Of a stretch of DNA of 32,521 nt, positions 1-32,521 are shown in pieces. The first letter of the stretch is position 1, and each line of letters begins with the position of its first letter. Under the pieces are notes generated by a model. It saw only the letters and a list, made by a program, of their open reading frames with translations. It did no database searches and was not told where the DNA came from. The DNA comes from an uncultured Pelagibacteraceae bacterium (GTDB lineage: Bacteria; Pseudomonadota; Alphaproteobacteria; Pelagibacterales; Pelagibacteraceae), in NCBI GenBank assembly GCA_902597895.1, contig CACJZM010000009.1, positions 1 to 32,521 on the forward strand. Direction: 5' to 3'. A program made the translations under genes and the position numbers.

Positions 1-394
1 CCATATACGATATAAATTTTGAAATATTTTTTGATGATAATTTACCTTTAACATCAAAAAAGTTCTTTTTAATTACATAACAAACCTCAAGCTCTATACC
101 TAACGTAGATTTATTAATTTTTACTCTTTTTCCAGATTTCAAAAGGTTTTGTTTATAAACAGATGCATAAAAGGGTTCTTTTTCTTTTAATTTCTTCATT
201 ACCGCAAATGCTGTTCCTGCTGCTTTAAACCCTATAACTTGTTTATTTACTTTACTCTCACATAGTTTTCTAAACTTTTGAGCATTATTAATTTTTTTTG
301 TATATTTTAATGGTAAAGGCGCAATTATTTTATTCTTTAAAAAAGCCTTAACTAATTTATCTGATAGTTTGTCAATTTCTGTTTTTTTCATCAT
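1..394 (-). CDS. 2-keto-4-pentenoate hydratase / fumarylacetoacetate hydrolase-like protein, truncated by window edge
   Basis: Only the N-terminal ~130 residues are in the window; the gene runs off the left edge. The visible part has a helical N-terminus, a stretch around residues 54-62 (VIGFKAAGT) and, near residue 98, GIELEVCYVI. That spacing and the GxExE-like strand match the hydratase branch of the FAH fold (MhpD/2-oxopent-4-enoate hydratase type), where the acidic residues bind a divalent metal. The family hydrates or decarboxylates 2-keto-4-enoic acids in catabolic routes. The start overlaps the stop of the upstream M23 gene (ATGATGA), so translation is probably coupled; the ATG at 394 or the next one at 391 could be used. 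It is the last visible gene of a five-gene minus-strand run headed by a GMC dehydrogenase. The metal-site residues beyond the edge cannot be checked. Confidence 0.6.
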   Translation of the reverse strand, partial: MMKKTEIDKLSDKLVKAFLKNKIIAPLPLKYTKKINNAQKFRKLCESKVNKQVIGFKAAGTAFAVMKKLKEKEPFYASVYKQNLLKSGKRVKINKSTLGIELEVCYVIKKNFFDVKGKLSSKNISKFISYM

Positions 395-1197
395 TTAATA
401 TTTAATACTGTAGCAGGATCTAATCTAGTTCCAAACCAGTTTAGTCTAACATCTAAATGGGGTCCAGTCGACCTTCCACTTGAACCTACGGTTCCTATTA
501 TTTCTCCTTGTTTTACTATATCTCCTAATTCAACAAATATTTTATCTAGGTGCATATATAGTGTGGATATACCATGACCGTGATCAAATATGAGAGTTGC
601 GCCAGTAAAATATAAATCTTGTTCAGCCATAGTCACCACACCATCAGCCATAGCTTTAATTGGTGTACCTAATTTTTGAGCAAAATCTATACCGTAGTGT
701 GGCCATCGTGGTTTACCATTAAGTATTCTTTGACTACCGTATACTCCAGTAATTATTGCATCATCAACTGGTAAAATAAACTTATTCTTAAAAAAATCTA
801 AATCTGAATTAATTTCTCTAGCTTTTGCTATTAATATATTCTCTTTTTTAATTCTTTCATAAACTTCTTCTGGTGGAGTTACTTTCTTTTCCTCAAGACC
901 ATCAATTCTTTGAATATTATATTTTCTTTTTTGGACTTTTTTAATAACTTTCTTTGTTTCACCATCTTTAATGACTTTAATTACAACATCATATTTTCTG
1001 TCTTTTCCTATTCCAAACGCAAAAAATCCATCTTTAGAAACTTTTATTTGTTTTTTATCAATTATTACTTTTGAGTTTGGTTCAGTTTTACCTAAGATAA
1101 AATGTCCTTGAATAAATTTACCATTAAATTCTAAAGCGTAAGCTTTAAAAGATATAAATAAAAATATAATTAAATACTTAATTACCTTGCTGTCCAT
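391..1197 (-). CDS. Secreted M23-family zinc metallopeptidase (LytM/peptidoglycan endopeptidase-like)
   Basis: This 268-residue protein has an N-terminal hydrophobic signal segment (about residues 6-21, ending AYA), a lysine-rich beta-type region to about 100, a helical linker, and a C-terminal M23 domain from about 140. Zinc-site residues visible are H167 and D171 in HYGIDFA, H216 in LYMHLD and H247 in GPHLDVRL. The usual HxH of the last motif is HLD here, so the third ligand is Asp249 instead of His. M23 enzymes cut peptide cross-links in peptidoglycan or act as degenerate amidase activators; the remaining residues make an active enzyme plausible but unproven. The start lies 16 bases inside the upstream SDR gene and is needed for the signal peptide. 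It shares a transcription run with metabolic genes, a pairing with no obvious functional logic. Confidence 0.85.
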   Translation of the reverse strand: MDSKVIKYLIIFLFISFKAYALEFNGKFIQGHFILGKTEPNSKVIIDKKQIKVSKDGFFAFGIGKDRKYDVVIKVIKDGETKKVIKKVQKRKYNIQRIDGLEEKKVTPPEEVYERIKKENILIAKAREINSDLDFFKNKFILPVDDAIITGVYGSQRILNGKPRWPHYGIDFAQKLGTPIKAMADGVVTMAEQDLYFTGATLIFDHGHGISTLYMHLDKIFVELGDIVKQGEIIGTVGSSGRSTGPHLDVRLNWFGTRLDPATVLNIK

Positions 1198-1949
1198 CCA
1201 CCATCTACTAATAAAGAGGTTCCAGTAATCATTGAAGCTTGATCCGAAGCTAGAAATACGACTGCACTTGCAATATCTGAAAGTTCGGCAAATCTTCCTA
1301 GTGGAATATTTCCTAATACTTCTCTCTTAAATTTTTTACTTTTTAAAAATTTTTTAGTCATTGGAGTTACTACAAAGGTAGGACACACAGTATTAACTCT
1401 TATATTATATTTTGCTAAATCAATTGACATACCTTTTGTCAATCCCTCCAAACCAAATTTAGTCATATTATAGACACTTCTAATTGGTCCGCCAACATGA
1501 CCCATTTGAGATGACATGTTGATAATAGCACCACCTATTTTTTTTCTGTTATTTTGCTTTATCATTTTAAGGGCACCCATTTGAGCAATATTAAATGTTG
1601 CTTCAGTATTTACTTTTACTAAATATTCCATGTCTTTTCTTTTGACCTTTGTAAAATGTTCGGGAATGTTAGTACCAGCATTATTTACAACGATATCAAT
1701 CCTTTTCTGCGCATTAATGACTGACTTTATTTCTGAATATTTTGTTACATCACAGACATAATATTTACACTGTACTTTAAATCTTTTAGTTATCTGTGAA
1801 ACTTGTTTTAAATCTTTTTCAGTTCTACTTAAAATTATAAGGTTTGCTCCTGCCTCGGCTAATCCAATTGCACAGGCTCTTCCTAAACCTTTGCCTGCAC
1901 CAGTAATCAATGCATATTTATTTTTTAAATTATATTTTTTTAAATACAT
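1182..1949 (-). CDS. Short-chain dehydrogenase/reductase (SDR), gluconate 5-dehydrogenase / 3-oxoacyl-ACP reductase-like
   Basis: A 255-residue classical SDR. The cofactor loop TGAGKGLG is at residues 17-24, followed by NNAG near 88-91, the serine strand INMSSQMG, and the catalytic YxxxK as YNMTK. The C-terminus has the typical ITGTSLLVDGGW end. The second beta strand ends IILSRTE; a basic residue there usually indicates NADP(H) preference, whereas the second SDR in this window has Asp. The substrate cannot be read from sequence; relatives oxidise secondary alcohols or reduce keto groups. It sits one base after the TerC-like gene and overlaps the M23 gene, so it belongs to the minus-strand operon led by the GMC dehydrogenase. 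A role in the same catabolic route is inference. Confidence 0.85.
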   Translation of the reverse strand: MYLKKYNLKNKYALITGAGKGLGRACAIGLAEAGANLIILSRTEKDLKQVSQITKRFKVQCKYYVCDVTKYSEIKSVINAQKRIDIVVNNAGTNIPEHFTKVKRKDMEYLVKVNTEATFNIAQMGALKMIKQNNRKKIGGAIINMSSQMGHVGGPIRSVYNMTKFGLEGLTKGMSIDLAKYNIRVNTVCPTFVVTPMTKKFLKSKKFKREVLGNIPLGRFAELSDIASAVVFLASDQASMITGTSLLVDGGWTAR

Positions 1950-1950
1950 C

Positions 1951-2526
1951 TTATAAGAATAGCTTTAAATCAGTATAGATCAAATCTATAGCAACTGCTA
2001 GTATAGCTAATAAACCCAACCATCCTATCCAAGAATATTTTTTAATCCAGCCAGATATTAATGTAGCTGCTGTAGCCATTAAAACAATTGATAATACTAA
2101 GCCAAATACAAGTAATCCATAATGATCTTTCGCTGCACCAGCTACACCCAAAACATTATCTAAACTCATTGTAAAATCTGCTATTAGAACTGTTGTGATG
2201 GCTTTAAAAAAACTTGAATTATTTATTTTTATATTTTCATCCTCAGATACAGATTTTTTTATAACATCTTTATATAACTTGTAACAAATATATAACAAAA
2301 GCAATCCACCAATTAATCTAAGACCACTTATTTGTAGAAGATAAGCAGTCAACAAAGTTAAAATAATTCTTAATATTATTGCACCACCTATACCCCAGAA
2401 AATTATTTTTTTTCTCTGATCTGGTGGAAATTGGGATGCGACCATTCCGATTATTATTGCATTGTCGCCAGCTAAAACTAAGTCGATTAAAACTATTTGA
2501 GAAAATATTAATATTTGTTCATTCAT
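1951..2526 (-). CDS. TerC/YjbE-family integral membrane protein, probable metal exporter
   Basis: This 191-residue protein is almost entirely hydrophobic, with about six to seven membrane segments. Two family signatures are visible: DLVLAGDNAIIIGM near residues 15-28 and DFTMSLDNVLGVAGAA near 116-131. The paired Asp-Asn motifs (GDNA and LDNV) are hallmarks of TerC, and the short length fits the YjbE subgroup. Family members are linked to Mn2+ efflux or metalation of exported proteins. The start ATG overlaps the stop of the GMC gene by 4 bases, implying translational coupling. I see no recognisable manganese riboswitch (yybP-ykoY) in front of the operon. Function as a Mn2+ exporter is a family-level inference. 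Confidence 0.85.
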   Translation of the reverse strand: MNEQILIFSQIVLIDLVLAGDNAIIIGMVASQFPPDQRKKIIFWGIGGAIILRIILTLLTAYLLQISGLRLIGGLLLLYICYKLYKDVIKKSVSEDENIKINNSSFFKAITTVLIADFTMSLDNVLGVAGAAKDHYGLLVFGLVLSIVLMATAATLISGWIKKYSWIGWLGLLAILAVAIDLIYTDLKLFL

Positions 2527-4142
2527 TTACTTCTATCTTCTAATATCATGTCCGAGGCTTTTTCTGCAATCATTATAGTTGGTGCATTTGTATTACCAGA
2601 CGTGATATTTGGCATGATAGAAGCATCTACGACTCTTAAATTTTCAATTCCATGAACTTTGAGTCGATCATCTACTACAGCATTTTCATCGTGACCCATT
2701 TTACAAGTTCCAACTGGGTGAAATATAGTTTGAGCATAATCACTTCCAGCTTTAACTAATTCCTCATCCTCTTTTATGTGAATACCAGGCCTATATTCTT
2801 CAGGCTCATATTTTTTAAATATCTTAGTTTCTAACATTATTTTTCTTATTAGTTTTAATCCTTGAGCTGCAACATATCTATCATCTTCAGTTGAAAGATA
2901 ATTCATTTTAATTTTAGGATAGTCTTTCATGTCATTACTAACTATATTTATTTCCCCTCTACTAGTTGGTCTAATATTAGCTACTGTGGGTGTGATACCG
3001 TCAAAGTCATGTAATTTAGTTGCGCCTAATATATCTGTGCTTATTGGTTGTACATGAAATTGTAAATTGGGAGTTTCCCTGGAACTATCACTTTTTGCGA
3101 AACCACATACTTGACTTGCACCCATTGTCATAGGTCCACTTTGATTAAATATATATTCAAGACCAATTAAAAAATTTCCAAATAAACTATTGATTTTTCC
3201 ATTTAAAGATTTGAGATTTTTAACTTTATATACAGGTCTAAACATTAGATGATCTTGCAAATTTTTACCCACACCTTTTAATTCATTAATTATATTAATA
3301 TTAAATTCTTTAAGTTTTTTACTTTCCCCAATACCTGATACTTGTAAAATATGTGGTGATCCAATAGAACCGGCTGAAAGAATAGTTTCTTTATTTGATT
3401 TTGTTTCAATTAATTTATCATTGTGAATATATGAAATACTAACTACTTTTTTATTTTCAAAATTTATTTTTTGGACATGAGCATTAGTAATAATTTTTAA
3501 ATTACTTCTTGATTTAACTGGATTGAGATATCCTTTTGCAGCGCTGTACCTTAACTTTAAACCAAAATGACTATGACTTGTGGTAAATTGATAAAAACCA
3601 ACTCCAAAATTATCACCTGTATTAAAATCTTCTGTTTTAGGGATACCTTTTTCTTCAGCTGCATTAATAAATTCATCTAACATTTTTAACTTGATCTTTT
3701 TATTTGCAACCATAATTGGTCCACTATCACTATGAAATTTCCCTTTACCTAGTTCGTTATTTTCAGATTTAATAAAATAAGGTAACACATCATCCCAGCC
3801 CCAACCTTTATTTCCTTGCTGTCTCCAATTATCATAATCATTGCTTTGTCCTCTTATCCAAAGAAGACCATTGATAGATGAGCTGCCTCCCAGTGTTTTA
3901 CCCCTAGGATATCTAATTGAGCGATTATTCATCGTTTCATCTTTTTCGGTATGAAAACACCAATCTACTTTAGGATTATGCATCGTCTTATAATATCCAA
4001 CTGGAATATGTATCCAGGGATAAGTATCTTTCCCTCCAGCCTCTAACAATAAAACTTTATTATTAGGATTTGCAGAAAGTCTATTAGCTAATACACATCC
4101 TGCTGATCCTGCTCCAATTATTACATAATCAAAACTATCCAT
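2523..4142 (-). CDS. GMC-family FAD-dependent alcohol dehydrogenase (choline dehydrogenase-like)
   Basis: A 539-residue GMC oxidoreductase of normal length. The N-terminal Rossmann motif GAGSAGCVLANRL lies at about residues 10-22. The GMC signature 1 (PRGKTLGGSSSINGLLWIRG) and signature 2 (GSIGSPHILQVSGIG) follow. The C-terminal active-site block has HPVGTCKMG and the second polar residue in NITSGNTNAPTIMIAE. These enzymes oxidise primary alcohols such as choline, PEG or other alkanols to aldehydes with FAD. BetA identity is possible but no betaine-aldehyde dehydrogenase is adjacent, so the substrate is left open. It is the first gene of the minus-strand operon and diverges from the TRAP transporter across 137 bases, suggesting the transporter may supply its substrate. 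Confidence 0.9.
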   Translation of the reverse strand: MDSFDYVIIGAGSAGCVLANRLSANPNNKVLLLEAGGKDTYPWIHIPVGYYKTMHNPKVDWCFHTEKDETMNNRSIRYPRGKTLGGSSSINGLLWIRGQSNDYDNWRQQGNKGWGWDDVLPYFIKSENNELGKGKFHSDSGPIMVANKKIKLKMLDEFINAAEEKGIPKTEDFNTGDNFGVGFYQFTTSHSHFGLKLRYSAAKGYLNPVKSRSNLKIITNAHVQKINFENKKVVSISYIHNDKLIETKSNKETILSAGSIGSPHILQVSGIGESKKLKEFNINIINELKGVGKNLQDHLMFRPVYKVKNLKSLNGKINSLFGNFLIGLEYIFNQSGPMTMGASQVCGFAKSDSSRETPNLQFHVQPISTDILGATKLHDFDGITPTVANIRPTSRGEINIVSNDMKDYPKIKMNYLSTEDDRYVAAQGLKLIRKIMLETKIFKKYEPEEYRPGIHIKEDEELVKAGSDYAQTIFHPVGTCKMGHDENAVVDDRLKVHGIENLRVVDASIMPNITSGNTNAPTIMIAEKASDMILEDRSK

Positions 4143-4266
4143 AGCTTTTTTATAATTTATTTTAATTTAATAAGCTAATTAAAGGTTTTTTTAAATAAAT
4201 TCACATAATTGTCACTTGTAACTGGATGGTTTTTTTGAGAGGATATTGAACTTAAATTTAACTAAC

Positions 4267-4272
4267 AGAGGG
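4267..4272 (+). promoter_or_regulatory. Shine-Dalgarno site of the TRAP binding-protein gene
   Basis: AGAGGG lies 7 bases before the ATG at 4280. It stands out because most starts in this window have no clear Shine-Dalgarno sequence, and it fits the high expression expected for a periplasmic binding protein. Confidence 0.6.
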
Positions 4273-4279
4273 AAAATAA

Positions 4280-5374
4280 ATGAAAAAAATCATTTCAATG
4301 TTATTTGCAGTGACTTTATTATTAGGTTTCGTATCTAATGCGCATGCTGCAAAAACTCTAAAATGTCAGACTGTGTTAAATGCTAAGGGTGACGAAGTTG
4401 TCATGCTTAAGGATTTTACAGATACAGTTACTAAACTTACACAAGGTTCATTGAAGTTTGAGATTATGCCTGCTGGAACAGTGGTTGGAGTAAAAGAAAC
4501 TCTAGATGCTGTTGACAAAGGTTTAATTGATTGTGGATTTGCTTGGACACACTATTGGTCAGGTGAACACCCAGCTGCAATGTTATTCGGTTCTCCGGTA
4601 GCAGGTGCTGGTGTTGGTATTGATAATATTGCGTTCTTATCTTGGTTTTTATCAGGTGGTGGAGAGCAATTATATGATCAACTTTGGAAAGAAATGAACA
4701 GAAACATTAAAGGCTTTATGCTTCAACCAGTCGGACCAGAAGCTTTAGGATGGTTTCCAGAGCCAATTAAAAATATGGATGATTTCAGAAAATTAAAATT
4801 CAGAACTCCTCCAGGAATTCCAGGACAAACTTATAAAGATATTGGTATTGCATCAGTAGCTATGGGAGGTGGAGATATTCTTCCAGCTCTTGAAGCAGGT
4901 ACAATTGATGCTGCAGAATGGTGTTGTCCAAAACCAGACATGGTATTTGGTTTCCAAAAAGTTTTAAAACATTACTACTTACAAGGTCTTCACCAAGTAG
5001 TGGTAAATGCTGACTTTTATATAACAGGAACAACTTATGAGAAGTTCTCAGATCATGAGAAAAACTCAATTAAAGTTGCAGCTGATGCATCTTTAATGAA
5101 ATCGTTAGCAAGAAGAATTCTTGTTAATGGTGAAGCATTACATGAACTAACTACTAAACATGGTGTTCAACTTCATGATACTCCTAAAGACTATTTTGTT
5201 GAGTACATGGCAGCAGCTAATGCTACTTTAAATAAAAATGCAAATAAAAATGCATTTTTCAAAAAAGTTTGGGACTCTCAAAAGAAATTTGCTGATACAG
5301 CAGTGCCTTTCTGGGCAGGTGCACAAATGTCTAATGCACAGCTAGGAATGGCTCACGCAGCAACTTTGAAGTAA
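4280..5374 (+). CDS. dctP: TRAP transporter periplasmic substrate-binding protein, DctP/TakP-like
   Basis: A 364-residue protein with a clean Sec signal peptide (residues 1-23, ending NAHA). The mature protein has the DctP fold pattern: the acid-binding arginine in KFRTPPG (R175) and the conserved ALEAGTIDAAEW block (about 203-214). The length and the EW motif resemble the TakP/mannitol-chloroaromatic subgroup, whose known members bind 2-oxo acids with a cation, more than the C4-dicarboxylate DctP. A Cys-Cys pair at 215-216 directly after the EW motif is unusual. It delivers substrate to the DctQ/DctM pair encoded downstream. A strong hairpin terminator after the stop codon should make this gene more highly transcribed than the membrane subunits. 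The ligand cannot be named from sequence; a keto or hydroxy acid is inferred from the subgroup. Confidence 0.9.
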   Translation: MKKIISMLFAVTLLLGFVSNAHAAKTLKCQTVLNAKGDEVVMLKDFTDTVTKLTQGSLKFEIMPAGTVVGVKETLDAVDKGLIDCGFAWTHYWSGEHPAAMLFGSPVAGAGVGIDNIAFLSWFLSGGGEQLYDQLWKEMNRNIKGFMLQPVGPEALGWFPEPIKNMDDFRKLKFRTPPGIPGQTYKDIGIASVAMGGGDILPALEAGTIDAAEWCCPKPDMVFGFQKVLKHYYLQGLHQVVVNADFYITGTTYEKFSDHEKNSIKVAADASLMKSLARRILVNGEALHELTTKHGVQLHDTPKDYFVEYMAAANATLNKNANKNAFFKKVWDSQKKFADTAVPFWAGAQMSNAQLGMAHAATLK

Positions 5375-5390
5375 ACAAATAAAATATATA

Positions 5391-5418
5391 AAGCGGGCTT
5401 ATACAGCCCGCTTTTTTT
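5391..5418 (+). terminator. Intrinsic terminator between binding-protein and membrane-subunit genes
   Basis: A perfect 9-bp stem (AAGCGGGCT at 5391-5399 with AGCCCGCTT at 5405-5413) has a 5-nt loop and a T run ending at 5418. It starts 16 bases after the dctP stop and ends 11 bases before the dctQ ATG, so it sits where the dctQ ribosome-binding site would be. It is the most GC-rich stretch of the surrounding sequence. Confidence 0.9.
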
Positions 5419-5429
5419 ATCAACAAATT

Positions 5430-6041
5430 ATGACATCAAAACCAACAAAGTTAGACATTTCAGATGAAATGATTGCTGAAAGAAGAGGTGGATCAGGAAA
5501 AATGCCTGATGATATGCCTAACTGGATGGCAAAAACAATTGTTAACATTGATAAGTTTAGCAAAGTTATTGGCAATATAGTTTGTTGGATAACCATGCCT
5601 TTGATCATAGGAATGGTTTATGAAGTATTAGCAAGAAAATTATTTTTATCACCAACAATTTGGGCTTACGATATGAGTAGATTTTTGTACGGAGCTTTAT
5701 TTATGTTAGGTGCAGCATATGCTCTCTCAAAAGGGGTGCATATTAGAGCAGATTTTTTATATAGAAATTTTAAAGTAAAGACCCAAGGTAAAGTAGATTT
5801 TTGGTTATATCTTCTTTTTTATTTTCCAGGATTATTGGTATTCTTTTATATGACAACTGGATTTGTCCAAGAGTCTATTATGAGAAGTGAAAGAGGAATG
5901 GATACAACCTGGATGCCATATATGTGGCCAATCAAAAGTTGTTTATGGGTAGGTATAATTTTTTTACTTATCCAAGGTGTTTCAGAATTATTGAAAAGTT
6001 ATTACGCAGCTACCAAAGGTAAATGGCCAGGAGCTGAATGA
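5430..6041 (+). CDS. dctQ: TRAP transporter small membrane subunit DctQ
   Basis: A 203-residue protein with four predicted membrane segments (about 45-67, 85-100, 123-145, 168-188) after a ~40-residue soluble N-terminus. The loop VLARKLFLSPTIWAYDMSRFLYGALFMLGAAYAL and the following GVHIRADFLY are typical of the DctQ family (Trp-x-x-Asp and the HIRAD motif). DctQ is an obligate partner of DctM in Na+-driven uptake. The start is preceded only by the U tract of the hairpin terminator and has no clear Shine-Dalgarno sequence, so it depends on read-through from dctP or on a processed end. The stop overlaps the dctM start by 4 bases (ATGA). Confidence 0.9.
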   Translation: MTSKPTKLDISDEMIAERRGGSGKMPDDMPNWMAKTIVNIDKFSKVIGNIVCWITMPLIIGMVYEVLARKLFLSPTIWAYDMSRFLYGALFMLGAAYALSKGVHIRADFLYRNFKVKTQGKVDFWLYLLFYFPGLLVFFYMTTGFVQESIMRSERGMDTTWMPYMWPIKSCLWVGIIFLLIQGVSELLKSYYAATKGKWPGAE

Positions 6042-7372
6042 TCTCACATTTAATTGATCCAGCTATTTTAGGCTTCATACTTGTTGGAGTAATGCTATTT
6101 GCAATTTTTATTGGTTTTCCAATATCATTTACATTAATTTTTTTAGGATTTGTATTTGGTTATTTAGGATTTGGAAAATTAGTATTTTATTTAATGACCC
6201 TTCAATTTTCAATGGTCATGACAGAACAAACACTCGCAGCCGTTCCACTCTTTGTGTTTATGGGAATAATGATGGAACAAGCAGGCTTAATGGAAAGGTT
6301 GTTCTCTGCTTTCCAACTTATGTTGGCAAAAGTAAGAGGCTCGTTATATTATGCTGTTCTTTTTGTATCTGTAATATTTGCAGCAGCAACAGGAATAGTA
6401 GGTGCTTCAGTTACTATTTTAGGAATTATGGCAGCTAAATCAATGAACAAGTCCAATTATGATGTGAGACTTGCAGCAGGAACTATTACAGCTGGAGGTA
6501 CTTTAGGAATCTTAATTCCTCCAAGTATTATGCTAGTAGTTATGGGACCTATAATGGAAATTCCAGTAACAGATTTGTTTGCTGCAGCTATTTTACCAGG
6601 TGTATTACTTGCATGTCTTTATGCTGCTTACACTACTGTAAGATGTATGATGAATCCAAAATTAGGACCTCCATTACCAGAAGAATTACGAGCAACAAGT
6701 ATGAAAGATGTATGGATAGAATTTTTTATCGGTCTTGTACCACCTGCAGCTCTTGTATTTGCTGCTCTTGGAAGTATTCTATTCGGTTTTGCTACACCAA
6801 CTGAGGCTGCTGGTTGTGGTGCAGCAGGATCATTAATTCTAGCTCTTGCATACAGAAAATTAACTCTCCCTAAATTACAAGATGCTCTTGTAAAAACTTT
6901 AGAAATTACTGCATTGATAATGGTATTAGTTGCTGCTTCAAATTTCTTTGGAGCAGTATTTGCAAGATTAGGAACTCCAATGGTTTTGACAGATTTTCTT
7001 TTATCACTTGAAATGAATAAATATTTAATCCTGGCAATGGTTATGGTTATGATATTTCTTTTAGGATGGCCTTTAGAGTGGGTGCCTATTGTAATGATAA
7101 TAGTTCCAATAATTTTACCTTTAATTGAGGCCCTAGGTTTTAATCTAACTTGGTTTGCAATTTTAGTGGCTGTAAATTTACAAACCGCCTGGCTCTCTCC
7201 TCCAGTAGCATTATCAGCATACTTTTTAAAAGGTGTGGTACCCGAATGGGATTTAAAGGATATTTATTTAGGAATGATGCAGTTTATGGTTTTACAAGTA
7301 ATAGGATTGATTATAATTATTATTTTCCCTAAAATTGTATTATGGCTGCCAACTGTCTTATATGGACAGTAG
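6038..7372 (+). CDS. dctM: TRAP transporter large membrane subunit DctM
   Basis: A 444-residue, very hydrophobic protein with about 12 membrane segments, the normal size for DctM. Recognisable blocks include AAVPLFVFMGIMMEQAGLMERLF near residue 67, the TAGGTLGILIPPS hairpin motif near 150, FATPTEAAGCGAAGS near 249, and a second PP-containing hairpin (AWLSPPVALSAYFLKG) near 385. These are the two inverted-repeat hairpin regions of the ion-transporter superfamily elevator fold. It is the Na+-coupled permease component fed by the upstream binding protein. It overlaps dctQ by ATGA, implying coupled translation and matched stoichiometry. Confidence 0.92.
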   Translation: MISHLIDPAILGFILVGVMLFAIFIGFPISFTLIFLGFVFGYLGFGKLVFYLMTLQFSMVMTEQTLAAVPLFVFMGIMMEQAGLMERLFSAFQLMLAKVRGSLYYAVLFVSVIFAAATGIVGASVTILGIMAAKSMNKSNYDVRLAAGTITAGGTLGILIPPSIMLVVMGPIMEIPVTDLFAAAILPGVLLACLYAAYTTVRCMMNPKLGPPLPEELRATSMKDVWIEFFIGLVPPAALVFAALGSILFGFATPTEAAGCGAAGSLILALAYRKLTLPKLQDALVKTLEITALIMVLVAASNFFGAVFARLGTPMVLTDFLLSLEMNKYLILAMVMVMIFLLGWPLEWVPIVMIIVPIILPLIEALGFNLTWFAILVAVNLQTAWLSPPVALSAYFLKGVVPEWDLKDIYLGMMQFMVLQVIGLIIIIIFPKIVLWLPTVLYGQ

Positions 7373-7396
7373 ATCATAATTGTTTAATATAATCAT

Positions 7397-8854
7397 GTGA
7401 TTCAGGAGAAAGACAATTCTAAGCTCATAAACTGGGAAATTGTTTCAGTAAATCCAAATGATAAAAACTGGAATTGGAAAGATTTATTTTGTTTTTGGGG
7501 ATCAGGAATACAAAGTATTATAGGTTTTTCATTAATTTCATCATTGTATTTAGTTTATCAGTTAAATGTATTTGTAGTTTTTTTGGGTTGTTTATTAGGA
7601 TCAATATTTGTTTATTTTTTTTCAAATTTAATTGGAAAACCCTCTCAACGACATGGTGTCCCTTTTCCTGTTCTACTAAGACTTTCAATGGGAATTTTTG
7701 GAGCGAGGTATGTTTCTTTATTAAGAGGTTTGGTTGGAATATTTATGTTTGGAGTACAAACATATTTTTTATCAAAATCTTTTGGTTATTTAATTAGAAT
7801 TTGTTTGTTCTACATCGATAGCTCTATTTTAAATCATGAGTTTTTTTTAATTTTCATTCTAGGATTAAATTTTATTGATTGGTTATCATTAATATTATCA
7901 TTATGGATTCAATATTTATTATTTAGCAATGGTCAAAATGCAATTAAATCTATAATAAGTTTTTCTACAAATTTTGTTTACTTTGGCTTAATATTATTTT
8001 TAATAATCATGATTTCTGAAAATTTTTCTGAGATACAAGTATCGTTTACAAATTTATTTCAGAATGAAAATATTTTATCAAATGATAATATAATTGCCTT
8101 AATAACAGTAGCAGGAACTTTTTTTGCTTTTTTTTCAATACTCCTAGTAAATTTTGGTGATTTTTCAAGATATGTGAAAAATGAAAGTGAATTAAAAAAA
8201 GGAAACTTAAGTTTATTTTTAAATTTAATTATTTTTTCTTTTCTATCCACACTTATAGTTTTGGGAGCTGATGTAATTTTTGATAAAAAATTGATAGCTG
8301 TTGGAGGTTTGTTAACAAATCCAACTGATATAATTGGAAAATTTGACAATACCTATTTAACTTTTATTGCTTTGCTATTTATTTTGGTTGCCTCAGGATC
8401 TACAAATCTTATTGCAAATTATATACCCACTCAAAATTCATTAATAAATTTTTTTCCTGACAAGTTAACACTTAAATCTTCAGGATTTGTTATTATTTTT
8501 CTAGGATCTCCATTTGCAATATTTTGGGATTCGATTTTAAGTCAAATTGGAATTATTTCTTTTATAGATACAATAGGTGCTTTTTTTGGACCAATAGCAG
8601 GGATCGTAGTTACTGACTATTATTTTATAAAAAATCAAAATTTAATAAACAAAGATCTTTTTTCAACCAAAAATGAGGGAACCTATTATTTTACCGGTGG
8701 TTGGCATTTAAAAGGTATTTATTCATTATTGATTGGTTTTATATTTGCTGCATCAACTATTTGGAATTATGAATTAAGATTTTTGCAATCTTTTTCTTGG
8801 ATTATAGGTGCATTTTTCTCATCATTAACTTATTATCTTCTTGTAAGTAAATAA
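7397..8854 (+). CDS. NCS1-family nucleobase/hydantoin-type permease
   Basis: A 485-residue protein with about 12 membrane segments. The N-terminus has an abbreviated NCS1 entry motif (NPNDKNWNWKDLFCFWGSG), followed by GKPSQRHGVPFPVLLRLSMGIFGAR, a strong match to the Mhp1/allantoin-uracil permease region (family version GxxHGxxFPVxxRxSFGxxGA). The C-terminal half contains FVTDYY-like text (VVTDYYFIKN), also typical. NCS1 members import nucleobases, hydantoins, allantoin or thiamine precursors with Na+ or H+. The start is GTG at 7397; the overlapping ATG at 7395 is followed at once by a stop. It lies 24 bases after dctM and 6 before an SDR, so it is probably cotranscribed with both. The substrate is not deducible. 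Confidence 0.82.
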   Translation: MIQEKDNSKLINWEIVSVNPNDKNWNWKDLFCFWGSGIQSIIGFSLISSLYLVYQLNVFVVFLGCLLGSIFVYFFSNLIGKPSQRHGVPFPVLLRLSMGIFGARYVSLLRGLVGIFMFGVQTYFLSKSFGYLIRICLFYIDSSILNHEFFLIFILGLNFIDWLSLILSLWIQYLLFSNGQNAIKSIISFSTNFVYFGLILFLIIMISENFSEIQVSFTNLFQNENILSNDNIIALITVAGTFFAFFSILLVNFGDFSRYVKNESELKKGNLSLFLNLIIFSFLSTLIVLGADVIFDKKLIAVGGLLTNPTDIIGKFDNTYLTFIALLFILVASGSTNLIANYIPTQNSLINFFPDKLTLKSSGFVIIFLGSPFAIFWDSILSQIGIISFIDTIGAFFGPIAGIVVTDYYFIKNQNLINKDLFSTKNEGTYYFTGGWHLKGIYSLLIGFIFAASTIWNYELRFLQSFSWIIGAFFSSLTYYLLVSK

Positions 8855-8860
8855 GGTTTT

Positions 8861-9607
8861 ATGAACAATTTTGATTTAAAAAACAAAACGGCAATAATTA
8901 CCGGTGGTGCACAAGGATTTGGTTTAGATATAGCTAAAACTTTTTTAACCTCTGGTGCAAAAGTTTTTATTTGGGATATTGATGATGCTGAATTATCAAA
9001 AGCAGTTAAGGAAATAGATAATAAAAATTTAGATTCTAACGTAGTAGATGTTTCAAAATTTGAGCAAGTAAAAGATGCTGTAAATAAAATTTCATCAAAC
9101 AATAAAATCGATATACTTGTAAATAGCGCTGGCATAACAGGACCGACAGCTGAACTATGGAATTATGACAATAAAGCTTGGAGCGATATAGTAAATATTA
9201 ACCTTCATGGGACTTTTTACTGCTGTAAATCAGTAGTTCCAATTATGATAAAAAATAATTATGGAAGAATAGTTAATATCGCATCCGTTTCTGGAAAGGA
9301 TGGAAATGCAAATGCTAGTGCCTATAGTTCTGCAAAAGCAGGTGTTATTGGTTTAACAAAGTCTTTAGGAAAAGAGCTGGCCACATATAATATTGCTGTA
9401 AACGCTGTTACTCCTGCTGGAGCAAAAACAAGAATTTTAGACCAAATGACAAAAGAACATGTTCAAAGAATGTTATCTAAAGTCCCAAGAGGGCGTTTTT
9501 TAGAGGTTAGTGAACTTACATCAATGGTTTGTTGGCTTTCTTCTGAAGAAAATTCGTTTTCTACAGCGGCAGTTTTTGATATTAGCGGTGGTAGATCTAC
9601 TTATTAG
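8861..9607 (+). CDS. Short-chain dehydrogenase/reductase, NAD(H)-type
   Basis: A 248-residue classical SDR. The cofactor loop TGGAQGFG is at about residues 15-22; the second strand ends FIWDID, and that Asp predicts NAD(H) preference. NSAG replaces the usual NNAG, the catalytic serine is in NIASVSG, and Tyr/Lys in YSSAK. The end, AAVFDISGG, is the standard SDR tail. It begins 6 bases after the NCS1 permease stop and is the last gene of the plus-strand run that starts at dctP. Its 3' end overlaps by 11 bases a small convergent ORF. Relatives include 3-oxoacyl-ACP reductases and sugar/polyol dehydrogenases; because of its neighbours a catabolic dehydrogenase is more likely than FabG. Confidence 0.85.
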   Translation: MNNFDLKNKTAIITGGAQGFGLDIAKTFLTSGAKVFIWDIDDAELSKAVKEIDNKNLDSNVVDVSKFEQVKDAVNKISSNNKIDILVNSAGITGPTAELWNYDNKAWSDIVNINLHGTFYCCKSVVPIMIKNNYGRIVNIASVSGKDGNANASAYSSAKAGVIGLTKSLGKELATYNIAVNAVTPAGAKTRILDQMTKEHVQRMLSKVPRGRFLEVSELTSMVCWLSSEENSFSTAAVFDISGGRSTY

Positions 9608-9725
9608 GCTTTTCTAACGGAATAATCATTTTATCCTGAAATATCTTATTTTCTTTTGATACAACCGGGGCAAAAATAATCAAAGACCAATAAATAAAAA
9701 GGATAAAAAGAGTAAATGTTTTCAC
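9597..9725 (-). CDS. Very small membrane or secreted protein, unrecognised
   Basis: A 42-codon ORF starting at GTG 9725 and ending TAG at 9597-9599. It starts MKTFTLFILFIYWSLIIFAP, a lysine followed by an uninterrupted hydrophobic stretch, and ends with a 21-residue polar tail rich in Lys and Pro. This is the shape of a small single-span membrane protein or of a signal peptide with a short mature peptide. It occupies most of the otherwise empty 223-base gap between the SDR and DUF3047 genes, and its end overlaps the SDR 3' end convergently. The start is uncertain because no ATG is in frame. It is called from coding shape and position only; I do not recognise a family. Confidence 0.45.
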   Translation of the reverse strand: MKTFTLFILFIYWSLIIFAPVVSKENKIFQDKMIIPLEKPNK

Positions 9726-9796
9726 AATGCATATGTGCTCTTTATTTTTGAAGAATGCATGTCTTAAAAGTGTTGAAACTATGATATTTTAAATAT

Positions 9797-9824
9797 TTGA
9801 TTAATTTTTTGAATCAGCTATACG
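9797..9824 (+). promoter_or_regulatory. Candidate promoter of the DUF3047 gene
   Basis: TTGATT (9797-9802), a 16-base spacer and TATACG (9819-9824). The predicted transcript start falls at about the ATG at 9831, so the mRNA might be nearly leaderless. In such AT-rich DNA this is a weak call. Confidence 0.3.
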
Positions 9825-9830
9825 ACATTA

Positions 9831-10484
9831 ATGCTTAAGTTTTCAATTTTACTTTTTTCAATTTTATTTTTATCTTTTGGGTTTTCTTATGCAGAAAATG
9901 TAAAGGTATTCGAATTTACAAAAGAAGAGTATAAGACCTTAAAAGTAAGGAAAATAAGAGGAGCTGATAATAAAACTGAATATTCTATTGGTAAGAATGA
10001 AAATGGGAATTTTTTAAAAGCTATATCAAATAATTCAGGGTCTGGATTAGGCAAAGAGATAATAATCGACCTCAATAAAACACCTTACCTCAATATTACT
10101 TGGAAAGTAGAGAAAGATCTAAATGGTATAAACGAGAGAAGTAAGAAAGGTCATGATTATGCTGCAAGAGTATTTGTAGTTAAAAAAACAGGTGCAACGC
10201 CATTATCAAATAGAGCAATGAACTATGTATTTTCAAGCAATGAAGAAGTTGGAGTTTATCATCCTAGTCCTTATACAAAAAAATCAATTGATTATGTTTT
10301 AGCAACTACAAAAGATCATTTAAATGAATGGGTTTCTGTAAAAACTAATGTAAAGGAACACTTTAAAAAATTCCATAATCTTGATTTAGATGAAATAAAT
10401 GGTCTTGCGATTATGGCTGATACAGACAATTCAAAATTAAGTTCAGTTGCTTACTTTCAAAATATTTATTTTTCTTCAGAATAA
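9831..10484 (+). CDS. DUF3047 domain protein, exported
   Basis: A 217-residue protein with a Sec signal peptide (about residues 1-21, ending SYA). The mature part matches the DUF3047 layout: a beta-rich N-terminal half, a central GHDYAARVFVV motif near residue 104, then RAMNYVFSSNEEVG, and a C-terminal LAIMADTDNS motif before a final SVAYFQNIYF strand. The family is widespread in marine proteobacteria and predicted to be periplasmic with a carbohydrate-binding-like fold, but its role is unknown. It is a single gene facing away from a small minus-strand ORF on its left and converging on another on its right. The family call is from motif memory and is fairly secure; function is not assigned. 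Confidence 0.75.
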   Translation: MLKFSILLFSILFLSFGFSYAENVKVFEFTKEEYKTLKVRKIRGADNKTEYSIGKNENGNFLKAISNNSGSGLGKEIIIDLNKTPYLNITWKVEKDLNGINERSKKGHDYAARVFVVKKTGATPLSNRAMNYVFSSNEEVGVYHPSPYTKKSIDYVLATTKDHLNEWVSVKTNVKEHFKKFHNLDLDEINGLAIMADTDNSKLSSVAYFQNIYFSSE

Positions 10485-10625
10485 TTAGTTTTTAATAAAT
10501 TTTTTCAAATACATACTTAAAAAAGATAAAATAATTGCAGCCAAAACATCCTCTATAGGTGATGCGGTAGGGTATCCAAAGTTCCAAATAATTACTCCAA
10601 TTAACCAGATAATAAAAACTTTCAT
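10485..10625 (-). CDS. 46-residue membrane protein, small conserved-looking ORF
   Basis: A 46-codon ORF on the minus strand, from ATG at 10625 to TAA at 10485. It opens MKVFIIWLIGVIIWNFGYP, has a central acidic spot (PIEDVLAA) and a second hydrophobic stretch ending in a KKFIKN basic tail, so it looks like a two-segment hairpin membrane peptide. It fills the 178-base gap between DUF3047 and ybgC exactly: its stop abuts the DUF3047 stop (the next base) and its start is 37 bases from the divergent ybgC start. The composed charge pattern (basic ends, hydrophobic core, one Glu-Asp pair) argues against chance. I believe similar small ORFs occur in SAR11 genomes, but cannot confirm that here. Confidence 0.6.
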   Translation of the reverse strand: MKVFIIWLIGVIIWNFGYPTASPIEDVLAAIILSFLSMYLKKFIKN

Positions 10626-10642
10626 ATAAAAATTAATTTTAC

Positions 10643-10648
10643 TATAAT
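10643..10648 (+). promoter_or_regulatory. Candidate -10 element for ybgC
   Basis: A consensus TATAAT 14 bases before the ybgC ATG; no good -35 is visible. It would give a leader of about 8 bases. A second TATAAT at 10655-10660 lies too close to the ATG to serve with a leader. Confidence 0.3.
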
Positions 10649-10662
10649 TAAAATTATAATTT

Positions 10663-11061
10663 ATGGCAAAAAAATTTAATTTTAATATTAAGGTTTATTA
10701 TGAAGATACAGATGCTGGTGGTGTAGTTTATTATGCAAATTATTTAAAGTTTCTAGAAAGAGCTAGATCCGAAGCAATTCACTCTTTAGGATTTTCTAAC
10801 AAAGGATTATTAGAAAATCATGGAATTTTATTAATTGTAAAGTCATGTAATATCCAATACAAACAACCGGCACAACTTGAAGACTTACTGGAAATTAGTT
10901 CTGAAGCAACTTCATTCACAAAAACTTCTATTTTAATGAAGCAATTAATTTTAAAAAATAAGGATATAATTTCCGAAGCTGATGTTCATTTGGTTGCTGT
11001 TGATAATAAAGGAAAACCTACAAAAATACCCGATCAATTAAAAAGAAAATTAGAAAATTAA
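10663..11061 (+). CDS. ybgC: YbgC-type acyl-CoA thioesterase (hotdog fold)
   Basis: A 132-residue single hotdog domain. The family signature YYEDTDAGGVVYYANYLKFLERARSE is at residues 9-34, including the catalytic-type Asp17 in DTDAGG. YbgC enzymes hydrolyse short or long acyl-CoAs and in many proteobacteria interact with phospholipid synthesis; the gene is usually first in the tol-pal operon. Here no tolQ follows: the next gene, on the opposite strand, is a uracil-DNA glycosylase whose 3' end overlaps by 4 bases. The gene therefore appears separated from tol-pal, and the name rests on domain similarity and not on context. Confidence 0.85.
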   Translation: MAKKFNFNIKVYYEDTDAGGVVYYANYLKFLERARSEAIHSLGFSNKGLLENHGILLIVKSCNIQYKQPAQLEDLLEISSEATSFTKTSILMKQLILKNKDIISEADVHLVAVDNKGKPTKIPDQLKRKLEN

Positions 11062-11732
11062 TTTAAATTTTTTACCCTTTTAAAGAGATTTGTCATTTTT
11101 TTTTCATTAATTCTTCCAGTATTAACATTTCTTGGACTAGGATGATAACAACCAACTAATTTTACTCCATTTTCTAATTTATATATTTTTCCATGACCAA
11201 ACTTAAATTCATTTGGTATATGAAATTTTTCTTTATAAAATATTTTACAAGTATCAAAAGCAATTTTACCAAGTGCAACAACGACTTTGAGATTCTTTAA
11301 AATATTTAACTCATTATTAAAAAATTTGGAACAGTTTTCTAATTCAATTTTTAATGGTTTATCTTCAGGTGGAACACATTTTAATGCTGGAGTAATAAAT
11401 GCTTCTTTAAGTTTCAACCCATCGTTTATGTGATTTGATGTACTTTGATTTGAAATTTTTGCATTAAATAAACATTTATATAAAAAATCAGATGATTTAT
11501 CTCCTGTAAATACTCTTCCCGTCCTAGTACCACCATGAGCAGCTGGTGCTAAACCAACAATTAAAATTTTTCCATTTGGATCTCCAAAACCTGTTATTGG
11601 TTTTCCCCAATAAATTTCATCTTTGAACTGTTTTCTCTTATTTTTTATAATTTTATTCCTAAATTTAATTAGCCGTGGACAAGCACGACATTTTATAATT
11701 TTATTATTTAGAGAATTTAGATTAAGATTCAT
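11058..11732 (-). CDS. Family-5 uracil-DNA glycosylase (UdgB type, Fe-S)
   Basis: A 224-residue UDG-superfamily protein. Four cysteines suited to a [4Fe-4S] cluster are visible: C15 and C18 (KCRACPRL), one in LKCVPPEDKP and one in LENCSKF. The active-site motif A reads GLAPAAHGGTRTGR (about residues 60-73) with FTGD after it, and the C-terminal motif is CYHPSPRNVNTGR. The GLAPAAHG form, lacking the family-1/4 catalytic Asp/Glu, is typical of family 5 (UDGb). It removes uracil, and possibly hypoxanthine, from DNA in base-excision repair. Its start codon is only 2 bases from the divergent start of the next gene. Confidence 0.9.
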   Translation of the reverse strand: MNLNLNSLNNKIIKCRACPRLIKFRNKIIKNKRKQFKDEIYWGKPITGFGDPNGKILIVGLAPAAHGGTRTGRVFTGDKSSDFLYKCLFNAKISNQSTSNHINDGLKLKEAFITPALKCVPPEDKPLKIELENCSKFFNNELNILKNLKVVVALGKIAFDTCKIFYKEKFHIPNEFKFGHGKIYKLENGVKLVGCYHPSPRNVNTGRINEKKMTNLFKRVKNLN

Positions 11733-11734
11733 TT

Positions 11735-12289
11735 GTGAAATATTTTATTTTAATATTTACTTTTATACTATCAATAATTTCAACCTCAAATTCTTTTTCA
11801 AATGATAAAATTATATCTAAATTACAATCTGGAGGAAATATAGTTTTTATTAGACATGCTATCGCCCCTGGAAATGGAGATCCAGAAAACTTTAATATTA
11901 AAGATTGTTCAACTCAAAGGAATTTGAGTGAAGAAGGAATTAATCAATCAAAAAAAATTGGTGCTTTTTTTAAAAAAAATAACATTAATATAGATAAAGT
12001 TTTATCTAGTGAGTGGTGCAGATGCAAAGATACAGCAAAATATGCTTTTAAAAATTTTTCAACTTTCGAAGGATTGAATTCTTTTTATGATCCAAGATTT
12101 GAAAAATATAAAATAAAACAAATAAATGATTTAAAAAGATATATAAAAGAATGGAAAAGCACAGATAACTTAATTTTAATAACACATTATGTCGTAATTT
12201 CTGAATTATTGAATAAAGGAGTTTCGTCTGGAGAAATAATAATAACTGATAAAAATTTCAATAATTTAGGTAGTTTTTTAATTAGATAA
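11735..12289 (+). CDS. Exported histidine-phosphatase superfamily protein (SixA/PGM-like)
   Basis: A 184-residue protein with an N-terminal hydrophobic signal (about residues 2-21) and one histidine-phosphatase domain. The phosphohistidine motif is FIRHAIAPG (RHA instead of the usual RHG) near residue 40; SSEWCRCKDTA carries the second arginine; the second catalytic histidine is in LILITHYVVISEL near the end. The domain forms a phosphohistidine intermediate and removes phosphate from small molecules or proteins. The start is GTG at 11735, chosen because it is required for the signal segment. That places it 2 bases from the opposing glycosylase start. The gene converges with the DUF1289 gene, with 2 bases between stops. 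Confidence 0.82.
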   Translation: MKYFILIFTFILSIISTSNSFSNDKIISKLQSGGNIVFIRHAIAPGNGDPENFNIKDCSTQRNLSEEGINQSKKIGAFFKKNNINIDKVLSSEWCRCKDTAKYAFKNFSTFEGLNSFYDPRFEKYKIKQINDLKRYIKEWKSTDNLILITHYVVISELLNKGVSSGEIIITDKNFNNLGSFLIR

Positions 12290-12291
12290 TA

Positions 12292-12540
12292 TTACTTAAT
12301 TGTATTTTTTTTGAATAAAGAAATTCCTTTATTTTTCTTATGATTATAAGACTCTTTAAAACTCTCCAACTGCCAGCCACTCATTCTTTCTTGAATATCT
12401 TTTAAATTTGTTTCCTTCCATTCATTAGAAGTATCTTCATTTTTCCATATTTTTTTTTCTTCATCGCTTCTTCCACATCCGTAACAATATCCTGTTACAG
12501 GGTCAGTTTTGCAGATACTTATACAAGGTGAAACAATCAT
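12292..12540 (-). CDS. DUF1289 small cysteine-rich protein
   Basis: The family core begins IVSPCISICKTDPVTGYCYGCGRSDEE, with four cysteines arranged CxxxC...CxxC, suited to metal or Fe-S binding, followed by a conserved W and a helical C-terminus (DIQERMSGWQLE). DUF1289 proteins (YdhL-like) are of unknown function and common in proteobacteria. I prefer the ATG at 12540, directly before the conserved core (82 residues); an in-frame ATG at 12561 would add MYYIIKK, which is not family-typical. The gene diverges from the tRNA-Leu promoter and converges on the phosphatase gene. Confidence 0.85.
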   Translation of the reverse strand: MIVSPCISICKTDPVTGYCYGCGRSDEEKKIWKNEDTSNEWKETNLKDIQERMSGWQLESFKESYNHKKNKGISLFKKNTIK

Positions 12541-12578
12541 TTTTTTAATAATATAGTACATTTATACTATTATTCTAA

Positions 12579-12607
12579 TTGGACAAATTGAAACTATAAT
12601 ATATAAA
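12579..12607 (+). promoter_or_regulatory. Promoter of tRNA-Leu and probably tig
   Basis: TTGGAC (12579-12584), 17-base spacer, TATAAA (12602-12607): close to the sigma-70 consensus. The predicted start at about 12614 lies 5 bases before the tRNA 5' end. No other promoter fits between the tRNA and tig, so tig is likely transcribed from here. Confidence 0.65.
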
Positions 12608-12618
12608 GCCTGATAATT

Positions 12619-12703
12619 GGGCGAGTGGCGGAATTGGTAGACGCGTTGGTCTTAGGAACCAATATGGCAACATGTGAAGGTTCGAGTCCTTTCTCGCCTA
12701 CCA
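12619..12703 (+). tRNA. tRNA-Leu (anticodon UAG)
   Basis: An 85-nt class-II tRNA. The acceptor stem is 12619-12625 with 12693-12699, the D-arm contains GGAATTGGTAGAC, the anticodon loop CTTAGGA gives UAG, a variable arm follows, and the T-arm has GGTTCGAGTCC. The CCA end is encoded at 12701-12703. The trigger-factor ATG comes 6 bases later. Confidence 0.95.
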
Positions 12704-12709
12704 AGTAAT

Positions 12710-14116
12710 ATGAAAGTAACAGTAGAAAATAAAAAAGGTCTTAATAAAGACGTTAAAGTTTTTATAGATAAAAAAACAATGTCTTCATATATGGATGAAA
12801 AATATGAAGAGGTTAAGAATAATGTAAATTTAAAAGGGTTTAGGCCAGGAAAAGTTCCAAGGGAAATTTTAAAAAGACAGTTTGGCAAAGCTATATTTGG
12901 AGAAGTCCTTGATAAAGTTTTAAAAGACACAACAACAAAAGCTTTAGAAGATAATAAAATAAAACCAGCTGGACAACCCAAAATTGATTTAAAAACGTTT
13001 GGTGAGGATAAAGATCTTGAATATGTAATATCAGTTACAGAGTTGCCAATTATAGATACTAAACCTTTATCAAATATTAAATTCAATGAGTACACTGTTA
13101 AAATAGATCCTAAAGAAACAGATAAAAGAATAAATGAAATTGCTAAATCTCAAAAAAATTATAAAGACGTTGATGAAAATACAAAGGCTGTTGAAGGAAA
13201 TTTAGTAGTTTTTGATTATAAAGCAACTGTTGACGGAAAAGAATTTAAAGGAAGTGAAGGTAAAAACACTCAATTAGAATTAGGCAAAGATCTTTTTATT
13301 AAGGGATTTGACAAACAATTAATTGGAGTTAAAAAAAATGATGAGAAAAAAGTAGAAGCAAAACTACCTGAAACATTTCCTGAAAAAGAACTTGTTAATA
13401 AAAATGCAGTTTTTGTTTGTAAAATTTTGTCAGTTAAAAAATCAGAGGATGTTAAGATTGATGATGATTTTGCAAAAAATTTAGGTGCAAGTGATTTAAA
13501 AAATCTAAAAGAATTAATATCAAAACAAATCAACGAGGAGTATAAAAATTCTTTAGATACACTTTCAAATAAAGAAATATTGGAGCAAATCAATAAAATT
13601 AAAATTAACGAAATTCCTCAAAATTTAGTTGATCAAGAAATTAAAATTTTATCACAAGGAATGAAAGATGAAGATAAAAAGAAAAATCTTAAATCTCATG
13701 AGAGCCAAGCAAAGAAAAGAATCCAAGCTGGACTTATTCTAAATCAATTTGGAGAAGAAAATAAAATTTCAGTTACAGAACAAGAAATGCAAGGAGAAAT
13801 ACAAAAGCAGCTTAGGATGATGCCTGGACAAGAAAAAATGTTACAGGAATATTATCAAAGCAATCCCTCTGTCCTTGCTAACCTTCGTGGATCTTTATAT
13901 GAAGAAAAAATTCTAAAAGAGATTAAGAAAAATGCAAAACCAAATAAAAAAGAAATTTCTAAAGATGAAGCTGAAAAATTATTAAAAGCTGAAAATGAAA
14001 AGCATATGAAAGACCATCATCATGATAATGATGATGAAAAAAAAGAAAAAAATAATAAAAAATCAGAAAAAACGCTCAAGAAAACTTCAAAAACAAAAAA
14101 AGTTAGCAAAAAGTAA
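12710..14116 (+). CDS. tig: Trigger factor, ribosome-associated chaperone and prolyl isomerase
   Basis: The start is ATG 12710, giving 468 residues; upstream in-frame starts lie inside the tRNA. The ribosome-binding domain carries the signature GFRPGKVP at 43-50. A central FKBP-like isomerase domain follows (about 150-240; [25 protein letters not shown]), then the long helical C-terminal chaperone domain. The last ~45 residues are low-complexity: an HHHDNDDE stretch and then a lysine-rich tail, beyond the usual fold. The protein binds nascent chains at the ribosome exit site via L23. It is followed by clpP, clpX and lon, the common proteobacterial order. Just 6 nt separate it from the tRNA-Leu CCA end, so its mRNA 5' end may be made by tRNA processing. 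Confidence 0.95.
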
Positions 14117-14148
14117 TCACAAGTTGTATAAGTATATCGAATCAAACT

Positions 14149-14760
14149 ATGACAACTAAAATACCTGAACATTTAAGCAATCTAATTCCTATGGTAGTTG
14201 AACAATCTAGCCGAGGTGAAAGAGCTTATGATATTTATTCACGACTATTAAAAGAGAGAATAGTTTTTGTTGTTGGACCGATTAACGATAGTGTTGCCTC
14301 AGTTGTTACTGCTCAACTATTATTTCTTGAGTCTGAAGATCCAAAAAAAGAAATATCTCTTTATATAAATAGTCCAGGTGGTTTAGTAACAGCTGGTCTA
14401 GGTATTTATGATACAATGCAATATATTAAACCAGATGTTTCAACTTTATGTATAGGACAAGCTGCAAGTATGGGATCATTTCTGCTAGCTGCTGGAACTA
14501 AAGGTAAGAGACTGTCGCTACCAAATTCTAGAATTATGGTACACCAACCCTCTGCTGGTTTTCAAGGACAAGCTACTGATATTGAAATTCACGCTAAAGA
14601 AGTTTTGTCTTTAAAAGAAAGATTAAATGAAATCTATTCCAAACATACAAATAAATCAGTTGATGAAATCAAACAAGCATTAGAGAGAGATAATTTTATG
14701 ACTCCAGAAAATGCTAAAGACTTTGGTTTAATTGATAAAGTAGTAGATAAGCGCGATTAA
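14149..14760 (+). CDS. clpP: ATP-dependent Clp protease proteolytic subunit
   Basis: A 203-residue serine protease of normal length. The catalytic triad is visible: Ser107 in GQAASMGS, His132 in MVHQPSAG and Asp181 in [11 protein letters not shown]. The N-terminal [26 protein letters not shown] is the canonical ClpP beginning, needed for axial-loop contacts with ClpX. ClpP forms a tetradecameric barrel that degrades substrates unfolded by ClpX. It is 32 bases after tig and 99 before clpX; the latter gap has a TATAAT that may give clpX a separate promoter. Confidence 0.97.
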
Positions 14761-14798
14761 TTTACCATATATAGTTTTATCCTCAACCTGAGCTTGAT

Positions 14799-14804
14799 TA
14801 TAAT
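14799..14804 (+). promoter_or_regulatory. Candidate -10 element upstream of clpX
   Basis: A consensus TATAAT in the 99-base clpP-clpX gap, 55 bases before the clpX ATG. The -35 at 17-base spacing (TTTATC, 14776-14781) is poor, so the call is tentative. I see no recognisable heat-shock (sigma-32) promoter in this gap. Confidence 0.3.
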
Positions 14805-14859
14805 GACTCTATTGTAATAAAGTATTTAAATTGATTCGTTTTAAAAATTAAAAATAATT

Positions 14860-16122
14860 ATGAGTAATAATAAAAATATTTTGTACTGTTCTTTTTGTGG
14901 GAAAAGCCAACATGAAGTTCGAAAATTAATTGCAGGTCCAACAGTTTTTATCTGTGATGAATGTGTTGAACTTTGTATGGATATCATAAAAGAAGAGAAT
15001 AAAGATACATTTGTAAAACATCAAGACGGCCTTCCATCTCCCAAAGAAATTTGTACAGTCTTAGATGATTACGTCATTGGTCAAAATCATGCAAAAAAAG
15101 TTTTATCTGTAGCAGTTCATAATCACTACAAGAGATTAAATTATGAAAACAAAACAAGTAAAAATGTTGAACTTGCTAAATCAAACATACTACTCTTAGG
15201 CCCAACTGGGTGTGGTAAAACATTATTAGCTCAAACTTTAGCTAGAATTTTAGATGTTCCATTTACTATGGCCGACGCAACAACTCTGACAGAAGCAGGT
15301 TACGTAGGTGAAGATGTAGAAAATATAATTCTAAAATTACTTCAGTCAGCAGATTACAATGTAGAAAAGGCGCAACGGGGAATAGTTTATATTGATGAGG
15401 TTGATAAAATAAGTAGGAAATCTGAAAATCCTTCTATAACTAGAGATGTTTCTGGAGAAGGTGTTCAGCAAGCGCTTTTAAAAATTATGGAGGGAACCGT
15501 TGCCAGTGTACCTCCACAAGGCGGTAGAAAGCATCCACAACAAGAATTTCTTCAAGTTGATACAACTAATATTCTTTTTATTTGTGGAGGAGCTTTCGCG
15601 GGATTAGACAAGATTATTTCTCAAAGAGATAAGGGCAGCTCTATTGGTTTTGGCGCAGAAGTAAAAACAGTAGCAGATAAAAAAGTTGGAGAATGGATGA
15701 AAGGTCTAGAGCCTGAAGACTTATTAAAATATGGTTTAATTCCAGAATTCATTGGAAGACTTCCTATAACTGCAACTTTAGAAGATTTGGATGAAAAATC
15801 TTTAATTAAAATATTGTTAGAGCCAAAAAATTCATTAATTAAACAATACCAAGAATTATTCAAATTAGAAGGTGTTAAGTTAACATTTAAAGATGCAGGC
15901 GTTAAAGAAATTGCAAAAAAAGCAATTAGAAAAAAGACAGGAGCAAGAGGGTTAAGATCGATTCTTGAAAATTTATTATTAAAAACAATGTTTGATCTTC
16001 CAGGACAAAACAATATTGAAGAAGTTATTATAGATTTAGGTGCGGCCAAAGGTGATACAGACCCACTAATAGTACATTCAAAAAACAATAAAAGTAAGAC
16101 AGAAAAAACTTCAGCAGCTTAA
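14860..16122 (+). CDS. clpX: ATP-dependent Clp protease ATP-binding subunit ClpX
   Basis: A 420-residue AAA+ unfoldase of normal size. The N-terminal zinc finger uses C10, C13, C32 and C35. Walker A GPTGCGKT is at 114-121, the pore loop GYVG at 147-150, Walker B IVYIDE at 175-180, and an RKH-type loop in [10 protein letters not shown]. The IGF-loop region that contacts ClpP is represented by [18 protein letters not shown] sensor-2 motif lies near the C-terminus. ClpX recognises tagged or N-terminal degrons and threads substrates into ClpP. It lies in the tig-clpP-clpX-lon run, 62 bases before lon. Confidence 0.97.
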
Positions 16123-16184
16123 AAATAAGTTAATAAGCCATAATTATCTATTGCAATATATAATATAATCTCCATATTGTTAAT

Positions 16185-18572
16185 ATGGAAGTCAAACATT
16201 CATCACCACTTTTACCGTTAAGGGACATAGTAGTTTTTCCAAGCATGGTAATACCACTGTTTGTTGGAAGAGATAAGTCTATCAATGCATTAAATGAGGT
16301 TATGAAAGGTAACAAAAAAATTGTTTTGGTAACTCAAAAAAATTCTGAAGTAGATGATCCAAAAAAAACAGATGTATTTACAAATGGTTGTGAGAGTTCA
16401 ATATTGCAATTACTAAAATTACCAGATGGAACTGTAAAAGTTTTAGTTGAAGGTATTAAAAGAGTAAAAATTGTTGATTTCAAAGATGAGCAAGAATTTA
16501 TCAGCTGTTCATTTGAATTTAATAATGATGTTTTGTCCTCTCAAGACGACCTACTTGCATTAGGATTGACCGCAATAAGAAGATTAGAAAAGTTAACTTC
16601 TGTAAATAAGAAATTATCATCAGAAACTATAACAAATATTAAAAATTTAAAAGATGCCTCGAAAATTGCTGATAATATAGCTTCCCATTTAAATTGTACA
16701 ATTTCTGAGAAACAACAATTATTTGAAACTTTAGATGTTAAAAAAAGACTTAATAGCGTGATCAAAATAATGGAAAACGAGACAAGCATTATTGGTGTTG
16801 AAAAGAGAATACGAGGAAGAGTTAAAACTCAAATGGAAAAAACTCAAAGAGAATATTATTTAAATGAACAATTGAAGGCAATACAAAAAGAATTAGGTGA
16901 AATAGAGGATGGAAAAGACGAAACATCAAATCTAAATAAATCAATTTTAAAGGCAAAAATGCCTAAAGAAGTTCAAAAAAAATGTATGTCTGAACTAAAA
17001 AAATTAAAAAATATGAGCCCGATGTCAGCTGAAGCAACAGTTGTTAGAAACTATCTAGATTGGATGATAGATATACCTTGGTTTAAAAAAGACAAAGTCG
17101 ACATTGATTTAAATAAAGCTTTAAAACAATTGGATGAAGATCATTATGGATTAGAGAAAGTGAAAGAGAGAATAATTGAATTCTTAGCTGTACAGAAAAG
17201 AATGGATAAATTAAAAGGTCCAATATTGTGTCTGGTAGGGCCTCCAGGTGTTGGAAAAACTTCTTTAGGAAAATCTATAGCAAAAGCAACCAATAGACAA
17301 TTTGTTAGAATGTCATTAGGTGGTGTTAGAGATGAAGCAGAAATTCGTGGTCACAGAAGAACTTATATTGGTTCTTTGCCTGGAAAAATTATTCAAATGA
17401 TGAAAAAAGCAGGCACAAAAAATCCACTAATACTTCTAGATGAGATTGATAAAGTTGGTAACGACTATAGAGGAGACCCATCATCAGCATTACTTGAGGC
17501 TCTTGATCCAGAACAAAATACTACTTTTAATGATCATTATTTAGAAGTTGACTACGACCTTTCAGATGTAATGTTTGTTACAACAGCCAATACCCTAAAT
17601 ATTTTACAGCCTCTATTAGACAGAATGGAAGTAATAAGAATACCAGGTTATACGGAAGATGAAAAAATTAATATTGCAAACAAATATCTTTTACCTAAAC
17701 AAATAAAGGAAAATGGAGTTAAAGAAAATGAATTAGACCTTGAAGATGGAACTATAAAAGAAATTATTAGATCATACACTAGAGAGTCTGGTGTAAGAAA
17801 TCTCGAAAGAGAGATTTCAAAAGTCTCAAGAAAAGTAGTTAAAAAAGTAGTTAATGGAGAAAAAGAAAAGGTAAACGTCAATAAAAATAATTTACCAGAT
17901 TTTTTAGGTGTTAAAAAATTTAAATATGGAGAAGTAGAGTCCCAAGATAGAATAGGTATTGTTACAGGTTTAGCTTGGACAGAATTTGGAGGTGAAATTT
18001 TAAAAGTTGAGACTGTAAATATGCCAGGAAAAGGAAGGATGCAGATAACTGGAAAACTCGGAGATGTAATGCAAGAGTCAGTTAAGGCTGCAAAATCATT
18101 TGTAAGATCAAAAAGTCTAGATTATGGAATTATTCCTCCTGTTTTTGAAAAAAAAGATTTTCATATACATGTTCCAGAGGGCGCAACACCAAAAGATGGT
18201 CCTTCTGCAGGTATAGCTATGGTTACATCAATTGTTTCTTCAATCACAAAAAACCCAGTAGATAAAAATATTGCTATGACAGGTGAAGTTACAATAACAG
18301 GGCAAGTTTTACCTATAGGTGGATTGAAAGAAAAACTATTAGCTGCACACAGAGCAGGCATTAATCAAGTTATAATTCCTAAAGAGAATGAAAAAGATTT
18401 AATAGACATACCAAAAAAAGTTAGAGAGGATATAAAAATAACTCCAGTTGAATATGTAGATGAGGTATTAAAAATTGCACTTAAAAATGAACTAAAAAAA
18501 GTTGAGTGGACAGAAGTGGAAAATATTTCAAAATCAGAAAAAGATCAAAAATCTCAAGCAAGTATTCAGTAA
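16185..18572 (+). CDS. lon: ATP-dependent Lon protease
   Basis: A 795-residue LonA-type protease. The N-terminal substrate-binding domain begins LPLLPLRDIVVFPS-like (SSPLLPLRDIVVFPSMVIPLFVG, from residue 6). Walker A GPPGVGKTS is at 352-360, Walker B LILLDEID at 415-422, and the proteolytic dyad is Ser674 in PKDGPSAGIAM and Lys717 in GGLKEKLLAA. The start at 16185 agrees with the family N-terminus. Lon degrades misfolded and regulatory proteins. In many proteobacteria hupB (HU) follows lon; here no hupB is present and the next feature is a truncated tRNA-Val at the edge of an accessory segment. Confidence 0.97.
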   Translation: MEVKHSSPLLPLRDIVVFPSMVIPLFVGRDKSINALNEVMKGNKKIVLVTQKNSEVDDPKKTDVFTNGCESSILQLLKLPDGTVKVLVEGIKRVKIVDFKDEQEFISCSFEFNNDVLSSQDDLLALGLTAIRRLEKLTSVNKKLSSETITNIKNLKDASKIADNIASHLNCTISEKQQLFETLDVKKRLNSVIKIMENETSIIGVEKRIRGRVKTQMEKTQREYYLNEQLKAIQKELGEIEDGKDETSNLNKSILKAKMPKEVQKKCMSELKKLKNMSPMSAEATVVRNYLDWMIDIPWFKKDKVDIDLNKALKQLDEDHYGLEKVKERIIEFLAVQKRMDKLKGPILCLVGPPGVGKTSLGKSIAKATNRQFVRMSLGGVRDEAEIRGHRRTYIGSLPGKIIQMMKKAGTKNPLILLDEIDKVGNDYRGDPSSALLEALDPEQNTTFNDHYLEVDYDLSDVMFVTTANTLNILQPLLDRMEVIRIPGYTEDEKINIANKYLLPKQIKENGVKENELDLEDGTIKEIIRSYTRESGVRNLEREISKVSRKVVKKVVNGEKEKVNVNKNNLPDFLGVKKFKYGEVESQDRIGIVTGLAWTEFGGEILKVETVNMPGKGRMQITGKLGDVMQESVKAAKSFVRSKSLDYGIIPPVFEKKDFHIHVPEGATPKDGPSAGIAMVTSIVSSITKNPVDKNIAMTGEVTITGQVLPIGGLKEKLLAAHRAGINQVIIPKENEKDLIDIPKKVREDIKITPVEYVDEVLKIALKNELKKVEWTEVENISKSEKDQKSQASIQ

Positions 18573-18579
18573 AAAACAA

Positions 18580-18608
18580 TTTACATTAACATCACCTTGT
18601 TGTATTAG
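18580..18608 (+). promoter_or_regulatory. Original tRNA-Val promoter, now in front of a tRNA fragment
   Basis: TTTACA (18580-18585), 17-base spacer, TATTAG (18603-18608), predicted start at about 18615, 6 bases before the tRNA-Val fragment. The geometry mirrors the tRNA-Leu promoter. It presumably drove the ancestral tRNA-Val before the insertion. Confidence 0.5.
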
Positions 18609-18620
18609 TACCATGTTTTT

Positions 18621-18658
18621 GGGCGGTTAGCTCAGTTGGTAGAGCATCTCGTTTACAC
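18621..18658 (+). pseudogene. 5' half of tRNA-Val, left attachment-site copy
   Basis: These 38 bases are identical to the first 38 bases of the intact tRNA-Val at 20275-20312, from the tRNA 5' end to the last base of the anticodon loop (…CTCGTTTACAC). Identity also includes the three T's before it. Beyond 18658 the sequence is unrelated and there is no anticodon 3' stem, T-arm or CCA. This is best read as one of two attachment-site core copies flanking an insertion. Confidence 0.9.
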
Positions 18659-18718
18659 TGCGCATCTTATTTAAAATAAGTATTAAATTACATCATCAAT
18701 TTATTACATATTAAAAAT

Positions 18719-18740
18719 TGATCACATTCTGATCACACTT
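18719..18740. repeat. Left copy of paired TGATCACA motif
   Basis: Two TGATCACA octamers separated by TTC, about 60 bases inside the left tRNA-Val copy. A 22-base stretch matches the right copy at 20158-20179 at 20 positions, in the same orientation. The position near the element end suggests a recombinase or accessory-protein binding site. Confidence 0.75.
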
Positions 18741-18806
18741 CTTATAAATTTGATAGAATCTCGTTACATCATTGTGTCTAGCTTCAGGATTTGTTAATCT
18801 TGGGTT

Positions 18807-19133
18807 GTGAAAAAACTTTTAGGGATCGTGGTTCTGGGTTTGTTGTGGTGCAATGTTACAGTCGCATTATCACAATCTACCAAGAATAATATTATCAATA
18901 CAATTGAAAGTAATGCCATGGTATCAAAAGCAAAATTTGGTCATGATGAAGTTGGCGGTGACTCTAGTTACACGATTTTTTGGATATGGATGCCAGAAAT
19001 TTCTGGAAAAGACTATAATGCTATTGCAGATTACTTCTGTCCGGTTTTTAAAGTTAACGGGCTAGGTGGAATAACTGTATCAATAAAAAAAAATGGTACA
19101 TACAATACATTAGGAAGAGCTTATTGTAGATAA
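18807..19133 (+). CDS. Small exported protein of unknown function with a repeated SAR11-style signal peptide
   Basis: A 108-residue ORF with a GTG start. The first ~20 residues (MKKLLGIVVLGLLWCNVTVA) form a clear Sec signal peptide, with cleavage expected after VTVA. The Cys at residue 15 is preceded by Trp, a poor lipobox, so a lipoprotein is unlikely. The ~88-residue mature part has two cysteines (YFCPVF and YCR at the very end) that could form a disulfide, and an aromatic FWIWMPE segment. I do not recognise a family. It is the first cargo gene of the segment at tRNA-Val. The first 23 bases after the start's G recur at 19138-19160 as a broken copy. Confidence 0.7.
   Translation: MKKLLGIVVLGLLWCNVTVALSQSTKNNIINTIESNAMVSKAKFGHDEVGGDSSYTIFWIWMPEISGKDYNAIADYFCPVFKVNGLGGITVSIKKNGTYNTLGRAYCR
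18808..18830 (+). repeat. Signal-peptide start repeat, copy 1 (intact)
   Basis: A 23-base stretch beginning TGAAAAAACTTTTAGGG and ending ATCGTG, identical to 19138-19160. Here it encodes residues 1-8 (KKLLGIV) of the exported protein. With three differences the match extends to 33 bases. Confidence 0.85.
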
Positions 19134-19136
19134 ATC

Positions 19137-19166
19137 ATGAAAAAACTTTTAGGGATCGTGATTTAG
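19137..19166 (+). pseudogene. Broken signal-peptide start, copy 2
   Basis: ATG at 19137 opens MKKLLGIVI and hits TAG at 19164-19166. The DNA is a copy of the start of the 18807 gene, but the rest of the hydrophobic core and any mature protein are missing. It sits between the exported-protein stop and the next ORF's ATG at 19181, so it may be the relic of a second gene with the same leader. Confidence 0.65.
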
Positions 19167-19180
19167 GGTTAAGATTTATT

Positions 19181-19642
19181 ATGGGAATATTTGATATTTT
19201 TAAAAAAAAATCTAAACAAAAGAAAACTTCAGTTAAAAACTTATTTTTTAAATCTAATAAAGCTGCTTATGAGTATTCTCAAAAATATTTTTCACCAGCA
19301 ATTTTAGAAAATAAAGCTCTTGTTTTAGGTATTATTTATTTAATAGGACCAGACAAAAAAAGTGCATATGTTAGATGTACATTTGATATTAATAACAAAC
19401 AAACTGAAATTATGGTTGTTGCTTTCTTTGATGATTTTGATCATTCTATAAATGTAGGCGATTTTGTTTATGTAGGAATTAATGATGTTGGACAAGTTTT
19501 TAAATTTCAAGATTTAATGAGTTCAATTGAAAAAGGTGATTTAGAGGCTGTTAAAAATTTAGGAAAATCAACCATAGGAACTATTGTTCAAAAACTTACG
19601 CTGGAATTAGATTTGAAATCTGGACAATTTGTACCTTTTTAA
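19181..19642 (+). CDS. Unrecognised 153-residue protein
   Basis: The N-terminus MGIFDIFKKKSKQKK is amphipathic and strongly basic, typical of a membrane-associating leader seen on many unrelated small proteins. From about residue 24 (LFFKSNKAAYEYSQKYF) a compact soluble domain follows: a beta-rich section (ALVLGIIYLIG, AYVRCTFDI, TEIMVVAFFDDFDH) and a GDFVYVGI strand, then a helical C-terminus. The alternation suggests an OB-like or other small beta-barrel, but I cannot name a family. It has no signal peptide. It is cargo of the tRNA-Val-associated segment, 14 bases after the broken leader copy. Codon use and base composition do not differ visibly from neighbours, so the source is probably another SAR11 cell or phage. 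Confidence 0.65.
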   Translation: MGIFDIFKKKSKQKKTSVKNLFFKSNKAAYEYSQKYFSPAILENKALVLGIIYLIGPDKKSAYVRCTFDINNKQTEIMVVAFFDDFDHSINVGDFVYVGINDVGQVFKFQDLMSSIEKGDLEAVKNLGKSTIGTIVQKLTLELDLKSGQFVPF

Positions 19643-19694
19643 TAAGCAGTATATTTTCAAACATCTGCCACATTTAATGTTTATATTTATAATT

Positions 19695-19710
19695 GTTAAA
19701 GTTCTTTAAC
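19695..19710. promoter_or_regulatory. 16-base inverted repeat, candidate operator
   Basis: GTTAAAG-TT-CTTTAAC, perfect 7-base arms with a 2-base centre, 25 bases before the ATG of the 124-residue ORF. Its size and place fit a dimeric repressor site. In AT-rich DNA a chance palindrome is possible. Confidence 0.4.
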
Positions 19711-19735
19711 GTATAACTTCAGCAACACATAAACT

Positions 19736-20110
19736 ATGAAACAACTAGAATTAGATTTTAATTCAATAAATCTTTCTGATCATTATGAAGCTTATCGAGT
19801 TATCGATGAAGGGAAAAATCAAATTTGTAGTTGGTCTGATTCATTAAGTGATGATGGAAAAAAGATAAGTTATGATGAGTATACTTATAACACCACTCAA
19901 TGTATGGACTTCGAAAATTGGATTCATATTAATAAAAACGGTTTAGGCAAATCTGCATTTAAATGGTTTTATATGTACTTAAAAAACATCAATGGACGTA
20001 CAGACAGACTAGAGAAGCTTAAAAGAGTTTTAGAGGATATGAACATACCTTTTGAAGAAGGGGACTGGCAAACGATTGATAGAGATTGTGAAAGAAATAA
20101 GTTAAATTAA
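19736..20110 (+). CDS. Unrecognised 124-residue acidic protein
   Basis: A soluble protein with no signal peptide or membrane segment, starting MKQLELDFNSINLSDHYEAY. It is rich in Asp, Glu, aromatic residues and Asn. The first half carries many polar and acidic residues (SWSDSLSDDGKKISYDEY). The second half is helical with a charged stretch (RTDRLEKLKRVLEDMNIPFEEGDW), reminiscent of small phage-encoded or regulatory proteins. I do not recognise a family. It is the last cargo gene before the right TGATCACA pair and has its own candidate operator upstream. A role in controlling or maintaining the element is possible but only a guess from position. Confidence 0.65.
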   Translation: MKQLELDFNSINLSDHYEAYRVIDEGKNQICSWSDSLSDDGKKISYDEYTYNTTQCMDFENWIHINKNGLGKSAFKWFYMYLKNINGRTDRLEKLKRVLEDMNIPFEEGDWQTIDRDCERNKLN

Positions 20111-20157
20111 AAGTTTAAACGACTACTTGATTGATACACAATATATACACACCAATG

Positions 20158-20179
20158 TGATCACACTCTGATCACAGTT
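20158..20179. repeat. Right copy of paired TGATCACA motif
   Basis: Two TGATCACA octamers separated by CTC, 95 bases before the intact tRNA-Val. It is in direct orientation with the left copy (18719-18740), matching at 20 of 22 positions. Confidence 0.75.
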
Positions 20180-20226
20180 GAGTGTTAATAATTATTTTTT
20201 TAGCCATTTTTTTAGATTAATAGAAC

Positions 20227-20254
20227 TTGACCTTATCGATCTAAAAGATATAAA
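20227..20254 (+). promoter_or_regulatory. Promoter of the intact tRNA-Val, lying inside the inserted segment
   Basis: TTGACC (20227-20232), 16-base spacer, TATAAA (20249-20254). Predicted start is at about 20261, roughly 14 bases before the tRNA. It is closer to consensus than the original promoter at 18580-18608 and has a different sequence. Confidence 0.6.
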
Positions 20255-20274
20255 ACACATTGTTTTTTTGGTTT

Positions 20275-20350
20275 GGGCGGTTAGCTCAGTTGGTAGAGCA
20301 TCTCGTTTACACCGAGGGGGTCAAAGGTTCGAGTCCTTTACTGCCCACCA
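20275..20350 (+). tRNA. tRNA-Val (anticodon UAC)
   Basis: A complete 76-nt tRNA. The acceptor stem is GGGCGGT with ACTGCCC (one G-U pair), the anticodon stem CTCG/CGAG has loop TTTACAC giving UAC, the T-arm has GGTTCGAGTCC, and CCA is encoded at 20348-20350. Bases 20275-20312 duplicate the fragment at 18621-18658, so the 5' half may be element-derived and the 3' half native. Confidence 0.96.
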
Positions 20351-20357
20351 AAAATGG

Positions 20358-20434
20358 GGGGGTGTAGCTCAGTTGGTTAGAGCGATCGCCTGTCACGCGA
20401 TAGGTCGAGGGTTCGAGTCCCTTCACTCCCGCCA
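20358..20434 (+). tRNA. tRNA-Asp (anticodon GUC)
   Basis: A complete 77-nt tRNA. The acceptor stem is GGGGGTG with CACTCCC, anticodon loop CTGTCAC gives GUC, the T-arm has GGTTCGAGTCC, discriminator is G and CCA is at 20432-20434. It lies 7 bases after tRNA-Val and is probably cotranscribed with it. Confidence 0.96.
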
Positions 20435-20573
20435 CAAATGATAATAATTCTCAAAAACCTAAATTTATTAATATTGAAGCCTTAAAAAACGTGACTAAAT
20501 TACACTTCAAATTGATCTAAAATTACATATATCTTCAATAAATTTAGCATTAATTCTATTTAAATAGCTTTAA

Positions 20574-20579
20574 TATAAT
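20574..20579 (+). promoter_or_regulatory. Candidate -10 element of the nuo operon
   Basis: TATAAT lies 72 bases before the nuoA ATG in the 217-base gap after tRNA-Asp. No convincing -35 is visible. The gap otherwise holds only AT-rich sequence with no ORF or terminator hairpin that I can support. Confidence 0.3.
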
Positions 20580-20651
20580 ATAAAAACTAATATAGTATGA
20601 TTCATTTCAGAATTTTCTTATTCAATAATTTTATAAATTAACGGAACTATT

Positions 20652-21020
20652 ATGCTTGCTGATTTTTTAAAAGATTATTTACCAATTATTTTATTCTTAA
20701 TTATTGCCTTAGGATTAAGTTGCTTTTTTATAATATTGAATTATTTACTTTCACCCAAAAATCCAGACCCAGAAAAATTATCTGCCTACGAGTGTGGTTT
20801 TGAACCATTTAATGACTCAAGAATGGAATTTGATGTAAGATTTTATTTAGTAGCAATACTTTTTATTATATTTGATCTTGAAATTGCTTTTTTATTTCCT
20901 TGGGCTATATCACTTGGAAAAATTGGTATATTTGGCTTTGTTTCAATGATGATATTTTTATTTATTCTTACAGTAGGATTTATTTATGAATGGAAAAAAG
21001 GAGCTTTAGATTGGGAATAA
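20652..21020 (+). CDS. nuoA: NADH-quinone oxidoreductase subunit A
   Basis: A 122-residue membrane subunit with three hydrophobic segments (about 12-32, 66-86, 93-113). The conserved loop [40 protein letters not shown] is complete, including the Cys of the loop that shifts between active and deactive states in homologues. NuoA links the membrane arm to the quinone site of proton-pumping complex I. It is the first gene of the nuo operon, with its stop one base before the nuoB ATG. Confidence 0.96.
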
Positions 21021-21021
21021 G

Positions 21022-21543
21022 ATGACTTTTGATAATAGAGAAAAAGAAATACCTGATGAGTTTAAACAATTAGCTAAAGATTTTAGTGAAAATGGTTTTA
21101 TTACAACATCTTTTGATAATTTGGTTAATTGGGCAAGAACAGGATCTCTACATTGGATGACTTTTGGATTAGCTTGTTGTGCGGTTGAAATGATGCAGAC
21201 ATCAATGCCAAGATATGATCTTGAAAGATTTGGTGCAGCACCAAGAGGATCACCAAGACAATCTGATGTAATGATAGTAGCTGGAACTTTAACAAATAAA
21301 ATGGCTCCAGCTTTAAGAAAGGTTTACGATCAAATGCCAGAACCAAGATATGTAATTTCAATGGGTAGTTGTGCTAACGGAGGTGGTTATTATCATTACT
21401 CTTATTCTGTAGTTAGAGGATGTGATAGAATAGTACCTGTAGATGTTTATGTTCCTGGGTGTCCTCCATCAGCGGAAGCTCTTTTATATGGAATAATGCA
21501 GCTGCAAAAAAAAATTAGAAAGCATGGATCTTTAACAAGATAA
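21022..21543 (+). CDS. nuoB: NADH-quinone oxidoreductase subunit B
   Basis: A 173-residue subunit carrying the terminal [4Fe-4S] cluster N2. Its ligands are visible: the adjacent cysteines in LACCAVEMM, the Cys in [20 protein letters not shown] and the Cys in [11 protein letters not shown]. Cluster N2 hands electrons to quinone at the NuoB/NuoD interface. Length and motifs are standard. It follows nuoA by 1 base and precedes nuoC by 4. Confidence 0.97.
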
Positions 21544-21547
21544 ATAT

Positions 21548-22138
21548 ATGTATTCTCTAAAAGATTTAGAAAAATTAATTAATTCTGAACTTTCTACTAA
21601 AATCAAAGGTTCAAAGATAAAACATAACCAAATCTATTTGAATATAAATAATTCAGATTTAATAGATGTAATGTTATTTTTAAAAACAAATAAAAATACA
21701 AAATTTAAACAATTAGTTGACATTACAGCTGTTGACTACATTGAGAAAGAAAAAAGATTTAAAATAGTTTATTTGTTACTTAGTCATGAATTTAATCATA
21801 GAATACAAGTCGATTTTTCAATTAATGAAAATGATCTAGTTTCAACATTAGTTTCTTTATTTCCTGCCGCAAATTGGATGGAAAGAGAAGTGTTTGATAT
21901 GTATGGAATTAAATTTAAGGATCATCCTGACTTAAGAAGGATCCTCACTGATTATGGATTTGAAGGACATCCCTTGAGAAAAGATTTTCCATTAACTGGT
22001 CATACAGAAGTTAGATACAGTGAAACAGAGAAGAAGGTAATTTATGAGGAAGTTAAATTAGAACAAAATTATAGAAATTTTGATTTTGAAAGTCCTTGGA
22101 AGGGCACTGAATATATTAAAGATAAAATTAAAGAATAA
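21548..22138 (+). CDS. nuoC: NADH-quinone oxidoreductase subunit C
   Basis: A 196-residue 30-kDa-type subunit. The diagnostic C-terminal run is present: [19 protein letters not shown], then [24 protein letters not shown]. NuoC is a separate protein here, not fused to NuoD as in enterobacteria, which is the usual alphaproteobacterial arrangement. It belongs to the peripheral arm next to NuoD. The last base of its stop is shared with the nuoD ATG (TAATG). Confidence 0.96.
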
Positions 22139-23313
22139 TGTCAAAACAAAGAAAAAAATTAAATTTAAATTTTGGACCTCAACATCCAGCAGCTCATGGG
22201 GTACTTAGATTAATTTTAGAATTAGACGGTGAAGTTGTTGAAAAAGCAGATCCACATATCGGATTGCTTCATCGTGGTACTGAAAAATTAATTGAAAATA
22301 AAACATATGTTCAAGCGATACCTTATTTTGATAGATTAGATTATGTTGCACCCATGAACCAAGAGCATGCATTTGCTTTAGCAATCGAAAAAATACTAAA
22401 AATTGATGTACCCATAAGAGCGCAATATATAAGAGTAATCTTTTGTGAGATAGGAAGAATTTTAAGTCATATATTAAATATTACTACTCAAGCACTTGAT
22501 GTTGGAGCTTTGACGCCATCTCTTTGGGGTTTTGAAGAAAGAGAAACTTTAATGACTTTTTATGAAAGAGTTTCTGGTTCAAGATTACACGCTAATTATT
22601 TTAGAGCTGGAGGTGTTCATCAAGATTTACCAAGAGGACTTGATGATGATATTGGTGCGTTTTGTCAAAATTTTCCAAAAATAATAAATGATTTAGAAAA
22701 TCTATTAACTGATAATAGAATTTTTAAGCAAAGAAATGTGGATATTGGAATTGTTAGCAAAGAGGATGCGTTAGATTATTCTTTTTCAGGAGTTATGTTA
22801 AGAGGTTCAGGTGTACCATGGGACTTAAGAAAATCTCAACCTTATGAATGTTATAATCAATTTGATTTTAAAATTCCAATTGGAAAAAATGGAGATTGTT
22901 ATGACAGATATCTTTGTAGAATAGAAGAGATGAAGGAAAGTGTAAAAATTATAAATCAATGTTTGTCTTCTCTCCCAAAAGGACCAATAAAATCTTTAGA
23001 TGGAAAGCTTAGTCCACCACCAAAAAAAAAATTGAAGGAGTCGATGGAAGCATTAATTCACCATTTTAAACTTTTTACGGAAGGCTATAGAGTTGATCAA
23101 GATGAAATATATGTTGCTGTGGAAGCTCCAAAAGGTGAATTTGGAGTTTATCTTATATCTGACGGAACCAGCAAACCATATAAATGTAAAATTAGAGCAC
23201 CAGGTTTTTCACATTTGCAAGCAATGGATTACTTAATTAAAGGTCATATGTTAGCTGATGTACCGGCAGTTTTAGGATCTATGGATGTAGTTTTTGGAGA
23301 AATTGACAGATGA
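22138..23313 (+). CDS. nuoD: NADH-quinone oxidoreductase subunit D
   Basis: A 391-residue 49-kDa subunit. The N-terminal [21 protein letters not shown] (with the quinone-site His) and [12 protein letters not shown] motifs are complete, as are the C-terminal [33 protein letters not shown]. It is related to the large subunit of NiFe hydrogenases and forms the quinone-binding pocket with NuoB. It overlaps nuoC by 1 base and nuoE by 4 (ATGA). Confidence 0.97.
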
Positions 23314-23918
23314 GTCTAAAAAAAATATCAAAAAATCAACCAAAAGATTTCAAATTTAGTAAAGTAAATTTGGAGTTAGTAAATAAAATCATACAAAATT
23401 ATCCAAAGGGAAAAGAAAAAAGTGCTGTAATGCCATTATTATATTTAGTCCAAAAACAACACGAAAACTGGATACCATTGGAAGCAATGAAGTATGTTGG
23501 TAAATTATTGAGTATTCCTTATATGAAAGTTTATGAGGTAGCTACATTTTATTCTATGTATAATTTATCTCCTGTAGGCAAATACCATATACAAGTATGT
23601 ACAACTACACCATGTATGATCAGAGGAGCATACGATTTAGTCGATGTATGTAAAAAAAAAATTAATGAAAATCAAAATCATCTTTCAAAGAATAATATTT
23701 GTTCATGGACAGAGGTAGAGTGTTTAGGAGCCTGCGTAAACTCACCAATGATGCAAATTAATGAGGATTATTATGAAGATTTAAATGCTAAAGATGTTGA
23801 AAAAATAATAGATAAAATAATGAATAATGAAACACCAGTACCAGGCTCATACAAGGGAAGAACAAATTCTGAACCAATAAATAATAGAAAAACATTAATA
23901 GATAATAAAAATGCTTAA
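23310..23918 (+). CDS. nuoE: NADH-quinone oxidoreductase subunit E
   Basis: A 202-residue 24-kDa subunit with the thioredoxin-like [2Fe-2S] cluster N1a. Two cysteine pairs are visible: CTTTPCM near residue 98 and [11 protein letters not shown] near 138. The N-terminal helical domain ([20 protein letters not shown]) is standard. The C-terminal ~30 residues are a polar tail rich in Asn, Arg and Lys, beyond the cluster domain. The gene ends inside the start of nuoF, with the sequence AATGCTTAA giving both the nuoF start and the nuoE stop. Confidence 0.96.
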
Positions 23919-25242
23919 AGACGAAGATAGAATATTTAAAAATTTATATAGTGATACAGGAGCTGATATTGATTCATCAATTAAAAATGGAGATTGGCAA
24001 GATGTAAAAGGTATATTTTCAAAAGGTAGAGAGTGGATAATTGAAGAAGTTAAATCATCTGAATTACGCGGACGTGGAGGAGCAGGATTTCCAACTGGTT
24101 TAAAGTGGTCATTTGCTCCAAAGGAAGTTGGTTCAAGGCCACATTATTTAATAATAAACGCTGATGAATCTGAGCCAGGAACATGCAAAGATAGAGACAT
24201 TTTAAGATTTGAACCGCAAAAATTAATCGAAGGATGTTTTTATGCATCTTATGCAGTAAATGCAAATAAATGTTATATTTACATTAGAGGTGAATATGTC
24301 AATGAAGGTAAAGTTTTACAAAAAGCAATTAACGAAGCTTATAATAAAAAATTAATTGGAAAAAACGCTTCTGACACTGGTTGGGATTTAGATATATATA
24401 TTCATTATGGTGCTGGCGCATATATTTGTGGAGAAGAGACAGCTTTACTTGAAAGCTTGGAAGGTAACAAAGGCCTACCAAGATTAAAACCTCCCTTTCC
24501 AGCACTAGTAGGTTTATATGGCTGTCCCACAATTGTTAATAATGTAGAAACAATTGCGGTAATTCCAACAATTTTAAGAAAAGGTGCAAAGTGGTTTTCA
24601 AGCATTGGTAAGCCAAAAAATACTGGAACTAAAATATTTTGTATTTCTGGTAACGTTAATAACCCTTGTAATGTTGAAGAAGAAATGGGAATTCCCTTGA
24701 AAGATCTCATAGAAAAACACGCGGGTGGAGTTGTTGGAGGATGGGAAAATTTAAAAGCTGTTATACCTGGTGGTTCTTCTATGCCATTGTTACCCAAAAA
24801 AATTTGTGAAACAATTACTATGGATTTTGACTCACTAATAGAAAATAAGAGTGGTCTTGGCACCGCAGGAATAGTCGTGATTAATAAAGATCAAGACATT
24901 ATTAAATGTATGGCAAGAATAGCAAGATTTTACAAACATGAAAGTTGCGGACAATGTACACCATGTAGAGAAGGATCTGGATGGATGTGGAGAATGTTAG
25001 AAAGAATGGCAAAAGGCGAAGCATCAAAAGATGAAGTTGATATGCTTTTAGATGTTACTAAACAAATCGAAGGCCATACAATATGTGCATTTGGAGAAGG
25101 TTCAGCATGGCCAGTTCAAGGTTTGTTAAGACATTTTAAAAAAGAAATAGAAAAAAGAAATAATTTTTCTCCAGTAGTAGATACAAATAAAAATATTCCA
25201 TACTTAGTAGATCAACATTTATTAGAAAAGGACAATGCTTAA
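23911..25242 (+). CDS. nuoF: NADH-quinone oxidoreductase subunit F (NADH- and FMN-binding)
   Basis: A 443-residue 51-kDa subunit. The NADH/FMN glycine-rich motif [15 protein letters not shown] is near residue 54, [19 protein letters not shown] near 169, and the [4Fe-4S] N3 ligands in [12 protein letters not shown] near 349 with a fourth Cys in [13 protein letters not shown]. NuoF takes electrons from NADH through FMN to the cluster chain. It overlaps nuoE and nuoG by 8 bases each, both through the same AATGCTTAAAG sequence. Confidence 0.97.
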
Positions 25243-27262
25243 AGTAAAAGTTAACGATATAGATCTAGAGGTAGATGAAGGGCTAACAGTTTTGCAAGCT
25301 TGTGAACAAGCTGGAGCTGAAATACCTAGATTTTGCTATCATGAGAAATTATCTATAGCTGGGAACTGTCGAATGTGTTTGGTAGAAATAGAAAAATCTC
25401 CTAAACCAGTAGCTTCATGTGCTATGCCAGTTACTAATGGCATGAATATTAAAACAAATACTGAATTTGTTGAGAAGGCAAGAAAGGGAGTTATGGAATT
25501 TTTACTTGCTAATCATCCATTAGATTGTCCAGTATGTGATCAAGGTGGAGAATGTGATTTGCAAGATCAATCAATGTTTTATGGTGTAGATAAATCTAGA
25601 TATAAAGAGAATAAAAGATCTGTGCCTGAAAAATATATGGGCCCATTAATAAAAACTCAAATGACAAGATGTATACATTGTACTAGGTGTATAAGATTTG
25701 CCACAGAAGTAGCTGGTGTACCTGAATTGGGAGCCATAGGAAGAGGTGAAGACATGCAAATTTCAACATATCTAGAAAAATCTATGGAATCGGAACTCTC
25801 AGCAAATGTAATTGATTTGTGTCCAGTTGGCGCTCTTACATCAAAGCCCTATGTATTTGAGGCTAGACCTTGGGAGTTAAAAAAAACTGAAAGTATAGAT
25901 GTAATGGATGCTGTTGGATCCAATATTCGTATAGATACATATGGCTGGGAGGTTAAAAGAGTCCTGCCAAGAGTTAATGAAGATATAAACGGGGAATGGA
26001 TTTCAGATAAAACAAGGTATTCATGTGATGGGCTAAAAAACCAGAGGTTAGATACACCTTATATAAAAGAAGACAATAAATTTAAAAAATCATCTTGGGA
26101 CGAAGCATATAATAAAATTGCAGAAAAGATAAAAAATACTAGCTCAGATAAGATAGCAGGTTTTATAGGTGATTTAACAAATATGGAGACCTCCTATATT
26201 GCTAAGGAATTTTTTAATCAAACAATAAAATCTAATAATTTAGAGTCAAGAGATGATAATTACTTAGTAGATATTAATAATAGAGAAAATTATATCTTTA
26301 ATTCAAGATTAAACGGAATTGATGAAAGTGATTTAATTGTATTAATTGGAACAAATCCAAGGTATGAGGCAACAATTCTTAACTCAAGAATAAGAAACGC
26401 TTTTTTAAAAAATAAATGTGAAATTTATTCTTTCGGAAACTTAGGTGATTTAACCTATGATTATGAAATAATTGAAAATAATACGTCTAAATTAAAAGAA
26501 ATTTTAGATGGAGCAAGCTCGATTACAAAAAAAATTGAAAATTCAAAAAAACCAATTTTTATTTTTGGTCAGTCTTTTTTTAAACTTAGATCATCAAACT
26601 TTTTACTTGAAGGATTGAAAAAATATTTACTATCCCAAAATAAAATTAATGAAAATTGGAATCCTATAAATATTCTGTCAATACATGCTTCAACAGTCGG
26701 TTCATATGATTTAAATATTGTTTCTGGAGATATAAATTCTAATGAAGTTCTTACAAAAACTTTAAATAATGAATTTGAGGTAATTTTTTTAATTGGAAAA
26801 GATAATTTAAAATTAAAAAAAAAAAATGAATTTATAATATATATTGGTAGTCATGGTGACAAAGGTGCTGAATTTTCTGATGTTATATTACCAGGAGCTG
26901 CATACACTGAACAAGATGCTCACTATACGAATTTAGAAGGTCAAATTCAAAAAGCATACCAAGCAACTTATCCCCCAGGCGACGCTAAAGAAGATTGGGA
27001 AATTTTCAACAATCTTTCTACATATATAAAAAGAAAAAAAATTTTTAATACAAAAGATAATATGGTTTCAGATATGCTTGATTTTATTAAAAAAAAAAAA
27101 GACAATAAATCTTTAGATATTCATAAAAGTTTTCACAATGAAAAAATAATTACTGATGATCTAGATTATTATTATTCTAATGTAGTTTCAAGAGCTTCAA
27201 AAACTATGATGGAGTGCCGTAGTTTAAGGAATAATTTAAAAAAAACAGGAACAGAGGGATAA
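25235..27262 (+). CDS. nuoG: NADH-quinone oxidoreductase subunit G
   Basis: A 675-residue 75-kDa subunit. The N-terminal ferredoxin domain has the [2Fe-2S] N1b ligands ([20 protein letters not shown], plus a Cys in VASCAMP). The His-Cys N5 motif [19 protein letters not shown] and the N4 motif [10 protein letters not shown] with [10 protein letters not shown] follow. The C-terminal two thirds is a molybdopterin-oxidoreductase-like domain without a cofactor and is more divergent, as is normal in short alphaproteobacterial NuoG. The final gene junction shares one base with nuoH (TAATG). Confidence 0.96.
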
Positions 27263-28266
27263 TGCTTGAAAGTGTTAATATTTTATTTTTAGAAGTTTAC
27301 AAAATACTATTTCTTCTATTGCCTGTTTTGACGGCCGTTGCAATGATTGTTTGGTTAGATAGAAGAGTCTGGGCATTTGTTCAGAAAAGAAGAGGTCCCA
27401 ATGTAGTTGGTCCATTTGGTTTATTTCAATCTTTGGCAGATGCTCTAAAATACATTTTTAAGGAGATAATTATACCAGCAAGTTCTAATAAGATTATATT
27501 TATACTTGCTCCTATAGTTACTATGACCCTTGCCCTTATAGCTTGGGCAGTCATACCCTTCAGTGAAAGTTATGTGTTAGCAGATATAAATGTTGGTATT
27601 CTTTATATATTTGCAGTTTCTTCTTTAGGCGTTTACGGAATTATTATGGGTGGATGGGCATCTAATTCAAAGTATCCCTTTTTAGGTGCAATAAGATCAG
27701 CCGCTCAAATGATATCCTACGAAGTTTCAATAGGCGTAATAATAATCAATGTTTTACTGTGTGTAGGATCTTTAAACTTGTCAGATATTGTTATGGCTCA
27801 AAAAAATATGTGGTTTATAATCCCATTATTTCCAATGTTTGTAATATATTTTATATCTGCACTAGCAGAGACAAATAGACCACCATTCGATTTACCAGAG
27901 GCAGAAGCAGAATTAGTTGCGGGGTATCAAACTGAATATTCTGGAATGATGTATGCGATGTTTTGGTTAGGAGAATATGCAAATATACTTTTAATGTGTG
28001 CACTAGGTTCAATTTTATTTTTAGGTGGATGGTTATCGCCTATAGAAATATATCCGTTTAATTTAATACCTCAACCTATATGGTTGATATTAAAAATTTT
28101 AATTTTATTTATTTTATTTGCATTAGTAAAAGCAATTGTGCCAAGATATAGATATGATCAATTAATGAAACTAGGATGGAAAATTTTTCTACCTTTTTCT
28201 TTGCTTTGGGTAGTGCTCACTTCATCCTTTTTACTCTATTTCAATTTACTACCAGGAAGCAATTAA
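27262..28266 (+). CDS. nuoH: NADH-quinone oxidoreductase subunit H
   Basis: A 334-residue membrane subunit with about eight membrane helices. The N-terminal [36 protein letters not shown] and the quinone-channel loop [26 protein letters not shown] are complete, with all the acidic residues of the E-channel. NuoH joins the peripheral quinone site to the pumping subunits. It overlaps nuoG and nuoI by 1 base each. Confidence 0.97.
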
Positions 28267-28751
28267 TGAAAATTTCGAGAATTTTAAAAACAATATTTTT
28301 AACTGATTTTATAACTGGTTTAGGAATAGCAATTAAGGAGAGTTTCAAAGCAAAAAAAACTTTAAACTATCCTTTTGAAAAAGGTAAAATTAGTCCAAGG
28401 TTTAGAGGAGAACACGCGCTTAGAAGATATCCAAATGGTGAGGAAAGATGCATAGCCTGTAAATTGTGCGAAGCTGTTTGTCCAGCACAAGCAATAACAA
28501 TTGAGTCTACCGAAAGAGAAGATGGTAGTAGAAAAACAACTAGATATGATATTGATATGTTAAAATGTATATATTGTGGTTTATGCGAGGAATCTTGCCC
28601 AGTAGACGCTATAGTTCAAGGGCCTAATTTTGAATTCGCAACACACACAAGAGAAGAATTATATTACAATAAAGAAAAACTTCTTGATAATGGAGATAAA
28701 TGGGAGAGTATATTAGAGGCAAATATAAAAGCTGACAAACCTTATAGATAA
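28266..28751 (+). CDS. nuoI: NADH-quinone oxidoreductase subunit I (two [4Fe-4S] clusters)
   Basis: A 161-residue 8Fe ferredoxin-type subunit. The start is ATG 28266, whose A is the last base of the nuoH stop; a longer reading from 28176 would run inside nuoH and is not family-like. The two cluster motifs are [16 protein letters not shown] and [16 protein letters not shown], binding N6a and N6b. The N-terminus is an amphipathic helix ([17 protein letters not shown]) that lies on the membrane. It passes electrons from the NuoG side to NuoB. Confidence 0.97.
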
Positions 28752-28754
28752 ATA

Positions 28755-29390
28755 ATGATTGCTCATTCAATATTCTTTTACATTTTTTCAATAATTGCAA
28801 TTTTGTCAGCAATCATGGTAACTGTATCAAAGAATACTGTACATTCTGTTTTTTTTTTAATCTTAGATTTTATAAGCATATCTTGCTTATTTATTATGAT
28901 TGGCGCAGAGTTTGTTGGGATGATAATGTTAATTGTATATGTAGGAGCTGTTGCAGTTTTATTTTTATTTGTAGTTATGATGTTAAACGTCTCTCTTCAA
29001 AAAAACGAATGGTTTGCTGCTGAAAGAGGATCTTCGCACATACCAGTGGGAATAATAGTAAGTATAATTATTTTTTTTGAGCTAATAATAGTTGTTGGAG
29101 GTTGGAAATTTAAGCCTAATTTAAACCCTGATTCACTAAATTTAAATTTTATATCAGAGAAAACTAATACCCATTCAATAGGTGAGGTCTTATACACTGA
29201 TTATATTCACTTATTCCAATTAAGTGGGATGATATTATTGGTTGCTATGATTGGGGCAATTGTACTTACCTTTAGAAAAAGATCTGGGATTAAAAAACAA
29301 AGTTATTTCAAACAAGTTTCAAGGGAACGATCTGACGGAGTTGAGCTTATTGATGTTGAGAAAAATAAAGGAGTTAAGATAGATGTTTGA
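28755..29390 (+). CDS. nuoJ: NADH-quinone oxidoreductase subunit J
   Basis: A 211-residue membrane subunit with five hydrophobic segments. The conserved [36 protein letters not shown] block (residues ~33-70), including the pi-bulge helix of the E-channel, is complete. The C-terminal ~40 residues are soluble and charged ([15 protein letters not shown]). NuoJ forms part of the proton path between NuoH and NuoK. It overlaps nuoK by 8 bases. Confidence 0.95.
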
Positions 29391-29694
29391 TGTTTCCCTA
29401 GGTCACTATCTTACATTAGCAGCTATAATCTTTACTATTGGTGTGGTGGGAATATTTTTAAATCGAAAAAATATAATAGTTATTTTAATGAGTATTGAGT
29501 TAATTTTGCTTGCAGTTAATATAAATCTAGTTTCTTTTTCTATCTATCTGAACGATCTATCTGGTCAAATATTTACATTATTTATTCTTACTGTTGCAGC
29601 AGCAGAGGCAGCAATAGGTTTGGCAATTATAGTAGTTTATTTTAGAAATTCTGGAACGATAAGAGTCGAAGAAATTGATAAATTGAAAGGATAA
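29383..29694 (+). CDS. nuoK: NADH-quinone oxidoreductase subunit K
   Basis: A 103-residue membrane subunit with three helices, standard for the family. The conserved buried glutamates are visible, one in [19 protein letters not shown] and one in [15 protein letters not shown]. It is related to MrpC of cation antiporters and forms one of the half channels of the membrane arm. It overlaps nuoJ by 8 bases; nuoL begins 2 bases after its stop. Confidence 0.96.
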
Positions 29695-29696
29695 AA

Positions 29697-31616
29697 ATGC
29701 AGTTAGGATATTTAATGGTTTTCCTTCCATTATTAGGTGCAGTTTTATCTGGATTTTTTGGAAAAATTATTGGTGTAAGAAATTCTGAAATAATAACTAG
29801 TTTTTTTGTTTCTATCTCAGCTATTATTTCTTGTATAATTTTTTATAATGTAATTGTAAACTCTTATTCAAATAATTTTTTATTATTTAATTGGATTAAT
29901 TCTGGTTCATTTAATGCTAGTTGGTCAATATATATAGATTCACTTTCATCATTAATGTTTGTCGTTATAACGATTGTCTCATCCTTAGTGCATATTTATT
30001 CCATAGGTTATATGTCTCATGATCCTCATAAAAATAGGTTTATGTCGTACTTATCATTATTTACTTTCTCAATGTTAATACTTGTAAGTTCTGATAATTT
30101 TTTGCAATTATTTTTTGGCTGGGAAGGAGTAGGTTTATGCTCATATCTTTTGATAGGATTTTGGTTTAAAAAAGAAACTGCAAATGCCGCTGCAATAAAA
30201 GCCTTTATAGTTAATAGAATAGGTGATTTTGGTTTAGCGCTTGGTATTTTTTTAATTTTTTATGTTTTTGGAACAGTAAATTACGAAGGAGTTTTTTCCG
30301 AAGTAAATAATTTTAGTAATAATGAGATTTCATTCCTTGGAATAAAGTTTAATGCTATAAATCTAATTTGCATACTTTTATTTATAGGTGCAATGGGAAA
30401 GTCTGCACAAATTTTTTTGCATACTTGGTTACCAGATGCAATGGAAGGTCCAACACCCGTATCTGCTCTTATCCATGCAGCCACAATGGTTACTGCTGGT
30501 GTTTTTTTAATAGTTAGATGTTCACCTATATACGAGTTTTCTGAACTTGCTTTAAACATTATTACTATAATAGGAATGAGTACAGCATTTTTCGCTGCTA
30601 CAGTAGCATTAGTTCAAAATGATATAAAAAAAATTATTGCTTATTCAACATGCAGTCAATTGGGATACATGTTTTTTGCTATAGGAGTTGGTGCATACAA
30701 TGTTGCAATGTTTCATTTGTTTACACATGCTTTTTTTAAAGCTCTACTTTTTTTAGGTGCAGGATCAGTTATTCATTCTTTTCAAAATCAGCAAAATATA
30801 GATGAAATGGGAGGAATTTGGAAAAAAATGCCATATACCTGGATTTTAATGATTATAGGTACACTAGCATTAACTGGCTTTCCATTTTTGTCTGGTTTTT
30901 ATTCTAAAGATGCAATTTTGGAATTCGCATATCTAAAAGGTACTACAATTGGCTATTTAGCAGCAGGTGTTGGTGTATTAACAGCATTGATGACCTCAAT
31001 ATATTCGTGGAGATTATTATTTAAAACGTTTCATGGAACTTACAAAAATACAAAAATAAAATTAGAGTCTATACATGAATCACCAATGGTAATGATAATA
31101 CCTTTAATTATTTTAAGTATAGGAGCAGTTTTTTCAGGAATAATATTTAAGGATATATTTATCAGTTCATCAAGTAGTATAAACTTTTGGAAAGACTCTA
31201 TATACTTTTTTCAACCTTTAAGCCAAGAACATCCTCCAGCATGGTTTTTATATATGACACCAATAATTGTAACATTATCAATACCTATTGCATATTACAT
31301 ATTTATTAAAAAAACTTTAATTATAAAATTATTTGTAGATGCTAATTACCCTATATATAAATTTTTGAAAAATAAATGGTACTTCGATGAATTATATGAT
31401 TTTATTTTTATTAAATCCTGTAAAAAATTAGGAATATTTTTTTGGAAGAAAATTGATATTAACATAATTGATAAGTTTGGCCCTGATGGAATTTCACGTT
31501 TAGTAAAATTATTTTCGTTTTTAGCAGTTAAATTTCAGAGTGGTTTTATATATCAGTATGCTTTTGTTATGCTTATTGGATTTTCAGTTTTATTAACCTT
31601 TTTAATATTATATTAA
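29697..31616 (+). CDS. nuoL: NADH-quinone oxidoreductase subunit L (antiporter-like)
   Basis: A 639-residue membrane subunit, the distal antiporter-like pump. Key blocks are complete: FFGWEGVGLCSYLLIGFW with the helix-5 Glu, LHTWLPDAMEGPTPVSALIHAATMVTAGVFL with the channel residues, and KKIIAYSTCSQLGYMFFAIG. The C-terminus includes the long lateral helix region and a final anchoring helix (VMLIGFSVLLTFLIL). Length is normal. The A of its stop is shared with the nuoM ATG. Confidence 0.96.
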   Translation: MQLGYLMVFLPLLGAVLSGFFGKIIGVRNSEIITSFFVSISAIISCIIFYNVIVNSYSNNFLLFNWINSGSFNASWSIYIDSLSSLMFVVITIVSSLVHIYSIGYMSHDPHKNRFMSYLSLFTFSMLILVSSDNFLQLFFGWEGVGLCSYLLIGFWFKKETANAAAIKAFIVNRIGDFGLALGIFLIFYVFGTVNYEGVFSEVNNFSNNEISFLGIKFNAINLICILLFIGAMGKSAQIFLHTWLPDAMEGPTPVSALIHAATMVTAGVFLIVRCSPIYEFSELALNIITIIGMSTAFFAATVALVQNDIKKIIAYSTCSQLGYMFFAIGVGAYNVAMFHLFTHAFFKALLFLGAGSVIHSFQNQQNIDEMGGIWKKMPYTWILMIIGTLALTGFPFLSGFYSKDAILEFAYLKGTTIGYLAAGVGVLTALMTSIYSWRLLFKTFHGTYKNTKIKLESIHESPMVMIIPLIILSIGAVFSGIIFKDIFISSSSSINFWKDSIYFFQPLSQEHPPAWFLYMTPIIVTLSIPIAYYIFIKKTLIIKLFVDANYPIYKFLKNKWYFDELYDFIFIKSCKKLGIFFWKKIDINIIDKFGPDGISRLVKLFSFLAVKFQSGFIYQYAFVMLIGFSVLLTFLILY

Positions 31617-32440
31617 TGGATTTTCCAATTTTATCATCATTAATTTTATTACCTTCTGTTGGTGCAATTTTTATATTTTTTTCTAAAAGTAGAGATAATA
31701 AAAACATATCTAGCAAGTATATTGCACTGTTTGTTTCTGTAGTAAATTTTATTTTATCAATATATTTGTGGTACTCTTTTGATATCAACACTTTTGATTT
31801 TCAATTTATTGAGGAAAGAAGATGGCTTACTGGTTTTGTTAATTATAAAGTTGGAGTTGATGGTATATCTATACTATTTATTATTCTTACCACGTTCGTT
31901 ACTTTGTTATGCACTATATCAGTTAATAATACTGTAAAATATAGACTTAAGGATTTCCTAATTGCCATTCTTTTAATGGAAACTTTCATGATAGGAGTTT
32001 TCTGTTCACTTGATTTATTAGTATTTTATTTATTTTTTGAGGGAGGCCTCATACCAATGTTTTTAATTATTGGGATATGGGGAGGAGATAGACGTGTTTA
32101 CTCAGCATTTAAATTTTTTTTATACACTTTACTTGGATCTGTTTTAATGTTGGTTGCAATAATATTTATTTATTGGCAAACAGGTACAACTGATATAATT
32201 CAATTATACGCAATAGGTATAGACCCTAAATATCAAAATTTACTTTGGTTAGCTTTTTTTAGTTCTTTCGCGGTTAAAACTCCAATGTGGCCTGTTCACA
32301 CATGGTTACCAGATGCGCATGTTGAGGCACCAACTGCTGGTTCTGTTTTATTAGCAGCTATTTTACTTAAAATGGCAGGATATGGTTTTATTAGATTTTC
32401 AATTGGTTTATTCCCCTTAGCTTCTGATTACTTTACACCT
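31616..32440 (+). CDS. nuoM: NADH-quinone oxidoreductase subunit M, 5' part only
   Basis: The first 275 codons of NuoM are normal: VGVDGISILFIILTTF, FEGGLIPMFLIIGIWGG with the helix-5 Glu, and VKTPMWPVHTWLPDAHVEAPTAGSVLLAAILLKMAGYGFIRFS. After LASDYFTP (residues ~268-275) the family sequence should continue into the next helix and the KKLIAYSSVAHMG-type region. Instead the reading frame stays open by chance with a polar, non-NuoM sequence to the window end. The reverse strand there encodes a later NuoM segment. The gene is thus interrupted at about 32434-32440, very probably by a chimeric join rather than by a real mutation. Confidence 0.9.
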
Positions 32441-32520
32441 AATGATGCAATAACTGCTACAACAGTATTTTTTTCAAATGCAGCTATTAAAATTAAAAAT
32501 TCACCTATAAAACCTGTAGT
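32434..32520 (-). other. nuoM: Inverted downstream fragment of nuoM at the window end
   Basis: Read on the minus strand from 32520, these 29 codons give TTGFIGEFLILIAAFE followed by KNTVVAVIASLGV. This is the conserved NuoM region that in E. coli NuoM reads GTGNFVGEFMILFGSF and lies roughly 110-120 residues downstream of the point where the plus-strand reading stops matching. The seven bases 32434-32440 can belong to either side. It is therefore a piece of the same gene, in reverse, with several hundred bases missing between. Confidence 0.88.
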
Positions 32521-32521
32521 T

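Follow-up and report, generated by a model that had tools for sequence, protein, structure and literature searches.

The unit inside the tRNA-Val gene

The window analyzed here is the whole 32,521-nt stretch of DNA from an uncultured Pelagibacteraceae bacterium. A repeat search revealed a perfect 41-nt identity between bases 18618–18658 and 20272–20312, built on a 38-mer core with three further identical bases on its 5′ side and none on its 3′ side. The identity extends exactly through the anticodon loop, TTTACAC, and ends with its final base. ARAGORN called an intact tRNA-Val(TAC) at the right copy only and left the other uncalled, and Rfam agreed; the unit has a tRNA-Val fragment and an intact gene at its ends, on the same strand and with the 5′ fragment upstream. 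When up to three mismatches were allowed, the 38-mer occurred only at these two places in the genome's own assembly (1,009,563 bases, 83% complete). The unit is foreign DNA of 1.65 kb (1,654 bp), lies inside the tRNA-Val gene, and contains no recombinase gene.

A chance repeat was considered and dropped, and the 41-nt repeat is the scar of site-specific integration. A previous interpretation made from the letters alone (the sequence-only reading) had proposed that the element integrated at the anticodon loop through a 5′-half core, leaving a hybrid tRNA with the 5′ half of the element and the native 3′ half. Both proposals hold. Its statement that the element lacks a recombinase also agrees with our integrase profile search, which was empty in all six frames. 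It overlooked a second repeat in the window, TGATCACATTCTGATCACACTT on the left and TGATCACACTCTGATCACAGTT on the right, whose 19-mer pattern matched exactly at two places in the window and in none of 398 other genomes of the genus sample. The features of the unit and its surroundings are listed in Table 1. The motif AGAATCTCGTTAC is present in a single copy in the genome, even at one mismatch.

Table 1. Features of the integrated unit and its flanks (window coordinates)
Feature	Position	Strand	Basis
Native promoter-like pair TTTACA-N17-TATTAG, now before the stub	18580..18608	+	Consensus match only
5′-half tRNA-Val stub, left attachment core (41 nt from 18618)	18621..18658	+	
Left arm-type repeat, 23-base register from +60 after core	18719..18740	+	
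Backbone motif AGAATCTCGTTAC, +97 after core	18755..18767	+	
Leader TTCAGGATTTGTTAATCTTGGGTT upstream of ORF1; other elements conserve it in part	18783..18806	+	
ORF1, 108 aa, GTG start, no Pfam match	18807..19133	+	
33-nt repeat (91%) of ORF1 start, before ORF2	19138..19170	+	
ORF2, 153 aa, weak PHROG matches (function unknown)	19181..19642	+	
ORF3, 124 aa, cargo gene shared with integrase-less elements at tRNA-Thr	19736..20110	+	
Right arm-type repeat, register from -118 before core	20158..20179	+	
Right-end block TTTAGCCATTTTT, 76 bp before core in 7/7 backbone elements	20199..20211	+	
Element promoter-like pair TTGACC-N16-TATAAA before rebuilt tRNA	20227..20254	+	Consensus match only
Right attachment core, element-supplied tRNA-Val 5′ half	20275..20312	+	
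Intact hybrid tRNA-Val(TAC), native 3′ half from 20313	20275..20350	+	ARAGORN, Rfam
tRNA-Asp(GTC), native neighbor	20358..20434	+	ARAGORN, Rfam

The three ORFs are poorly characterized. None reached the Pfam cut-off, and none matched a terminase, primase, or AlpA. At E < 0.001, the only PHROG matches were to two families of unknown function, both for ORF2 (phrog_9944, E = 4.9e-4; phrog_31308, E = 5.4e-4), and the best PADLOC match was that of ORF3 to GajB (E = 0.0077). ORF1 has an apparent signal peptide, judged by eye. The fold predicted for ORF3 from 19 sequences had a mean pLDDT of 84.5, and Foldseek returned nothing for it at E ≤ 0.001 in PDB or BFVD. Two genomes with only 79% identity to the window in their nuo genes carry the ORF3 block at 95% DNA identity; both copies sit inside other elements, where the integrase profile finds nothing.

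Empty and occupied sites in relatives

We read 17 single-copy tRNA-Val loci of the genus, which were hand-picked from the match list and are not a random sample. In seven of them, a flank similar to the native one before the stub of the window directly precedes an uninterrupted single tRNA-Val straight after lon, the arrangement that the sequence-only reading had suggested looking for. In a group of five genomes with flanks 91–97% identical to one another, the site is empty in G234 (locus L057) and occupied by four different elements in G101, G545, G559, and G577. The earlier proposal was to be refuted if every relative carried the same stub and ORFs; this is not the case, given the empty sites and the different cargo at other occupied ones.

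At least 11 genomes carry a perfect 5′-half stub upstream of an intact tRNA-Val, at spacings of 1.65–8.8 kb. The search tolerated two to three mismatches, and both cores were exact in all 11 found. This count excludes G280, G467, and G575, which have duplications at 248-bp spacing, as well as G294, whose second copy was rejected as a stub (a tRNA-like gene with three mismatches on the other strand). A six-frame profile search found no integrase in 9 of the 11 elements. The repeat stops within two bases of the loop in 10 of 11. The sharpness of the core is unequal among elements, with the identity running 17 bases past the loop in L041 and 11 in L143. The cargo of the elements includes restriction-modification systems, proteases, an SNF2/NOV_C pair, and small proteins.

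A shared backbone with matched arms

Seven of the nine integrase-less elements, including that of the window, have a common backbone and differ in cargo. The backbone consists of paired arm-type repeats, a 13-mer and, upstream of the rebuilt tRNA, a sigma70-like promoter. The right arm lies at -118 before the core in all seven, and the left arm at either +49 or +60/61, positions about one helical turn apart. The arm letters vary between elements (TGATCACA, GCACA, GGTCAC, and CGTCAC types) and agree within each element, with left and right matching at 153 of 184 positions over eight elements, a level reached by only 36 of 40,320 pairing permutations. This test omitted L039 (shortened right arm) and L122 and L126 (other arm family) from the 11 elements, and made no correction for shared ancestry. 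For L124 and L127 individually, the match between the arms was not significant: 14 and 49 of 200 shuffles, respectively, did equally well. We infer, without binding data, that these repeats serve as arm sites for an integrase.

The backbone 13-mer matched in 4 of 131 genomes, each time inside a backbone element; it is short, however, and a reversed-sequence control matched in 6 of 131. It was in none of seven integrase-bearing loci tested, and the sample may therefore lack the exact helper. The element-type promoter block was present in 92 of 399 sampled genus genomes (93 matches, with promoter adjacency checked for 57). Promoter function is inferred for the promoter-like pair of the element from its match to the consensus.

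Integrase-bearing elements as possible helpers

A complete integrase lies beside the same core in L086 and L077/L141 (~6 kb, circular as judged by terminal overlap) and in one integrated SAR11 element, L143. Their arm repeats have the same motif as those of the integrase-less elements. In the arm family with the TCTACGCA repeat, the integrase-less L126, which carries a type I restriction-modification system, parallels the integrase-bearing L122. These related integrase-bearing elements look satellite-like and not conjugative. L122 has a Terminase_2 match and L086 an AAA_25 ATPase match; a terminase-small-subunit-like ORF was seen in L077 and L086 by eye only, and the L077 fragment compared with Pfam gave no match. 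Phage-borne transfer is an inference from the Terminase_2 match and these by-eye ORFs. Among half-site viral loci, 14 of 16 have an integrase within 3 kb, its gene facing the core in the 12 matching loci outside SAR11 and pointing away from it in the two SAR11-like ones.

The sequence-only reading suggested seeking a viral attP; the exact arm pair of the window was in no viral contig. The only tyrosine recombinase in the 83% complete assembly is a 325-aa ORF on contig C2, and it is only distantly similar to the helper integrase family (best E = 0.002, to L147). No adjacent second element was seen in the window, and no circle, attP junction, or excised form was seen for the integrase-less members, with metagenomes outside the scope of the search.

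Proposed mechanism and alternatives

We consider it probable that the 1,654-bp unit is an integrated non-autonomous element, moved in trans by a phage-type tyrosine integrase and belonging to a SAR11 family. Another element would donate the integrase, and a circular form would carry the 38-nt tRNA-Val 5′ half as its core with arm sites on both sides. At the anticodon loop, this circle would recombine with the intact tRNA-Val gene of the chromosome. The native 5′ half, together with the native promoter, would then remain as the stub on the lon side, and the native 3′ half would gain the 5′ half of the element along with a new sigma70-like promoter, so that the tRNA survives. The window unit would be one member of a family with a common backbone and interchangeable cargo. 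At the level of sequence, the data show the integration anatomy, the empty sites in relatives, the shared backbone with matched arms and no integrase, and the integrase-bearing elements with the same core and the same arm motif; excision, the helper integrase, and packaging or transfer are inferred.

SAR11 genomes are highly streamlined, and to our knowledge few mobile elements have been described in them. About 300 bp of ends together with borrowed enzymes would explain how cargo is exchanged at one fixed site in small genomes. We consider about as likely as not a bolder version, in which the elements form a dedicated class of integrase-free tRNA-gene cassettes, arm-letter compatibility groups choose the satellite or phage integrase that moves them, and the promoter and 5′ half are swapped at each move. 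Such swapping would account for the block in about a quarter of the sampled genus genomes. The promoter swap suggests that mobile DNA alters the control of a tRNA gene, and the matched arm sites open the pairing of integrases with the islands they move to direct testing.

The sequence-only reading had left a remnant, a satellite, and a trans-mobilized unit as options. We favor the last because the arm sites are conserved and co-vary and the backbone is shared. The elements might instead be dead, CIME-like remnants, formerly autonomous units that lost their integrases independently and are now immobile, with only att sites left. L039 is indeed decayed, with only about the first 122 integrase residues remaining; the left end of L041 resembles integrase-bearing elements, yet it has no integrase; and 9 of the 17 single-copy loci retain the element-type promoter with no recognizable same-strand stub from lon to the tRNA. 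However, independent loss fits poorly with a backbone common to seven integrase-less elements and missing from the sampled integrase-bearing ones, or with co-varying arms at fixed spacing. Selection for tRNA function should also no longer act on the stubs, yet every one of the 11 was exact despite the mismatches allowed, and five related genomes hold four different cargoes and one empty site. We regard decay as an unlikely account of the family.

We are similarly doubtful that homologous recombination swapped cargo between conserved ends after one ancestral integration, without repeated site-specific integration. L040, L127, L128, and L130 have almost the same right end and different cargo, as this exchange would predict, but the same group includes the empty native-type site L057. 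Both arms also change together, although these four elements represent only two arm types, which makes the test coarse. An old tandem duplication of tRNA-Val plus intervening genes can be set aside with near certainty: the intact tRNA-Val/tRNA-Asp pair is duplicated in G280, G467, and G575 and the L041 repeat runs past the loop, but the former copies, at 248-bp spacing, are complete genes, the repeats of the other 10 stub elements end near the loop, stubs adjoin different cargo over 1.6–8.8 kb, and the empty sites, like the matched arm repeats, contradict it.

Comparison with known systems

Integration by a 5′ half is already known but rare, in the Islander database with 159 of 3,919 islands having a 5′ tDNA fragment and anticodon-centered cores being common (PMC4383910). 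Like the window element, Islander islands lie between an intact tRNA gene and a displaced fragment. Islander also has an integrase gene and a length of at least 2 kb as requirements (PMC4383910), and the window element fails both because it has no integrase and is 1.65 kb long. Island finders with either requirement overlook such elements. By the criteria for tRNA islands, the fragment geometry and an uninterrupted target in relatives are met, and an integrase of its own is not. A 5′-half tRNA-Val(TAC) attP with a 40-nt identical core is found in phages such as Synechococcus phage Yong-M3-232 (OM868076.1). An annotated integrase lies next to that core, and the record, unlike the window element, covers a 45-kb phage.

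L086, L077, and L143, at 4–6 kb and with an integrase, resemble satellites (PICI, PICMI, VEIME, and tycheposons), and they are likely helpers, a role that we infer. Known satellites encode excision integrases, according to the PICMI paper (PMC10803314), whereas the window element has none. Tycheposons combine a tyrosine recombinase with a tRNA border (PMC10872708); the window element matches the border and lacks the recombinase. CIMEs have att sites without integration and transfer genes and are described as decayed ICEs or IMEs, some of which co-moved with a tandem ICE (PMC5704250). The window element likewise keeps att sites and has no recombination or transfer genes, but it differs in its shared integrase-free backbone and in having no tandem helper in the window.

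An integrase-less family of tRNA elements in SAR11 was not found in the titles and abstracts among the open papers listed, with most subscription papers outside the scope. For a trans-mobilized class, the conserved and matched arm-position repeats and the missing recombinase are observed, with binding and helper-driven movement inferred. The closest logic is that of MITEs and CALINs, which keep their sites and borrow the enzyme, hitching on transposases and integron integrases, respectively (PMC11389934). Those systems differ in enzyme class and site, the present elements having a phage-type integrase, arm sites, and a tRNA-gene target. By analogy, the proposed family may best be read as a tyrosine-integrase counterpart of MITEs.

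Integration at the tRNA-Val Anticodon Loop

The window element is a real site-specific integration and belongs to an integrase-less family that is unlisted in the literature searched. The sequence-only reading had described two identical 5′ halves of tRNA-Val, a stub on the left and an intact gene on the right, and this held over 41 nt without a difference (table below). Its further claim that the identity ends at the last anticodon-loop base was also borne out, as the repeat stops at the final base of the loop TTTACAC. Judged from the sequence, the integration looks recent because the stub is exact. Mobilization in trans is the best explanation for the element and is still to be shown. Three sublocations of tRNA crossover were reportedly distinguished by Williams in 2002.

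Coordinates of the features discussed (window positions unless a locus or genome is named)
Feature	Location	Details
Native promoter-like pair	before stub	TTTACA-N17-TATTAG
Core repeat, left copy (stub)	18618-18658	
Inner repeat, left	18719	TGATCACATTCTGATCACACTT; close to element end
Backbone 13-mer	18755-18767	AGAATCTCGTTAC
Repeated starts of apparent signal-peptide genes	18808-18840, 19138-19170; L039 4016-6919	
Inner repeat, right	20158	TGATCACACTCTGATCACAGTT; close to element end
Element promoter-like pair	20 bp from intact tRNA-Val	TTGACC-N16-TATAAA
Core repeat, right copy	20272-20312	
tRNA-Val(TAC)	20275-20350	right copy; the only intact one
tRNA-Asp	20358-20434	directly after tRNA-Val
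tRNA-Val/tRNA-Asp tandem copies	G280 C1:48314; G467 C1:152119; G575 C1:58783	248-bp spacing
ORF3-bearing element L138 (G501)		1641 bp; bounded by 3′-half tRNA-Thr(TGT) repeats
ORF3-bearing element L139 (G341)		1970 bp; bounded by 3′-half tRNA-Thr(TGT) repeats
L143, integrated at tRNA-Val	stub 728; integrase 876-1823; intact tRNA 4883	

A survey of 399 genus genomes with the 38-nt core (≤3 mismatches) gave matches in 279 and two same-strand copies in 12. Three of these were ruled out as stub elements: they are tandem copies of the intact tRNA-Val/tRNA-Asp pair at 248-bp spacing and have differing upstream flanks. Together with G017 and G124, from a search of 247 family genomes (≤2 mismatches; 184 matched), the set comprises 11 stub elements spanning 1654 to 8828 bp. 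Both cores are exact in all 11, and the identity stops 0-2 bases beyond the loop in ten; in L041 the repeat continues 17 bases further past it. A profile built from five integrases was applied to six-frame ORFs of ≥40 aa. By this measure L122 encodes a complete integrase, L039 has a truncated version, and the remaining nine gave no match; the profile also recovered the integrase of L143, a locus outside the set. In the nine integrase-less elements, all ORFs (greedy non-overlapping set, ≥50 aa) lie on the + strand.

Proposed Promoter Exchange and Empty Sites in Relatives

That both promoter-like pairs act as promoters is inferred from their resemblance to the consensus. The native one at the stub might transcribe the cargo, a purely hypothetical idea that fits the one-way cargo. 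The element-type promoter block occurs in 92 of the 399 genus genomes (≤2 mismatches; 93 matches), and it lies directly upstream of tRNA-Val in all 57 matches with a listed tRNA position, starting 52-60 bp before the gene.

The sequence-only reading had pointed to the tRNA-Val beside lon in relatives, and single-copy sites with a native-type flank do exist. Among 17 single-copy loci from the window's genus, hand-picked and then read, seven (L044-L048, L054, L057) have this flank straight after lon, followed by tRNA-Val. Nine carry the promoter block of the window's right end before tRNA-Val, and L049 has neither. No upstream same-strand stub was detected at ≤11/38 mismatches in the ten loci of non-native type, which look like sites where an element arrived and the stub was lost afterwards, although this is an inference. 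In three other genera the block was absent from all 30 loci, although G124, which belongs to yet another genus, does carry it in its stub element.

Shared Ends, Matched Arms, and Cargo Turnover

Seven elements (that of the window, L040, L123, L124, L127, L128, L130) share fixed ends. In each, the right arm register (arms being terminal repeat pairs taken as integrase-binding sites) begins 118 bp ahead of the core, and TTTAGCCATTTTT and GATATAAAACAC follow at 76 and 28 bp from it on that side. The left arm starts at +49 (n = 3) or +60/61 (n = 4), a difference of 11-12 bp, or about one helical turn, and the 13-mer AGAATCTCGTTAC follows at +84 to +98. This 13-mer is single-copy in the window's genome and occurs in four of 131 genomes (G000, the window's own; G101; G335; G361). 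Its reversed control matched six of 131, so a 13-mer may occur by chance; the weight of the evidence lies in all four true matches falling within elements. It was missing from all seven integrase-bearing loci tested. It also resembles the core sequence AGCATCTCGTTTAC, from which it differs by one changed and one absent base, and might serve the integrase as an accessory site of core type.

Arm letters vary between elements (TGATCACA, GCACA, GTCACA, GGTCAC, CGTCAC), whereas left and right arms agree within one. When eight elements are aligned, the two arms agree at 153 of 184 positions, and 36 of 40,320 pairing permutations did as well; at six variable positions 38 of 48 match (26 of 40,320 permutations as good). 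Shared ancestry was not corrected for. In single-element tests, zero or one of 200 shuffles did as well for six of the eight; the match did not stand out significantly from shuffles in L124 (14/200) and L127 (49/200). A second arm family, TCTACGCA, unites L122, with an integrase, and L126, without one. Both occupy the tRNA-Val site, L122 in G334 and L126 in G519. The integrase of the 8.8-kb L122 is a different one, and this element also encodes a Terminase_2 protein and an ORF that by eye looks polymerase-like.

L040, L127, L128, and L130 hold four different cargoes and L057 is empty, with flanks 91-94% (lon side) and 95-97% (nuo side) identical among the five. The window's genome has the same backbone as the four occupied loci despite being 79-80% identical to all five in these flanks. 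Cargoes include type I restriction-modification (L126), trypsin-like proteases (L040 and, by similarity, L128), GIY-YIG, T5orf172, and ABM domains (L123), PrsW and DUF805 (L124), and SNF2 helicase and NOV_C proteins (L041); L127 and L130 were left out of the family search. The L041 (G124) cargo has a third gene, a 452-aa unknown, and partial PADLOC matches to DpdE, PD-T4-1, and others; it may be an undescribed defence system.

Cargo genes also occur at another tRNA. A joined ORF2+ORF3 query matched 34 of 399 genus genomes, including its own, through ORF2 in G246 and ORF3 in the rest. In G501 and G341 the ORF3 block (~480 bp) is 95% identical to the window's at the DNA level and the nuo DNA 79%. 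Their tRNA-Thr elements have TGTGTTAAKAGTGTGT-type repeats close to both ends and gave no integrase profile match at E ≤ 1.

Separately, starts of apparent signal-peptide genes are repeated ahead of several island genes, often with a leader resembling TTCAGGATTTGGTAATCTTGGATT, as if the two formed a reusable cassette. L128 has the 13-mer and leader twice, at +84 and, before an inner gene, at +2223, which suggests a composite of two cassettes.

Integrase-Bearing Relatives as Likely Helpers

The 38-mer is present in 31 viral stretches, as half sites in 15 (16 counting Synechococcus phage Yong-M3-232), and an integrase lies within 3 kb in 14 of these 16. Two of the half-site stretches, the low-GC L077 (6170 bp) and L086 (5933 bp), taken as circular because coding sequence repeats at both ends, each have a complete integrase immediately 3′ of the core. 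Relatives of the L086 integrase are encoded at five loci of named Pelagibacteraceae genomes; these relatives and the sequence-only reading, without a separate taxonomic classification, are the basis for assigning the window to SAR11. One is L143; the other four (L144-L147) and viral L142 have a tRNA-Gly(GCC) 5′ part ahead of the integrase, and in L144, L146, and L147 the intact tRNA-Gly follows after 5.4-6.8 kb. Integrases are 82-87% identical among Val users, 73-86% among Gly users, and 64-70% between groups, and arm-like motifs are repeated just upstream of the gene in all eight compared. Integration on the 5′ side thus seems to be characteristic of this integrase family. The element-type promoter precedes the stub in L143, L122, and L126, which suggests that the tRNA-Val site has been used repeatedly.

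Comparison with Known Systems

Islander reports a 5′ fragment in 159 of 3919 islands and filters out candidates without an integrase or below 2 kb (PMC4383910). A 2024 review names MITEs and CALINs as elements that borrow recombination enzymes (PMC11389934), CIMEs have lost genes and retained att sites (PMC5704250), and, according to the PICMI authors, known satellites need integrases of their own in order to excise (PMC10803314). Marine phages with tRNA-fragment attP sites were described in 2013, with tRNA-Leu for a SAR11 phage (PMC3861242). A distant parallel comes from those mycobacteriophages that survive integration by bringing along complete tRNA genes and a promoter for them (PMC10865867).
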